Assembly (NCBI RefSeq): GCF_017696085.1
Contig: NZ_JAAORH010000003.1
Span: 372,001 to 436,000 of the forward strand
Reading direction: 5' to 3'
Length of the DNA: 64,000 nt
DNA from: Prochlorococcus marinus XMU1410
GTDB taxonomy: Bacteria; Cyanobacteriota; Cyanobacteriia; PCC-6307; Cyanobiaceae
A program made the translations under genes and the position numbers. How positions within the stretch are numbered: the stretch's first letter is position 1; the number at the start of each line of letters is the position of its first letter. Shown here piece after piece: positions 1 through 64,000 of this stretch. The notes under the pieces are model-generated. The model was given only the letters and a program-made list of their open reading frames with translations. It was not told the origin of the DNA and made no database searches.

Positions 1-59
1 CTCTCGCTTTCATTGAAAACAGGGACAATAACAGAAATTAATTGTTTTATATCTGACAT
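1..59 (-). CDS. Glycosyltransferase family 2, N-terminus only (cut by window edge)
   Basis: An ATG at 59-57 on the minus strand opens a frame that runs off the left edge. The 19 visible residues read MSDIKQLISVIVPVFNESE. The ISVIVPVFNE stretch is the usual first beta strand of GT-A fold family 2 glycosyltransferases, the part that binds the nucleotide of the sugar donor. Only the start is visible, so substrate and length are unknown. It lies downstream of psaB in the same orientation but behind a strong terminator, so it probably has its own promoter in 60-113. The family call rests on one motif. Confidence 0.6.
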   Translation of the reverse strand, partial: MSDIKQLISVIVPVFNESE

Positions 60-111
60 TTATATCTAATTATAATTACACAATTTTAACTTAATTTAAA
101 AACATTAAAAT

Positions 112-145
112 TAAACAAAAAAAATCACCACAAGCGTGGTGATTT
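112..145 (-). terminator. Rho-independent terminator of psaA-psaB
   Basis: A perfect 10-bp stem (122-131 with 136-145, AAATCACCAC against GTGGTGATTT) closes a 4-nt loop. On the minus strand it is followed by eight T (A117-A124 on the plus strand). It starts 18 bases after the psaB stop codon, so it should end the psaAB transcript and insulate the glycosyltransferase gene beyond it. Confidence 0.85.
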
Positions 146-163
146 AAATTATTTAAGGGAAAT

Positions 164-2392
164 TTAACCAAACTTACCAGAAGTGGATGCGATAACAAAT
201 GCCCCAAATGTAAGTATGTTTCCAATCGTGAAATGTGCTAGTCCAACTAATCTAGCTTGAACAATTGAAAGTGCAACTGGCTTATCTCTCCAGCCAACAA
301 GGTTAGCAATTGGAGTACGCTGATGTGCCCAAACTAATGTTTCAATTAATTCTTGCCAGTAACCACGCCATGAAATTAGGAACATGAAACCAGTAGCCCA
401 AACTAAGTGACCGAATAGGAACATCCAAGCCCAAGGAGATAGGGAATTTACTCCAAATGGGTTATATCCATTAATAAGTTGAGCAGAGTTTAACCAGAGA
501 TAATCTCTGAACCAACCCATTAGATAAGTTCCTGATTCGTTAAATTGTGCTACGTTACCCTGCCAAATTGCTAGGTGTTTCCAATGCCAGTAGAAAGTTA
601 CCCATGCTAGTAAATTTAATGCCCAGAACATAGCTAAGTACATAGCGTCCCAAGATGAACTATCACAAGTACCTCCACGTCCAGGACCATCGCAAGGGAA
701 TGCATAACCTAAATCTTTCTTATCAGGAATTAATTTTGTTCCCCTAGCATCAAGTGCTCCTTTAATAAGTATTAAAGCGGTTGTATGAAGACCTAAAGCG
801 ATAGCATGGTGAACTAAGAAATCTGCAGGACCGATAGGTAAGAAAGCACTTAATGCATCTTGTCTGTTGATCAAATCCATCCAGTAGTGATTACCTGGCA
901 ATGAATTAGCAGCGAGACTTGCTGAACTTGTTGGATCAGATAATAAAGCATTAAAGCCGTACATCATTTTACCTTGAGCAGCTTGAACAAATTGAGCAAA
1001 TACTGGCTCAATTAGAATTTGCTTTTCAGGATTACCAAAAGCTACAACAACGTCGTTATGAACATAAATTCCTAGAGTATGGAAACCAAGCAGCATTGTT
1101 ACCCAACTAAGATGGCTTATCAAAGCTTCCTTTGTTCCAAGAACTCTTGCCAATACATTATCTTTATTTAATTCTGGATCATAATCTCTTACAAAGAAAA
1201 TAGCTCCATGTGCAAATGCACCAACCATCAAGAACATTGCTATGTACTGATGATGACTATATAAAGCAGATTGTGTAGTATAGTCCCTGGCAATAAAAGC
1301 GTAAGAAGGAAGTGCACCCATGTGTTGAGCTACAAGAGAAGTTGCTACACCAAGGGATGCTAATGCTAATCCAAGTTGGAAATGTAATGAATTATTTACA
1401 GTTTCATATATTCCATCGTGGTTAATTCCAAAACTACCTTTATGAGGATCATTAGGGTGTCTTGTATTATGGGCTTCTGTAATTTCTTTGAGGCTATGAC
1501 CAATACCAAAAGTATTTCTATACATATGACCAGCAATTACAAAAACTGTTCCAATCGCAATATGGTGATGCGCAATATCGGTAAGCCATAATGCTTCACT
1601 TTGAGGATGAAGACCACCTAAGAAAGTAAAGATTGCTGTTCCAGCTCCTTCAGCTGTTCCAAATACTTGATCTAAAGAATCAGGATTTTGGGCATAAGCT
1701 CCCCAGTTTAAAGTAAAGAAAGGAGCTAATCCTGCAGGGTGAGGAAGCACTGTTAACCAGTTATCCCAACCTACATGCTGACCTCTTGATTCAGGTATAG
1801 CAACATGAACCAAATGGCCTGTCCAAGCGATACTACTAAAACCAAATAAGACAGCTAAATGATGATTTAATCTTGACTCTGCATTTTTAAACCAAGCTAA
1901 AGAAGGTCTGAATTTTGGCTGTAAGTGTAACCAACCAGCAAATAGAGTCCAACAAGCCAAAATACTCATGAATATTGAAGCTTGGAAGAGTTGCTCGTTA
2001 GTTCTCATTCCAATTGTGTACCACCAATGGTAGAGACCTGAATAAGCGATGTTTACTGGACCGCTTGCTCCAGCTTGTGTCATTGCTTCTGTTATGCCAG
2101 ATCCAAAATGAGGGTCCCAAATAGCATGAGCTATAGGGCGGACATGAGTTGGATCTAGTACAAATTGCTCAAAATTACCTTGCCAAGCAATATGAAATAA
2201 GTTACCGGCTACCCAGAGAGCAATTATTGCTAGATGTCCAAAATGTGTAGAGAATAGCTTCTGATAAAGTTTTTCTTCGGTCATACCGTCATGACTTTCA
2301 AAGTCATGAGCGGTAGCTATTCCGTACCATATTCGTCGGGTTGTGGGGTCCTGAGCTAGACCCTGGTTAAATGATGGAAATTTTGTTGCCAT
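164..2392 (-). CDS. psaB: Photosystem I P700 apoprotein A2 (PsaB)
   Basis: PsaB is one half of the heterodimeric photosystem I core in the thylakoid membrane. With PsaA it carries P700, the A0/A1 electron acceptors and the shared 4Fe-4S cluster FX. The 742-residue protein has the expected length, about eleven hydrophobic segments rich in His-containing chlorophyll ligands, and the FX loop [12 protein letters not shown] near residue 565 with its two cysteines. It follows psaA by 27 bases and ends at a strong terminator, so the two form a psaA-psaB operon. No good Shine-Dalgarno is seen before its ATG. Confidence 0.98.
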
Positions 2393-2419
2393 TGAATTAA
2401 AAAGGTGAAGTTCAGGTTA

Positions 2420-4723
2420 TTAGCCCAGCCCGAAAAGGCGAGCATGGAAGAAGGCCCATGTGGTAGCTATACCACCTACAAGGAAGTGTGTAACGCCTAC
2501 TGCACGTCCCTGAGTAATAGATAGAGCTCGAGGTTGAATGGTTGGTGCAACCTTTAGTTTATTGTGTGCCCAAACAATTGATTCGAACAATTCTTGCCAA
2601 TATCCTCTTCCGCTGAAGAGGAACATTAAGCTGAACGCCCATATAAAGTGAGCTCCCAAGAACATCAAACCGTACATGCTTATTGATTGACCATAGCTTG
2701 TTAATACTTGAGAAGCTTGAGCCCAGAGGAAATCTCTTAACCAACCATTGATAGTAATTGAACTTTGTGCAAAATTACCACCAGTAAGTCCCCAAACATC
2801 ACTCTGCATTTTCCAAGAGAAGTGGAAAATAACTATTGATAAACAGTTATACATCCAGAAGAGAGCTAAGAAAACGTGATCCCATGAAGAAACTTGACAT
2901 GTACCACCTCTTCCTGGACCATCACAAGGGAATCTAAATCCTAAAGAAGCTTTATCAGGAATCAACCTTGAACTTCTTGCATAAAGAACTCCTTTAAGAA
3001 GTATCAAAACAGTTACATGGATTTGGAAAGCATGAATATGATGAATCATTAAATCAGCTGTGCCTAGTGGAATTGGCGCTATGGCTACCTTTCCACCAAC
3101 TTCTACTAGACTTCCATTAAAGACTTCACTTATAGCTTTATGAGGTAAAGCTTCTGCAGTACCTGCTAAGAGGGAAGTCCCAACAGCAGATGCTTGAATA
3201 CTCTGTACCCATTGAGCAAAGATTGGCTGAAGTTGGATAGCAGAATCACTAAACATATCTTGAGGTCTACCCAAAGCTCTCATAGTATCGTTGTGAATAT
3301 AGAGTCCAAAACTATGGAATCCTAACCACATACAAACCCAGTTCAAGTGACTGATTAAAGCATCTCTTGCTTTAAGAATTCTGTCTAATACATTATCAAT
3401 ATGTTTTGCTGGATCGTAATCTCTAACCATTGCAATTCCAGCATGCGCACCTGCTCCTACTATGAATAATCCACCTATCCACATGTGATGGGTAAATAAT
3501 CCAAGAACTGTCATGTAGTCAGTAGCTATATAAGGATATGGAGGCATCGCATACATGTGATGAGATACAAGTATGCTTATTGATCCAAGCATCGCTAGGT
3601 TTACTGATAGCTGAGCATGTCTACTTTCTGCCATGAACTCAAAAAGACCTTGATGACCTTTAGGGGCAGGGAATAATATTGGGTCTCCTTGTTGTGAATC
3701 TAATATTTCTTTCATACTGTGACCAATACCGTAGTTGGTTCTGTACATATGACCACCTATTATCGCTATTACACCAAAAGCTAAATGATGATGTGAAACA
3801 TCAGTCATCCACAAGCTTCCTGTCACAGGGTTAAGTCCACCTTTGAAAGTAAGGAAGTCTGAGAAAGCTAACCAATTTAAACTAAAGAAATTACCTGTAC
3901 CACTTGCTAATCCTGGAAATATCTGACCGATAATTTGTGGATCGCAGAGTTGATGCGGCATAGGCATATCTGCAATAGTTGCTATTTCTTTTCCATTAAT
4001 AACTAAAGGAGACCCTGCATCAATTGCATCTAATAGAGCTGCAGTAGGAGCTCCGATATGTATACAATGACCAGCCCATGCTAAAGAACCTAAACCTACT
4101 AAACCAGCTATGTGGTGGTTAAGCATAGACTCAATATCTTGAAACCACTCCATTTTTGGAGCTGCTTTGTGGTAATGAAAAATTCCAGCATGAAGCATAA
4201 GCGCCGCCATTACTACAGCACCTATTGCTAAAGCCATAAGTTCACTCTCATTAGTGATTCCCCATGCTCGCCACATGTGGAATATTCCTGAACTAATTTG
4301 AATACCGTTGTAATTAGCACCAAGGTCAGCATTAAGCATTTCTTGACCAACGATTGCCCATACTTGCTGAGCTCCTGGTTTTACATGAGTTGGATCAGCT
4401 AACCAACCTGAGTAATTAGAAAATCTTGCTCCATGGAAAAATGCAGCGCTCATCCATATAAAAATGACTGCAAGATGTCCAAAATGAGCTGAAAAGATTT
4501 TTCTTGTTGCTTCTTCAGCATCGCCTGTATGCACATCAAAATCATGTGCATCAGCATGCAAATTCCAGATCCAAGTTGTAGTTTTCGGACCTTTAGATAA
4601 TTTACTTGACCAGAATCCTGGCTTATCTAATTTGGCAAAATCAATAGGTCTTGGGTCGGCCTTGACAGGATCTTCCAAAACTTTTTTGTTTTTTTCTCCA
4701 CTTTCTGGTGGGCTGATGGTCAT
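2420..4723 (-). CDS. psaA: Photosystem I P700 apoprotein A1 (PsaA)
   Basis: PsaA is the partner of PsaB in the photosystem I reaction centre. It binds the special-pair chlorophyll, phylloquinone and half of the FX iron-sulfur cluster. The 767-residue sequence has the [12 protein letters not shown] loop near residue 590 followed by [12 protein letters not shown], and many His-rich membrane helices (for example [14 protein letters not shown] and [12 protein letters not shown]). The ATG at 4723 is preceded by GAGGTG (4728-4733), a reasonable ribosome site 4 bases away. It is the first gene of psaAB, and its promoter should lie in the 334-base gap shared with cobJ. Confidence 0.98.
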
Positions 4724-5057
4724 CTAGCACCTCGAAAATAATTGACATTAAAGCCGATTGATCGGATCTTGAACTTATTTTTAATCATAATGTTCAAGAA
4801 AACGAATCCTTCGGAACTTTAGATATTCGTTTCAAAAATAATAAGGCAAAGATTCTTTCGTTATGCATTAACGTAACAAATGTTCTAATGATTGTTACTA
4901 TATGAATATTTTGTTAAATTCTAGTCTATGACTAAATTATGAGTATTTTTACTCAAAATTTATAAAAATTTCTTAAATTTTTTTTTATATTTCAAAGAAA
5001 ATTTTTAAAATCCATCGACAGTATATAATTTCAAAGTTACTATCAATAGTTTCTAAT
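4724..5057. other. Divergent psaA/cobJ intergenic region with several inverted repeats
   Basis: This 334-base gap has no gene. It must hold the psaAB promoter (minus) and the cobJ promoter (plus). Six short perfect inverted repeats can be read: 4753-4764 (CCGAT/ATCGG), 4768-4798 (CTTGAAC/GTTCAAG), 4800-4832 (AAACGAAT/ATTCGTTT), 4873-4898 (GTAACAA/TTGTTAC), 4922-4934 (TAGTC/GACTA) and 4941-4954 (GAGTA/TACTC). The three nearest psaA could fold in its 5' leader. None is a clear terminator, and some could arise by chance in AT-rich DNA. Confidence 0.5.
5024..5029 (+). promoter_or_regulatory. Candidate -10 box of cobJ (TATAAT)
   Basis: A perfect TATAAT lies 28 bases before the TTG start of the CbiG-CobJ gene. 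No convincing -35 element is found 16-18 bases upstream, which is common in this AT-rich lineage. A chance match is possible because the region is mostly A and T. Confidence 0.4.
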
Positions 5058-6860
5058 TTGAAAGGCATTGCGATAGGTCTATCTAATAATTCAAAAGAAA
5101 TTTTAAAAAGGCTTAAAAAAACCGAATTTGTCAAAGACATATATATTGCAGGTTCTTCAAAAGAGGATGAAAAGGAAAATGAACTTATTCAAGTACTAAA
5201 ACCTAGAGAAATATTACTAAAAAAATGGCCGAAGATAGATTTAATAATTTTTATAGGCTCAATTGCTGCATCAATACGCCTAATAAATCCATTTTTAACC
5301 TCTAAGGATCAAGATCCAGGAGTAATAGTTATAGATAACAAATGTTCCAAGATAGTTCCATTAATTGGCTTACATCAGTCAAATACGCAAAATATTTCAT
5401 GTCAAATTGCTAATTTACTTGGTGGCGAAATTATAGAAACTAATAATTCCAATGATCAAAGCCTCTTAAATCTTGATGCATTTGGAAATCAATGGGGGTG
5501 GAAAAGATCTGGCAAAATCAACGATTGGTCAAAACTAGTAATTAAACAAGCTAAAAACGAAGAAATATTTTGCAAACAATTATCTGGTAATAGCTTATGG
5601 AAAACTTCAGAATCAGCTGAGATTATTAATCAAATTGATAAAAAAGAAACTGAAAAAACAGATTCAACATTTCATGTGAGTATATTCGAAAATCATGGAA
5701 CAACTTGGCACCCGCCTGTATTATGGATTGGCATTGGATGTGAAAGAAATACAAGCAAAGAATTAATAGCCAATTCTTTAAATAATCTTTTGGAGTCAGG
5801 AAATTTATCGCAGCAATCAATTGCGGGATTTGCAACTATAGATATAAAAAAAGATGAGAAAGGAATTTTAGAACTTTCTGAAGAAAAAAACTTGCCTATA
5901 AAGTTTTTTAGTAAAAAAGATCTTTCAACAATAATTGTTCCAAATCCATCAAATGTCGTGCAAAAGGAAATTGGTACACCTTCCGTAGCTGAAGCCTCTT
6001 GCTTACTCGCAGCGGGAGAAGAATCAAAATTATTAGAAGAAAAAAGAATTTTCAAAAATCAATCTGGGGCAGTAACTATCGCTGTAGCAGAATCAAAAAA
6101 TCAATATAATCCAACCCATGGTGAGATCCATATTATTGGAAGTGGGCCTGGTGATATCTCCTTTCTAACCAATAATGCAAGAAAAGCACTTTCAAGATGT
6201 ACTGTTTGGATTGGATACAAAATGTATTTAGATTTAATAAATCCCTTAAAAAGGAATGATCAGGTTTTAATTGAAAGTAAACTTACTGAGGAAAAAGAGA
6301 GATGCAGTAAAGCAATTAAACTAGCTGAAGAAGGAATAAAAGTGGCTTTAATTTCTTCAGGTGAATCTGGATTTTATGGAATGGCAGGTTTACTTTTAGA
6401 ATTACTACAAAAAATAAAAAAAGAATATAGACCTTACTTTGAAGTACATCCAGGTATAAGTAGTGTTCAATTAGCTGCTGCAATTAGTGGAGCACCACTA
6501 ATGAATGACTTTTGTTCAGTAAGCTTAAGCGATAAATTAACTCCGTGGTCTTTAATAGAAAAAAGAATTAAAGGAGCTCTTATGGGCGACTTTGTAATAG
6601 CTTTATTTAATCCTCAATCCATTGAGAGAAATTGGCAGCTTAAAAGTGTAATAGATATATGTTTACAATCTAGGCATTGTGATACTCCAGTTTTATTAGC
6701 TAGACAAGTAGGGCGAGAAAATCAAACCAAAAAATTTTTTACTTTAAATACCATTCCTTTTAAAGAGATTGATATGTTATCAATCATTATTATTGGCAAT
6801 TCTCAAACAACCTTAGTTGACGAAATATTTCTCACTCCCAGAGGATATTTACAAAATTAA
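5058..6860 (+). CDS. cobJ: CbiG-CobJ fusion: cobalt-precorrin 5A hydrolase plus precorrin-3B C17-methyltransferase
   Basis: A 600-residue two-part enzyme of cobalamin biosynthesis. Residues 1 to about 345 match CbiG: a GSIAASIR segment near residue 72 in the N-terminal domain, and a C-terminal CbiG domain with GIGCERNTSKE and GTPSVAEASCLLA. Residues from about 355 match the SAM-dependent methyltransferase CobJ/CbiH, opening with HIIGSGPGDISFLT and containing HPGISSVQLAAAISGAPL. CbiG opens the delta-lactone ring and CobJ/CbiH methylates C17 with ring contraction, so these are neighbouring steps in corrin formation. Such fusions are known in cyanobacteria. The start is TTG, with no upstream ATG in frame. 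It reads divergently from psaA. Confidence 0.92.
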   Translation: MKGIAIGLSNNSKEILKRLKKTEFVKDIYIAGSSKEDEKENELIQVLKPREILLKKWPKIDLIIFIGSIAASIRLINPFLTSKDQDPGVIVIDNKCSKIVPLIGLHQSNTQNISCQIANLLGGEIIETNNSNDQSLLNLDAFGNQWGWKRSGKINDWSKLVIKQAKNEEIFCKQLSGNSLWKTSESAEIINQIDKKETEKTDSTFHVSIFENHGTTWHPPVLWIGIGCERNTSKELIANSLNNLLESGNLSQQSIAGFATIDIKKDEKGILELSEEKNLPIKFFSKKDLSTIIVPNPSNVVQKEIGTPSVAEASCLLAAGEESKLLEEKRIFKNQSGAVTIAVAESKNQYNPTHGEIHIIGSGPGDISFLTNNARKALSRCTVWIGYKMYLDLINPLKRNDQVLIESKLTEEKERCSKAIKLAEEGIKVALISSGESGFYGMAGLLLELLQKIKKEYRPYFEVHPGISSVQLAAAISGAPLMNDFCSVSLSDKLTPWSLIEKRIKGALMGDFVIALFNPQSIERNWQLKSVIDICLQSRHCDTPVLLARQVGRENQTKKFFTLNTIPFKEIDMLSIIIIGNSQTTLVDEIFLTPRGYLQN

Positions 6861-6957
6861 GTTTCGCTAATCCATAATTTTTATAAATAGAATGTTTTTC
6901 TTTGCTTTTTCTTTATAAGAATACTAATCTTTTATAATAATGATGTAAGAAAATTAA

Positions 6958-7746
6958 TTGAAAAATATTGGTTTAATTTTGTTTGACATTGATGGGGTAA
7001 TCCGCAGCGTAGAGAAGAGTTACAGACTTTCATTAAAAAAAACTGTCTACAAATTTACCGGATGGGAGCCAAGTTATATAGATATTGATAATGCCAAAAA
7101 TGAAGGGATTTGGAATAATGACTGGGATTTAAGTTTAGAACTTATAAAAAGATTTACAAAAAAAGAAAACTTAAACCTTAGAATTCCTTCAAGAGAGGAG
7201 ATAGTAAAATGTTTTGAAAAGTTTTACTTTGGTGGAGATCCAAATAAAGATAGTAAATACTGGTCGGGTTACATAACAAATGAGGAGTTATTAGTTGATA
7301 AAAAGTTTTTTGATTTAATTCAAGATAATGGAATAATCTGGGGCTTTGTTAGTGGTGCAGAGTCTGCTTCTGCAAAATTTGTTTTAGAAAAAAGACTTGG
7401 ACTAAAATCACCACCATTAATATCTATGGGAGATGCCCCTGATAAGCCTAATCCTAAAGGTTTTATTAACTTATCAAAAAAGCTTATTGGAGATAAAATT
7501 GGTGAATCAAATATTCCCATTGCATATGTAGGAGATACTATTGCAGATATAAATACAGTTATAAACGCTAGAAAGGAAATACCATCTCAGAAATTCATAA
7601 GTATCGGAATAGCTCCCCCTCATTTACATTTAGATTCTCGATTGAAAGAACGTAATTCTTACGAAACAAATCTTAGAAATGCAGGCGCTGACTTGATTTT
7701 AAATTCTATTTATGACCTAGAAGATATTGATCTTGACTTGTTTTAA
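6958..7746 (+). CDS. HAD-superfamily hydrolase, subfamily IA, unknown substrate
   Basis: A 262-residue HAD-like phosphatase. The nucleophile motif FDIDGV has Asp10 and Asp12. FVSGAESASAKFVLEKRLG fits the second motif region, and YVGDTIADINT near residue 195 is the metal-binding motif IV. It resembles the cyanobacterial HAD-IA 'hypothetical 1' family known to me, but the substrate is not evident. The start is TTG at 6958, since no ATG precedes the FDIDG motif. It stands alone between cobJ and tRNA-Ser, 97 bases after cobJ, and could be co-transcribed with it. Confidence 0.8.
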   Translation: MKNIGLILFDIDGVIRSVEKSYRLSLKKTVYKFTGWEPSYIDIDNAKNEGIWNNDWDLSLELIKRFTKKENLNLRIPSREEIVKCFEKFYFGGDPNKDSKYWSGYITNEELLVDKKFFDLIQDNGIIWGFVSGAESASAKFVLEKRLGLKSPPLISMGDAPDKPNPKGFINLSKKLIGDKIGESNIPIAYVGDTIADINTVINARKEIPSQKFISIGIAPPHLHLDSRLKERNSYETNLRNAGADLILNSIYDLEDIDLDLF

Positions 7747-7781
7747 AACAAATATTAAGTAAAAATTTTCTAAATAAATCA

Positions 7782-7870
7782 CGGAGAGGGAGGGATTCGA
7801 ACCCTCGACAAAAGTTACCTCCTGTAACTCCTTAGCAGGGAGCCGCTTTCAACCACTCAGCCACCTCTCC
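7782..7870 (-). tRNA. tRNA-Ser (GCU)
   Basis: The minus strand gives an 89-nt class II tRNA: acceptor stem GGAGAGG/CCTCTCC with discriminator G, anticodon loop CTGCTAA (anticodon GCU, reading AGC/AGU), a long variable arm typical of serine tRNA, and a T loop with GGTTCGAATCC. The CCA end is not encoded. Confidence 0.97.
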
Positions 7871-7931
7871 AGTTCTTATACATTATCAATTTTTATGCAA
7901 ACATTCAAAATTTTTTATTTAATCGAAATGT

Positions 7932-9131
7932 CTAATCTACTTGAACTTTAGGTAATCTATTTTTAAAAGAACAAAGAATTTCCCAAGGAATAGTATTAGA
8001 TTTTCTCGCCCATTCAAGAGGAGAAATTGTTTTATCTCCATCAGATCCTAGTAATAACACGGTACTACCAACTTTAATTTCATTAGAATCTGTTATGTCT
8101 ACCATCATTTGGTCCATAGTTATAGATCCAACTTGAGGATAAAATTTATTATTGTAGATTACGTTAATCTTGCCTGAAAGATTTCTTGGTACACCATCTG
8201 CATAACCAATACTTAATACAGCTAACTTAGTTTTTCTATGACTTACAAATTTGCCTCCGTAACTTACACTTACACCTTTATCAATATTTCTTATAAAAGC
8301 TACTTTGACCTTCAAAGATAAAGCTGGTTTAAGTAATAAATTTTTATCTATTTTGTCTGATGGACTGTATCCGTACATAGAAAGCCCAACACGTACCATG
8401 TGAAAATGAAAATCTTTGCTAAGAAGCATTCCCGCAGAATTAGACAAATGAATCTTAATTTCATTATTTCTATCAAGATTAATTTGCTTTAATAATTCAT
8501 TAAACTTCAGTCTTTGTAATTGTGTAATACTTTGAGAATCTATTGCGTTAGCTTCATCTGCAGAGGATAAATGACTATATATTCCTTTTATTAAAATGTT
8601 CTCAAAAGATTTTATTTTTTCAAATTGCTGAACAAATTTAATGTATTCAAATCCTAATCTTGACATTCCCGTATCAACTTTAAGATGTAAAAGAAATTTC
8701 AATCCAAAGTGCTTACCAATGTTATTGCAAATTAAACATTCTCTTATACTACTGATAGTTGGCATAAGATCATTTTTAAAACATATAATAAGATCCTTTT
8801 TCGTATAAAGATTTCCGAGAATAAGTATTGGTTTTTTAACTCCGGCAGAACGAAGCTTAATTCCTTCATTTAATGTGGCAACACCTAATTGAGATGCTCC
8901 ACCTTTGATAGCATACTGTGATACTAATTTCGCATCATGTCCATATCCATCAGCTTTAACGACTGCCATAAATTGACAATTTTTACTTAATTTTGATCTT
9001 AACTGTCTAACGTTTGTTTCTATTGCTTTACCTTTAACTTCAATCCATGCTCTTTGTTTTAAATCTATATCTTTTTCAAAATTTGGAAATTTGTCAAATT
9101 TAAATACCTGATTTGTTTGCCTATTTTGCAT
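7932..9131 (-). CDS. alr: Alanine racemase
   Basis: A PLP enzyme that interconverts L- and D-alanine for peptidoglycan. The 399-residue protein has the PLP-lysine motif AVVKADGYGH (Lys59), the catalytic tyrosine in SVSYGGKF (Tyr291) and the SIGYADGVPRNLSG loop, followed by the C-terminal beta domain with a GSITMDQMMVD segment. About 30 extra residues precede the usual start of the barrel (AWIEVKGKAIETNV). The ATG at 9131 faces the HNH gene head to head across 68 bases. The gene's own promoter must lie in or near that short gap. Confidence 0.95.
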   Translation of the reverse strand: MQNRQTNQVFKFDKFPNFEKDIDLKQRAWIEVKGKAIETNVRQLRSKLSKNCQFMAVVKADGYGHDAKLVSQYAIKGGASQLGVATLNEGIKLRSAGVKKPILILGNLYTKKDLIICFKNDLMPTISSIRECLICNNIGKHFGLKFLLHLKVDTGMSRLGFEYIKFVQQFEKIKSFENILIKGIYSHLSSADEANAIDSQSITQLQRLKFNELLKQINLDRNNEIKIHLSNSAGMLLSKDFHFHMVRVGLSMYGYSPSDKIDKNLLLKPALSLKVKVAFIRNIDKGVSVSYGGKFVSHRKTKLAVLSIGYADGVPRNLSGKINVIYNNKFYPQVGSITMDQMMVDITDSNEIKVGSTVLLLGSDGDKTISPLEWARKSNTIPWEILCSFKNRLPKVQVD

Positions 9132-9199
9132 TAACTTTGCACAAATATATGCGCTTATTGAAATATACAGTTAGCATGACATGTAAATTGTATTTTGGC

Positions 9200-9706
9200 A
9201 TGGGCCAGACTCTAGTTTTAAATGCATCTTATGAACCTTTAAACATCACTTCCTGGCGAAGAGCAGTAATTTTGATGATTAAAGGTAAAGCAGAAAGCTT
9301 AGAGGAAGATAAAACATATTCAATTCATAGTGGGAAAAAGTTGCCGACAGTTATAAGACTTCGTTACTACGTCAAAGTTCCTTTTAGAGAGGTTTCTTTA
9401 ACAAGAAAAAATATTCTTCTAAGAGATAATAATTCTTGCCAATACTGTAACTATAGGGGTAGTGACCTATCAATAGATCATGTTTTACCGAGAAGCAGAG
9501 GTGGAACAGATAACTGGGAAAATGTTACTACAGCATGTCTTAGATGTAATGTACAAAAAGGTAATCGAACCCCCGAAGAGGCGAATATGCCCTTAAAACG
9601 TAGGCCTTATCGTCCATTAAGTAATTTAAATTTTGAAGCTACAAGACAAATTGACTCTGGCAAGCATAAAGAATGGAGTAAATACGTAATAGGAGTTGCA
9701 ATCTAA
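9200..9706 (+). CDS. HNH endonuclease family protein
   Basis: A 168-residue HNH protein. A zinc-knuckle pair C80-x2-C83 and C113-x2-C116 flanks the catalytic core IDHVLPRSRGG (Asp93-His94) with an Asn in NWENVTTAC. The N-terminal part (MGQTLVLNASYEPLN, then SWRRAVILMIKGKAE) is well conserved in cyanobacterial homologues as I recall them. The frame is open from 9113, but ATG 9200 is chosen because the conserved sequence starts there and the extension looks non-protein-like and enters alr. The cellular role is not known. Housekeeping HNH proteins of this type occur in most cyanobacteria and are not phage-linked here. Confidence 0.85.
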   Translation: MGQTLVLNASYEPLNITSWRRAVILMIKGKAESLEEDKTYSIHSGKKLPTVIRLRYYVKVPFREVSLTRKNILLRDNNSCQYCNYRGSDLSIDHVLPRSRGGTDNWENVTTACLRCNVQKGNRTPEEANMPLKRRPYRPLSNLNFEATRQIDSGKHKEWSKYVIGVAI

Positions 9707-9716
9707 TAAAAGAACC

Positions 9717-10811
9717 TTAATTTACTTCTTTATTAAAATCTTCCATCATTCTTTTTTGTTCTTGTGCTATACATGCATTAATCACTTCTTCTAATTGACC
9801 AGCAAGAATTGGCTCAAGAGAAAAATTGGAACCTAATCTATGATCAGTTGTCCTGTTATCTTTAAAATTGTAAGTTCTGATTTTTTCACTTCTATCGCCT
9901 GTTCCGACCTGGGAAAGCCTTTGTGATCTCTCTTTTGCATTGGCTTCTTTTAATTGAATTTCATACAATTTAGCTCTTAAAATTTCCATTGCTCGTTCGC
10001 GATTTTGCAATTGTGATCTCTCTTGAGTACAAAAAACTCTTATTCCTGTAGGCTTGTGGAGAAGATCAATAGCTGTCTCTACCTTATTAACATTTTGTCC
10101 CCCTGCACCTCCTGATCTTGCTGTTCCAACTTCTAGATCTGTGGGATCAATTTTAACCTCAACAGGATCAGCCTCAGGCATAACGGCAACTGTAGCAGTA
10201 GAGGTGTGAACTCTCCCTTGAGATTCAGTAGCTGGCACTCTTTGGACTCTATGTACACCAGCCTCAAATTTAAGTTGACTATATACAGAATCTCCCTTAA
10301 CGGAGATGACTAACTCCTTAAATCCACCCATATCTGACTCGGAAGCACTAACAGGTTTTACAGACCATCCAATTTTTTGTCCATATCTTTCATACATTCT
10401 TGCTAAATCACCCGCCCAGATACAAGCCTCGTTACCTCCAGCACCGGCTCTGATTTCTAACATTACACTTCTTTCATCTCTTGGGTCTTTTGGCAATAAT
10501 GCGATTGTGGTTTTTTGAATAAGTTCAATCTTAGATTCCTCTAGAGTTATTAACTCCTCATTTATCAAAGATTCCATTTCTTTATCATTTCTATTCTCTT
10601 TTAGTAGATTTTTTGAATCTTCGATTTCTTTATCAGTATCAATCAACTTATTAAAATCAATTACCAAAGGTTCCAATTTTGACCGTTCTCTTGCTATTGA
10701 TTCTAATTTTTTTGGATCATTAGCTATATCAGGATCTGCAAGTTGTACTTCCAAATTTTCAAAACTTTCTGAAGCAGTTTTCAACCTTGCAATTAATGTT
10801 GAGTATTCCAA
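9717..10811 (-). CDS. prfA: Peptide chain release factor 1
   Basis: RF1 ends translation at UAA and UAG. The 364-residue protein shows the stop-codon reading tripeptide PAT (193-195) and the peptidyl-hydrolysis motif GGQ (237-239) within [19 protein letters not shown] rather than SPF marks RF1, not RF2. The apparent start is TTG at 10811, giving [10 protein letters not shown]. It is the last gene of the long ribosomal cluster and follows rpmE by 27 bases. It converges with the HNH gene, leaving 10 bases between stops and no visible terminator. Confidence 0.97.
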
Positions 10812-10838
10812 TTGAAATTGTGCTTAATTTTGAAAATT

Positions 10839-11099
10839 CTATTTTTTAGAATCTTTTTCTTCTTTTTTCTCTTTTGATGTGTCTGAATTAGCTGAACCCA
10901 TTCCATATTTTTTCATAAACCTATCAACCCTACCTTCTGTATCAAGAATCTTCTGAGTTCCAGTGAAGAAGGGATGATTACCACTCCATACATCAACATG
11001 TAATTCGGGCTGCGTTGAGCCAGTAGTCATTACAACTTCTCCATTACAAAAAACTTTTGCGTCTGGATACCATTTTGGGTGTATTTCGGATTTTGGCAT
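10839..11099 (-). CDS. rpmE: 50S ribosomal protein L31
   Basis: An 86-residue L31 starting MPKSEIHPKWY. It has one cysteine only (FCNGEV) and lacks the CxxC pairs, so it is the zinc-free type. The body GNHPFFTGTQKILDTEGRVDRFMKKYG is typical. A charged tail KEKKEEKDSKK ends it. An upstream ATG at 11159 would overlap rpsI and is less likely. It sits 13 bases after rpsI and ahead of prfA. Confidence 0.95.
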   Translation of the reverse strand: MPKSEIHPKWYPDAKVFCNGEVVMTTGSTQPELHVDVWSGNHPFFTGTQKILDTEGRVDRFMKKYGMGSANSDTSKEKKEEKDSKK

Positions 11100-11112
11100 A
11101 ATTTGAATTCCT

Positions 11113-11523
11113 TTAACGTTTGGAGAATTGAGGAGCTTTTCTTGCTTTTTTAAGACCATATTTTCTTCTTTCCTTAGCTCTAGGATCTCTGCTGAGATGA
11201 CCTTCAGTTTTTAGAGGTTTTCTATTGTCGGGAGATAATTCGCAAAGTGCTCTTGCTGCTCCTTGCTTAATAGCATCTGCTTGACCTGTCAATCCACCAC
11301 CAAAAACGTTAACAAGAATATCATAGGAATTTTCAAGGCCTAATGTTTGCAAAGGTGCTTTTATTGAATTTAAGTGGAGAGGGTTAAAGTTTAAGTAATC
11401 ATCTCCAGAACGACCATTAATTTTTATTAGTCCATTTCCTGGTATCAAGCGTACTCTAGCTACTGAAGTTTTTCTTCTTCCAGTTCCCCAATACACAGCT
11501 TTGTTTTTTATTTGACTGTTCAT
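11113..11523 (-). CDS. rpsI: 30S ribosomal protein S9
   Basis: A 136-residue S9 with the N-terminal [14 protein letters not shown] and the conserved basic C-terminus ending [14 protein letters not shown], whose last arginine reaches the P-site tRNA. It follows rplM by 10 bases, the usual L13-S9 pairing. Confidence 0.98.
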
Positions 11524-11533
11524 TTTGATAAAT

Positions 11534-11965
11534 TTAACTATTTAATAATACAGGATTCTGAGCAGCATGAGGATGATCAGCACCTTTATAAACTTTTAAT
11601 TTTTTAAATTGCTGTCTTCCTAAAGAGTTATGTGGCAGCATACCCTTAACAGCTTGCTCGATGATTCTTTCAGGAATTCTTTCTTGTAGAGACTCAAATT
11701 TTTCAATTTTCATTCCTCCTGGTCTTCCAGAATGTCTTCTATACAATTTTTGTGATGCTTTTTTACCTGTTACCTCAACTTTTTCAGCATTAACTACAAT
11801 TACGAAATCTCCAGTATCTAAATGAGGTGTAAATGTAGGTTTATTCTTACCTCTTAAAACAGTTGCGATTTCTGTAGCAAGTCTCCCAAGTGTCTTATCT
11901 TTTGCGTCAACTAAAAACCAATTTCTTTTAATGGTTTCTAATGATGGAGTAATTGTTTTATTCAT
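11534..11965 (-). CDS. rplM: 50S ribosomal protein L13
   Basis: A 143-residue L13 with [17 protein letters not shown] at the start, [17 protein letters not shown] in the middle and [14 protein letters not shown] near the end, all family signatures. It is an early-assembly 23S rRNA binder. It is separated from truA by 115 bases, so an internal promoter for rplM-rpsI-rpmE-prfA is possible there. Confidence 0.98.
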
Positions 11966-12080
11966 TTACCAAATTTATAAAAATAAATTTAAAGTTAGTT
12001 TTAAATTCTACCTTATTAGATGAATATTAAACAACAGTTTTGAATGATTTACGTAAAAAATTTGATTAATTAAACTTTAC

Positions 12081-12887
12081 TTAAGAAAAACCCTTAATTA
12101 AAAATACAGGAAACAAATCATTGTTATTTATCTTTTTAAAAACATTTTCTTCATAAACAGCATTTACAAAACATAACCCCTTAGCTGGAGCAGATTCTTT
12201 AACATCATTTTTCTTTTTGTTAACCCATCTATCTGTAAAAATTTCTGGGGATATTTTTTTTTCTCCAACCAAAACTAGTTGACCAACAATTAAACGGACC
12301 ATTCCATATAGAAAACCAGTAGCTTTAATATCAATTAAAATCAAATCTTCTACTCTTTTAATATCTATATTTTTTATTTTTGTAATAGAGTTTGTTCTAT
12401 TACTTCCACTTTTCTGAAAAGCAAAAAAATCGTGTTCGCCTTTCATTGTCTTAGATGCATTAAACATTAAAACTTCATCTAATGATTTTTGATATCTATG
12501 CCATGACCAATTATTGATAAACAAATTAGGGAATTTACTGTTATTGATGACATAACGATAATGTCTATATGTTGCTGAATAGCATGCATGCCAACTATCT
12601 TTAACCTCAACTGATTCCAAGATCCTAATTGTTGAGGGTAAAAGACCATTTAAAACATCAGAATAACTATTCCCTGGTATTACAAAATCAATATCAAAGT
12701 GTACTACTTGCCCTGATGCATGAACCCCAGCATCAGTCCTTCCTGCCGCAAAAGTCTTTACTGTATGATTTGTAATCTTTAAGAGAGCTCTTTCTAGAAT
12801 TTCTTGGACTGTAGTTGCATTTTTTTGTTTTTGCCAACCGGAATAGTGAGATCCATCATATTGGACTAGTAAAGCTACCCTTTTCAA
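12081..12887 (-). CDS. truA: tRNA pseudouridine synthase A
   Basis: TruA makes pseudouridine at positions 38-40 of the tRNA anticodon stem. The 268-residue protein has the catalytic motif FAAGRTDAGVHASGQVVHF with the active-site Asp in GRTDAGVH, YDGSHYSGWQKQ at the N-terminus and FLYGMVRLIVG near the C-terminus. The start is TTG at 12887, directly before KRVALLVQYDG. It follows rplQ by 42 bases, the usual cyanobacterial position after L17. Confidence 0.96.
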   Translation of the reverse strand: MKRVALLVQYDGSHYSGWQKQKNATTVQEILERALLKITNHTVKTFAAGRTDAGVHASGQVVHFDIDFVIPGNSYSDVLNGLLPSTIRILESVEVKDSWHACYSATYRHYRYVINNSKFPNLFINNWSWHRYQKSLDEVLMFNASKTMKGEHDFFAFQKSGSNRTNSITKIKNIDIKRVEDLILIDIKATGFLYGMVRLIVGQLVLVGEKKISPEIFTDRWVNKKKNDVKESAPAKGLCFVNAVYEENVFKKINNNDLFPVFLIKGFS

Positions 12888-12929
12888 AAGTTATTTTCTG
12901 TCAAAGGCCCCTATATTAACTTAACCAGC

Positions 12930-13280
12930 TTAAACAAGCTCGATTATGGCCATTTGAGCGTTATCACCTTTTCTAGATACTGTTCTGACTATGCGTGTAT
13001 AACCACCTTTTCTATCTCCATATCTTTCCTTTGCTTTTTCAAATAGTGAATGAACTAATTTCTTATCATAGATATATCCAATAGCCCTTCTCCTGGAAGC
13101 CAAACTTCCCTCTTTGGCGAGTGAAATCATTCTTTCAGCTTCATTTCTTAAAGCTTTTGCCCTAGCTTTAGTTGTCGTTACTCTACCTTCTCTAATTAGT
13201 TGTGTAGTTAAACCTCTTAGAAGTGCTTTCCTCTGGTCAGCAGGTTTACTTAATAATGGAATTCTAAGTTGATGTCGCAT
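12930..13280 (-). CDS. rplQ: 50S ribosomal protein L17
   Basis: A 116-residue L17 with [20 protein letters not shown] at the start and the [17 protein letters not shown] segment. Cyanobacterial L17 lacks the long C-terminal extension of some bacteria, and this one ends at AQMAIIELV as expected. It follows rpoA by 14 bases. Confidence 0.97.
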
Positions 13281-13294
13281 AATCTTAAAAATTG

Positions 13295-14233
13295 TTAAAC
13301 AGATGTTCTGCTTTGTGGAATAGAAATGCCGATGCGCTCTAGAGCCTCAATAACCTCATCTGCAGATTTAGAGCCAAAGTTTTTAATTTCAAGAAGATCT
13401 TCATAACTGAAGCCCATTAAATCCGAAACCGAGTTAACTTGAGCCCTTTTCAAACAATTATATGCTCTAACGGACAAGTTTAGTTCCTCAAGAGGAATTT
13501 GAGCTTCAGGAGATGGTTCAGGTTCTTCAGGAATTTCCTCAACCATTGTTACAGTAGCAAGAGGTTGAAAGAGTTCTATTAACTGATTTGCAGCTTCAGC
13601 AATAGCATCGTCAGGACTTGTTGAGCCATCTGTTACTACTTCCATCTTTAATCTTTCTCTTCCTGTTCCTCCTTCTGCTACAGCAGTTTCATCAATAGTA
13701 AAATTCACTCTCTTAACTGGCATAAATACAGCATCTATTTGAAGTAAATCAATAGCAGTTGTTTCTTCACTCTTACGGTCTACTGGTCTATATCCAGTAC
13801 CTCTTTCAACATGGATTTCCAGCTCTAAGTTATGACCCTCTTGAATAGTTGCGATAGGTTTTTCACCATCAACAATTTCAACTTGAGAGGAGAATTGGAT
13901 GTCATTCGCCTTCACCTCCATTGGACCGCTAGCTACTAACCTACCGATTTCGAGCTCTGGATTAGAACTATTTATTGATAGTTGCTTGCAATTCAGAAGA
14001 ATATCTAAAACGTCTTCTCTTACTCCAGGTATAGTGGCATATTCATGATTAATTCCTGCTATTCTTACTGCAGTCACTGCACTCCCTTCTAGTCCTCCCA
14101 TAAGGACTCTTCTAAGAGAATTACCCAAAGTTGTAGCTTGTCCCCTTTCTAGAGGGCCAATTAAAAAAGTTCCTGTTTGGGAGCGATCATCTGCTATTTG
14201 ATGGTCGATTCTGTCAATCTGGTATTGCAACAC
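13295..14233 (-). CDS. rpoA: RNA polymerase alpha subunit
   Basis: A 312-residue alpha subunit. The N-terminal domain carries [24 protein letters not shown], used for dimerisation and binding beta/beta-prime. The C-terminal domain (from about residue 245, [25 protein letters not shown]) carries the DNA- and activator-binding helix-hairpin-helix. The start is GTG at 14233, with a TTG one codon later. The 56-base gap to rpsK contains a striking C9A9 run on the coding strand. Confidence 0.98.
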
Positions 14234-14254
14234 GGAAAATAATGAGGTTAAGAA

Positions 14255-14272
14255 TTTTTTTTTGGGGGGGGG
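14255..14272. repeat. T9G9 homopolymer pair between rpsK and rpoA
   Basis: Nine T (14255-14263) are followed by nine G (14264-14272) on the plus strand. On the transcribed sense strand this reads C9A9, 22 bases before the rpoA GTG. A nine-base G/C run is very unusual in such AT-rich DNA. The exact length could differ between cells or be a sequencing uncertainty. Confidence 0.9.
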
Positions 14273-14289
14273 TTGAGAATGGTTAAGAT

Positions 14290-14682
14290 CTAAACGCGTC
14301 TTCGTTTAGGTCTTCTACATCCATTATGAGGTAATGGAGTAACATCTCTTATTAGAGTTATTTCTAATCCGGCCACTTGTAAAGCTCTTATGGCCGTTTC
14401 CCTACCTGCACCAGGTCCTCTAACAAGTACTTCTATTTGTCTCATACCTTGATCAAGTGCTCTTCTTGCTGCAGCTTCAGCAGCTGTTTGAGCAGCAAAT
14501 GGCGTACCTTTCCTAGCACCTTTAAACCCACTAGCGCCTGCAGAAGACCAAGAAATTACATGACCAGAAGTGTCAGTGATTGAGACAATAGTATTATTAA
14601 ATGTGCTTTGAATATGTACCACGCCATTAGGTACATTACGTTTAGATTTCTTTGAACCTGTTTTTTTTACTGTAGCTGCCAT
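14290..14682 (-). CDS. rpsK: 30S ribosomal protein S11
   Basis: A 130-residue S11 with [19 protein letters not shown] and the C-terminal motif [19 protein letters not shown] that lies in the mRNA exit region of the 30S platform. It lies between rpsM and rpoA in the alpha-operon order. Confidence 0.98.
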
Positions 14683-14726
14683 GATGTTTGAATTTAATAC
14701 TTCAATTTGTTAATAGATTTAGTTAA

Positions 14727-15092
14727 TTATTTTTTTCTTCCAGCAACTGTTTTCCTCGAACCCCGTCTAGTTCTTGCATTGGTTCTAGTTCTTTGACCTC
14801 TTACTGGAAGACTCATTCTATGTCTTCTTCCTCTTACACATCCTATATCTTGCAGACGTTTTAAAGCCATTCCCTCTTTTCTTCTCAAATCCCCTTCTAA
14901 AGTGAATTCTTCTGTAGCGCCTCTGAGCTTTTGAACATCAGAATCTGAAAGGTCTTTGACGCGAGTATCAGGGTTTACACCCGTATTAGCAAGAATTAGC
15001 TTTGATCTCGTTAAACCAATTCCATAGACGTATGTAAGTGCAATTTCAACTCGCTTTTCGCGAGGTATGTCAATTCCTGCAATCCTGGCCAC
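14727..15092 (-). CDS. rpsM: 30S ribosomal protein S13
   Basis: A 121-residue S13: (M)[20 protein letters not shown] at the start and a basic C-terminal tail with [14 protein letters not shown], which contacts P-site tRNA. The start codon is GTG at 15092. It follows rpmJ by 41 bases. Confidence 0.97.
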
Positions 15093-15133
15093 GTGTTTTG
15101 AATAAGTAAAAGTTTGAATTTAAGGGTTGAAAT

Positions 15134-15250
15134 TTAACCCTGACGCTGTTTATTACGAGGTCTTTTCTTGTTAATAACATAGATTTTACCTCTTCTCCTC
15201 ACGATCTGATCGTCAGGACTAATTTTTTTGACTGAAGATCTGACCTTCAT
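15134..15250 (-). CDS. rpmJ: 50S ribosomal protein L36
   Basis: A 38-residue L36 read directly from the minus strand: [20 protein letters not shown], then [18 protein letters not shown]. The normal C-x2-C zinc ligands are absent (SSVKKIS where CKPMC-like sequence often occurs, and no histidine), so it is the zinc-free form. It lies between adk and rpsM, its standard position. It is short and easily missed by size cut-offs. Confidence 0.95.
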
Positions 15251-15295
15251 AGGGGTTTAACAAATAAAACGTTAATACTATATTCTACATCATCA

Positions 15296-15844
15296 TCAAG
15301 CCATTTTTTGTTTGATATCAGAGGAAATGGTTTTTAAATCTCTATCAGCATCAATATATTCTAACAATGAGAGATCTTTAAAATGTTGAATCAATGGTTC
15401 TGTAGTTTTTTTATAAATATCAACTCTTGTCCTAATTGTCTCTTCTGTATCGTCTTTTCTCCCTCTTAAAAGCAAACGCTGAATTAGTACTTCTTCGGGA
15501 ATATCTAAGTAAAAAACCAATTCCAAAGGTTGATTTATTTCATTTAAGACTTCATTTAATGAATTGGCTTGAGATAAATTTCTTGGGTAACCATCTAGAA
15601 TCCAACCTTTATTATCCTTGACTAAATTTTGTCTTACTATCTTTAATACTAGTTCATCACTAACAAGTTCCCCTCGATTCATAATATCTTTTACCTGAAT
15701 ACCAAGGGCAGTATTCATTTCGATTTCTTTTCTTAATAATTCACCCGTAGAAAGGTGTAAATAAGAATTACTTTGACTTAGCAATTCCGCTTGAGTCCCT
15801 TTCCCTGCTCCAGGAGCTCCTAAAAATAGTATATGTTTCTTCAT
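15296..15844 (-). CDS. adk: Adenylate kinase
   Basis: Adenylate kinase converts AMP + ATP to 2 ADP. The 182-residue protein has the P-loop [10 protein letters not shown] near residue 9, HLSTGELLR, the [13 protein letters not shown] motif for AMP binding and LLRGRKDD in the lid. It is the short form without the large zinc-type lid insertion. The ATG overlaps the secY stop by one base, so the two are translationally linked. Confidence 0.97.
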
Positions 15845-17163
15845 TAATTGTTAATTAATCCCTCATACCTTTGTGAAATAACATAAGTTTGAATTTGCTT
15901 AGCAGTATCTATAGCAACACCCACAAGAATAAGTAATGAAGTTGCTCCTAGACCTTGAAAGGTCTGAACATTTGTAGCTCTCTCTACTGCAGCAGGGATT
16001 ATAGCGACTGAACCCAGAAATAATCCTCCCAATAAAGTCAACCTATTTTGTATGCCTGATAGGTAATTTGCTGTATTAGTTCCTGGTCTAACTCCCGGTA
16101 TCGCTACTCCTCCTTTTTTTAAATTTGAAGCTACATCAACTGGATTGATAGTAAGAGATGCATAAAAATAGGAAAACCCCAAAATCAAGGAGAAGAATGT
16201 AAGAGCATATGGCCATGGATTAGAAGACCCTGGATTTAAACTACTGGCTAACTTGATTAAGACTGGATTACCCGTAACATTTGCAATAGTAATAGGTAAA
16301 AAGATTAAAGCAGATGCAAATATGATAGGCATGACTCCTCCTGCATTTAATTTCAAAGGTAAATAACTTTGCCTCGTAGGAAGTAGTGTTGAACTTCCTA
16401 TCTGCCTTTTTGCACTAACAATAGGAATGCGTCTTGCTCCCTCCTGGACAAAAATGATCCCAACAATTGTCAGTAAAAATACTCCAAGTAAAACTGCTAT
16501 ACCTAAAACATCTCCTCTATCACCAGTTTGAGCTTTTTCAATGGTTGAACTTAGAGCCTTAGGTAAAGTCGAAACAATATTCAAAAAAATTACCAATGAA
16601 GCTCCTTGACCTATCCCTTTCTCCGTAATAATTTCACTAAACCACATAACTAACATTGAGCCAGTAACTAAGGCAATGGAGGTTTGCAGGACAAATGTAG
16701 TTTCACTTATTCCCTGAATAGCATATTGTTTGAGAATTAAGGAAAAAATTATACTTTGCAAAAACCCCCATCCTAATGAAACATATCTAGTTATTTGAGC
16801 AATTTTTCTTCTTCCCGCTTCTCCTTCATTTTTTTGTAAATCTTCAAGCACAGGCAATGAAGCTGTGAGAAGCTGAATAATAATTGATGCGTTGATAAAG
16901 GGAAGAATGCCTAATGCGAATATTCCTAAAGTTGAAATTCCTCCTCCAGTAAAAATATCTAAAAAGCCTATTAATTGCCCCCCCTGATCTATAAAACTTT
17001 TAAAAGCAACCCTATCAATACCAGGCATAGGGATATATATACCAAGTCTTACTAAAAGGAGGAGACCTAGAGTAGTTAAAACTCTACTCCTTAACTCTTT
17101 ATTTAAAAATAATTGAGAAAGTATTTCAGAAGCGCTAGGATTTCTACTTTTGTTGACAAACAT
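15844..17163 (-). CDS. secY: Preprotein translocase subunit SecY
   Basis: The central channel of the Sec translocon in plasma and thylakoid membranes. The 439-residue protein has about ten membrane segments, the plug-proximal [11 protein letters not shown] region, and signature segments such as [15 protein letters not shown] and [13 protein letters not shown], the latter in the ribosome- and SecA-binding cytoplasmic loop. It lies between rplO and adk in the spc operon. Confidence 0.97.
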
Positions 17164-17192
17164 TTTTAAGCTTACCTAAATTTTTAGTAAAT

Positions 17193-17651
17193 TTATTTAT
17201 TATTTATAAGCTCGCAGGATCCACCAGCGTCCTCAATTTTTTGTTTTGCAACTTTTGTAAATGCATGAGCTTGGACTTTTAACTTTACATTAAGCTTTCC
17301 GTTACCAAGGATTTTTAAAGGAAATTTTGGCTTGAAGATTAATCCTTTCTTAACTAGTGAGTCTAGGTTAACAGTATCGTTATCTTTGAAATCATTTAAT
17401 TTTTCTAAATTAATTATGGAAAAGTTCTTTTGATTAATTATTTCAAAGTGCTTTAATTTTGGAACTCTTCTATATAAAGGCATTTGGCCCCCTTCAAAAC
17501 CTGGACGTGTAGGTCTTCCGGAACGTGACTTTTGTCCTCTCATTCCAAAACCACATGATGCACCCTGACCGGCTGCAATTCCTCTACCCTTTCTTAATTT
17601 TTTCTTTCTCGAGCCAGAGTTTGATTTAAGTGTATTTAATGCTGAAGTCAT
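17193..17651 (-). CDS. rplO: 50S ribosomal protein L15
   Basis: A 152-residue L15 with the basic, glycine-rich N-terminal extension ([20 protein letters not shown], then [11 protein letters not shown]) that threads into the 23S rRNA. ATG 17651 ([13 protein letters not shown]) is preferred over 17675, which overlaps rpsE. L30 (rpmD), which lies between S5 and L15 in many bacteria, is absent here as is usual in cyanobacteria. Confidence 0.97.
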
Positions 17652-17655
17652 AATT

Positions 17656-18276
17656 TTAAGAATAGAGCTGTTCAAGTGAGATGCCTCTCTCCCTAGAGGC
17701 GGATTTGTGTGTTCTTAATTGAGAAAGAGCTACCATAGCAGCTCTAGCATTATTCAAAGGTGTTTTACTACCCAATCTTTTTGCTAAAACATTTTTTATG
17801 CCGGCTAATTCTAAAACTGTTCTTATTGAGCCACCAGCAATTACACCTGTACCTGGGGCAGCTGGTCTAATTAAAACATTAGCAGCACCATCTCGACCTA
17901 AAGATAAAGTCGGTATTGAATTACTTGGGGTTAAAGGCACCCTAACAAGATTCTTTTTACCATCTGAAACTCCCTTTCTCACCGCACCAATAACATCCCC
18001 TGCTTTACCAACTCCAACTCCAACTTGACCTTTTTCGTTGCCTACTACAACAATTGCTCTAAAACTCATTTTTTTTCCACCTTTAACAGTCTTAGAAACG
18101 CGTCGAATTTGAACAACTCTTTCTTGCCAATCAGAATCTCTCTCTAGATTTTTTGAATCACCTCTTCTATTTCTTTTTCGATCATTACGATTATTCTTTT
18201 TTTGTTCTACAGGCGTAGCTCCAGGAACATTATCGTTCTTGGATTGAATTTCTTGTTTTGTTGGAGTGTCAGTCAT
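17656..18276 (-). CDS. rpsE: 30S ribosomal protein S5
   Basis: A 206-residue S5. A hydrophilic, low-complexity N-terminal extension (about residues 1-48, many Lys, Asn, Asp) precedes the dsRNA-like domain [20 protein letters not shown] and the C-terminal domain with [17 protein letters not shown]. The long N-terminus is typical of cyanobacterial S5. S5 helps decoding accuracy and helicase action at the mRNA entry channel. Confidence 0.97.
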
Positions 18277-18292
18277 AGTAAAAAATTAAGAG

Positions 18293-18661
18293 TTAGAATT
18301 CTAGGCCAGCTTCACGAGCAGCATCTGCAAGTGCCTTTACTCTACCGTGATATAAATTACCTCCACGGTCAAAAATTACTTGCTTAATACCTTTTTTTAT
18401 CGCTCTCTTTGCTAATAATTTTCCAACAATGGAAGAAGAATTACAATCAGAAGGTAATTTCTCAGATTTTTCTCTTAGTTCTTTATCAACAGTTGAAGCT
18501 GAGCAAATAGTTTTTTGAGCGCTATCATCTATAACCTGAGCATAAATATGGTTATTAGAGCGAAAAACAGACAATCTTGGACGAGTTGCATCTCCAATTA
18601 AGAATCTCCTTAATCTTCTATGTCTTTTTTGGGTTTGTAATTTCCTGGAAAGTTTGGTCAT
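18293..18661 (-). CDS. rplR: 50S ribosomal protein L18
   Basis: A 122-residue L18, the 5S rRNA binder of the central protuberance. [20 protein letters not shown] and [20 protein letters not shown] are family signatures. It follows rplF by 14 bases. Confidence 0.97.
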
Positions 18662-18675
18662 TTGTTTAATTGGAA

Positions 18676-19215
18676 TTATTTTTTGCCAGATTTACCAGCT
18701 TTTCTGAGAATTCTCTCATCATGATATTTAATTCCTTTACCTTTATATGGTTCTGGAGGTCTAATTGATCTGATTTTTGCTGCTTCATTACCAACAATTT
18801 CCTTATCAATTCCAGATACAGTAACGTTTGTATTACTCTCAACCTTGTATGTTATACCATCAGGGGGGATCATTTCTATAGGATGACTATATCCTGCACT
18901 AACAACTAGATTTTTACCTTTTACTTGTGCTCTCGATCCAACGCCTACAATTTCAAGTTTTTTTGAATAACCTTGACTAACCCCTTCAACCATATTTGCA
19001 ATTAAAGCTCTACATAAACCATGTCTTTGCCTTGAAAGTATTTTGGTAGTAGTGGGACTTACAACAACAGTATTATCTTTTTTATCAAAACTAACTCCTT
19101 CTGGCATCTGACGTTTTAACTCACCCTTAGGGCCTTTAACTGTAACTGTTAATCCATCAAAATCAACAGATACTTTATCTGGTATTAGTACTGGTGTTTT
19201 CCCAATTCTTGACAT
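18676..19215 (-). CDS. rplF: 50S ribosomal protein L6
   Basis: A 179-residue L6 with two tandem L6 folds. [15 protein letters not shown] starts it, and [26 protein letters not shown] ends it in two overlapping signatures. AAGGAGGA lies seven bases before the ATG, a strong ribosome binding site. Confidence 0.98.
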
Positions 19216-19227
19216 GATTAATCCTCC

Positions 19228-19629
19228 TTAATAAACATAGCAAAGTACTTCGCCACCTATACCTTGCTTCCTAGCATCACGATCACTCATGACACCTTTA
19301 GAAGTAGATATAATAGCAACTCCTAGACCCCCTAGTACTTTTGGTAAAGCTCTAGTATTTTTATAAATTCTCAGACCAGGTTTACTAACTCTTTGCATGG
19401 ATCGAATAGTAGGGAATTTATTCTTGCCACTATATTTCAGACCAAGTGTTATTTGTGACTTATAGCCTTCACCTTCTTCATTAATGTCAGAAATGAAACC
19501 CTCTTTTTGAAGCACTTTTGCAATACTTAGGGACATTTTTGAACTTGGGATTGATGTGGTTGTATGCTTTTTTTGACTCGCATTTCTAATTCGAGTAAGC
19601 ATATCTGAAATAGGATCGTGATTTGACAT
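19228..19629 (-). CDS. rpsH: 30S ribosomal protein S8
   Basis: A 133-residue S8 with [18 protein letters not shown] at the start and [20 protein letters not shown] near the end, the 16S rRNA helix 21 binding part. It follows rplE by nine bases. No S14 gene lies between L5 and S8, unlike in many bacteria. Confidence 0.98.
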
Positions 19630-19638
19630 GGTTTTAAT

Positions 19639-20178
19639 TTAATTCTTACTAAAAGGCATTCCTAACTCTTGCAAGAGAGCTTTACCCTCTTGATCTGATC
19701 TCGCACTAGTGACAATAGTTATATCCATACCTCTTATTGAATCTATTTTATCAAAAGAGATTTCAGGAAAAATTAATTGCTCTTTCACTCCAACGGTGTA
19801 ATTCCCTCTCCCATCAAAACTTTTTGGATTAACTCCTCTAAAGTCTCTTATTCTTGGTAAAGCTAGATTTATAAATCTCTCTAAAAAGGAATACATCCTG
19901 TCACCTCTCAAAGTTACAGTACAACCAATTGGCATACCCTCACGAATTTTAAAACCCGCGATAGCTTTTTTGGCCCTAGTTACTAGTGCCTTTTGCCCTG
20001 TAATTGTTGCCATTTCATTCAAGGAAGCCTCTAAAGCTTTTGAATTTGAAGCTGCCTCACCAAGACCTCTGTTAACGTTGACTTTGACAACTTTAGGTAC
20101 TTGATGAATATTTTTAAGACCAAGGTCCTTTAAAAGTTTTGGTCTTATTGATTCTTTGTAGCGATTTTTTAGAGTCAT
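19639..20178 (-). CDS. rplE: 50S ribosomal protein L5
   Basis: A 179-residue L5 with [15 protein letters not shown] and [20 protein letters not shown], both typical. L5 binds 5S rRNA and contacts P-site tRNA. The gap to rplX is 74 bases, the largest inside this part of the cluster. Confidence 0.98.
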
Positions 20179-20252
20179 AATTTTTTGTTAATTCTGGTCT
20201 TTGTCAGAATTGATAAATTAGAAAAAGTTGAAATCTGGTTTCTGATGAAAAA

Positions 20253-20609
20253 TTAATCAATTACTTCACCAGTTTTCTTCAATCTTCTTTTCTTAACCCC
20301 CTCTTTATCAATAAAGTATTCAATCTTACTTGTAAGATTTTTATCCTTTGAAAAAAACATTACATTTGATGCATGTAAAGATGCTTCTTCTGTAAGTATT
20401 CTTCCAGTTTCGCCTTCCTGAGTTGGTTTTACATGTTTAGTCCTAAGGTTAATTCCTTTAACTACAACTCTATTTTCAAGGGGGATAGTTTTTAAAACCT
20501 CTCCAGTTTTGCCCTTTTCTTTCCCATTAATTACCTTTACAAAATCTCCAGTTTTGATTCTCATTTTTATTCTTTGGAAATTATTCTTTTGTTTTAATGA
20601 ATCCAACAT
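20253..20609 (-). CDS. rplX: 50S ribosomal protein L24
   Basis: A 118-residue L24 with the KOW motif [20 protein letters not shown] and [16 protein letters not shown]. Sixteen residues ([16 protein letters not shown]) precede the usual MRIKTGD start. The longer start is chosen because its ATG directly abuts the rplN stop and has GGAGGTG (20616-20622) six bases upstream, inside the end of rplN. Confidence 0.95.
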
Positions 20610-20975
20610 TTAAATCACCTCCGGAGCAAGAGAAACAATTTTAGTATAATTTTTATCCCGCAGTTCTCTGGCTACAGGACCAAAAACTCTAGTACCTTTT
20701 GGATTCTTATCCTCATTAATCAAGACGGCAGCATTATCATCAAATCTGATTGAATTACCAGTATTTCTTCTTAATGTTGCTTTTGTTCTAACTATGACAG
20801 CTTTCACAACTTCAGATTTTTTAACTCCCATATTCGGAAGAGCATCTTTAACAGTTGCTACAATTACATCTCCAACATGTGCGTATCTTCTATTAGAACC
20901 TAAGACCCTAATACATTGGAGTCTTTTCGCTCCGCTATTATCAGCAACTGTTAAATAGGTTTCTTGTTGAATCAT
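20610..20975 (-). CDS. rplN: 50S ribosomal protein L14
   Basis: A 121-residue L14: [20 protein letters not shown] at the start and the signature around [22 protein letters not shown]. It forms part of the factor-binding and subunit-interface face. Its ATG overlaps the rpsQ stop (ATGA), and AAGGAGGT lies six to seven bases before the ATG. Confidence 0.98.
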
Positions 20976-21238
20976 TTTTTAACCTCCTTAATCTGGCTTG
21001 TTTTATTGAGGATCTCTTCTATTGCCCATCTTTTATGAGCGCTAAGAGGTCTAGTTTCTCTGATTTTAACTCGATCTCCTAAAACACATGTATTTTCAGG
21101 ATCATGAGCCTTATATCTCGTAGTTCTACTTACAATTTTTTTATAAGTAGGATGTGGATATCTGTTAATAACAGCAACAACAACTGTTTTATCCATTTTG
21201 TCGCTGACAACAGTACCAATTCTTTCTTTAAGTGCCAT
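20972..21238 (-). CDS. rpsQ: 30S ribosomal protein S17
   Basis: An 88-residue S17 with the OB fold: [16 protein letters not shown], then [22 protein letters not shown], the family signature. It overlaps rplN by four bases, indicating translational coupling. Confidence 0.97.
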
Positions 21239-21247
21239 AACTAATAA

Positions 21248-21466
21248 TTAATCAGAAGTAGTTTTAGAAGCAGATTGACTCTTACTGAGAGTTAGTAATT
21301 GCGCAACTTGTTTCTTGATGATTTTAAATTTATGAGTTTCATTGAGCTGTCTTGTAGCTTGCTTGAATCTCAAATCAAAAAGATCTTTTCTTAATTGGTT
21401 AATCTTTTCAGTGATTTGATCAGAATTTAATTTTTTAAATTCCTTAAGTGACTCTGAGTTTTTCAT
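21248..21466 (-). CDS. rpmC: 50S ribosomal protein L29
   Basis: A 72-residue L29, a helical hairpin near the peptide exit tunnel: [25 protein letters not shown] is the core. The Ser/Thr-rich tail ([12 protein letters not shown]) is slightly longer than in E. coli. GAGGAGGT precedes the ATG, which overlaps the rplP stop by four bases. Confidence 0.96.
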
Positions 21467-21945
21467 TGTTTAACCTCCTCTTGAGATTTTTTACTATTTT
21501 TTGTATTTTCTTGGGAGGAATTTTCTAGATTTTTATCAATGGAGATAAATTTAGTTTTTACTGGAAGTTTGTATTGAGCCAGACGCATAGCTTCCTTTGC
21601 TATTTCCTCAGTGATATCCTCACCACCCATTTCAAAAAGTATTCTTCCAGGTTTTACAACTGCGACCCAAAACTCTGGATTACCTTTTCCAGAACCCATT
21701 CTAGTTTCGGCAGGTCTCATGGTTACGGGTTTATCAGGAAATATTCTTATCCAGATTTGACCACCACGTTTGATATATCTAGTCATAGCTCTTCTGCTTG
21801 CTTCAATCTGACGTGCAGTTACCCAGCCACAGTCTTGAGCTTGGAGAGCAAATTGACCGAATGCAATAGTATTACCTTTTGAGGCTACACCCCTCATTCT
21901 GCCTCTATGTTGTTTACGGAATTTAGTACGTTTTGGACTAAGCAT
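21463..21945 (-). CDS. rplP: 50S ribosomal protein L16
   Basis: A 160-residue L16 beginning [19 protein letters not shown] with [21 protein letters not shown] in the body. It helps place A-site tRNA. A hydrophilic tail of about 20 residues ([20 protein letters not shown]) extends beyond the core. AGGAGGT lies six to seven bases before the ATG. Confidence 0.98.
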
Positions 21946-21956
21946 TTTTATACCTC

Positions 21957-22688
21957 CTATGAATTCTCATTTGAACGATCCTCAAATTGCTGAGGTCTTC
22001 TACTAGCTTTCCTCTTAGGGCTCACACCCACAGGGATAGTTTGTTCTTCTTTAGGGAGAACTTCACCTTTGAAAACCCAAACTTTAATGCCTAGAACACC
22101 GTAAGTTGTATTAGCTTCACGTGTTGCGTAGTCAATTTCAGCTCTCAAAGTATGTAAAGGTACTCTACCTTCTCTAGTCCACTCAGTTCTTGCTATTTCA
22201 GCACCATTCAACCTTCCCCCTACTTGAATTTTAAGACCTAGAACTCCAGCCCTTTGAGCCCTTTGTAAGGCCATCCTAATAGTTCTTCTAAAGGCGACTC
22301 TTTTTTCTAGTTGTTGAGCAATATATTCAGCTAGTAAAAAAGCATCAGCGTCTACGCGTTCAACTTCTACAACGTTTATTCTGACTTGCCTTGTTCTATC
22401 ACCTATAGTTTTTTGAATGCCAGATCTTAATTCTTCAATACCACTTCCTTGTCTTCCAACTATAACTCCTGGTCTTGCTGTTTTTAATTCAAGTTCCAGT
22501 TGGTCAGCTTTTCTTGCTATTAAGATATCGCTAATTCCTGCTGCTCCATATTTTTTTTGTATGAAGGTACGAATTTTAAAATCTTCTTGGAGAAGAATTG
22601 GATATGTTTTAGAAGTAGCAAACCACTTAGAGCGATGCTCTTTTGTAATTCCTAATCTTAGTCCAGAAGGATGTATTTTATGTCCCAT
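21957..22688 (-). CDS. rpsC: 30S ribosomal protein S3
   Basis: A 243-residue S3. [20 protein letters not shown] starts it. The KH domain has [20 protein letters not shown], with a serine in the usual GxxG loop region. The C-terminal domain has [27 protein letters not shown]3 forms the mRNA entry site. It overlaps the rplV stop by one base. Confidence 0.98.
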
Positions 22689-23074
22689 TAGTTTTGTACC
22701 TCCGCATTAGTTTGAGTAGGAGCAGACTCAACAGAAATACTGATGTGGCAAGTCTGTTTTTTAATTGAAAAAGCTCGACCTTGAGCTCTGGGTCTATACC
22801 TTTTCATTACTGGACCACTATTAGCCCATGCAGAGGAAATAACTAGGGTAGATGGATCCATTCCAAGGTTATGTTCTGCATTAGCAACAGCAGATCTTAG
22901 AACTTTAGTAATGGGGTCTGTAGATCTGTAAGGCATAAATTCCAACATAATCAATGCATCTCTATAAGATCTACCCCTTATCTGATCCAAAACTCTTCTC
23001 ACTTTAGAGGCTGATCCGCGAACATAATTCCCATGAGCAATTGCTGTTTTTGTTGTTTCAGGTGTTTTTGTCAT
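22688..23074 (-). CDS. rplV: 50S ribosomal protein L22
   Basis: A 128-residue L22. The globular part has [19 protein letters not shown], and the hairpin that lines the nascent peptide tunnel has [23 protein letters not shown]. It overlaps both neighbours (rpsS by four bases at its 5' side, rpsC by one at its 3' side). Confidence 0.97.
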
Positions 23075-23349
23075 GATTTTGCTCCTTTCTTATCTCTTAT
23101 ATGACCTCGGTAAGTGCGTGTAGGAGCAAATTCACCGAGTTTATGCCCAATCATTTGTTCAGTAATAAATACTGGAATGTGAGTCTTGCCATTATGTACA
23201 GCGATTGTGTGACCGATCATTAAAGGTAGAATCGTAGAGGATCTTGACCAAGTTTTGATTACAGACTTGTCATTATCGGTATTTTGTTTTTCTACCTTCT
23301 TGAGCAGGCTATCTGCTATAAAAGGTCCTTTTTTTAGTGAACGTCCCAT
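23071..23349 (-). CDS. rpsS: 30S ribosomal protein S19
   Basis: A 92-residue S19 starting [20 protein letters not shown], with the signature [27 protein letters not shown]. The ATG at 23349 is chosen. A longer frame to 23442 would invade the end of rplB and adds residues unlike S19. S19 binds 16S rRNA with S13 in the 30S head. Confidence 0.97.
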
Positions 23350-23386
23350 GATTATGTAATAGAAATTGAAATAATAAATGAAGTAA

Positions 23387-24250
23387 TCAAGAGTCTCTTC
23401 CTCCTCTACTCCTCTTAGAAACGCGACGGCGTCTTCGAACAACTAATTTATTACTTGGTTTGTTCTTTTTACGTGTCTTTAATCCAAGAGCTGGCTTACC
23501 CCATGGAGTAACTGGGCCTGCTCTACCAATTGGTGCTTTTCCCTCTCCTCCTCCATGTGGATGATCACATGGGTTCATTACACTACCTCTTACTTGGGGC
23601 CTTCTTCCAAGCCATCTTCTTCTTCCTGCTTTACCTAAGCTAGTATTTCTTATTTCAGAATTACCTACTTCACCAAGAGTTGCGTAGCATTCTTTTCTTA
23701 CAAGTCTTACCTCAGTAGATGGGAGTTTTAAAGCAACATAATCTCCCTCTTTTGCCATAACTTGAGCACTAGCTCCTGCGGATCTAACCATTTGAGCACC
23801 CCTACCTGCGTATAACTCAACACAATGAACACTAGATCCTAATGGCATAACAGAAAGCGGCATTGCATTTCCATCTTCAATTGGAACACTTTCTCCAGAA
23901 ATGACATTTTGTCCGACTTTTACTCCTGCTGGAGCGATAATATATCTTTTCTCTCCATCTTCGTAAAATAAAAGTGCCAACCTTGCATTTCTATGAGGAT
24001 CGTAGTGTATAGCTGCAACTTTAGCGTTGATATTTCTTTTATCTCTTCTAAAGTCGACCAATCTATATTGCCTTTTGTGACCACCTCCACGATGACGACA
24101 AGTGATAACTCCACGATTATTCCTGCCTTTAACTCTATGTTTTGAAACTATTAGTGATCTTTCAGGTTTTGCACTTGTGATTTCACTAAAGTCAGTAACT
24201 ACTCTCTGCCTAGTGCCAGGTGTATAAGGTTTAAATTTACGTATTGCCAT
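23387..24250 (-). CDS. rplB: 50S ribosomal protein L2
   Basis: A 287-residue L2 needed for peptidyl-transferase activity and subunit joining. The C-terminal signature [20 protein letters not shown] includes the conserved histidine of the HPHGGGEG motif. Its basic end KRSRGGRDS is typical. AAGGAGT precedes the ATG. Confidence 0.98.
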
Positions 24251-24262
24251 GATTAAAACTCC

Positions 24263-24565
24263 TTAAGATTCTGGAAATAGTTGGATTTTGTCTCCTTCAG
24301 CAAGACGTACAATTGCCTTCTTGACCTGAGAACGTTTACCGGAAAATTTCCCGACTCTTCTTGTTCTCCTAGGAGGATTCATAGTGTTAACTCCTATGAC
24401 TTTAACACTAAACAAGGCTTCAATAGCTGCCTTTATTTGTGGTTTAGCCGCTCTATGATCTACTTCGAAAGTATATTGGTTAAGATCTAGTGCATTTGTA
24501 GCTTTTTCAGTAATAACTGGCTTTCGTATTACATCGGCTAAACGAGAATCGAATAATTTACTCAT
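24263..24565 (-). CDS. rplW: 50S ribosomal protein L23
   Basis: A 100-residue L23 with [22 protein letters not shown] and the tunnel-exit loop [25 protein letters not shown]. It is a docking site for trigger factor and SRP at the exit tunnel. GGAGGT lies upstream, and the ATG overlaps the rplD stop by four bases. Confidence 0.97.
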
Positions 24566-25194
24566 GATGCATAAACCTCCTGAATTTTATCTATCGCTGA
24601 TTGACCTATTACCACTTTATTGGCATTGAGAATATCAAATACATTTAATTGATCAGCGGCGATTAATTTTACTTTCTCAATATTTTTAATGGATTTTTTT
24701 ATAATATCGGAAGGGCTATCAAGAATTACCAAAACTTTTTCAGTTTTTTGTATACCTAATCGAGCAAGGCCATTGATGATATCACTTGTTTTGGGCTGCT
24801 TTAAATTAGATCCAAAATCTTCAACAGCCTTCATATCAGATACTCTGGACATAAGAGCTGTTCGAAGAGCTAATCTACGTTCCTTACGATTCATATCAAG
24901 ATTGTAAGAGCGTGGCTTCGGTCCAAAAATAATTCCCCCACCAGGTCTTAAGGGTGTCCTTATTGATCCTTGACGAGCTCTTCCTGTACCTTTTTGTTTG
25001 TATGGCTTTCTACCGCCCCCGCGCACTTCAGATCTTGTCAAAGTTGATGCTGTCCCTTGTCTTTTATTTGCTAGCTGTCTAAGGACTGCTCTATGGATTA
25101 AGTCTGCCGAAGAAGTTTCTTTAGCAACTGCTAAATCAAGAGTAACTTTGCCTGATTTTTTACCATCCCACTTTAAAGTTTCAAGTGTTGTCAT
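24562..25194 (-). CDS. rplD: 50S ribosomal protein L4
   Basis: A 210-residue L4 with the extended loop ALIKRQG-type sequence ([20 protein letters not shown]) and [20 protein letters not shown] that reaches the peptide tunnel. In some bacteria L4 also represses its own operon, but nothing here shows that directly. GGAGGTG lies seven bases before the ATG, and the start overlaps the rplC stop by four bases. Confidence 0.98.
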
Positions 25195-25844
25195 GATTTT
25201 TCACCTCCTTTTTTGCCTACAACATTATTTGGCTTAATGTTGACAATTGAGCCGGGCTTACCTGGAACAGAACCCTTTACTACAAGCAAATTCTTCTGAT
25301 CATCAATTTTTAGAACTAACAATCCTTTGGTAGTTATCTGTTTTCCTCCATATCTTCCTGCCATTCTTTTCCCTGGATAAATTCTACCCGGAGTTGTTCC
25401 TGCTCCTGTAGATCCTGGTGCTCTATGATTTTTTGAACCATGACTCATAGGACCTCTGCTAAAACCATGTCTTTTCTGGTAACCTGCAAAACCTCTACCC
25501 ATAGATTTGCCACTGATATCAACTTTTTGACCAACCTCAAAGTTTTTTACAGTTATTTGTTTTCCGATTTCATAGGATGAAGTTTCTTCAACCCTATATT
25601 CTTTCAAATGCTTTAAAAATTCTTCACCTGATTTCAATAAGTGTCCCTTTTCAGGTTTGCTTAAATGCTTCTCTTTGGACAAGCCATAACCTATCTGAAC
25701 GGCGGTATAACCATCCAAAGCAGTTGTTTTCAGTTGCGTGACGCGGCACGGCCCAGCCTCTATAAGAGTAACTGGTACCGAATTACCTTTATCATCGAAA
25801 AGTTGGGACATGCCCAATTTCTTTCCTAAAATTCCGATAGACAT
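25191..25844 (-). CDS. rplC: 50S ribosomal protein L3
   Basis: A 217-residue L3: [20 protein letters not shown] at the start and the signature [19 protein letters not shown] that reaches toward the peptidyl-transferase centre. It is the first gene of the S10-type cluster here. S10 itself, which leads this operon in many bacteria, is not upstream. The 279-base region beyond holds its promoter and leader. Confidence 0.98.
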
Positions 25845-25936
25845 AAGACTAAATTAGGCTAGCTCGTAATAATTTTTCAATTATCTAAACCCTTCAGTTA
25901 TTAAGGTGAAGTTAACAAAAAAACAATTAGTGAGGT

Positions 25937-25971
25937 CGAGACTTATCTGAAATAATAGATAGTTTCTCTCG
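25937..25971 (+). ncRNA. Possible structured RNA element: hairpin competing with a downstream terminator
   Basis: CGAG (25937-25940) pairs with CTCG (25968-25971). ACTTATCT (25941-25948) pairs with AGATAGTT (25957-25964) at seven of eight positions, counting one G-U pair, around the loop GAAATAAT. The CTCG is shared with the next stem, so both cannot form together. It could belong to a small plus-strand RNA, an attenuated ndhN leader, or (as its complement) the rplC leader. No known family is recognised. Confidence 0.4.
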
Positions 25972-25994
25972 GGATAAACCCACCTGAGTTTTTT
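25968..25994 (+). terminator. Rho-independent terminator-like hairpin with U6 upstream of ndhN
   Basis: CTCGGG (25968-25973) pairs with CCTGAG (25983-25988, one G-U pair) around a nine-base loop and is followed by TTTTTT (25989-25994). It points along the plus strand, yet the nearest upstream plus-strand gene ends 16 kb earlier, at 9706. It must therefore end a short local RNA or attenuate ndhN. Confidence 0.55.
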
Positions 25995-26123
25995 AACGAA
26001 ACGCTAAAAAATGTGAAATTTTCAGAGGCTCGGCTAGCTTGCGAGCTTAAAAATTCACTGAGTTACAATTGTACATCATCAAGTACCATAAAATAAAATA
26101 AAATAGAAATAAAGGAAATTTTT

Positions 26124-26600
26124 ATGCCATTACTTCTCTCAGGGAAAAAGTTTCATAACGATTTAAAAACTAACAAATGTCTCGCAATATTTGCTCCTCT
26201 TGAAGGTGGTTATGAAACTCGTCTTTTGAGGAGAATGAAGGCCAAAGGCTTTAAAACTTTTATAACTTCAGCAAGAGGGCTTGGAGATCCAGAAGTTTTC
26301 TTGCTCAAATTGCATGGCGTTAGACCACCTCACCTTGGTCATCAAAGTGTAGGAAGAAATGGAGCGCTTGGGGAAGTTCAACAAGTAATCCCACAAGCCT
26401 CTGAGTTATTTAATGAAAATGATAAAAATAAATTACTTTGGTTATTAGAAGGTCAAGTATTATCTCAATCTGAATTAGAGAGCTTAATAGAGATTTGCAC
26501 TAACGATAATAAACTAACAATAGTTGTTGAAATGGGAGGTTCAAGAAAACTTGAATGGAAACCATTAAGTAATTATATTTTGGATGAATTTGAAAGTTAA
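26124..26600 (+). CDS. ndhN: NAD(P)H-quinone oxidoreductase subunit N (NdhN)
   Basis: A cyanobacterial-type peripheral subunit of thylakoid NDH-1, used in respiration and cyclic electron flow around photosystem I. The 158-residue protein starts [19 protein letters not shown] and contains [28 protein letters not shown] and [24 protein letters not shown], matching NdhN as I know it. It is followed after five bases by ldpA, so they are probably co-transcribed. Confidence 0.95.
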
Positions 26601-26605
26601 ATTGT

Positions 26606-27613
26606 TTGATTAAAATCAAGAATAAAAAAGATAAATGGATTAAGTTAATTTGTGGTGCCAGTAATGAAGATATTGTTGCCATAGAAGATTTATGTGCAAT
26701 TTATACTGCTGCTGGTGTCGACTACATAGATGTTGCAGCAGAAGAATCTATAGTTTATGCAGCAAAAAAAGGAATCGATTGGGCAAAAAAAGTCTTTAAA
26801 AACTCCCCTGGATTAATGATAAGTATTAGTGATGGTAATGATATCCACTTTCGAAAAGCAAAATTTGATCCTTTAAAATGTCCCCCTAGTTGTCCAAGAC
26901 CATGCGAAAAAGTATGCCCCACCTTTGCAATTGATAATTTCGGAATTAAAGAGAGTAAATGTTATGGATGTGGAAGATGTTTAAATAGTTGTCCTCTAAA
27001 TCTAATTAGTGAATATGAATATAATTTGTCAAAAAATGATTTAGCATCAACACTCCAAAAAATCAGGCCTAATGCAGTAGAAATTCATACAGAAATCAAT
27101 CGCCTAGATTCTTTTACAAAAGTTATAAGTATCCTTAAAAGTTCTGGAATGAAATTAGACAAGATATCTATTAGTTGTGGATTAAATCAATCTTTCAAAA
27201 AAGCCCAAGAGCCCGAAGATCTTTTGAAAGCTCTTTGGGAAAGATATGAAATTCTGAATGAGCTAGATATTCCCCTTATTTGGCAACTAGATGGAAGGCC
27301 AATGTCTGGAGATCTTGCTCCTACAACAAGTAGAGATGCTGTTAAATTGTTTGAAAAAATCGGTTCAGATCTTCCACCAGGATTAATTCAATTAGCAGGA
27401 GGAACAAATGAAAAAACTCATGAATTGTTGAATTCAAACAATCTCCCAGATGGAATAGCATTTGGAAGTGCTGCAAGAAAAATTATGCAGCCCCTTATTG
27501 AATTTGCTCACAAAAATAACAAAAAACTCTATGAGTATCCTGAAATAATGTGTTTGGCGATCAAAAAAGCTCAGAAATTTCTAGAGCCATGGAAATCGAG
27601 CGCATTCAAATAA
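26606..27613 (+). CDS. ldpA: LdpA, iron-sulfur protein of circadian light input
   Basis: A 335-residue protein with two ferredoxin-like cysteine clusters: CPPSCPRPCEKVCP and CYGCGRCLNSCP (about residues 92-130), able to hold two 4Fe-4S clusters. In Synechococcus elongatus LdpA senses redox state and adjusts the clock period. The flanking domain looks like a TIM-barrel-type fold (VDYIDVAAEES, IQLAGGTNEKT). The start is TTG at 26606. The clock link is by family knowledge, since nothing in this window tests it. It is directly downstream of ndhN. Confidence 0.88.
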   Translation: MIKIKNKKDKWIKLICGASNEDIVAIEDLCAIYTAAGVDYIDVAAEESIVYAAKKGIDWAKKVFKNSPGLMISISDGNDIHFRKAKFDPLKCPPSCPRPCEKVCPTFAIDNFGIKESKCYGCGRCLNSCPLNLISEYEYNLSKNDLASTLQKIRPNAVEIHTEINRLDSFTKVISILKSSGMKLDKISISCGLNQSFKKAQEPEDLLKALWERYEILNELDIPLIWQLDGRPMSGDLAPTTSRDAVKLFEKIGSDLPPGLIQLAGGTNEKTHELLNSNNLPDGIAFGSAARKIMQPLIEFAHKNNKKLYEYPEIMCLAIKKAQKFLEPWKSSAFK

Positions 27614-27707
27614 TATTTTTATTTTTCAAAACTAGCGCCATGTTTATAAAAAATTTGTATTTTTTGGATAGAAAAAAATCTTTTCATGTATTAAAATGGT
27701 AATTCAA

Positions 27708-27779
27708 TGGGCCGTCGCCAAGTGGTAAGGCATCGGGTTTTGGTCTCGACATTCCTAGGTTCGAATCCTAGCGGCCCAG
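27708..27779 (+). tRNA. tRNA-Gln (UUG)
   Basis: A 72-nt tRNA with acceptor TGGGCCG/CGGCCCA and discriminator G. The D arm is GCCAAGTGGTAAGGC, the anticodon loop TTTTGGT gives UUG, and the T loop has GGTTCGAATCC. The unusual U1-A72 pair is typical of glutamine tRNA. CCA is not encoded. Confidence 0.97.
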
Positions 27780-27792
27780 TTCTAATATTCAA

Positions 27793-28572
27793 TTGGTGTC
27801 TTCTCAAAAAATTTTTCTATTTGATTTTGATGGAGTAATAGTTGATGGAATGCAAGAATATTGGCATAGCTCCTTGCTGGCCTGTGAAAGATATTTAAAT
27901 TCACCCAACATCACTATTGATCAAAAACTTTATCAAGGAGTACCAAATTCTTTCAAAGAAATTAGGCCTTGGGTTAAATATGGTTGGGAAATGATTCTAA
28001 TTGTTCACGAAATTATAAAAACAGAAAATCCATTAAAAAGTGATAATAAAGATGATTTCATTAATAATTATCATCAAAATTGCCAGAGAATATTAAATGA
28101 AAATTCCTGGATAGCAGAAGATATACAAAAAATGTTAGATAATTCTCGCAAGTACCAAATTAATAAAGATTTTAAATCGTGGATAAATTTACATAAACCT
28201 TTTTTTGAAATTATAAATTTTATGGAAGAATTAAGCAAAAGAGGAATAAAATCTGGAGTTATAACAACTAAAGGTAAAATATTTGCAGAAAAAATTCTTA
28301 AACAATTAAATATTTTTCCAGAATTTATTTTTGGTTATGAATCGGGAACAAAAATCAAAATAGCTGAAAAACTTACACAAACTTATGAAATTTTAGGCTT
28401 TATAGAAGATAGAAAAAAAACTCTAATCGATATTAAACAAAATTCAGAAACTTCTCACATTCCATGCTTCTTAGCTGATTGGGGATATTTGAAAGAATCA
28501 GATAAAAATAAGTTAAGTAATGAAATCAAATTATTAAAATTAGGAAACCTTGGAGAATTAGTTGCAATTTAA
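27793..28572 (+). CDS. HAD-like phosphatase, unknown substrate
   Basis: A 259-residue HAD protein. FLFDFDGVIVDG has the nucleophile Asp11 and acid/base Asp13 (numbered from TTG 27793). SGVITTKGKIFAEKIL is motif II with the conserved Thr, and LGFIEDRKKTLIDI is motif IV with Glu-Asp. The middle cap (about residues 25-150) is helical and poorly recognisable. The start could be TTG 27793 or GTG 27796. It lies between tRNA-Gln and recA. It is distinct from the HAD protein at 6958 and its substrate is unknown. Confidence 0.75.
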   Translation: MVSSQKIFLFDFDGVIVDGMQEYWHSSLLACERYLNSPNITIDQKLYQGVPNSFKEIRPWVKYGWEMILIVHEIIKTENPLKSDNKDDFINNYHQNCQRILNENSWIAEDIQKMLDNSRKYQINKDFKSWINLHKPFFEIINFMEELSKRGIKSGVITTKGKIFAEKILKQLNIFPEFIFGYESGTKIKIAEKLTQTYEILGFIEDRKKTLIDIKQNSETSHIPCFLADWGYLKESDKNKLSNEIKLLKLGNLGELVAI

Positions 28573-28586
28573 AGATAATCAGCTAG

Positions 28587-28600
28587 AGTACAGATGTACT
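28587..28600 (+). promoter_or_regulatory. LexA-type SOS box upstream of recA
   Basis: AGTACAGATGTACT (AGTAC, four bases, GTACT) matches the cyanobacterial LexA consensus RGTACNNNDGTWCB at every position. It ends where a TATAGT -10-like box begins (28600-28605), about 85 bases before the recA ATG, so LexA bound here would block polymerase. This is a strong motif in the expected place. Confidence 0.8.
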
Positions 28601-28605
28601 ATAGT
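28600..28605 (+). promoter_or_regulatory. Candidate recA -10 box
   Basis: TATAGT directly abuts the LexA-type palindrome. No clear -35 hexamer is seen 17 bases upstream. The position agrees with LexA-controlled promoters. It would give a leader of about 70-75 bases. Confidence 0.5.
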
Positions 28606-28684
28606 TTGTATTTATGAAGTTTGGTTTAAATAAAAATTTCCAAATTTAGAATAATTACAAGAACTTTAACCGATAAGTCAAACA

Positions 28685-29782
28685 ATGAGCCTTGAAGAAA
28701 AGAAAAAAACTGAATCAAAAGAAAAAGACAAGGCATTAAGTCTTGTCTTAGGTCAAATAGAAAGAAATTTTGGACGAGGTTCAATAATGAGACTTGGTGA
28801 CGCCTCAAGAATGAAAGTAGAAACAATATCTACTGGAGCGCTCACCTTAGATTTAGCATTAGGAGGAGGCTATCCAAAAGGAAGAGTAGTAGAAGTTTAC
28901 GGACCAGAAAGTTCAGGAAAAACTACATTAACGCTTCACGCGATTGCGGAAGTCCAAAAAAATGGAGGAGTAGCTGCATTTGTAGATGCTGAGCATGCAC
29001 TCGATCCAGTTTATGCGGCCTCTTTAGGTGTTGATGTTGAAAATTTGTTAGTTTCACAGCCAGATACTGGTGAAATGGCTCTAGAAATAGTTGACCAACT
29101 TATAAGGTCGAGTGCGGTAGATCTTGTAGTTGTTGACTCGGTCGCAGCACTAACCCCAAGAGCCGAGATAGAAGGAGAGATGGGGGATCACGTAATTGGA
29201 AGCCAAGCAAGGCTAATGAGCCAAGCAATGAGGAAAATAACAGGAAATATTGGCAAATCTGGATGTACGGTAATATTCCTGAATCAATTACGCCTAAAAA
29301 TTGGCGTTACATACGGCAATCCAGAAACAACCACAGGAGGTAATGCATTAAAATTTTACGCTTCAGTAAGACTTGATATCAGAAGAATTCAAACTCTTAA
29401 AAGAGGTACTGAGGAATATGGCATAAGAGCAAAAGTGAAAGTAGCAAAAAACAAAGTTGCACCACCATTTAGAATTGCAGAATTTGATATTCTCTTTGGG
29501 AAAGGTATTAGTACAACAGGATGCTTATTAGATTTAGCAGAAGAGACTAATATCATCATAAGAAGAGGTGCTTGGTATAGTTATGAAGGAGAAAATATTG
29601 GACAAGGAAGAGATAATACAATTATTTGGCTTGATCAAAACTTAGAAATCAGGAATAAAGTAGAATCTATGGTTAAAGAGAAATTAACAGAAGGAACTGA
29701 AGTCAGTTCCAATTCAATGAAAGCATTAAATAGCAATCCTGCTAATACAATCGCTGTTAATGATATAAAAACAGTAGCTTAG
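28685..29782 (+). CDS. recA: Recombinase RecA
   Basis: RecA forms filaments on single-stranded DNA for strand exchange and for LexA self-cleavage. The 365-residue protein has Walker A GPESSGKT (73-80), [14 protein letters not shown] as Walker B, the L2 loop [17 protein letters not shown] and the C-terminal acidic/hydrophilic tail. The ATG at 28685 opens MSLEEKKK. A LexA-type box lies in the promoter. It converges with a small membrane protein gene, two bases between stops, so there is no room for a separate terminator. Confidence 0.98.
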
Positions 29783-29784
29783 AT

Positions 29785-30030
29785 TTATAAAGAATCAGCT
29801 AAAGTCCACCACCCAGCAGCAGGGCCTATAAATCTCACTACAATCCATAAGATTACTAATCCTCCGATTCCAAACCAGCTGGCCTTAATACTTAATTTAA
29901 TTAGGTTATCTCTTTGGTTGACTGTAAAGGGAAGCCATTCAAATAATCTTGGAGACTCATCAATTTTAGTTTTAGTATTATTTTTTTTTGGATGTAACCC
30001 AAGTGTTTTACGTCTTTTTGCTTCTCCCAT
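29785..30030 (-). CDS. DUF2839-type small membrane protein
   Basis: An 81-residue protein. The start MGEAKRRKTLGLHPK is basic. Residues about 49-69 (ASWFGIGGLVILWIVVRFIGP) form one membrane segment, followed by GWWTLADSL. This matches the cyanobacterial DUF2839 family as I recall it. Function is unknown. It follows the helicase-like gene by 29 bases, which suggests co-transcription. Confidence 0.8.
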   Translation of the reverse strand: MGEAKRRKTLGLHPKKNNTKTKIDESPRLFEWLPFTVNQRDNLIKLSIKASWFGIGGLVILWIVVRFIGPAAGWWTLADSL

Positions 30031-30059
30031 ATTTCTTTAGTTATTTACGAAATCATAAC

Positions 30060-31508
30060 CTATTCAAAAGGTAGCATATAGTTAATTTGTTTTGAGGGTT
30101 GAATGTTTTGCAAGAGTAATCTTCCCCAGTTTCTTTTATTTGCTCTTCCATCTAAGATTATTAGTTTACCTGAATTTCTTCTTAAAGGAGAAATAGATCT
30201 TTCAAGTTTAATTCTAGCTTGAGGAAGAAAGAAGTCTCTAAACCAATCTTGAGAAAGCTTCTTTTTATGAGAGACAGTAATTGCATTTATGGGTTCTGAC
30301 ATATTCGGAATCGGAAGTAAAGGAATGATAATTTGTTTTGGAATTTGAATTAAATAAGAATTCATAATCCACCAGTCAAAACTAGAGCAAAGGATTTCAT
30401 TTCTACCTGAGGGAATTGTCTCTAGAAATACTCTCTTCCCGTAAGTAGAAGCTAATTCTGTAGCAAGATTAGTTTTTAAATCAATATCATCAGACAACAC
30501 TAAAGTTAAACCCTTTCTAAAAAGTATTAACTTTTTGCATTTGTCCAAGATTGAATTGGTAAAAAGAGGATTATTAGGAAGTAACTGTTTAGAGGGTATA
30601 TATAAAGAAATCTTTTTCTCTTCAAAATTACTCTTAAAATTAATAACCAAGTCAATAGCTAAACTATGCTTTTTAAAATACATTTGGAAAAAATTATCTT
30701 TTCTCAATGCTGATAAAAAAACAAATTTATTATTTGAAAAAAATTCCTTAATTTGAAAAAGTTCATCTATTGGCTGTAAATACAAATTCCAATCTAAATT
30801 TGTATCATTTAACTTTACCCAGCATGCCCAACCTTGAGATAATGCTTTGTTGACGCTTAAAAATTTATCAGAAAAAAAAGAATTTTCATGAAAAAAGTTT
30901 GACAAGAAACTTATTTCTTTTTCATCTAAATTGATATAACTATTTCCTAAGACCTTTCTCAAGAAGAACTTTTTCTTCAACGAATCATAAACTTTTATGA
31001 ATTTTTGATTGATTACTTCAAATTCTTTAAAATTTTTTGTCCAATCCTTTTTAAGTAAAGAAATACTAAAATGATTTTTTAAATCCTGTTTTATATCCTC
31101 AATTCCTGAATAAACTATTCGATGATTTCTAAGATTACGAGAATTGGGATCATTAAGAAAATTTTGGATAGTTATCAATTGAACATGATGATTTGCAAAA
31201 ATAAATTGATCATTTTTCAAAATAAAATTAAAACCTAGATTTTTCAATGAATCAATCTGAAATTGGCTTATAAATTGGATTTTTTCTTTAGATAAAATAA
31301 AAGTTGAATCCTCTTCCTTTAAAAATAAAGAAATCAAAATTGGAGGTAACCAATCATAGCTAGAGAAAATTTCTGAATTAATTAGATAGGTAGAATCATT
31401 TTCAATACATTTAGAAACTATCCTCCCAAAAGAATATATGTGCTCCCAATTAATACTTTGATCTCTCAAAAAATTTTTCAAATATTGATGACTTAAAATT
31501 TCAAGCAT
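30060..31508 (-). CDS. Degenerate DinG/XPD-type helicase homologue
   Basis: A 482-residue protein whose C-terminal third resembles DinG-like superfamily 2 helicases: WFRDFFLPQARIKLERS is followed by SGKLIILDGRANKRNWGRLLL, the usual 'PqA..K...R.....G....lD.R...k.yG' pattern. The normal QxxGRxxR motif VI reads ERSISPLRR here, and I find no Walker A (GxxxxGKT) or DEAH box in the N-terminal part. It is therefore probably not an active helicase, though it is a full, uninterrupted frame that selection seems to keep. Role unknown. The residues change strongly relative to the family, so the assignment is moderate. Confidence 0.6.
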   Translation of the reverse strand: MLEILSHQYLKNFLRDQSINWEHIYSFGRIVSKCIENDSTYLINSEIFSSYDWLPPILISLFLKEEDSTFILSKEKIQFISQFQIDSLKNLGFNFILKNDQFIFANHHVQLITIQNFLNDPNSRNLRNHRIVYSGIEDIKQDLKNHFSISLLKKDWTKNFKEFEVINQKFIKVYDSLKKKFFLRKVLGNSYINLDEKEISFLSNFFHENSFFSDKFLSVNKALSQGWACWVKLNDTNLDWNLYLQPIDELFQIKEFFSNNKFVFLSALRKDNFFQMYFKKHSLAIDLVINFKSNFEEKKISLYIPSKQLLPNNPLFTNSILDKCKKLILFRKGLTLVLSDDIDLKTNLATELASTYGKRVFLETIPSGRNEILCSSFDWWIMNSYLIQIPKQIIIPLLPIPNMSEPINAITVSHKKKLSQDWFRDFFLPQARIKLERSISPLRRNSGKLIILDGRANKRNWGRLLLQNIQPSKQINYMLPFE

Positions 31509-31603
31509 TTATAATTAATTTAATTTCAAAAACATGCAAAATTTATGAACCTAATATACAAAAAATTGGTATCAATAAAAGAGGGTCTTGAATTAATTAA
31601 TTT

Positions 31604-32443
31604 ATGAAAATCGGAATAGTAGGATTAGGATTAATTGGTGGTTCTTTAGGATTAAAACTCCAAAGTCTAAATCATACAATTTATGGAATAGCAAATAATG
31701 AATTTAATGAAAAAAAAGCTAAGGATAAAAAACTTGCAAATTTTGTTAGCCGTGATCTGAGCTTATTAAAAAAATGTGAGCTAATAATTTTGGCATTGCC
31801 TATCAAAGATTTGATTAGTCCTTCGCAACAATTAGTAGCATCAATACCTCAGGAAACAATACTAACTGATGTAGGGTCTGTAAAAGAACCAATTGTAAAT
31901 ACATGGGAACATTCACATCCTCTATTTATTGGATCTCATCCAATGGCAGGAACAGAAAAAAAAGGAGTTGATTCAGGTTTTGAAGGTCTTTTTAAAAATG
32001 CAAAATGGATTATTACCCCAACACAAAATAGTGATTTAAATTCAGTCAGAACTATTTCCGAGCTCATAAAATCAATGGATTGTGAGATTTGCCAAGCTTC
32101 GCCAAAAGAGCATGATGAAGCAGTATCTCTAATTTCTCATTTGCCTATATTTTTAGCTTCTGCCCTCATAGAAACTGCGCAAACAAAAAATAATCAATCT
32201 TTATTAGATCTCTCGCAAAAATTAGCTGCTACAGGATTTGCTGATACTTCGAGAGTTGGCGGAGGAAATGAACAACTAGGCCTAGATTTAGCTATTAATA
32301 ATCAGATAAATGTTTTAAATTCCATAAATAATTTTAAAAATAAGCTGAATATACTGGAATCTCTTATTAAAGAAAAAAATTGGGATTTACTTTCTAAAAA
32401 ACTTGCTGAAGCAAAAGAAAACAGGCAAAATTTTATAAACTAA
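31604..32443 (+). CDS. tyrA: Prephenate/arogenate dehydrogenase
   Basis: An NAD(P)-dependent dehydrogenase of tyrosine biosynthesis. The 279-residue protein has the Rossmann motif GIVGLGLIGGSLGLKLQSL (3-21), GSHPMAGTEKKGVDSG around residue 110 and the helical C-terminal dimer domain. Cyanobacterial enzymes of this type usually prefer arogenate and NADP. That is family knowledge and cannot be read from the sequence here. It overlaps the end of the desaturase-like gene by 11 bases, tail to tail. Confidence 0.93.
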   Translation: MKIGIVGLGLIGGSLGLKLQSLNHTIYGIANNEFNEKKAKDKKLANFVSRDLSLLKKCELIILALPIKDLISPSQQLVASIPQETILTDVGSVKEPIVNTWEHSHPLFIGSHPMAGTEKKGVDSGFEGLFKNAKWIITPTQNSDLNSVRTISELIKSMDCEICQASPKEHDEAVSLISHLPIFLASALIETAQTKNNQSLLDLSQKLAATGFADTSRVGGGNEQLGLDLAINNQINVLNSINNFKNKLNILESLIKEKNWDLLSKKLAEAKENRQNFIN

Positions 32444-33938
32444 AATTTTCTATACCTTTGGAAGCTAAAATTTGCCTTGAAACCATTAATGCAGACTGAC
32501 TAACACCTGCAGTCCCCTCTCCTGGATAAATCGAATCTCCACATAACCATAAACCTTCAAAAGGTGTCCTACTTGATAATCCAAATAAACCAAAAATATC
32601 TGGATTTTGACCAAGCCCGCCTACTATTCCATTAGGTCTTTTTGTCCATTTTTCAAAGCCCAATGGAGTGGCTAATTCTCTATGTAGCCATTTTTCAGGA
32701 TCAATATCAAATTGACTTTCCAATTCAAGGGATATTTTTTTCATGAAATCATTTTTTTTCTTTAAGTAAGTTTGTTTATCTAGACCAAACCAATCTTTAG
32801 TTTTGGTAAAGATACTGGCAATTAAAGTAACCTCACCTTTTGGCGCTCTTCCATCACCATCATCACTAATTGATACAAATAACGAACAAAATTCTTTTGA
32901 AACAAATTGATAATGATTGGAGAATGTTTTTTTAATATGTTCCTTTTTTAATGCTGAATAAAAAACTATAGCTCCACTTGGATCAGGCAAATTATTAAGT
33001 CGATTTTTATAATTTTTTTTTCTTTCTAAAGGATCTTTCAAATGCTTGAGTAAAGATTGTGGAGGTGCGGTATAAATCACATCTTTTGCTTGATAAATAA
33101 ATGATTTTTTTTTCGAATTAGCAGATAGTTGCCAACACATATTTACGTCGTCAAAAGTTATAGAATTAACTTCTTGTCCAAAAATTAAATTAACTCCAGT
33201 TTTAATTAATGAACTTTCTAATGATTCACTTAAAGACTGCATAGATTTTTTAAGATGCCACAGACCATGTGGCTGTTGGCACATCTGAAGAACAGTAGAT
33301 CCATATAATGCTGCAGTACTATAAACGTCCTCTTGAGAATAAAGTTTTAGTTGAAGATTTAAGAATTTAATCAAGCGCTCATTATTGGATAATCCACATA
33401 TCCGCAATAGATCAAAAATAGTAGATTTAAGTAAGATACCTGTAACAAGGTTTGAAGGTACTAGTGCTTTGAGAAGTTGAGAAAAATCCCAAAAATTACT
33501 TATTGGTAATACAGGATTATTATTAGCAAATATCCAATTACTTTCATGTATTAGGGTACAAAGCTTCCAAAATCTTTGACTCCCAGGAAACTGCATTTCT
33601 CGTTCAGCAATCCATTTACTTTTTTCATACCAAATAGGGATAGGATTACCACCATCATTTAAATCAACAATGCAAGCAGGGTCTAAAATTGTGGCTTCTG
33701 GGAATGGAATATCTAAAAAATCAAAAATTCTAGAATGTATTCCTCCCTTCTCTAAACCAGCAACCTGAGTTGCGCCAACATCGAAAGTATAATTCTTTCT
33801 TTTAAAAGTACCGGCACATCCTCCGGCTTGAGTATGAGATTCGATTAAAGTCACTGATAAGCCTTGTTTTGATAAAATCGCTGCAGAAGTTAGTCCTGCT
33901 ATACCGGCGCCTACAACAATAACTTCAGACTTTTTCAT
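32433..33938 (-). CDS. crtD: Carotenoid desaturase/isomerase family FAD protein, CrtD-like
   Basis: A 501-residue FAD enzyme of the phytoene-desaturase family. The dinucleotide motif VIVVGAGIAGLTSAAIL lies at residues 6-22, followed by GGCAGTFKRKNYTFDVGATQVAGLE. The C-terminal FAD-binding segment LWLCGDSIYPGEGTAGVSQSALM is typical. The N-terminal 'FDVGATQVAG' pattern fits the cyanobacterial C-3',4'-desaturase (CrtD) type better than CrtH, but a different carotenoid or isoprenoid substrate is possible. Its ATG is only four bases from the divergent fructosamine kinase ATG. Confidence 0.72.
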   Translation of the reverse strand: MKKSEVIVVGAGIAGLTSAAILSKQGLSVTLIESHTQAGGCAGTFKRKNYTFDVGATQVAGLEKGGIHSRIFDFLDIPFPEATILDPACIVDLNDGGNPIPIWYEKSKWIAEREMQFPGSQRFWKLCTLIHESNWIFANNNPVLPISNFWDFSQLLKALVPSNLVTGILLKSTIFDLLRICGLSNNERLIKFLNLQLKLYSQEDVYSTAALYGSTVLQMCQQPHGLWHLKKSMQSLSESLESSLIKTGVNLIFGQEVNSITFDDVNMCWQLSANSKKKSFIYQAKDVIYTAPPQSLLKHLKDPLERKKNYKNRLNNLPDPSGAIVFYSALKKEHIKKTFSNHYQFVSKEFCSLFVSISDDGDGRAPKGEVTLIASIFTKTKDWFGLDKQTYLKKKNDFMKKISLELESQFDIDPEKWLHRELATPLGFEKWTKRPNGIVGGLGQNPDIFGLFGLSSRTPFEGLWLCGDSIYPGEGTAGVSQSALMVSRQILASKGIENFSL

Positions 33939-33942
33939 TAAA

Positions 33943-34821
33943 ATGCAAAAATTATCTCCTATTGAAATTAACGAAATTTGTGAAGAATTAGGTGAAACCT
34001 ATCCAAAAAGTATTGAACAAGTACATGGTGGCGATATTCATAATTCATGGCGAATAGAATTCTCAAACAAAAAGTTATTCCTTAAAAGAAACATTAGAAA
34101 CAAAAAATTTCTTGAATTTGAAAAATATTGTCTCCAAAATTTGAGAAAATATATTAATCAAGAGAACTTAGTTATTCCTGAAGTTATTACATATAAAAAT
34201 ATAAAAAATAAAGAGATTCTTTTAATTGAATGGATAGATATGCATAACTTTGACCAAAAAAAGCTTGGAAAAGGTTTAGGTGAATTGCACTTGAAATCAG
34301 CAGAATCTAACCCCAAAATGTTTGGGTTTCCAGTTGAGGGTTTTATCGGAACAACAGATCAGAAAAAAGGCTTGGAAGGTAATTGGATAGATTGTTTTTT
34401 AAACTTAAGGATAATACCTCAATTATTAATTCTTAAATCGAGAATTTTAGATAAAGAAATTATAAATAAAGTTAAAGAAAAAATTAAATCAGAATTGCTG
34501 AATCACAAACCAATAAATGCTCTAGTTCATGGTGATTTATGGTCAGGCAATGCAGGAATGGACAAAAATGGGAAGGGGGTTATATTTGACCCTGCATCTT
34601 GGTGGGCAGATAATGAAGTAGATATAGCTATGACAAAACTATTTGGAGGTTTTAGAAAAGAATTTTATGAAGAATACCATAGAATTTTTCCTATAAAAAA
34701 CGGATTTGAAAAAAGAATTATTATTTATAATTTTTATCACATATTGAATCACGCCAATATGTTTGGAGGAGGGTACTTAAACCAAGTTGAAGATTACGTA
34801 AAAGCAATTCTTAATATGTAA
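33943..34821 (+). CDS. Fructosamine/ketosamine-3-kinase family protein
   Basis: A 292-residue kinase of the aminoglycoside-phosphotransferase fold. VHGGDIHNSWRIEF, FLKRNIRNKKFLEFE (ATP-binding Lys) and the catalytic loop VHGDLWSGNAG, then FDPASWWADNEVDIAM, match fructosamine kinases. These repair glycated protein amino groups by phosphorylation. The catalytic Asp lies in HGDLW. It is divergent from the CrtD-like gene with only four bases between start codons. Confidence 0.87.
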   Translation: MQKLSPIEINEICEELGETYPKSIEQVHGGDIHNSWRIEFSNKKLFLKRNIRNKKFLEFEKYCLQNLRKYINQENLVIPEVITYKNIKNKEILLIEWIDMHNFDQKKLGKGLGELHLKSAESNPKMFGFPVEGFIGTTDQKKGLEGNWIDCFLNLRIIPQLLILKSRILDKEIINKVKEKIKSELLNHKPINALVHGDLWSGNAGMDKNGKGVIFDPASWWADNEVDIAMTKLFGGFRKEFYEEYHRIFPIKNGFEKRIIIYNFYHILNHANMFGGGYLNQVEDYVKAILNM

Positions 34822-34828
34822 TCTTTAA

Positions 34829-35194
34829 CTACCCTAAATATGTCTTCTTAAGATTTTGTACCTTATCTAGCACAGCTTCACGATTTTCACTAGTACGAAG
34901 ATTTTGCCAGCTCCATTGACCGACAACAATGACCCCTAGCAGTTCTAGTAAACCAGGAAGAATTGGGAAAAAGTTTATCGTGTCAATGACAACTTTAATT
35001 ATTATCTGAGCTATTACGACAACAGCAATTATGCCTGCCGCCTTGCCGTACTTGCCCATTTGAGTCCAATCAACATTACCAAGGGTTTCGTTGACTTTTC
35101 CCATAACATCAGAGTACTTCTCTGAAAAACTTTTGGTTTCTGAGCTTGTATCGGAGCCGGAGTCTTGGTTTGACTCTGGAGTGTTATCACTCAT
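34829..35194 (-). CDS. CAAD-domain membrane protein (CurT-like)
   Basis: A 121-residue protein. Residues 1-30 are acidic and disordered (many Ser, Asp, Glu). An amphipathic stretch (SEKYSDVMGKVNETLGNV) leads to two membrane segments (about 50-70 GKAAGIIAVVVIAQIIIKVV and 75-95 FFPILPGLLELLGVIVV), and ENREAVLDKVQNLKKTYLG ends it. This is the CAAD/CURT1 pattern. Relatives bend thylakoid membranes or anchor tRNA synthetases. The role here is an inference from that family. Confidence 0.75.
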   Translation of the reverse strand: MSDNTPESNQDSGSDTSSETKSFSEKYSDVMGKVNETLGNVDWTQMGKYGKAAGIIAVVVIAQIIIKVVIDTINFFPILPGLLELLGVIVVGQWSWQNLRTSENREAVLDKVQNLKKTYLG

Positions 35195-35488
35195 GAATTC
35201 AGTAAACTTAATATATGAACCAGACAGTATCGGAAAAAACGTCTATTGACTACCTTTTTGTTGTGCAAAATTCCGAACCGAAACATTTTGTATTTTTTTA
35301 GAGGCTTTGGTATATATGCTTTCTGAAGATATTTAAACTTAAAATTGATTTATAAAAACTTCACATTATGGTCTAGTTCTAACAAAAACATTAATAAATT
35401 AGAGTAATAAGAAAAATTTAAAAGACTAAAATTTTTAATTTAATTATTATATTTTCATAGTTTATCTCGCAAAAATTAAAGGATTTCA
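35195..35488. other. Divergent intergenic region with no assigned gene
   Basis: It lies between the CAAD-protein gene (minus) and the ThiF/rhodanese gene (plus). It is AT-rich. A 28-codon frame at 35215-35301 (see findings) and an inverted repeat TCGGAA/TTCCGA (35230-35235, 35271-35276) are all I can see. It should contain two divergent promoters, but none is clear. Confidence 0.4.
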
Positions 35489-36634
35489 ATGTCCAAAGAT
35501 ATAAAATTTAATTTCTTAAACTCTGATGAAGAAGAAAGATATCAAAAACATTTGACCCTCAAAGAGATAGGTTATGAGGGCCAACTAAATCTTAAAAACA
35601 GCTCAGTATTATGCATTGGAGCAGGTGGGCTTGGTTCTTCCGTTTTGCTTTATTTAGCTGCAGCAGGAATTGGGAGAATTGGAATAGTTGATAACGATCA
35701 AGTTGAAAAGTCTAATCTCCAGAGACAGATAATTCATGAAACAAATACTATTGGCAATCTTAAAATTGATTCTGCTCGGGAAAGAATTAAAAAATTCAAT
35801 CCTAATTGTGAAATATTAACCTTTTCAGAGAGAATAAATCCTAAAAATGCTCTTGAATTAATAAAGGAGTTTGATGTTATTTGTGATTGCTCAGATAACT
35901 TTGGAACAAGATATTTAATAAATGATTCATGCCTGATATTAAATAAACCCCTAGTCTTTGGAAGTGTACAAGGCTTTGAAGGGCAAGTGAGTGTTTTCAA
36001 TTTATATAAAAATAGTCCAAATTTAAGAGACTTACTTCCAGAATCACCTTCAAAAAATGCTGCCCCAAGTTGTTCAGAATATGGGGTTGTGGGTGTTTCA
36101 ACAGGTTTAATAGGAATTCTTCAGGTTAATGAAATTATCAAAATCATTTTAAAAAAAGGTGAAATTTTAGATGGGAAGATTTTAATTTTTGATCTATTAA
36201 ATATGAATATGAAAAAATTACATCTAAAAAGTGATCACTTAAATAAAGTAATAAAAAATTTGTCTCAGTATGAGGGGTTTTATAATAGCGATGAATATTG
36301 TGAGAAAAATATTGAAATCAAAAGCATTAATGCTAATGCATTTAAAAGCTTATACAAAGCAAAACCCAACAAAATTCTTTTAATTGATGTTAGAGAAAAT
36401 GAAGAATTTTCTACTTATGCAATAGAGGGATCTATATCAATTCCTTTAAGTAACTTGAACCAAGAATCTGATTTAAAATTAATTCAAAAAGAAAGTTTAA
36501 GTAAAGAAGTTTTCACTATATGTAAATCGGGGAAACGTTCTGAAAAAGCTTCAATAATCTTGTCTAAATTCAAAATTCAGTCAAGATCTGTTGAAGGCGG
36601 CATTGAAAAGGTAAAAAAAATATTGGGCAATTAA
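35489..36634 (+). CDS. moeB: ThiF/MoeB-type adenylyltransferase with C-terminal rhodanese domain
   Basis: A 381-residue two-domain protein (MoeZ-like). The E1-type domain has the nucleotide motif CIGAGGLGSSVLLYLAAAGI (42-61), DNDQVEKSNLQRQ and DCSDNFGTRYLIND, with a likely catalytic Cys in AAPSCSEYGVVG. The rhodanese domain (about 290-381) has LIDVRENEEF and the active loop CKSGKRSE (Cys near residue 345). Together they activate and load sulfur onto a carrier protein (MoaD or ThiS type). The partner carrier is not in this window. A typical cyanobacterial fusion. Confidence 0.9.
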   Translation: MSKDIKFNFLNSDEEERYQKHLTLKEIGYEGQLNLKNSSVLCIGAGGLGSSVLLYLAAAGIGRIGIVDNDQVEKSNLQRQIIHETNTIGNLKIDSARERIKKFNPNCEILTFSERINPKNALELIKEFDVICDCSDNFGTRYLINDSCLILNKPLVFGSVQGFEGQVSVFNLYKNSPNLRDLLPESPSKNAAPSCSEYGVVGVSTGLIGILQVNEIIKIILKKGEILDGKILIFDLLNMNMKKLHLKSDHLNKVIKNLSQYEGFYNSDEYCEKNIEIKSINANAFKSLYKAKPNKILLIDVRENEEFSTYAIEGSISIPLSNLNQESDLKLIQKESLSKEVFTICKSGKRSEKASIILSKFKIQSRSVEGGIEKVKKILGN

Positions 36635-36648
36635 TTTTTGAAAAATAG

Positions 36649-37809
36649 TTAGTAATCTATACCTCTTTTTAAATCAACTCCCACATTTGCATAATGCTTA
36701 TGACAAACCATTTCAGAGTAAACATTAGCTAGTTCAAAGTATGAAGGTTCATTTTTACACCTCCCAGTAATTACAACTTCTGTATCTGCTGGTTTTTTTA
36801 AGAGGGTTTGATGTATTGATTCCACAGGTAGCAACTCTAAATCAACAGTTGGATTCAATTCATCTAAAATGATAGTTTTATACAAACCAGACAAAATAGC
36901 AGCTTTGGCAATTTCCCATGCTCTTTCAGCCTCAACATAATCAATTGGTTGTTGCTGACCTCTCCATACGATGGCATCTCTGCCTGAACGCAAATGATCT
37001 ACTAAATGAGGATAACTCTCTCTCAAAGCTTCGATGGCAGCATCTTCGGTATAGCCATTTCCACCTTTTAACCACTGTAATATTAAAACTCTGTGACTTT
37101 TATCTTGAGATATTCCTTTACCGATAGCTTGAAGAGCCTTACCGAGTGCACTTGTGGATTTACCCTTTCCTTCACCTGTATAAATCTCAATTCCACCAAT
37201 AAGACTACTTTGTCTAGTTAGTTCTGATAAGTCTCCTATCAAACGGGGTCTCATTTCTGAATGGAGTTGAGATATTCTTACCAAAGAGAGCGGGGCTGCC
37301 CTTCCAGTAATAATTATTTCTAATCCATCTGGACGATTTTGAAGAGAATCAACTACTTCATTGATATCCAGCATTCCCAAATCAAGAACTGGATTCAACT
37401 CATCAAGTACAACTACAGAATAAAGAGAACTAGCAATTGCTCCTTTAGCAATATTCCAACCTCTTTCAGCCTCGCCAACATCAAACTTTGTCACTTGTTC
37501 AGCAGAAAAGAATTCAGATCTTCCTGTCCTTACATGATCAATTAAATGTGGAAAGCCTCTTTGTAAAGCCTCTATAGCTGAATCCTCGTCATATGGCCTC
37601 TCAGGGCCTTTTAAAAATCTTAAAAGTAAAACTCTTGACTGTCTTTTTTCGCATATTCCTAATCCTATTGTCCTGAGAACTACTCCCAATGCAGCCTGAC
37701 TTTTTCCCTTACCATCTCCATCATAAATATGTAATTGACCTTTTGATCTCTCTTGACTGTCACTTGCTGTGACAATTCCAATTCCTCTATTTCTACTCGT
37801 ATTCGTCAA
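36649..37809 (-). CDS. cobO: Tandem-duplicated cob(I)alamin adenosyltransferase (CobO/BtuR type)
   Basis: A 386-residue protein made of two homologous halves. Half one (about 22-195) has P-loop GDGKGKS (31-37), VVVLDELNPVLDLG and ITGRAAP. Half two (about 205-386) has P-loop GEGKGKS (212-218), IILDELNPTVDLE and ITGRCKNEP. CobO/BtuR puts the adenosyl group on cobalt of corrinoids. A single domain of about 190 residues is the family norm. The start is TTG at 37809. Both halves keep their ATP motifs, so both might bind ATP. Confidence 0.87.
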   Translation of the reverse strand: MTNTSRNRGIGIVTASDSQERSKGQLHIYDGDGKGKSQAALGVVLRTIGLGICEKRQSRVLLLRFLKGPERPYDEDSAIEALQRGFPHLIDHVRTGRSEFFSAEQVTKFDVGEAERGWNIAKGAIASSLYSVVVLDELNPVLDLGMLDINEVVDSLQNRPDGLEIIITGRAAPLSLVRISQLHSEMRPRLIGDLSELTRQSSLIGGIEIYTGEGKGKSTSALGKALQAIGKGISQDKSHRVLILQWLKGGNGYTEDAAIEALRESYPHLVDHLRSGRDAIVWRGQQQPIDYVEAERAWEIAKAAILSGLYKTIILDELNPTVDLELLPVESIHQTLLKKPADTEVVITGRCKNEPSYFELANVYSEMVCHKHYANVGVDLKRGIDY

Positions 37810-37917
37810 TTGAACAAAATTAATAAATTTAATCTAAGATATAGATAATAATATTATTAAAGATTTAATAATAAATTCAACCTATTCATAGGTAATTTAA
37901 ATTTTAAAGTAATTCGC

Positions 37918-38742
37918 ATGTTCAATCAACTAGAAATTCTTTCTGATGAACAAAGTGAAAAGCTTTACACAATTAGAAGATACATTAAGAATCTTGATAG
38001 TGTTTGTGTTGCTTATTCCGGAGGAGTTGATAGTACATTAGTAGCATCATTAGCATTCGAGCAATTAGGTAGCAAAGCAATTGCTATAACTGGCATTTCT
38101 CCTGCATTAGCAAATACTCTTCGTGAAGAAGCAAGAAGGCAAGCAAAATGGATTGGAGTAAAGCATTTAGAAATTAAAACATCAGAATTAGACCAATCAA
38201 GTTACAGTGAGAATCCTAAGGATAGGTGCTTTACATGCAAACAAGAGCTTCATAAACATACAACCTACCTCTCAAAAAAACTTAATTACAAGATTGTTTT
38301 AGATGGAGTCAATCTGGATGATCTTAAAGATTTCAGACCAGGTATACAAGCCTCAAAACAAGCAGGAGTTATCTCTCCCCTTGCAAAATTTAAAGTCTCA
38401 AAACAAGACATTAGAGATATATCAAGAGCATTGGGTTTCCCTTGGTGGGATAAACCTGCTCAACCTTGCTTATCATCAAGATTTCCTTATGGCCATGAAA
38501 TAACTAGTGAGAGGCTAAAAATGGTTGAGAAAGCAGAAGAATATCTCAAAGAATGTGGATTATCAGAGGTCAGAGTTAGATGTCAAGGCTCAACCGCAAG
38601 AATAGAAATTCCCAAAGATGAATTAAAAAATTTTTTTAACAAATATAATTTTAGTGAATTAGTTCAATATTTTTCTAATTTAGGATTTAATTGCACAAGC
38701 TTGGATCTTGAAGGGTTAGTAAGCGGAAAATTAAATAGGTAA
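37918..38742 (+). CDS. larE: LarE-type ATP-dependent sulfur transferase
   Basis: A 274-residue PP-loop ATPase. VAYSGGVDSTL holds the pyrophosphate loop (34-39). RCFTCKQELHKH (Cys103, Cys106) and PCLSSRFPYG (Cys183) are the conserved cysteines of the LarE family. LarE adenylates the pyridinium biscarboxylate intermediate and supplies sulfur to the nickel-pincer cofactor. Cys183 is in the position where either the sacrificial sulfur or a cluster ligand would be expected. No larB or larC is in this window. Convergent with speD. Confidence 0.88.
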   Translation: MFNQLEILSDEQSEKLYTIRRYIKNLDSVCVAYSGGVDSTLVASLAFEQLGSKAIAITGISPALANTLREEARRQAKWIGVKHLEIKTSELDQSSYSENPKDRCFTCKQELHKHTTYLSKKLNYKIVLDGVNLDDLKDFRPGIQASKQAGVISPLAKFKVSKQDIRDISRALGFPWWDKPAQPCLSSRFPYGHEITSERLKMVEKAEEYLKECGLSEVRVRCQGSTARIEIPKDELKNFFNKYNFSELVQYFSNLGFNCTSLDLEGLVSGKLNR

Positions 38743-38748
38743 ATATTG

Positions 38749-39183
38749 TCAAACAATCGTTCTGATCTGTTTAGGAACTTCTGAAGGAGGATTTCGATCA
38801 ATAACACGCAGAGAATGTTCTTTAGCTATTAAAGCTTCAATTAAATATTGACTAGCTAGTTCAGGCATCATATTTTTACCACATGTAAAAATGTCGACTG
38901 CAGAATAATTAGACTCGGGCCAAGTGTGTATTGAAATATGAGATTCTGCCAGCAATGCAATTGCCGTAACTCCCTGAGGCTCAAATTTATTACTTATCAA
39001 ATTCAAAACTGTTGCATTTGCCAATTTAGCAGCTCTATTTAAAATACAGCGCAAAAAGGATTCATCATTTAATTTTTCTCTATCGCATCTATAAAGTTCC
39101 AACAAAAGGTGTTTACTTTGATGACTCAATTCTTGCTCATCACTTAACGAACTTAAAAATTGACTTTTTTTGTAGATTTCCAT
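38749..39183 (-). CDS. speD: S-adenosylmethionine decarboxylase proenzyme
   Basis: A pyruvoyl enzyme that provides decarboxylated SAM for spermidine synthesis. The 144-residue proenzyme contains LLAESHISIHTWPESNYSAVD. Cleavage is expected before the Ser of ES-HISIHTW, which becomes the pyruvoyl group. The Cys in VDIFTCGKNM is the usual catalytic proton donor. It is slightly longer than the minimal bacterial form because of the N-terminal 30 residues. It stops six bases from the larE stop. Confidence 0.95.
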   Translation of the reverse strand: MEIYKKSQFLSSLSDEQELSHQSKHLLLELYRCDREKLNDESFLRCILNRAAKLANATVLNLISNKFEPQGVTAIALLAESHISIHTWPESNYSAVDIFTCGKNMMPELASQYLIEALIAKEHSLRVIDRNPPSEVPKQIRTIV

Positions 39184-39235
39184 TTAAGAAACTTTTATGA
39201 AATTAAGATTAGCTAAAAATCATGTATTTTTGAAA

Positions 39236-40327
39236 TTATAAGTGAATCATTTGTGAAGAGCCTAAAAAAGAATGATTAAATTTATCTAAATGTGTCGCAC
39301 TTATAAAACATTGACTATCTTTACCAACAGAATTTAATAACAAATTTTGCCTTGTTAAATCTAATTCCGCCAAGACATCATCCAATATGAGTATTGGAGG
39401 AACATTTAATGTTTTAGTTAATAAATCGAGTTCAGCCATCTTTAAAGCCAAGATAAAAGTCCTTTGCTGTCCTGAGGAACCATATTTTCTAACCGAAACA
39501 TTATTGATTAGAAACTCAACATCATCACGATGAGGTCCAAAATTACATTTACCAGTCAATGCTTCTATTGAACGCTGATTTAAGAGTTGTTCTGCTATTT
39601 TTTTACTAATAACTTCTTCTTCTTCTTCTTCTGGACTTATATTTTGTATCCCCGAAAGATAATTTATGTCTATTTGCTCTTTAGATTTACTTAAATGATT
39701 ATGCCAATATTCAACATATGGTTTTATCTTTAATAAAGCTCTTCTTCTACGCCTAAAAATTCTTGTACATATTATTGACATTTGAATATCAAAACTTTCA
39801 ACAATATCTGTGGATTGGGTTTTTAAGAAGCTATCCGAACGCCAAAAATGACTTCTTTGTTTTAAAAGCCTATTAAATCTACTTATGAGATCTAAATATA
39901 CTGGTTCGAGCTGAGATACGACTTTATCAATCCATGTTCTTCGATAACTGGGTTCACTTCTAACAATATCTATATCATTTGAACAAAAACATACACTCCG
40001 AATATAATTCTTTATTTCACTCTGTTTTTTCAAGATTGATTCATTGACATAAATTCTTTTAGGCCCTTTTCGGAATAAATTTAACTTTAAATCGTCTTTA
40101 AAATTTATCTGTCCTATAACTACAGCCATATCGCTGTCGTTCTCTATTAAATCTTTATCGCTTAGTGCTCTATTAGATTTTAATTGACTTAAAAATTCAA
40201 TCGATTCAAGTAAATTTGACTTGCCAATGCCATTGCAACCAAGAACAATTGCTCTTTGCTCTTTTAGATCAATTTCAAAACTTTTATGGTTCCGAAAATT
40301 TTTAATTTTTAATTTATTTAAAAAAAT
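39236..40327 (-). CDS. recF: DNA replication and repair protein RecF (start codon unclear)
   Basis: An SMC-like ATPase that loads RecA on gaps. The translated minus strand gives a full-length protein of 363 residues from 40327: KIKNFRNHKSFEIDL, Walker A GCNGIGKS (30-37), KYGSSGQQRTF (signature) and ILILDDVLAELD (Walker B). The first in-frame ATG lies only after the P-loop (40129), which would remove Walker A. Upstream the frame stays open to a stop at 40402-40400 but contains no ATG, GTG or TTG. ATT at 40327 is the nearest plausible start. See findings for a slippage alternative. Confidence 0.85.
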   Translation of the reverse strand: MFLNKLKIKNFRNHKSFEIDLKEQRAIVLGCNGIGKSNLLESIEFLSQLKSNRALSDKDLIENDSDMAVVIGQINFKDDLKLNLFRKGPKRIYVNESILKKQSEIKNYIRSVCFCSNDIDIVRSEPSYRRTWIDKVVSQLEPVYLDLISRFNRLLKQRSHFWRSDSFLKTQSTDIVESFDIQMSIICTRIFRRRRRALLKIKPYVEYWHNHLSKSKEQIDINYLSGIQNISPEEEEEEVISKKIAEQLLNQRSIEALTGKCNFGPHRDDVEFLINNVSVRKYGSSGQQRTFILALKMAELDLLTKTLNVPPILILDDVLAELDLTRQNLLLNSVGKDSQCFISATHLDKFNHSFLGSSQMIHL

Positions 40328-40404
40328 TTTTTTTGTGCATTCATTAATTAAATTAGCTAAGTTTAAAATGTTTAGATTTTCTTTAAAGAAATTGAAAAAT
40401 TAAA

Positions 40405-40478
40405 GGGCATGTAGCTCAGTTGGATAGAGCATCAGATTCCGGTTCTGAGAGTCGGGGGTTCGAATCCCTCCATGCTCG
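40405..40478 (+). tRNA. tRNA-Arg (CCG)
   Basis: A 74-nt tRNA: acceptor GGGCATG/CATGCTC with one G-U pair and discriminator G. The D arm has AGCTCAGTTGGATAGAGC, the anticodon loop TTCCGGT gives CCG (reads CGG), and the T arm has GGGGGTTCGAATCCCTC. No CCA is encoded. It reads away from recF. Confidence 0.96.
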
Positions 40479-40489
40479 TAAAGTGATTT

Positions 40490-40936
40490 TTAAAGTTTAT
40501 ATCCCATTACTCTTATTCCATTGGGATCTAGTATGAATCCATTTTCCTCTAAACTTATAAAAGAAGATACTGGAGCCTGTACAGAAATACTGCAACCAGG
40601 CATTTCTCTATTTATTTTCTCAAGAGTTACTTGAACCAATATTGAATAATAAAGTTGCTGATTATTACCTGGCAATGCACTTAAATTCCACAAGTTAGCA
40701 TTCAATCCCTTGTCGGATGTAACCCTTACAAAGCCATATAATTTATTTTTCAATTCATTCTGTATGGCAAAAAAGAAATTACTTTTCTGAATAGCCTCAG
40801 AAAGAAGTTTTATTGGAAATGTCTCACAACCACAATTCGCTAAAAGTTTGTTAACTTCTTTAGCTAGTGGGATTTGAGAAGAGTTAACAAAATAACCTTC
40901 TGGAAGAACAAGTTTTTTTTTAGAAAAATATTGCAA
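40490..40936 (-). CDS. GNAT-like acetyltransferase family protein, unknown substrate
   Basis: A 148-residue protein. The central block KLYGFVRVTSDKGLNANLWNLSA (about 65-88), then a helix and SISVQAPVSSFISLEENGF, resembles the beta4-alpha-beta5 core of GNAT acetyltransferases, but the acetyl-CoA loop (Q/RxxGxG/A) is not clear. The start appears to be TTG 40936, four bases after the ppc stop. It is the second gene of a possible ppc operon. The family assignment is tentative. Confidence 0.5.
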   Translation of the reverse strand: MQYFSKKKLVLPEGYFVNSSQIPLAKEVNKLLANCGCETFPIKLLSEAIQKSNFFFAIQNELKNKLYGFVRVTSDKGLNANLWNLSALPGNNQQLYYSILVQVTLEKINREMPGCSISVQAPVSSFISLEENGFILDPNGIRVMGYKL

Positions 40937-40939
40937 TTA

Positions 40940-43909
40940 TCAACCTGTATTTCTCATGCCAGCTGCTATCCCATTAATAGTTAAAAGTGCTCCCCTCAAT
41001 AGTTCACTTCTGCTGTAAGCTCTTCTAGATTCATCTTTATCCATAAGAAATTCGCTTATTGGAGGTTGTCTGGTCTGGTCTCTTAATCTTCTTAGAAGTG
41101 AAACTTGCAAAAACCCTAATGGAATAATTGTCTTATTTCTCAAGCTTACTGATGATTTCAAGTCTCTATCAGATTCTAAGAGCTTATTTTTACCAGTAAT
41201 TTCAAGTATTAAAGATTTTGTAAGATTATATTCTTTAGAAATTACTTCAAAAATATCATCAAAAGAATGTTTATTTTCTTTACTACCAAGTGTATCAACA
41301 TAATATCTAGCAACTTCCAAATCCACCTTAGATAATGTCATTTCTACCTTAGATATGAGCATCCTAAAAAATGGCCATCTTTGATGCAGAACTCTTAATA
41401 ATTCAATTTGTTGGGGATCAGAATTTAATTCAGATGACAATGCAGTGCCAACTCCAAACCAACTTGGCAAAAGAAATCTACTTTGTGTCCAACCAAACAC
41501 CCATGGAATAGCTCTTAAACTTGATAAATCTTTTGCACCTTTTTTTCTTCTTGCAGGCCTACTAGATATCTGTAATTTACTTATTTCTTCTATTGGAGTT
41601 ACCTCTTGAAAGAAATTTAACAAATCAGGATTCTCATGCACTAATTTTCTGTAATGAGACCTTGATGTTTCAGCCAACCTAGACATTAATTGATTCCATT
41701 CTGGAGTAGCATCAAGTCTATTATTGACCAAACTATTTTGGATTACCGCTGTAGTAACAGTCTCAAGATTGTACAAAGCTAGTTCAGGAAGACTATATTT
41801 AGAAGCTAAAACTTCACCTTGTTCTGTTATTTTTATTCGCCCTTTTAAAGTGCCGCTTGGTTGAGCCAATATTGCCTGATAGGCTGGTCCTCCTCCTCTT
41901 CCTACAGAACCGCCTCTTCCATGAAAAAGTCTTAGCAATATGTTATTTCTACTTGAGAGATTTTGAAGAGCTATTTGGGCTCTATGAATTTCCCAGTTAC
42001 TAGAAACAAACCCCGAATCTTTATTGCTATCAGAATATCCAAGCATTAATTCTTGGAGAGGTTTAAAAGATTCTCCTACTTTTGGCAATAACGATCTATA
42101 GAAATCTAATTTAAACAACTTTTCCATTACTTCTGGTGCTCTTTTAAGGTCTTCCACAGTTTCAAAAAGAGGAACAACTAATAATTTTGACTTTTGTGAA
42201 TTTTGATCAAGGAGTCCCATTTCTTTAGCCAGTAAGAGAACTTCAAGCAAATCAGATGCACTATGACTCATTGAAATTACATAAGAATGGCAAATGCGAC
42301 TTCCAAATTCTTGCTGTAGTCTTTTGACCATTTTAAAAACTGAAAAGGTTTCTTCTGTAGATTTTGTCCAGTTAACGTCAGATGGAATTAAAGGCCTTTT
42401 TGTATTTAATTCGTCTATAAGCCATTTAATTTTCTCTTCCTCAGACATTTGGTCATATTGAAGAGATAAATCAAGATGATTTGTAAGCTCTTGTATAGCG
42501 TCACTATGCCTTGTACTCTCTTGCCGAATATCTAAACTTGCTAAAGAAAATCCAAAAATATGAACTTGAGTAAGTAAGTTGTTTACAGATTCACAAGTTA
42601 AATCTGTACTAATCAAGCTATTTTTAATTAGTTCGAGATCATAAGTAAATTCGTTTACTGACTTGTAATATAAGTTTTCAACTTTATCCAGATTTTTGTT
42701 ATCTATTTCTCCTTCTAAAGCAAATTTCCACCCACTATCAGCTAGTAAATTATTTCTTTCTTGTGTTAATCTCAATTTTTCTAAAATATAACTTAATTTC
42801 AATCTGTAGGGTTCTGATCTGTACCTTGTAGCTCTAGATTCATATATTTCAGGAAACTTAACCCTATCAGTTTCGAGTGACTCTAATAGAGAGGAACTGA
42901 CTTGACTCCATTGCATCGAGACACTTAATTGATCTCTAAGATTAGACGTCGCAATAATATATCTTTCCAACATCAACTGTCTTTGGTAGCAAGCAGTTCT
43001 CCATGTTATTTCAGGAGTGACAGATGGATTACCGTCCCTATCAGAGCCTACCCAAGAACCAAAGTTACAAAAAGATTCAGAGGGCAGCTGCACATCTGGA
43101 TAATTTTCAGTGAGTGCTTCAGCGATTCTGCCTCGCAATTGAGGCATCGCATTAAATAAAACTTGCTGAAAATAATGTAAGGCATAATCAACCTCGTCTA
43201 AAACTGAAGGTTTAAATTGATGCAATTCATCTGTTCTCCACCAAAGTCTTACTTCCTCTTTTAATTGGTTTTTTAGAGAATTTTTTTCTTCTTTTGTTAG
43301 AAATTGCTCAATCTGTATTTTTTTTAACAAATTTGCTACTCTTGTTTGCTTATGTCGAATCGTATGTCTTACGATCTCGGTCGGATGTGCAGTAAAAACT
43401 AAACGAATATCCATTTCCTGCAATAACCCCTCTAATTTTCCTGGAGGTACATTTAATTTCCTCAGCCTGTAAAATAATTCTCTAAAAGTTACTGGAGCAT
43501 TTTGCCTAGCCAATGCTGGAGCAAAAGGATCAAGATTGTCAGGCGATTTTTGAACATCCTTATTAGTAAAGCTTTGAATATATCTATCTTCCTCAACTCT
43601 TTGTTCCAAAATATTCACGAGTTGAAAATATAATGAAAACGCTCTTGCTGCTGCTATGGATTCTGCTAAATCCATAGAATTTACAATATCAACTATTTCA
43701 TTTTTAAAAGTTTTTGAACTATCGCCATCAATTTGTTTTGAATAACTCAATTCTTTAAGTTGTATCAATCTCTCTGCTTGCTCATCTGGGCATTCTTCTC
43801 TGAGCACAGATTCCCAGAGATCTTCAATGAGAAGACGATTTTTATCAAGTGGATCATTGTTACTTATCAAATCCACATTATTATTTTTTATCTGTCGAAT
43901 AGATTCCAT
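40940..43909 (-). CDS. ppc: Phosphoenolpyruvate carboxylase
   Basis: This enzyme adds bicarbonate to PEP to form oxaloacetate, the main anaplerotic step feeding amino-acid synthesis. The 989-residue protein has [12 protein letters not shown] (catalytic His), [17 protein letters not shown] (PEP-binding loop) and the conserved C-terminus [10 protein letters not shown]. It is large and complete. Divergent or allosteric details cannot be read here. It lies 52 bases downstream of gshA in the same direction, with the GNAT-like gene after it. Confidence 0.98.
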
Positions 43910-43961
43910 ATAATCATTATGTCACAAGTAAAAATAATCAGATCAAAGTTTATTTAAATAA

Positions 43962-45080
43962 TCAAACATTTTTGGCCTCACTCCTAATCATATCTTCGAT
44001 AGAAATTTTCATTATCTGCTCAATAGAAAGACCTTTTTCATATTGATTTATCCATTTCATAGATTGATTACCTTCTTCAAGCACTTGATAGATAGGATCT
44101 AAAAGATGTTTCATACCAAAATCTTCTGCTGTGGATGACAAATCTGATAATAAGTTTTGAATCCATTCTCTACAAACAACTTTTTTGCCATCTTGCCAGT
44201 GAATTAACTCTGAATTCAGACTATCTTTAGCAGCATTAATTTCATTTTGATCACATATTTCTGACAACTCATCCATAGAAAAAATACTAGCATTCATAGG
44301 ATCTAAGGTATATATATTTTCAAAAAGATTTAAAATCCTTAGTTCTATCATGGCCGTTATCCCTAAAAGTAGATTAATATCATGAACAAAATCACAAATT
44401 CTTAATTCCAAACGATCAAGAATAAAAGGTCTTTGGGGTCCATTTGGTCGGATTGATGACCAAAAATGCCTAATATTTTGCATTTTTTTATTAGATATAT
44501 TTTCCTCTATCCAGGCGATATAAGAATCATGATTTACAAAAAAAGGTACCCTACTAGGTGTTTTAGGAAACTGGATCCATCTCTGAGAGTGATTACTCGT
44601 AATTTTATTATTTAAAAAAGGTGAACTAGCACTTAATGATAGATATAGAGCAGCCTCAGATCTTATAAGTCTTATAGCTGTAAAAAGTTTATCTAAATCA
44701 TCTATTCCTATGTTTATATGGACACTTGAAGTTGCAATAGATATTCCATAATTATCTTGAATAAATTGGTGATAGACGTTGTCAATATCAGATCTTTGAA
44801 ATGTAATATCGTGTTCAAAACAAAGAGTGGATGAAGGAATGATTGTTAAATTTTTAGTATTGAGCCACTTCCTTAACTTTTTTCTTGGAGTTATTAATTT
44901 CTCGAATAAAAACTTGTAGTCTTTTTCAGGTGTTGTTATGTATTCAACATTTCTGTTATCTGGCTCTTTTACAAAATCAGAAAATTTTTTCTCAATATCA
45001 GCTGAAACACCAATATGAGAATCTAAAGAACCTGTAAAAAGTTCAACCTCAAAACCTTTATAAAGATTATCTTTACTCAT
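43962..45080 (-). CDS. gshA: Glutamate-cysteine ligase, cyanobacterial type
   Basis: Forms gamma-glutamylcysteine, the first step of glutathione synthesis. The 372-residue sequence starts LYKGFEVELFTGSLDSHIGVS and contains TSSVHINIGIDDLDKLF, then QRWIQFPKTPSRVPFFVNHD and RLELRICDFVHDINLLLG. This is the pattern of the cyanobacterial GshA family, unlike the E. coli type. Its ATG abuts the trpE stop, so the genes are translationally adjacent, although the functions are unrelated. Confidence 0.88.
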   Translation of the reverse strand: MSKDNLYKGFEVELFTGSLDSHIGVSADIEKKFSDFVKEPDNRNVEYITTPEKDYKFLFEKLITPRKKLRKWLNTKNLTIIPSSTLCFEHDITFQRSDIDNVYHQFIQDNYGISIATSSVHINIGIDDLDKLFTAIRLIRSEAALYLSLSASSPFLNNKITSNHSQRWIQFPKTPSRVPFFVNHDSYIAWIEENISNKKMQNIRHFWSSIRPNGPQRPFILDRLELRICDFVHDINLLLGITAMIELRILNLFENIYTLDPMNASIFSMDELSEICDQNEINAAKDSLNSELIHWQDGKKVVCREWIQNLLSDLSSTAEDFGMKHLLDPIYQVLEEGNQSMKWINQYEKGLSIEQIMKISIEDMIRSEAKNV

Positions 45081-46601
45081 TTATTTATTCAAACAGGCTA
45101 ATGCTTTTAGTATCCCCTTCGCTTTATTAATTGTCTCTTGATATTCATTTTCAGGAAAAGAATCAGCAACTATTCCTGCTCCTGCTTGCACTGAAACATC
45201 ATATTTCCCATCTCTTGAGGGCTTAACTATCATAGTTCTTATCGTAATGGCAGTATTTAATGCACCATTGATATCAATAGATCCGTAAACACCAGCATAA
45301 GGTCCTCTAGCATCTTTTTCAAAGTGCTTAATCAATTGCATAGCTCTTATTTTTGGCGCACCAGTTACTGTCCCAGCGGGAAAAGATGCTTTTAGCAAAT
45401 CCCACACATCAGCATTGTTTTTTAAGATGCCCTCAACTTCACTAACTATATGCATAACATGTGAATATTTCTCAATAACCATTAAATCCTTGACCTTCAC
45501 AGTACCAATTTCACAAACTCTTCCAAGATCATTTCTCCCAAGATCAATTAGCATTACATGTTCAGCTATCTCTTTTGGATCTTTCAATAAATCCTTTTCT
45601 AGTTCTAAGTCTTGTTGATTATCAATACCTCTTGGTCTTGTGCCAGCTATTGGTCTTAAGCTTGCTACAATCTCGCTATTTTTATTTATTTTAGCTTTAA
45701 CCATTACTTCAGGACTCGAACCTATCAGATACCATGAGCCAAAATCAAAAAATGACATGTATGGAGATGGATTAACCATCCTCAAACTTCTATATAAACT
45801 AAAGGGGTCATTATTGACTTGAGTTTGAAATCTCTGACTTATAACTATTTGGAAGATATCTCCCTTTCTTATGTATTCTTTTGCAGAGATAACTGCATCC
45901 TCAAAATCTTTTTTCTTCCAATTACTTTCTAGATCTAAATTCAAATTCTCATTTTCATTCCAATCTAAAAACTCATTTTCTTTTAGAGGAATTCTCATTA
46001 AATTTCTAGTTTCCTGAATTTTAGAAATTGAGTTTATATACAACTCTTCAATCGAAGACTCTTTAGAAGAAGTTGTATCTGCATAAACCACTGCAGTAAT
46101 ACATCTTTTAATTTGATCAAAAACAACTAATTGATCAAAAAACATCCAGGAACCATGCGGGATATTGTTTTCTGGTATTTCATTTATTGGAACGCTTGGT
46201 TCTATTCGATTTATTAATTCATAACCCCAAGAGCCATATAACTGTCCAATTGATGGTAATTCTTTAAGCAGGGTTGACTTATATTCCTTTGTCCAACTTT
46301 TTAAAATATCAAAAGGATCACCATTATATTTTTCAGTTTTGCCATTATTCCAAGTTTTAACTATTTCTTCTCCATAACAAACGGCTTCCCAAAGAGGTTT
46401 AGTAGCAACAATACTCCACCTACCCAAATTCTCCCCACCTTCAACAGATTCAAGAAAAACACCATGGGAATTTTTTGAAGATAATTTTAACCAAGTCGAT
46501 AATGGAGTCTCTAAATCTGCTGGCCAAGTTTCAACTATAGGTATAAAATTTTTACCTTCTTTGTAAGCCTGTAAAAAACTATCTTTCTGTGAGCTGATCA
46601 T
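45081..46601 (-). CDS. trpE: Anthranilate synthase component I
   Basis: TrpE converts chorismate to anthranilate with the glutamine amidotransferase TrpG. The 506-residue protein has the Trp-feedback region FLESVEGGENLGRWSI (about 49-64), the chorismate-binding motifs GSSPEVMVKAK, LRPIAGTRPRG, and C-terminal AGTVTGAPKIRAMQLI, then VQAGAGIVADS. LLES-type residues suggest it is inhibited by tryptophan. No Trp-rich leader peptide is seen upstream. It heads a trpE-gshA pair. Confidence 0.96.
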   Translation of the reverse strand: MISSQKDSFLQAYKEGKNFIPIVETWPADLETPLSTWLKLSSKNSHGVFLESVEGGENLGRWSIVATKPLWEAVCYGEEIVKTWNNGKTEKYNGDPFDILKSWTKEYKSTLLKELPSIGQLYGSWGYELINRIEPSVPINEIPENNIPHGSWMFFDQLVVFDQIKRCITAVVYADTTSSKESSIEELYINSISKIQETRNLMRIPLKENEFLDWNENENLNLDLESNWKKKDFEDAVISAKEYIRKGDIFQIVISQRFQTQVNNDPFSLYRSLRMVNPSPYMSFFDFGSWYLIGSSPEVMVKAKINKNSEIVASLRPIAGTRPRGIDNQQDLELEKDLLKDPKEIAEHVMLIDLGRNDLGRVCEIGTVKVKDLMVIEKYSHVMHIVSEVEGILKNNADVWDLLKASFPAGTVTGAPKIRAMQLIKHFEKDARGPYAGVYGSIDINGALNTAITIRTMIVKPSRDGKYDVSVQAGAGIVADSFPENEYQETINKAKGILKALACLNK

Positions 46602-46660
46602 ATTAATAATGTCAGCCCAAATTATAATTATTTTCTTCTTTTATATCAACTTTAAGGAAG

Positions 46661-47083
46661 TTAATCAAAAGTATTCTTAGTTGTAAATTTCAACCCAGCT
46701 GGATTAGGATTCTCACCTATTCTTCTGGGATTATGACCTACTTTCTCTCTGCCTTCATTGACTTTTTCAGGGAAAACACCATCCTTTGGGTGTAAAAATT
46801 CAATATCGCCACCTGGGAAAATTCGGTAGATTTTAAAATCTTCAATTCTTGGTTTGAAAGCTCTCAATTGTGTCCCTAATGCAAGGCATTGTTCTTTTCT
46901 TGCAAAGTACATTAAATTATCGCCTTCATGCATTACAGCCGCTCCGCCTGTGGGCAATTCAAATGCTTGTTCCTTTGAACTTTTCCATACAATTGCATAT
47001 TTTTCTTCGGTTTCTGCTGAGTTTAATAAACCCCCAGTACTTCCTATATGCTTTGGAAATTGACCAACTAAAGTTTCAGTCAT
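46661..47083 (-). CDS. psaD: Photosystem I subunit II (PsaD)
   Basis: A stromal/cytosolic PSI subunit that docks ferredoxin. The 140-residue protein has [19 protein letters not shown], then [31 protein letters not shown] and the basic C-terminal part [33 protein letters not shown]. It is not adjacent to psaA-psaB. The 111-base gap to the kinase gene should contain its own promoter. Confidence 0.98.
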
Positions 47084-47194
47084 CCTAGATTTTGAGTTAT
47101 TTCTAATAAGAAATTAGCATTCATATTTTGCAAAATTCAAAATTAATAGGAAATTTTCTACATTATTTAATATATGGAAAACTTGTTTATCATT

Positions 47195-48559
47195 TTATTC
47201 TGAATCTGAAATCGGAAAAAATACTGTCAAACCCGTATCACGTCTTTGTGTGACATGCCCTCCTAAACTAGTTAATAACTTTTGAGTTGCATTTTGACTA
47301 AGTTGTAAACTTCCAGTTTGAGGGTTCCAATTTAAAACAGGACCAATATCAGAACCGTTATCTTTTTTTAGAATTTCTTTTTGATTGTTATCTAATTTTT
47401 GTACTTTGAGTTGAAGTTTGAGTTTTTGACCAGCTGGTCTTAATTCTAAAATTAATGTACTACCTTCTTTTAATCCTCTAGTATTTTTATCAATTAATCC
47501 TCTTAACATTAATTCTAATTTTTCAGAATCACTCAAAATTTGTGGAAGTTGTTTGGGGATATCTATCTTCAAAGAAATACCACGTCGGTTTAATTGTTTA
47601 TTCCATAAAGGAGCAAGCTTTTTGAAAATTTCGGCTAAATTAATTTTAGCCAAGTTATTCAATGAAGATACTTCATTACCCACTAATTCTGCTGCATTAA
47701 AGATTAAACCAAACCTATCAATTTGTTCATTACATTCATTATCTATTTGAATTAAACGATTTCTCATTGATTCATCCATTTTATATTTTTTTAAAGTAGA
47801 ACTTATTAGGGTTCTTATTGTTGCCAAAGGAGTTCTTACTTCATGAGAAATTGCACGTAATAATTTTGCTTCAGTTATTTGCACTTTTTTTTCATCATTT
47901 TTCACGGAATTCTGTATATTATGATTTGGTGTAATATTTGCTAATTTTGCCGATAATATTGGCCAAAATAATTTTTCAAATTGATTATTAATATTAAGGT
48001 TACCTAAATTATTAATTGCATTACGAAATTTTACTCCTTCCTCATAATTATCTTGATTTAATTTTGCATGCATTAATTCAATTGAAAGTTTAAGGCTTTC
48101 TTCATCACACTTCATTAATAGAATTTTCTTATCTTTTTCTCCTACAATTGATAATACGCATTGAAAATTTGGAGTGATTATCATCAAAAAAGGTTCATAG
48201 CCATCTTCTTGAGAAAGATTCAAGACTTTATAATTACTAACCAAATCAAAATCTTTTTTTATCTTTTCTGAATTATTGAATGGCAAAAAACCAGCATTCT
48301 CATTTTGAAAATATGGAAACCCCTCTGGTGACCAAAGCCATCCATGAAGATGATTTAAAAATTTTTTATCATTAAAAGCTGGCAAAGGCGAGGCAACCCA
48401 CATCCCGCCTTGTTTATAATTCTGTGAAAGAAAATCTTTTTGAATAACTTCTAAAGAAGCCCACCACATTCTTCTGGATGTATCATCATCCACATATATT
48501 GTTTGAACTCCTTTAATCAAAAGCTCTTGAATTTTTTTTATAGTTATTTTTGATTTCAT
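47195..48559 (-). CDS. Two-component sensor histidine kinase with degenerate ATP-binding domain
   Basis: A 454-residue cytoplasmic kinase without membrane segments. Residues 1-210 form an unrecognised sensor part (GWLWSPEGFPYF, a PAS/GAF-like size). The HisKA H-box ISHEVRTPLATIRTL has His239. The HATPase part is poor: the N-box region reads LMLRGLIDKNTRGL, with the usual Asn displaced, and the G1 box is only NGSDIG. The end (LLTSLGGHVTQRR, TGLTVFFPIS) is kept. Phosphotransfer may still occur, but autophosphorylation is uncertain. The ATG overlaps the rodA stop. No response regulator is near. Confidence 0.7.
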   Translation of the reverse strand: MKSKITIKKIQELLIKGVQTIYVDDDTSRRMWWASLEVIQKDFLSQNYKQGGMWVASPLPAFNDKKFLNHLHGWLWSPEGFPYFQNENAGFLPFNNSEKIKKDFDLVSNYKVLNLSQEDGYEPFLMIITPNFQCVLSIVGEKDKKILLMKCDEESLKLSIELMHAKLNQDNYEEGVKFRNAINNLGNLNINNQFEKLFWPILSAKLANITPNHNIQNSVKNDEKKVQITEAKLLRAISHEVRTPLATIRTLISSTLKKYKMDESMRNRLIQIDNECNEQIDRFGLIFNAAELVGNEVSSLNNLAKINLAEIFKKLAPLWNKQLNRRGISLKIDIPKQLPQILSDSEKLELMLRGLIDKNTRGLKEGSTLILELRPAGQKLKLQLKVQKLDNNQKEILKKDNGSDIGPVLNWNPQTGSLQLSQNATQKLLTSLGGHVTQRRDTGLTVFFPISDSE

Positions 48560-49827
48560 CAACTTCTTAGTGATCTAGAACGTTTCAATATAGATAAAAC
48601 AAATCCAATAGATATAAAATTAGTCACCAATGACGTTCGACCATAGCTCATAAAAGGAAGGGGAATCCCTGTAACTGGTCCTAATCCAATAGTCATAAAT
48701 AAGTTAATAATTATTTGAAATAAAAAAGTTGAGGCTATTCCAACAACAATTAGAGATTCAAAGTTAGTCCTAGCGATTGTTGCAGTATTAATAAGTTTTT
48801 TAATTAAAAAAAAGAACAAAAATAAAACTAAAGCGCACCCCACGAATCCTAATTCTTCCCCTAAAGCACTGAATATAAAATCAGTATGTTGTTCAGGTAT
48901 AAATTGCAAATTAGTCAGCTTACCTTGAAGCAAACCAGTCCCAAATAATCCTCCAGAACCAATTGCAATTTGACTCTGTATCAAATGATATCCACCACCT
49001 AATGGATCTCTATTTGGATCTAAAAATAAAACTAATCTATCTTTTTGATATTCTTTTAAGCCATATTGCCAGAAAATTGGTGTAAATTTTGCTACAAATA
49101 AATGGAACGAAATAGCGAGAGCAGAAAAAATAATTTTCTTTTTTGAAGATCTATAAGCAAGATATCCTATAACTGGTATCCAGAAAATAAGAAAAGTTGG
49201 TAAGACTAGATACAATATAGATGTGATAATACAAAATACTAATATCAAAATCCACTCTATGGGCATTTGCGACCAATAGAGCATTACACCTGTCAAAACA
49301 ATTAAAACTAAAGAGGTACCTAAGTCCGGTTGAAAGAAAATTAATAACCAAGGAATAACCACTACTAATAAAGGCAATACTAAATCTCTTATTGTTAGAA
49401 TTATTTTTTTTTGGAGTACTAAAGCAAGAGTTAATACAGTACTTAGCTTCGCTACCTCAGAAGGCTGAAAAGAAAAGATTCCCAAGCTTAGCCATCTTTG
49501 AGCTCCAGAAACTGAAATCCCAAAAAAATAAATTAGTAACAAGGATATTAAAGTACACAAATAAAATGGAACCACATACTTTCTAATTCTCTCCATGGGT
49601 ATATAAGATATAAAAAATGCTAAAAAATAACCTAAAAAACCAGTTAGGATATGACCTAAATAGTTCGATACTAAAAGATCACCCTGAATACTTTTTATTA
49701 ATAAACCCGAAATAATGACTAAAAACAGGGGAATTATAAGTAGTGGAGAAAATAAAAAAACTCTATTAAAGTTGTCTTTTTTTTGTAAAAATCCTCTGTT
49801 ATTTAATAAAGAAATTCTCTTAAACAT
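48559..49827 (-). CDS. rodA: RodA/FtsW-type peptidoglycan polymerase
   Basis: A SEDS-family glycosyltransferase for wall elongation. The 422-residue protein has about ten membrane helices, the GAQRWLSLGIFSFQPSE loop with the essential Asp absent at the W-box as expected for this region, SQIAIGSGGLFGTGLLQG and FIFSALGEELGFVG, then PLPFMSYGRTSLVTNFISIG at the end. It lacks an FtsW-like long N-terminus, which favours RodA. ATG 49827 is chosen. TTG 49830 precedes it. It follows mrp by three bases. Confidence 0.86.
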   Translation of the reverse strand: MFKRISLLNNRGFLQKKDNFNRVFLFSPLLIIPLFLVIISGLLIKSIQGDLLVSNYLGHILTGFLGYFLAFFISYIPMERIRKYVVPFYLCTLISLLLIYFFGISVSGAQRWLSLGIFSFQPSEVAKLSTVLTLALVLQKKIILTIRDLVLPLLVVVIPWLLIFFQPDLGTSLVLIVLTGVMLYWSQMPIEWILILVFCIITSILYLVLPTFLIFWIPVIGYLAYRSSKKKIIFSALAISFHLFVAKFTPIFWQYGLKEYQKDRLVLFLDPNRDPLGGGYHLIQSQIAIGSGGLFGTGLLQGKLTNLQFIPEQHTDFIFSALGEELGFVGCALVLFLFFFLIKKLINTATIARTNFESLIVVGIASTFLFQIIINLFMTIGLGPVTGIPLPFMSYGRTSLVTNFISIGFVLSILKRSRSLRS

Positions 49828-49830
49828 CAA

Positions 49831-50901
49831 CTAGCTATTAATAAATTGATTCTTAATTAATTGAGCTAAATTACCAAATACAACAGAACTTTCTTTATTG
49901 GGCTGGCTTACTGAGATTGGTACACCTTTATTACTATCATCAACAAGAGGGATTTCAATAGGAATTTGAGCTAATAATGGTAAGTCATTTTCTTTAGCTA
50001 ATGTTTGTCCTCCACCTTTACCAAAAATTTCATATTTTTTACCTGGCATATCTGGAGGAATAAATACTGACATATTTTCTACAATTCCCAGTAAAGGTAC
50101 ACCGAGTTGTTTAAACATTGCTAATCCCCTCCTCGCATCTTGCAAAGATACTTGTTGAGGAGTAGTGACCACTACAGCCCCAGAAATAGGCACAGATTGA
50201 GAAAGGGATATTTGAGCGTCTCCTGTTCCTGGAGGCAAGTCAATAACCAAAAAATCAAGATTATTCCATTCAACTTGGTACAAAAATTGTCGGATAATAC
50301 TATTAAGCATTGGTCCTCTCCATATAACTGGCTGACCTTCTTCAATGAGGAAACCCATAGATACCAAAGAAATTCCATATTTATGTATTGGTATTAACCT
50401 TTGATCACTACCACTACCTTCTGTAACCTTTGGATTCTGTTCGGAAACTCCCATCATTGAGGGAGTATTAGGTCCATATATATCCGCATCCAGCAAACCA
50501 GTTTTTAAGCCTAATTTAGCTAGAGAACAAGCGAGATTAACTGCAATGGTACTTTTTCCAACTCCACCTTTACCGCTGCTAACAGCTATGATATGTCGAA
50601 TACCATCAATCTTCTGCAACTCAGGAGCATTATTTTGATTTTGAGATTCTGTTTTGGAAGGATTATTATCTATCTCTATTTGAACATCATCAATATCTTC
50701 AAAATCCAGTAGTAAACCTCTAACCTCTTGTACAATTCTATCTCTCTGAGAATTTGCAAACGATGGTAATGATAATGTTAGGATTACTCTCGGTATCGTT
50801 ACTCTTACATTTTTAATCCAACCTAATTCAATTACATTTTTCTGCGATCCAGCATCTAGAACTTTTCGTAAAACAAAATTCGCATCTTCTATTGTGGTCA
50901 T
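49831..50901 (-). CDS. mrp: Mrp/ApbC-family iron-sulfur cluster carrier
   Basis: A P-loop ATPase that carries or transfers Fe-S clusters. The 356-residue protein has an N-terminal DUF59-like domain (residues about 1-85) and the ATPase domain with the deviant Walker A SSGKGGVGKSTIAVNLA, TPQQVSLQDARRGLAMF and GIVENMSVF. The usual CxxC pair for the cluster is not obvious, since the VENMSVF...PDMPGKK region has no cysteine pair. It is the first gene of a likely mrp-rodA-kinase operon. Confidence 0.9.
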   Translation of the reverse strand: MTTIEDANFVLRKVLDAGSQKNVIELGWIKNVRVTIPRVILTLSLPSFANSQRDRIVQEVRGLLLDFEDIDDVQIEIDNNPSKTESQNQNNAPELQKIDGIRHIIAVSSGKGGVGKSTIAVNLACSLAKLGLKTGLLDADIYGPNTPSMMGVSEQNPKVTEGSGSDQRLIPIHKYGISLVSMGFLIEEGQPVIWRGPMLNSIIRQFLYQVEWNNLDFLVIDLPPGTGDAQISLSQSVPISGAVVVTTPQQVSLQDARRGLAMFKQLGVPLLGIVENMSVFIPPDMPGKKYEIFGKGGGQTLAKENDLPLLAQIPIEIPLVDDSNKGVPISVSQPNKESSVVFGNLAQLIKNQFINS

Positions 50902-51060
50902 TAAATTTTTAAATATTTTGACAAGATAGTCGACTGTTTAAAAGATTAAGAACTATGTCGAACTATCAAATAATAGGCAATAAGTACCCCCTAAGAGAAA
51001 TTATAAAGAGAAACTTATAATTAACCAAAAAAATTTTTTTCTTCAAGATTTACTAAATAC

Positions 51061-52089
51061 ATGTTGAAAGAACCTCCTAAAAACTCGAGAGAAAAAACTA
51101 AAAATCTCTTATTAACTCTACAAGACAAAATTTGTTCGGGACTTGAAAATGTAGATGGCAAAGGAAAATTTACAGAAGAATCCTGGCTAAGAGACGAAGG
51201 TGGCGGTGGAAGATCAAGAGTCTTGAAAAATGGTTCTATTTTTGAGCAAGCAGGTGTAAATTTCTCGGAAGTACAAGGAAAAGAATTACCTCAATCTATA
51301 ATCTCTCAAAGGCCCGAAGCGAAAGGTCATGAATGGTTTGCTACGGGAACTTCTATGGTTTTGCATCCTAAGAATCCCTATATTCCTACAGTTCATCTGA
51401 ATTATCGTTATTTCGAAGCTGGTCCTGTTTGGTGGTTTGGGGGAGGTGCAGACTTAACCCCTTTTTATCCTTATCTTTCTGATGTAAGGAATTTTCATAA
51501 TGAGCATAAAAAAGCTTGTGAGAAAGTTGATCAAGATTTACATAAAGTTTTCAAACCATGGTGTGATGAATATTTCTTCTTGAAGCATAGAAATGAATCT
51601 AGAGGAATAGGAGGTATTTTTTATGATTATCAAGATGGTTCAGGCAATATTTATAGAGGAAATAATCAAAATGGAGAAGCATCAAAAGCTTCACAAAATA
51701 TTGGCAGTTCTAATTTAAATTGGGATGATTTATTTTCTTTAGCGGAAAACTGTGGGCAGGCATTCCTCCCTTCATATTTGCCCATTGTTGAAAAAAGAGA
51801 TTCTCAAACATATTCATCGAAGGAAAGAGAATTCCAGCTATATCGAAGAGGTAGATATGTCGAATTCAATTTAGTTTGGGATAGAGGGACGATTTTTGGA
51901 CTACAAACAAATGGTAGAACCGAATCTATATTAATGTCCTTACCGCCTTTGGCCAGATGGGAATATGGATATAAAGCTAAAAATGGTTCTCGAGAGGAAT
52001 TTCTCACATCAATTTTTACAAAACCCCAAGATTGGTTAAATGATAAAGAGTTAGAAAAATTCTGTATAGAAAATAATATTTTTGATTAA
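51061..52089 (+). CDS. hemF: Oxygen-dependent coproporphyrinogen III oxidase
   Basis: Converts coproporphyrinogen III to protoporphyrinogen IX with O2, for heme and chlorophyll. The 342-residue protein has [20 protein letters not shown], then [37 protein letters not shown] and [24 protein letters not shown], all HemF hallmarks. ATG 51061 is used. Upstream (50902-51060) is AT-rich with no clear box. It converges with the CCB-like gene. Confidence 0.97.
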
Positions 52090-52117
52090 TAATTATCGAA
52101 TAAAATTTTTAAGTATA

Positions 52118-52675
52118 TTAAATAGGTGTTTTAAATAAAGAACCGTCACTTTTCAATTGAAGTTTTTCTCCGAGTTCATTTTCTAAAGAGATTAATTCAT
52201 CCCTATGGGCTCTAAGTCTCATAAAAGTTGAATCATTTTCATTTTTGTTGATCAACCTTAATTCAAATTTCTCTTCTCTTGCTGATTTTTTAAAATAGAC
52301 AATTCCAGACAAAGGGCCACCAATTAATCCCAAAAGAATAGGCCACCAACCTAATTCAGGATATATTTGAATAATTACTAATCCCAAAGCACAAGAACCA
52401 AAACCACCAAGAAAACCTAAAAAAATTGCTAAAAATTTACTAGAAACAACTTGACCCTTGAATATTAAAATTCTTTGTTCAAAATCTCCTCCTGTTTGCT
52501 TCCATCCCCTCAAATTAAGCCATTCACATAAACCATTTAAAACCTTAATTGGCTGCTGAGAAGATGAAATCTCAACTATGGTTGTTCTATCTTTACTAGA
52601 AGCCCTAAGAAAAAAAAATAATCCTATAGCCAAGAGAATTGTCAGCAATAATGTTGAATTTAAGGAATATGACAT
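52118..52675 (-). CDS. CCB2/CCB4-like (DUF2930) membrane protein
   Basis: A 185-residue membrane protein: one N-terminal segment (about 8-22), a soluble stretch with VLNGLCEWLNLRGWKQTGGD, and two segments around FLAIFLGFLGGFGSCALGLVI and GWWPILLGLIGGPLSGIVYF, then a hydrophilic C-terminus. It looks like the cyanobacterial homologue of chloroplast CCB2/CCB4, which help attach heme ci to cytochrome b6. I recognise the pattern, but the assignment is not proven. Confidence 0.6.
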   Translation of the reverse strand: MSYSLNSTLLLTILLAIGLFFFLRASSKDRTTIVEISSSQQPIKVLNGLCEWLNLRGWKQTGGDFEQRILIFKGQVVSSKFLAIFLGFLGGFGSCALGLVIIQIYPELGWWPILLGLIGGPLSGIVYFKKSAREEKFELRLINKNENDSTFMRLRAHRDELISLENELGEKLQLKSDGSLFKTPI

Positions 52676-52838
52676 TAAATAATTTTTTCTAGTAACTTGA
52701 GAATAAAAATTAAAGTTACATCATATTATAATTTTCTAGAATTATTCTGTAAAATATTCCTATTAGATAAAAATTCTTAATTAAATAAAATCTTAAGTAA
52801 TATCCAAAACCTTAAATTTTTTTAAATACTTATTAAAA

Positions 52839-53474
52839 ATGACTATTGAAAATAAAAATATTGATCTTCTTTATAGCGATTTAACAGAAGATTTATACAA
52901 TCTTTATAAAAAATCATCCTACCTAGCTATTGACACTGAAGCAATGGGTTTAATTCATGGAAGAGATAGACTCTGTTTAGTACAAATATGCAATGAATTA
53001 AAAAGAACATCGTGTATAAAAATCGAACTTAATACATCTTCTGCGCCTCATTTAAAAAAACTTCTTGAAGATGAAAAAATTACTAAAATATTTCACTATG
53101 CAAGATTTGATGTAGCAGCTCTAAAATGCAATCTTGAAATTAATACAAAAAATATTTTTTGTACAAAAATTGCTAGTAAGTTGGCAAGAACCTATACAAA
53201 TAAACACGGTTTAAAGGATTTAATTAATGAATTGTTAGGTATAGAACTGGACAAAAGCTCGCAAAGTAGTGATTGGGGTAGCAACGAAGATTTAACAAAA
53301 GATCAATTAGATTATGCAGCAAATGATGTTAGATATTTAATTGAAGCTATGCATAAATTAAAAGTTATCTTAGAAAGAGAGAATAGATATGAATTAGCTC
53401 AAAAATGTTTCGAAACAGTTTCTGTACATGCTGATTTAGACATACTAAAATTCTCAAATATTTTTGAACATTAA
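52839..53474 (+). CDS. rnd: Ribonuclease D-type 3'-5' exonuclease
   Basis: A 211-residue DEDDy exonuclease. AIDTEAMGL (Asp/Glu), HYARFDVAAL (Asp), and DQLDYAANDVRYLIEA (Tyr/Asp) hold the catalytic residues. It lacks the C-terminal HRDC domains of E. coli RNase D (375 residues), so it is a compact catalytic-only form, which is common in cyanobacteria. Likely role is 3' processing of tRNA or other RNAs. ATG 52839 has no clear ribosome site. It converges with the 88-residue gene. Confidence 0.88.
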   Translation: MTIENKNIDLLYSDLTEDLYNLYKKSSYLAIDTEAMGLIHGRDRLCLVQICNELKRTSCIKIELNTSSAPHLKKLLEDEKITKIFHYARFDVAALKCNLEINTKNIFCTKIASKLARTYTNKHGLKDLINELLGIELDKSSQSSDWGSNEDLTKDQLDYAANDVRYLIEAMHKLKVILERENRYELAQKCFETVSVHADLDILKFSNIFEH

Positions 53475-53477
53475 GAA

Positions 53478-53744
53478 TCAATCTTCAGTTAAAAAATTAT
53501 CTTCACCATCAAGAGTTTCCATAAGCTTATCAAGTATTCTTGAAGAACTTAATTTATCTCCATCATTTTTTTCACAAATTTTTAAAACATTTTGCGCAAC
53601 TTGTATTTTTTCTTGAATAGTTTTCGAGCCTTCTTTTGCAATTTGAATTTCTACTTTCTTTTTAGCAGAAGATAAACTTATACTCATAAGTTTTGCAATC
53701 TCTGCACAAATTTTTAGATATTGCCGATCATTTATTGGATACAT
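53478..53744 (-). CDS. Conserved small hypothetical protein
   Basis: An 88-residue, highly charged and probably helical protein (IAKLMSISLSSAKKKVEIQI, KTIQEKIQVAQNVLKICEKN). I do not recognise a family. It ends with an acidic tail DGEDNFLTED. It is placed between rnd (convergent) and the LpxB-like gene. The coherent amino-acid use and its own ATG make it look real. Confidence 0.6.
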   Translation of the reverse strand: MYPINDRQYLKICAEIAKLMSISLSSAKKKVEIQIAKEGSKTIQEKIQVAQNVLKICEKNDGDKLSSSRILDKLMETLDGEDNFLTED

Positions 53745-53779
53745 AAAAGAATTAATAATTAATGAGCTAGTGCCATTTA

Positions 53780-55009
53780 CTAAGATAACAAATGAAGGTT
53801 TATGGCATCTACGATTTTCTTACTTGCTCCGGATTCCCCCATTCTTTTTTTTCCAATTTTTGCTTGTTCTAACCTATCAACTTTTCCTTTTAAAAGTAAA
53901 CTTAAACGTTTTAAAAGAATTTTTTTGTTTTTGCAAACTAAAACACTACCTCCCAATAATCTTGATTGCCTTTTTGCAAATGATTTTGTAAATTGTGGTC
54001 CAGGTCCCGGTAAAGAAAGAGATGGAATTCCAAGGCCAGCAATTTGCTCTGTAGCAGTTCCTGCATTAGACAAACCAACTTCTGCCATATTGGCCCATAA
54101 ATTGAATTTACCTTTTCCAATCACTACATATTGATCTTTCTTTTTCCATACTGAATCTTCATCAATAAGAAATTTAACTTTACTCTGTTTTATAAAACCA
54201 TATTTATTTAAATAATTTTGAATTTGAATCACATTCGCATTAATGCTCAAAGGCAAGAGTATTAATAAATCCTTTGATAAATCAAAATCTTGCAAACAAT
54301 TTAGAAAATTATCAAGATTTTTAAGAGCTTCAGGATATCTACTTCCAACTAATAAAATAATCCTTTTAAAAGAAATAATATTTGATATCTTATCGTTTGT
54401 TACATTGACAAAATCCATCATTGGATTACCTAAGTATTTTGCATCAATATTTTTTTTATACAAATTATTAGCTGTAATTTTATCTCTCATAATTAAATTT
54501 TTACATCTTGGAGATTTCATTAGAAAGATTTCCCATGGATCCCATTCAGAACCTTTCAACCTATGATAAAAATCGCTTAAATCCCAACCTGGCCCACTAC
54601 TCCAAGTATGATCACTTTTGGGGGTTCCAATAAAACTAAAGTCGCATTCTGAACTCCAAGCGTAGAGTAATGGCAAGAAATCGCCTACTGCGATAATTTT
54701 GCAGTTATTTTTTGACTTCTTTTTCACAAGTAGAAAATTTCTTAAATTATCGATTAAAAATCCTGCTAACAAATCAAGTACAAATCCCCTCAGGCTTTGA
54801 TTGCTAAAACCTCCACTAGGCAGCTCTTTTAAATATCCTATTTTACGAAAATTCTTTGATTTTATGGAATTAAATACATCTCCATTTCCTACTAACGGCA
54901 AAACTTCAATATTTTTATTTTTTATTTTTTTTAGTAATCTTTTTATTATCTCCGATGCGATTACATCTTCTCCATGACCATTGCATATAAATAATAGAGA
55001 ATGAGACAC
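53780..55009 (-). CDS. Lipid-A-disaccharide synthase-related glycosyltransferase
   Basis: A 409-residue protein of the cyanobacterial LpxB-like family. FICNGHGEDVIASEIIKRL starts the N-terminal Rossmann half. LLVGSRYPEALKNLDNFL and the C-terminal GNAGTATEQIAGLGIPSLSLPGPGPQ (VGLSNAGTAT here) resemble the UDP-sugar half of GT-B enzymes. The true product is unknown, as lipid A genes were not seen in this window. The frame is open upstream to 55198, but that part is the antisense of tRNA-Cys, so GTG 55009 is chosen. Role is an inference. Confidence 0.75.
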   Translation of the reverse strand: MSHSLLFICNGHGEDVIASEIIKRLLKKIKNKNIEVLPLVGNGDVFNSIKSKNFRKIGYLKELPSGGFSNQSLRGFVLDLLAGFLIDNLRNFLLVKKKSKNNCKIIAVGDFLPLLYAWSSECDFSFIGTPKSDHTWSSGPGWDLSDFYHRLKGSEWDPWEIFLMKSPRCKNLIMRDKITANNLYKKNIDAKYLGNPMMDFVNVTNDKISNIISFKRIILLVGSRYPEALKNLDNFLNCLQDFDLSKDLLILLPLSINANVIQIQNYLNKYGFIKQSKVKFLIDEDSVWKKKDQYVVIGKGKFNLWANMAEVGLSNAGTATEQIAGLGIPSLSLPGPGPQFTKSFAKRQSRLLGGSVLVCKNKKILLKRLSLLLKGKVDRLEQAKIGKKRMGESGASKKIVDAINLHLLS

Positions 55010-55051
55010 CTTACTGTTAAGATCATAAAAAGATTCAATCGAATCTTTTTC

Positions 55052-55122
55052 GGCGGCATGGCCAAGTGGTAAGGCAGAGGATTGCAAATCCTTTATCCCC
55101 AGTTCGAATCTGGGTGCCGCCT
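55052..55122 (+). tRNA. tRNA-Cys (GCA)
   Basis: A 71-nt tRNA: acceptor GGCGGCA/TGCCGCC with discriminator T, D arm GGCCAAGTGGTAAGGC, anticodon loop TTGCAAA (GCA), and T arm CAGTTCGAATCTG. No encoded CCA. It reads divergently from the LpxB-like gene, whose open frame it lies within in antisense. Confidence 0.97.
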
Positions 55123-55261
55123 TATTTAATTTTTTTACGTATTTAATTATGAAATTTTCTAAGAACTTCAATTTCAAATAAAGGGTATAAACTTTCAATT
55201 ACTTATTGATATACAGAAAAATAATATTTTCTTTATTTTTTTAAATAATACCTGATATCCA

Positions 55262-55291
55262 TTAATAAATAAAATTTAGTTAATTTATTAA
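55262..55291. repeat. AT-rich inverted repeat downstream of tRNA-Cys
   Basis: TTAATAAAT (55262-55270) and ATTTATTAA (55283-55291) are perfect 9-base arms around 12 bases. On the plus strand TTATTTTCATT follows. It could be a weak terminator, but being A/T only it might be chance. Confidence 0.35.
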
Positions 55292-55331
55292 TTATTTTCA
55301 TTAGATTATTTATGTGATAATTTGAATTATT

Positions 55332-55499
55332 CTAATAATCATTATCTGCTACACAGATTCCTAAACATCTAACGCCATTTGATGCAGTCCTTTTACAATG
55401 ATTACATAAAATGGGATCTTTCTCTGAAGTAAGGTTAATTTTTGAATTATTTTGCCCTTTAATACTTATTAACTCTTGTGTTGAATCAAATAGAGTCAT
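55332..55499 (-). CDS. Small cysteine-rich hypothetical protein
   Basis: A 55-residue protein (ATG 55499: MTLFDSTQEL). The second half has four cysteines in CNHCKRTASNGVRCLGIC, arranged like a small zinc-binding knuckle (C-x2-C and C-x3-C), then VADNDY. I recall similar short proteins in Prochlorococcus but no function. It overlaps the end of the next upstream gene by 14 bases (55486-55499), so the two may be translationally linked. A longer frame from 55544 is unlikely. Confidence 0.65.
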   Translation of the reverse strand: MTLFDSTQELISIKGQNNSKINLTSEKDPILCNHCKRTASNGVRCLGICVADNDY

Positions 55500-56130
55500 T
55501 CTTGGAATCGTCACCTGAATCGATACTAACAACAAGTGAAGCATTAGTGTTGGAAGAAGGTAAATCCATAATTTTTACAGTTTCTTTAGGCTCTTCAATA
55601 ACTTGATTTTCTTCAGTACTTTCATCAACTGCACAAGCTTCAAGAGCCTCTCGAAGTAGTGAATCAAAAGTTGCTCCTGGCAATCTATGTCTTGCAACCT
55701 CCAGAAAAGTTCTAGGTAACGATTCAGATGCAGCATCTCGCAAAGCAGGATTATTCTTTCTATGTTCTTGTTCTTCTTCTATTGATTTAATAAATCTCAG
55801 TGTGACATCTCTTTTGGTAGAAGCTTTTATCAGCGTATCGTTTTCCGGATTACTAACATTAGGTTCATTTTCAAGATCACTAAGTCTTTTTTCCAAACTA
55901 TTTAAAACTTCATTAGCTTCTTTACTAATATGCGCTAATTGACCATCGGACAAATTAGGTAAATCAGCGACAAAAACTTTCCCATGATCTCTTAGTGTCA
56001 AGAAAGTTGGCCTTGGTCCTTGAGCCTGTCTACCAATTGATTCGGAATTATTACCTATTGGTCTTTTTGGAGGTGTAGGACCAGCTGAACTACGTCTACG
56101 TGTAATTCTTTGATTATTTGCAAAGGGCAT
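55486..56130 (-). CDS. Conserved hypothetical protein
   Basis: A 214-residue soluble protein. The first 40 residues are basic and Pro/Arg-rich (RRRSSAGPTPPKRPIG). A coherent central part has TFLTLRDHGKVFVADLPNLSDGQLAHI and a helical stretch EANEVLNSLEKRLSDLENE (coiled-coil-like), then FLEVARHRLPGATFDSLLREAL. The tail is acidic. I do not recognise a family with known function. It is followed by the small Cys-rich gene with a 14-base overlap. Confidence 0.7.
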   Translation of the reverse strand: MPFANNQRITRRRSSAGPTPPKRPIGNNSESIGRQAQGPRPTFLTLRDHGKVFVADLPNLSDGQLAHISKEANEVLNSLEKRLSDLENEPNVSNPENDTLIKASTKRDVTLRFIKSIEEEQEHRKNNPALRDAASESLPRTFLEVARHRLPGATFDSLLREALEACAVDESTEENQVIEEPKETVKIMDLPSSNTNASLVVSIDSGDDSKNDSI

Positions 56131-56262
56131 TGAATAAAGGTTAAATCTTAATACTTAAACTTCCGATATAATTCGGTGGTAATTTTATTATATTACACCT
56201 AACTTTTTCATTTGGGTATAAAAAATAATTTTTTAAAACTCATTTAAAAAAGGTAAAAAAAT

Positions 56263-57306
56263 TTAAGTTAAAATTCCTGGCAAAAATTTACTAATTGTTG
56301 AATCAGTTTTTCTAACTATCTTTCCAATTTCCCAACTATCTATATCATGATCTTTACAGATACTTAATATCGCTTCCTTAAATTGTTTATCAATAATTAA
56401 ACAAAATCCCACTCCAAGATTGAAAGTATTCCAAAAATCTTTTTCGGGAATAGATCCTTTCTCTTTAAGGAATTTAAATAAAGTAGGTATTTGCCATGAA
56501 CTGGTATTGATATAAGGAATAAAATCAGAAGGAATACATCTTGGCAAATTTTCTGGAATTCCTCCTCCAGTTATATGAGACATTGCTTTAATTTCTATAT
56601 CTTCAGATAACATTTGGTTAATCACATTATTGTAAATTTTTGTAGGTTTCAATAACTCAGCATAAAAATTTAAGTGAGAAACTTTTTCAAATTCTTTATC
56701 TATTTGATTATTGTTTTGAATAATTTTTCTTACTAAACTAAAGCCGTTACTATGAACTCCATTACTTTTTAAGGCAATTATTAAGTCATTTTCAGATATT
56801 TTTTTACCATTAATAAGCTCATCCTCATCAACTATTCCAACACAAAATCCTGCAAGATCATACTTATTTTTTGAATAAAATCCAGGCATTTCAGCAGTTT
56901 CTCCGCCTAGTAATGAACAATTATTTTCTCCACATCCATGTGAAATTCCCTGAACAACCCTCAATAATTGTTTCTTATCAAGCTTACCGGTAGCAATATA
57001 ATCCAGAAAAAATAAAGGTTTTGCACCACTAGTAATGATATCGTTCATGCACATAGCAACTAAATCAATACCAACCTCAAAATGAAAGTTTTTACTTTGG
57101 GCTAATTCTAATTTTGTTCCAACACCATCAGTCCCTGAAACAAGAACTGGTTTTTTAAAACTATCGATAGGAATTCTAAACAAACCTCCGAACCCGCCAA
57201 TACCCTCAATCACATTAGATGTATGAGTTCCTTCAACTGCCTGTTTAATTTCGGAAACAAATTCTCGCCCAGCTTCTATATCAACACCTGATGTTTTGTA
57301 ATCCAT
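56263..57306 (-). CDS. purM: Phosphoribosylformylglycinamidine cyclo-ligase (AIR synthetase)
   Basis: Purine synthesis step five, ATP-dependent ring closure of FGAM to AIR. The 347-residue protein has VDIEAGREFVSEI, VSGTDGVGTKLELA, VAMCMNDIITSGAKPLFFLDYIATG and GGETAEMPGFY, and the C-terminal SHITGGGIPENLPR, all PurM signatures. It is divergent from panC-cmk with 98 bases between. Confidence 0.97.
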   Translation of the reverse strand: MDYKTSGVDIEAGREFVSEIKQAVEGTHTSNVIEGIGGFGGLFRIPIDSFKKPVLVSGTDGVGTKLELAQSKNFHFEVGIDLVAMCMNDIITSGAKPLFFLDYIATGKLDKKQLLRVVQGISHGCGENNCSLLGGETAEMPGFYSKNKYDLAGFCVGIVDEDELINGKKISENDLIIALKSNGVHSNGFSLVRKIIQNNNQIDKEFEKVSHLNFYAELLKPTKIYNNVINQMLSEDIEIKAMSHITGGGIPENLPRCIPSDFIPYINTSSWQIPTLFKFLKEKGSIPEKDFWNTFNLGVGFCLIIDKQFKEAILSICKDHDIDSWEIGKIVRKTDSTISKFLPGILT

Positions 57307-57404
57307 AAAATAAAAATGATAGACTTTCCCTATATAGATATTCCTCCTAAGATTGTTTTTGTCCAGTAATTATTTATCAAATAGATTTATTTTTTAAAAA
57401 CAAA

Positions 57405-58937
57405 GTGAAGAAAGTAATCATAAGGAAAACTGAAGAAATAGAAAATTGGAGGAGAAATATAAATAGTGAAATTAACTTCATTCCAACAATGGGTAATCTT
57501 CATGATGGTCATATTAAACTTATATCAACAGCAAAAAATGACAATTCTAATGTTAATTTAGTAAGTATTTTTATTAATCCACTTCAATTTGATAACAAGT
57601 TAGATTTAGAGAATTACCCTAAAACAATTGACAATGATATAAAAATTTCGTTTACAAATGGCGCAGATGCTATCTTCATCCCAAGTAATGAAGATATATA
57701 TCCACCGAATAATAAAAATATTAAATTCCTAAAAGCTCCAAAAGAATTATCTTCTGCATTATGTGGATTAAATCGAATTGGACATTTTGATGGCGTTTGT
57801 ACAGTAGTTTATAGATTACTTAATCTCATCAAGCCAAAAAATCTTTACTTAGGAGAAAAAGATTGGCAACAACTTTTAATTTTAAAAAATCTTGTCCTTA
57901 GAATGAAATTAAACGTTGCTATTAAATCCATTCCTACACAAAGAGATTTTGATGGAATTCCTTTAAGTTCACGAAATGTACATTTATCAAAAAACGAAAG
58001 AAAATTGATTAGGTTTTTTTCAAGTGAGTTATTAGAAGCAAAAAAAAAATTTCAACAAGATAAAAAGATCAATTTAAACCAAATAATTAAGAAGCTATCA
58101 GCAAAAAAAATTTCAGTTGAATATTTAGAACATTTACACCCTCATACACTCCAAAAAGCGAGACTTGAGGATAATATTTCGTTATTAGCTGGTGCGATAA
58201 GATGTGGAGAGACAAGATTAATTGATCACGTTTTTCTAATGAAAAGAAAGCCGATTATTGCAATTGATGGTCCTGCAGGTTCAGGTAAAAGTACTGTAAC
58301 AAAGTTAATAGCGAAGAAACTTAAACTTTTATATTTAGATACTGGAGCAATGTACAGGGCATTGAGTTGGCTTATGATAAAAGAAAGTATTAACTATAAA
58401 AAAGAAAAAAATTTACAGAATATTCTTAAAGGTATATCTATAGTTTTCAAGTCGAATACAAATTCACATCAGGATGTTTATGTTAATAACTACTGTGTTA
58501 CTGAAGAAATTAGGTCGCAAAAGATAAGTTCCATAGTTTCTAAAATTTCCTCAATAAAAGAAGTAAGAGAATTCTTAGTAGAAGAACAAAGAAAAATTGG
58601 AGAATCAGGCGGACTTGTAGCTGAGGGAAGAGATATAGGAACTACTGTTTTTCCTCATGCAGAACTTAAAATATTTTTAACTGCTAGCATCGATGAAAGA
58701 GCAAAAAGAAGAAAATCTGATAAAAATAGTAAAGACTCACAAGAAATAGACCTTCATACATTAAAAGAACTTATAAAGAAAAGAGATTTTGAAGATTCCA
58801 ATAGGGAAATTTCGCCTCTAATTAAGGCGAATGATGCAATAGAAATTATTACCGACGGATATACAATTAATGAGGTAGTGGATAAAGTTATTGATCTTTA
58901 CAATGACAAGATTCCTAAAGAGACTGAGATCAAATAA
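57405..58937 (+). CDS. panC/cmk: Bifunctional pantothenate synthetase / cytidylate kinase
   Basis: A 510-residue fusion. Residues 1 to about 278 are PanC: PTMGNLHDGHIKLI, CGLNRIGHFDGVCTVV and YLGEKDWQQLLIL, then IPLSSRNVHLS. From about 281 is cytidylate kinase: IAIDGPAGSGKSTVTKLIA (P-loop near 288), LDTGAMYRALSWLM and VAEGRDIGTTVFP. PanC joins pantoate and beta-alanine, and Cmk phosphorylates CMP. The fusion is a known cyanobacterial trait. Start GTG 57405. No linker of note. Confidence 0.97.
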   Translation: MKKVIIRKTEEIENWRRNINSEINFIPTMGNLHDGHIKLISTAKNDNSNVNLVSIFINPLQFDNKLDLENYPKTIDNDIKISFTNGADAIFIPSNEDIYPPNNKNIKFLKAPKELSSALCGLNRIGHFDGVCTVVYRLLNLIKPKNLYLGEKDWQQLLILKNLVLRMKLNVAIKSIPTQRDFDGIPLSSRNVHLSKNERKLIRFFSSELLEAKKKFQQDKKINLNQIIKKLSAKKISVEYLEHLHPHTLQKARLEDNISLLAGAIRCGETRLIDHVFLMKRKPIIAIDGPAGSGKSTVTKLIAKKLKLLYLDTGAMYRALSWLMIKESINYKKEKNLQNILKGISIVFKSNTNSHQDVYVNNYCVTEEIRSQKISSIVSKISSIKEVREFLVEEQRKIGESGGLVAEGRDIGTTVFPHAELKIFLTASIDERAKRRKSDKNSKDSQEIDLHTLKELIKKRDFEDSNREISPLIKANDAIEIITDGYTINEVVDKVIDLYNDKIPKETEIK

Positions 58938-58939
58938 AT

Positions 58940-59413
58940 TCAAGAAATACTTTCCAAAAAACCGTTTACAGAGTCTTCTAGAATATCAAGGACATAATCA
59001 AAGCCTTCATCACCACCAAAATATGGGTCAGGAACTTCTTGCTCATTAAAAACAGATCTAAAATCTTGTATTTTTTTTATCGCTGCAAAACCAGTTGAAG
59101 CTGTTCTATTTTTAAGATCTTGAATATTTTTAAAATTTGAATCGTCCATCGCAAGAATATAGTTAAATTCGTCAAAATCTTTGCTAGTAATTTGACGAGC
59201 CTTGCTTAAGATATTTATATCTCTTCGTTCTGCCGCAATTCTCATCCTAGAGTCAGCTTTTTTTCCAATATGCCAACTCCCAGTTCCAGCAGAATCAACA
59301 ATAAAGGCATCGGTTAATCCATTCTTTTCAAGTAGTCTTATAAAGATAGCTTCTGCTGCAGGAGACCTACAAATATTTCCCAAACATACAAAAAGAACAG
59401 AAATTTTATTCAT
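58940..59413 (-). CDS. Low-molecular-weight protein tyrosine phosphatase
   Basis: A 157-residue phosphatase. The P-loop VCLGNICRSP has Cys10 and Arg16 (CX5R), and the general acid lies in VPDPYFGGDEGF. The fold is close to arsenate reductase ArsC of the LMW-PTP type, but the extra ArsC cysteines are not seen, so tyrosine phosphatase is favoured. Partner kinase unknown. It converges with panC-cmk, with two bases between stops. It follows pebB by 32 bases. Confidence 0.87.
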   Translation of the reverse strand: MNKISVLFVCLGNICRSPAAEAIFIRLLEKNGLTDAFIVDSAGTGSWHIGKKADSRMRIAAERRDINILSKARQITSKDFDEFNYILAMDDSNFKNIQDLKNRTASTGFAAIKKIQDFRSVFNEQEVPDPYFGGDEGFDYVLDILEDSVNGFLESIS

Positions 59414-59445
59414 ATGATTTCAAATTTCAGTTGATTATAAGAGTT

Positions 59446-60207
59446 TTAAGTAGTAAATAAAACTTCTTCAATTAAAGATTCAGTAAATTCTTTACCAAAC
59501 AAACTCGACAACATTGGCCTTGCTGGATCGTTATCTCTTCTATAATTCAAATAATTATTTTGACCGTTTATTAATTCTTTTTGCATTTCAATATTGACTT
59601 CTTTGCTTTCGAAAAGAATTTCCAAATACAAATCAAGATATTTCTTAAATGAGGTATAAAGCTGATTAGTAATTAAAAAATCACTTCTTTCTTCTTTTGG
59701 TAATTTTGACCATATTACTCCTGGAGAAAAAAATCTAGCTACGTCCGCAGACATTTTTTCAGCTAATGGGAGTGATGAATGACAATGATTTTTGAGTTTT
59801 ATAAGTTTATCTAATAACTCATTATTGTATTGATTTTGTATTTTCAATGAAGGCTGAAAATCTAACACTATTAAATAACTATTAGGTAGAGAAACAAAAT
59901 CTACTCCAAAAAATGGAACGTTATAAATAGTATTAGGAATAATTAAAAAATTTAAAACAGAATAATTTGGACTATTTATACAAACTGCCCTTGCGAATTG
60001 AATTCTTTTTTTATGCGTTACACCCCAAGTAGATAGATTCACATTTTTTTTTGATTTCTTTGAACCATAAGTTGAATCTTTATAAGAATATTCCGAGGGT
60101 ATTTTTTTTTCTAAACAGTTATATTTACTTAAATTGCTTGTTAAATATTTTAAGAAATTATGCCATCTCCAATCTGGCCTATAAAAAATAGTATCTTGTA
60201 TTAACAT
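59446..60207 (-). CDS. pebB: Phycoerythrobilin:ferredoxin oxidoreductase
   Basis: PebB makes phycoerythrobilin from 15,16-dihydrobiliverdin using reduced ferredoxin. The 253-residue protein has [43 protein letters not shown] and the C-terminal [20 protein letters not shown], which fits the ferredoxin-dependent bilin reductase family. The order Ho1-PebA-PebB and the length support PebB over PcyA. ATG abuts the pebA stop, so the genes are coupled. Confidence 0.88.
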
Positions 60208-60924
60208 TCAATGAATAATCTCATTATTTAATGTAAATAGAAATTTATTGATAAATTTTTTTGTCCATTTTTCGCCAAAAAAAGATTTAAACAATTTATC
60301 TGCAGGGTCTTTTTCAAAACTGTACTTATCATATTTAATTTGATTAATCTTTATTTCTTCTGCATTTAAAAATTGATTAACAGGATTCGATTTATAAATG
60401 TTCAAATAATTATTTACAAATGAATGGAATATATTTTTTAAATCTCTATCAAGATTTAATTTATTTCCTCTACATATAATCACCCATGGGGAGAAATACT
60501 TTTTTGAATCATATATATTCTTCATTTTATTATTATCAAATGCAGAATATTTTTTCTTAATACTACCTAAACTTGAACAATATTTTTCAAGATATTTGCT
60601 TTCTTGAATTAAAGGTTGATAATCAAGTATTGCTAATAACTTTTGAGAAGTTCCAAACCATAAAATATCAGCTCCTAAAATAGGAAGTTCACTATCAAAA
60701 TTAGGATATGCGACCGTATTAAACACTTGCAGTTTTTTGCCACCATCTAATCTTGTTATTCGCCACTTTCTATATTCGGGAGATGAAAAAAGCCAATTTT
60801 TAATAATATATTTTGAGTCTTCATTGTGATGTTCTCTGAATTCACCAGATATTTGTACCTCATGTCCATTTAATTGATCAATATTGGTTTTAAGGAAATC
60901 AACTAATGAATCAAACATAAACAT
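60208..60924 (-). CDS. pebA: 15,16-dihydrobiliverdin:ferredoxin oxidoreductase
   Basis: PebA does the first two-electron reduction of biliverdin IXalpha. The 238-residue sequence has [40 protein letters not shown] (bilin-pocket region) and [21 protein letters not shown]. It is placed between ho1 (1-base overlap) and pebB (abutting), the usual bilin operon. No phycobiliprotein genes lie near, so the product may serve as a free chromophore or residual pigment. Confidence 0.88.
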
Positions 60925-61634
60925 TAGGTCTCGGTACTTCCTTTCCTAACTTTTTTTGTAATGTAATTGAATACAATCTTGCCTAAAACAGCAATCAAGT
61001 TACCTTCAAGCTCCTTAAACATTTTCATATTGTAAGTAAAAGCTTGATTAGCTTCATCAATAATTTGATCAGCCATATTTTGATTTATCGGAAGTTGATT
61101 CAAAGTAAGGGAATATTCTTCCTTGAATTTTTTTTCATCAGCAATTAATTCAAACTCATAAAAATTTAAACCATCATTTCCCTGCAAATTTAATGCTTTT
61201 TTAGCGATCCTTTTCAAGATTTGCCCCCCAGATAAATCTCCTATATAGCGAGTGTAGTGATGACCAACTAAGAGCTCAGGTGAATTTTTTGCGACCTCTC
61301 GGATTCTTTCGACATATTCTTTTGCTGAGTGCGAAATATTAATTTCATTCTTCCAGTTTTCACCAAAATAAAATTTAAGATCATTTACAAGAGTTTCTTT
61401 CCTGAATAATGATTTAAAACCTATAGGTTTTATGACGGGATGTTCCTCATTAACCAGTCTTTCAATTTCCTCTTCCATGGCTTCATAAACAAAATATAAA
61501 TCACTAATTAATTTTCTATAAGATTTTTTTTCAACAACTCCTTTTAAAAAACAAGCCACAAAGCCAGTATTTTCCGCCATAGTGTGGGATTTTTTTGTCC
61601 CTTCTCTTAATTGTCCTGCAAGAGCGACTGCCAT
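60924..61634 (-). CDS. ho1: Heme oxygenase
   Basis: Ferredoxin-dependent heme oxygenase cleaving heme to biliverdin, CO and iron. The 236-residue protein has the proximal-His segment [20 protein letters not shown] (His17) and the distal helix [22 protein letters not shown]. Supplies biliverdin to PebA and PebB directly downstream. It stops within the first base of pebA. Confidence 0.95.
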
Positions 61635-61691
61635 ATATTTTGAATTATTTTTATAACTGTGTTTAATCTACAAGAAAAATATATAAAACAG

Positions 61692-62120
61692 CTAATTTTT
61701 GTTACCACCAGATGTTGTAGAGAATAGCTTATAAAGTTCTTTACAAACCAAAAACAGATTATCTTTTTGTTCCTTTTGCGGTAGATGAGTGCCAGTCATT
61801 TCCCAATCACCGATGGTAGCCACTCTCCATCTCTCTGAGGGAACAATCATACCTCGCATTATTATTCCCAACAATTTCGGGACTCTGTCATTACTATCAT
61901 TTTCAATTCTTAATTGTAAGAGTATCGCTCTACATTCAATAAGAGGACTCCAACCAGGAAAATGAAAGGCAAAATCAATAGTATCTTGCATAGATTCATT
62001 TGTATTGTCCCAGGGACTAAAGTTTACGCTTGCATCTGGAAAATATTTCCGAAATAAAGCTGCAGTAGAAGCAATTTTATTAGCTATCTCAACATTACTT
62101 ACATTTGAACTCGCATTCAT
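61692..62120 (-). CDS. Conserved hypothetical protein upstream of ho1
   Basis: A 142-residue soluble protein, with NVEIANKIASTAALFRKYFP, then FHFPGWSPLIECRAILLQLRI, IMRGMIVPSERWRVATIGDWEM and KELYKLFSTTSG. I do not recognise a family with known function. Cyanobacterial conservation is a recall. It lies 57 bases before the ho1 start in the same direction, so it may be the first gene of the bilin operon. Confidence 0.7.
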   Translation of the reverse strand: MNASSNVSNVEIANKIASTAALFRKYFPDASVNFSPWDNTNESMQDTIDFAFHFPGWSPLIECRAILLQLRIENDSNDRVPKLLGIIMRGMIVPSERWRVATIGDWEMTGTHLPQKEQKDNLFLVCKELYKLFSTTSGGNKN

Positions 62121-62330
62121 AAATGGCTGAGTATTTTTTTGAAAATGACATAATTTGCTTTAACTTGCTTATTAACTACTTTTTCTTTTAATAAAGATGT
62201 TGAAATGCTGATCAATAAACTATTCTCTATTCACATTTGACTAATAAATTTCTAGTTTTTAAAGAAAATAACTCATCGCAAATTAAAATGCTATGAGCTT
62301 CTAAGAGTTATCTTTTATTAATTCAATGCT

Positions 62331-63755
62331 ATGCCAAAATTTGAAAAATTAACTTTACCTAGTGAAGGCGAGATAATAACTTTTAATCAAGGCAAACCTA
62401 ATGTTCCTAATAATCCAATTGTCCCATTTATAAGGGGTGATGGTACTGGAGTTGATATTTGGCCTGCTACTCAAATCGTTCTTGATTCAGCGATTAAAAA
62501 AAGCTATGGAAATGAAAGAAAAATTAATTGGTTTAAAGTCTATGCAGGAGATGAAGCTTGTGAACTTTATGGAACATATAACTATCTCCCTCAAGATACT
62601 ATTGAGGCAATCAGGCACTTCGGCGTAGCTATTAAAGGTCCTTTAACGACTCCCATCGGTGGAGGTATTAGATCTCTTAATGTTGCATTAAGACAAATCT
62701 TTGATTTATATAGTTGTGTTAGACCATGCAGATATTATTCAGGGACGCCAAGCCCTCACAAAAATCCCCAAAATCTGGACGTTATTGTTTATAGAGAAAA
62801 TACTGAAGATATCTACATGGGAATTGAATGGGAAGCCGAGGATAATAATTGTCTTGAATTAATTAATCACTTAAATAATGTTGTAATACCAAATAGTAAA
62901 AATTTAAAAAATAGATCCATACCAAACGGATCAGGAATTGGAATAAAACCAGTAAGCAAATCTGGAAGCCAAAGGCATATTAGAAAGGCCATTGAACATG
63001 CTAAAAGATTATCAGGAGATAAAAGGCATGTGACTCTTGTACATAAAGGGAATATTATGAAATATACCGAAGGTGCATTTAGAGATTGGGGTTATGAATT
63101 AGCAGTCAATGAATTTAGAGAAGATTGCATTACAGAAAGAGAAAGCTGGATTTTAGATAATATTCATAAAAATCCAGAAATTACAATTGAAAATAATGCC
63201 CGAAAAATCGAACCAGGTTTTGACAAGCTTACAAATAACAAAAAAGCATTCATTTGCGAAGAAATTAAAGAAGTAATTGCATCAATTTCAAATTCGCATG
63301 GAGACGGAAAATGGAGAGAACTTATTCTTGTTGATGATCGGATAGCTGATAGTATATTTCAACAAATTCAAACTAGACCTCAAGAATATTCAATTCTTGC
63401 AACCTTAAACCTCAATGGAGACTATGTTTCTGATGCAGCTGCAGCAATTGTTGGAGGCCTAGGTATGGCTCCTGGTGCAAATATTGGGGATAATGCAGCA
63501 ATTTTCGAAGCTACGCATGGTACTGCGCCAAAACATGCAGGCTTAAATAAGATTAATCCAGGCTCAGTAATTCTTAGTGGTGTAATGATGCTTGAATATT
63601 TTGGTTGGGATGAAGCAGCTAACTTAATTACAAATGGTTTAAGCAAGGCAATAGAGCAAAAAAAAGTCACCTATGATCTAGCACGCCTAATGGAACCTAA
63701 AGTAGAACCGTTGTCTTGCAGTAGTTTTGCTGAAGAAATTATCTCAAATTTCTAA
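62331..63755 (+). CDS. icd: NADP-dependent isocitrate dehydrogenase
   Basis: Makes 2-oxoglutarate from isocitrate, the main carbon skeleton for nitrogen assimilation in cyanobacteria. The 474-residue protein has FIRGDGTGVDIWPA, GPLTTPIGGGIRSLNVALRQ, VYRENTEDIYMGIEW, VHKGNIMKYTEGAF and EATHGTAPKHAG. The length is above E. coli (416) because of inserts in the middle and C-terminal parts, usual for cyanobacteria. I saw no clean NtcA site (GTA-N8-TAC) upstream. Confidence 0.97.
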   Translation: MPKFEKLTLPSEGEIITFNQGKPNVPNNPIVPFIRGDGTGVDIWPATQIVLDSAIKKSYGNERKINWFKVYAGDEACELYGTYNYLPQDTIEAIRHFGVAIKGPLTTPIGGGIRSLNVALRQIFDLYSCVRPCRYYSGTPSPHKNPQNLDVIVYRENTEDIYMGIEWEAEDNNCLELINHLNNVVIPNSKNLKNRSIPNGSGIGIKPVSKSGSQRHIRKAIEHAKRLSGDKRHVTLVHKGNIMKYTEGAFRDWGYELAVNEFREDCITERESWILDNIHKNPEITIENNARKIEPGFDKLTNNKKAFICEEIKEVIASISNSHGDGKWRELILVDDRIADSIFQQIQTRPQEYSILATLNLNGDYVSDAAAAIVGGLGMAPGANIGDNAAIFEATHGTAPKHAGLNKINPGSVILSGVMMLEYFGWDEAANLITNGLSKAIEQKKVTYDLARLMEPKVEPLSCSSFAEEIISNF

Positions 63756-63766
63756 TTTTAGAAATT
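63747..63766. terminator. Possible bidirectional terminator between icd and the sugar kinase gene
   Basis: AATTTCTAA (63747-63755) and TTAGAAATT (63758-63766) are a perfect 9-bp stem spanning both stop codons. On the plus strand AGTTTTATTTT follows. It has very few G/C pairs, so strength is doubtful. Confidence 0.4.
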
Positions 63767-64000
63767 AGTTTTATTTTCAAAAACTTTCCAAATATTCACC
63801 AGTGAATCTTTAGTGCCAATGTTTCCAGGATGTGTAACAACAGGAATTTTTTCGCCATTTTTTAAGTTGCAAGTCACTACTGAAATGCCAGTTAAAATCT
63901 GTCCTTCAAGATAAACATAATCTGCATTAAGTCCATTACTAAGAATCAAATTTGTTGTTATTCCACCTTTTGAAATCAAATATCCTATTTCATATTTCAA
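63758..64000 (-). CDS. Four-carbon acid sugar kinase family (DUF1537) C-terminus, partial
   Basis: Eighty residues open at the right edge, so the true start lies beyond 64000 and the first Met is internal. GYLISKGGITTNLILSNGL, ILTGISVVTC and VVTHPGNIGTKDSLVNIWKVF match the nucleotide-binding C-terminal domain of the four-carbon acid sugar kinase family (OtnK-like): the GG-T and P-G-N-x-G motifs are present. Substrate unknown. The stop overlaps the shared hairpin with icd. Confidence 0.6.
   Translation of the reverse strand: MKYEIGYLISKGGITTNLILSNGLNADYVYLEGQILTGISVVTCNLKNGEKIPVVTHPGNIGTKDSLVNIWKVFENKTNF

Follow-up and report, generated by a model that had tools for sequence, protein, structure and literature searches.

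Translation of recF in Prochlorococcus probably starts at an AUU codon kept as AUU or AUC across the family

Introduction

In Escherichia coli, only two genes, infC (coding for IF3) and pcnB, are said to start at AUU in PMC9410913, which ties the AUU of infC to IF3 self-regulation. For Staphylococcus aureus, PMC13009471 describes AUN starts at cvfC1 (AUU), ccpN and citZ (both AUA) and infC (AUA). Those of cvfC1 and ccpN are conserved and were found on re-annotation, an extended Shine-Dalgarno sequence is predicted for cvfC1, ccpN and infC, and in poor medium the signal of reporters for cvfC1, ccpN and citZ was about 10% of that with AUG (PMC13009471).

The recF gene is stated to be present in all 76 cyanobacteria studied in PMC5101192, in the accessible text of which the term "start codon" does not occur. 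The accessible text of PMC5009743 holds no passage on non-canonical starts of this kind in recF, crtR or cyanobacteria, and PMC full texts, titles and abstracts yielded no paper on a non-canonical start of recF, of crtR or in cyanobacteria, most subscription papers lying outside PMC. Here we describe a recF gene in a stretch of 64,000 nucleotides (the window), together with its counterparts in related genomes.

The recF Reading Frame and Its Proposed Start Codon

On the minus strand of the window, the RecF frame is open for 387 codons between a TAA at 40402-40400 and the stop codon ending at 39236. Its first in-frame ATG, GTG or TTG is the ATG at 40129, located beyond Walker A, and none of the three canonical codons gives an intact protein in this genome. 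The initial annotation had reported the lack of any normal in-frame start before 40129, the presence of two out-of-frame ATGs (40344 and 40340) and an A8T7 run at 40334-40320, and a recheck of the sequence agrees on all of these points. The frame does contain an in-frame ATT at 40327-40325. The features of the locus are as follows:

39236..40327, minus strand: recF coding sequence with the ATT as codon 1, comprising 363 codons and a stop, matching TIGR00611
40325..40327, minus strand: ATT, the proposed recF start codon (AUU in the mRNA), based on alignment with Met1 of other cyanobacterial RecF proteins and on conservation in the family
40320..40334, minus strand: A8T7 tract overlapping the recF start, judged incidental because relatives with ATT/ATC carry it in broken form or lack it
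40338..40344, minus strand: two overlapping out-of-frame ATGs (40344 and 40340)
40349..40355, minus strand: TAATTTA (TANNNTA), lying 28 nt before the ATT, a candidate -10 element for either strand with a putative promoter role
40405..40478, plus strand: tRNA-Arg (CCG), divergent from recF, found with ARAGORN

Counted from the ATT, the protein matches the RecF profile TIGR00611 from position 1 to 339 of 339 (E=3.5e-83), its 279.6 bits standing above the NCBIfam cut-off of 172. It is the only full RecF match in its genome, where a second, weak match (E=4.6e-4) lies inside a 1197-codon frame. In the alignment, the ATT occupies the exact place of the usual RecF start. The most probable reading, to which we assign a probability of roughly 0.85, is that recF translation starts at the AUU of 40327-40325 without a Shine-Dalgarno sequence, and that AUU or AUC serves as the recF start family-wide.

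Codon 1 in the Family and beyond It

The 5' end of recF was read in 174 loci of the window's genus (90 of 121 RecF places, read as sets of 30 and 60, 80 loci retained from 190 candidates, and four more), which include genomes met twice and comprise 147 distinct sequences over -60 to +300, 27 duplicates being dropped. In other genera of the family 104 loci were read (24 and 80), 103 of them parsed by script and one (L246) by eye; about 34 further RecF places from the search of relatives stand outside the counts. The family, which appears in the data only as a code, is taken here to be the Cyanobiaceae, and its other genera are presumably further Prochlorococcus lineages and Synechococcus/Cyanobium relatives. 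The outgroup covered 30 of 114 genomes from other families, and of its 30 loci 21 belong to the same class and nine share only the phylum. The start position (codon 1) was set by its distance to the FRN motif, and placement by tblastn gave the same codon for L176-L199.

Within the window's genus, codon 1 is ATT in 146 of the 147 distinct loci and ATC in the other one. The 103 parsed loci of other genera have ATT in 61 cases, ATC in 31 and ATG in four (L246 likewise reads ATT), while seven loci (L293, L300-L304 and L306) have instead an ATG one to six codons upstream. The family total over 250 distinct parsed loci is therefore 207 ATT, 32 ATC, four ATG and seven others, meaning that ATT or ATC is present in 239, although the loci are related and such counts are not independent tests. 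At the same codon, ATG, GTG or TTG was found in all 30 outgroup loci (29 parsed, L212 read by eye). Conservation of an AUN codon at the Met1 position is thus a property of the family, set against canonical starts outside it.

The composition of codon 1 is also telling. ATA is found there in none of the 250 family loci, though it makes up 42% of the 5821 isoleucine codons elsewhere in the same recF genes (ATT 2589, ATA 2457, ATC 775), which argues that codon 1 is a start and not a mere isoleucine codon. In most loci an earlier canonical start is blocked by the upstream in-frame stop, with no such codon between this stop and codon 1 in 187 of the 239 ATT/ATC loci. In 176 of these 187 loci the next canonical codon downstream is reached only after the F of FRN, and in 109 only after Walker A. 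Outside the genus, the in-frame stop stands just two or three codons upstream of codon 1 in 23 of 92 ATT/ATC loci. As a counterpoint, some in-frame canonical codon exists upstream in 52 of the 239 loci, one lies within the first 10 codons downstream in 11 of the 187, and in 9 of the 147 distinct genus loci the 24 nt before codon 1 contain an ATG in frame. Given the upstream (52/239) and near-downstream (11/187) codons, single species may start recF elsewhere.

The recF Leader

A tRNA-Arg(CCG) gene lies beside recF in all 19 family loci scanned and in none of four outgroup loci, one of which has a tRNA-Asn gene. A TANNNTA motif, most often at -28 or -29, occurs within -36 to -15 in 259 of 277 family loci versus 1 of 29 in the outgroup. 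Because either strand of this motif gives a -10-like TANNNT, it suggests a divergent promoter shared by recF and tRNA-Arg(CCG). The recF mRNA would then begin downstream of the motif, with a short leader of about 15 nt.

Support for the recF start from a Shine-Dalgarno sequence was looked for and is mostly absent. No match of at least 4 bases to AAGGAGGT was found at -18 to -4 in 131 of the 147 genus loci and in 75 of the 92 other ATT/ATC loci. Since the sequence is also missing in the outgroup, where 27 of 29 loci with normal starts lack it, its absence cannot be seen as a mark of the AUU start.

Alternative Explanations for the recF 5' End

Three options had been left by the initial annotation, namely an ATT start, slippage on the A8T7 run, or an indel in that run. 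The comparison of recF 5' ends in relatives, which it had proposed, lends strong support to the ATT start and goes against the other two. Transcriptional or ribosomal slippage would join ATG 40344 to the RecF frame, or ATG 40340 if one A were lost. The geometry for this is right in the window's own genome, and 114 of the 147 distinct genus loci carry a run of 7-8 A. Without slippage, ATG 40344 reads M-N-A-Q-K-K-F-F-stop; at least one ATG lies within 24 nt upstream of codon 1 in 140 of the 147. However, ATT or ATC is kept in relatives where the run is broken, shortened or absent: the A-run falls below six in 32 of the 147 distinct genus loci, no A precedes the codon's own A in 88 of the 92 ATT/ATC loci outside the genus, and ATT/ATC is retained in the seven genus loci without any ATG within 24 nt upstream. 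In loci of other genera, the 30-45 nt inspected ahead of codon 1 did not show the 40344/40340 pair, and joint conservation of the run and of an upstream start, as expected of programmed slippage, was not found among the relatives. The tract itself (A8 at 40334-40327, T7 at 40326-40320) is not rare, with four A6+T6+ tracts in the window. L031, L076 and L104, for instance, have a run shorter by one base, which puts their equivalent of ATG 40340 in frame at a distance of four codons ahead of the ATT. If translation bypasses the run, such single-base changes in length are to be expected in front of a gene that itself stays the same. Together with the four family loci having ATG at codon 1 and the seven having it one to six codons upstream, these loci correspond in part to what the initial annotation had counted as contrary evidence, relatives with a conventional in-frame start at the same place and without the run. 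Slippage gains nothing from them; the conventional-start exceptions support codon 1 as the start site. Compared across the relatives, the A-run is irrelevant to the retention of codon 1, and slippage was rejected as very unlikely. An error of sequencing or assembly in the run could be suspected as the cause of the missing start, homopolymer tracts being error-prone in general. Nevertheless, the recurrence of ATT in 146 of 147 distinct genus sequences, from many separate assemblies, implies that the ATT at 40327 is not a sequencing error, and a canonical start is equally missing in relatives devoid of the homopolymer. The likelihood of an indel, also rejected on the basis of the relatives, is consequently close to nil.

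Translation could otherwise begin at another codon, be it an unusual neighbour of the ATT, a downstream ATG or TTG that would leave RecF truncated, or, in some species, an upstream start that is not conserved. The upstream and near-downstream canonical codons mentioned above (52/239 and 11/187) speak for this view. Against it, each of the bases from -12 to -1 outside the genus is kept in at most 0.73 of the loci, as opposed to 0.93-0.96 for those of codon 1 (A, T, C-or-T), downstream starts would mostly delete FRN or Walker A, and the four ATG exceptions fall on codon 1 itself. A start at another codon is therefore regarded as unlikely. The same drop in conservation bears on the idea that ATT/ATC is maintained as part of a tRNA-Arg promoter element or as a protein-binding site, and not as a start. 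All 19 family loci that were scanned do have the tRNA-Arg(CCG) gene nearby, but the bases just before codon 1 are far less conserved than the codon, which gives no support to an overlap with a tRNA promoter element. In addition, recF would still require a start, and no canonical one exists upstream in 187 of 239 loci, which makes this idea highly improbable. Initiation at the conserved ATT/ATC codon remains the preferred reading.

History of the ATT/ATC State

A FastTree phylogeny was built from 206 RecF proteins with codon 1 omitted, including 74 of the 174 genus loci (the 100 left out being mostly near-copies), 103 loci of other genera and 29 of the outgroup. On this tree, the distinction between ATT/ATC and canonical codons needs a minimum of six changes (21 for all six states), and none of 500 shuffles was as low as six. 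Most simply, these data fit a history in which ATT/ATC arose once at the root of the family, reverted to ATG on four separate occasions and gave way to an upstream ATG in one clade. The tree carries warnings regarding the meeting of long branches and uneven letter make-up, and its deepest order is unsure. Judged from the distribution of codon 1, the proposed AUU/AUC start of recF goes far back in the window's family.

Other Candidate AUN-start Genes in the Genome

Codon usage in the stretch preceding the first canonical start was scored for 1225 ORFs over 1.256 Mb (77%) of the 1.63 Mb four-contig genome, whose contig 3 holds the window. For coding signal before the first canonical start, recF ranked first in a scan of 456 kb (405 scored ORFs) and third in the larger one, in which only 5 of the 1225 ORFs had a gap of at least 60 codons before a canonical start. 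Several of the other top-ranking frames may owe their place to chance, being short or low in score.

The top rank in the larger scan belongs to crtR, the beta-carotene hydroxylase gene (G000:C1:231526-232560, minus strand), the product of which scores 470.2 bits against NF045688, with a cut-off of 475. In this gene (loci L488-L517 and L548), no ATG, GTG or TTG is present in the first 103 codons of the frame. The codon before S-N-L is ATT in 26 and ATC in two of 28 genus loci (L516 and L517, unparsed, were left out), with a stop two codons upstream in five of the 28, and from these sequences ATT/ATC looks like the crtR start in the window's genus. Outside the genus (L549-L576), ATG, GTG or TTG is found 79-84 codons before HDACH in 27 of 28 loci, L572 having one only at 67. 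The ATT of crtR is thus specific to the window's genus.

A gene for a 3-methyladenine DNA glycosylase (PF02245; G000:C1:230471-231058, minus strand; L458-L487) has no canonical start in its first 60 codons. In 24 of the 25 parsed genus loci (of 30) ATA is found, and in L485 ATC; 22 of the 25 have a stop two codons upstream, and L475 has an in-frame ATG upstream. In the search outside the genus, 16 of the 29 loci listed second to thirtieth were parsed, one of which (L577) is of the same genus. Of the 15 outside loci, read by eye, six are free of canonical codons from the last stop to the conserved motif, and the rest have one or show no clear limit.

The gene of a SpoU-type methyltransferase (PF00588; G000:C3:166748-167623, minus strand; L359, L360 and L389-L417) lacks a canonical start in its first 55 codons. 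ATA-GAA stands seven codons before I-T-S in all 28 parsed genus loci (of 31; L410, L416 and L417 unparsed); two of these 28 also contain a canonical codon at some distance upstream. Among 26 parsed loci of 28 outside the genus (L364 doubtfully parsed), eight have a TTG one codon before I-[TS]-S and six have no upstream canonical codon.

In a TIGR04168 phosphoesterase gene (G000:C1:621150-621995, plus strand; L518-L547), an in-frame stop directly precedes ACA/ATA GAA AAA ATT in 29 of 30 loci. An out-of-frame ATG is located before an A6 run and is in frame in L546. From its sequence this case is ambiguous, slippage and an ATT start being both possible. Beside it, on the opposite strand, an ORF (G000:C1:620144-621115, minus strand) that we take to be NadA from reading its translation has no canonical codon in its first 19.

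Taken together, recF is probably not alone among AUN-start genes, the other cases being less tested. For the proposal that marine picocyanobacteria use genuine AUU, AUC or AUA starts in a few conserved genes, without Shine-Dalgarno sequences or IF3 autoregulation through AUU, the chances seem evenly balanced; it would cover recF at the level of the family and crtR, the glycosylase, the SpoU-type and possibly the TIGR04168 phosphoesterase genes at that of the genus.

Possible Consequences of AUU Initiation

Initiation at AUU 40327-40325 would produce a RecF of 363 residues with the N-terminus (f)Met-Phe-Leu-Asn-Lys-Leu. In the proposed mechanism, the initiator tRNA would read the AUU or AUC of recF, IF3 would discriminate against these codons, and initiation would be weak, as at other AUN starts, so that RecF would be limited. 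In E. coli, too, recF is translated poorly, and its excess is harmful. It is plausible, at about even odds, that the AUU start serves to limit RecF. The making of a pigment enzyme by crtR fits poorly with a role of ATT/ATC starts in keeping products scarce.

The maintenance of AUU/AUC on a core recombination gene across a family of abundant marine phototrophs was unexpected. If this reading is true, RecF dosage would be set in part by the choice of start codon, and the family would offer a natural system for near-cognate initiation without Shine-Dalgarno sequences. A true set of AUN-start genes would indicate either a layer of control at translation or a relaxed start-codon rule. Gene finders limited to ATG, GTG and TTG would miss starts of the recF type, and if the reading is true, recF, crtR and other genes may carry wrong annotated N-termini in many genomes.

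Comparison with Known AUN-start Systems

Like infC and pcnB of E. coli, recF would be a chromosomal gene with an AUU start. Unlike the E. coli situation, in which infC carries the AUU, the infC of the window's genus starts at ATG, 13 of 15 genus loci having the sequence TGA ATG CCN CCA there (L330 and L334 unparsed). An AUN start on infC, the basis of autoregulation of the infC type, was thus not found in these 13 loci, and the feedback half of an IF3 circuit such as that of E. coli was not seen.

The proposed recF start resembles those of S. aureus cvfC1 and ccpN in being a conserved AUN codon, and by analogy with AUN starts recF would be translated weakly. It differs from the S. aureus cases in lacking a Shine-Dalgarno match of at least 4 bases in 206 of the 239 ATT/ATC loci, a long Shine-Dalgarno sequence at the proper distance not being found for recF, and in using AUU or AUC over a whole family. 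The nearest point of reference is RecF of other families of the phylum, which belongs to the same protein family (TIGR00611) and begins at the same N-terminal position, with ATG, GTG or TTG in each of the 30 loci read, where the window's family would use AUU or AUC.
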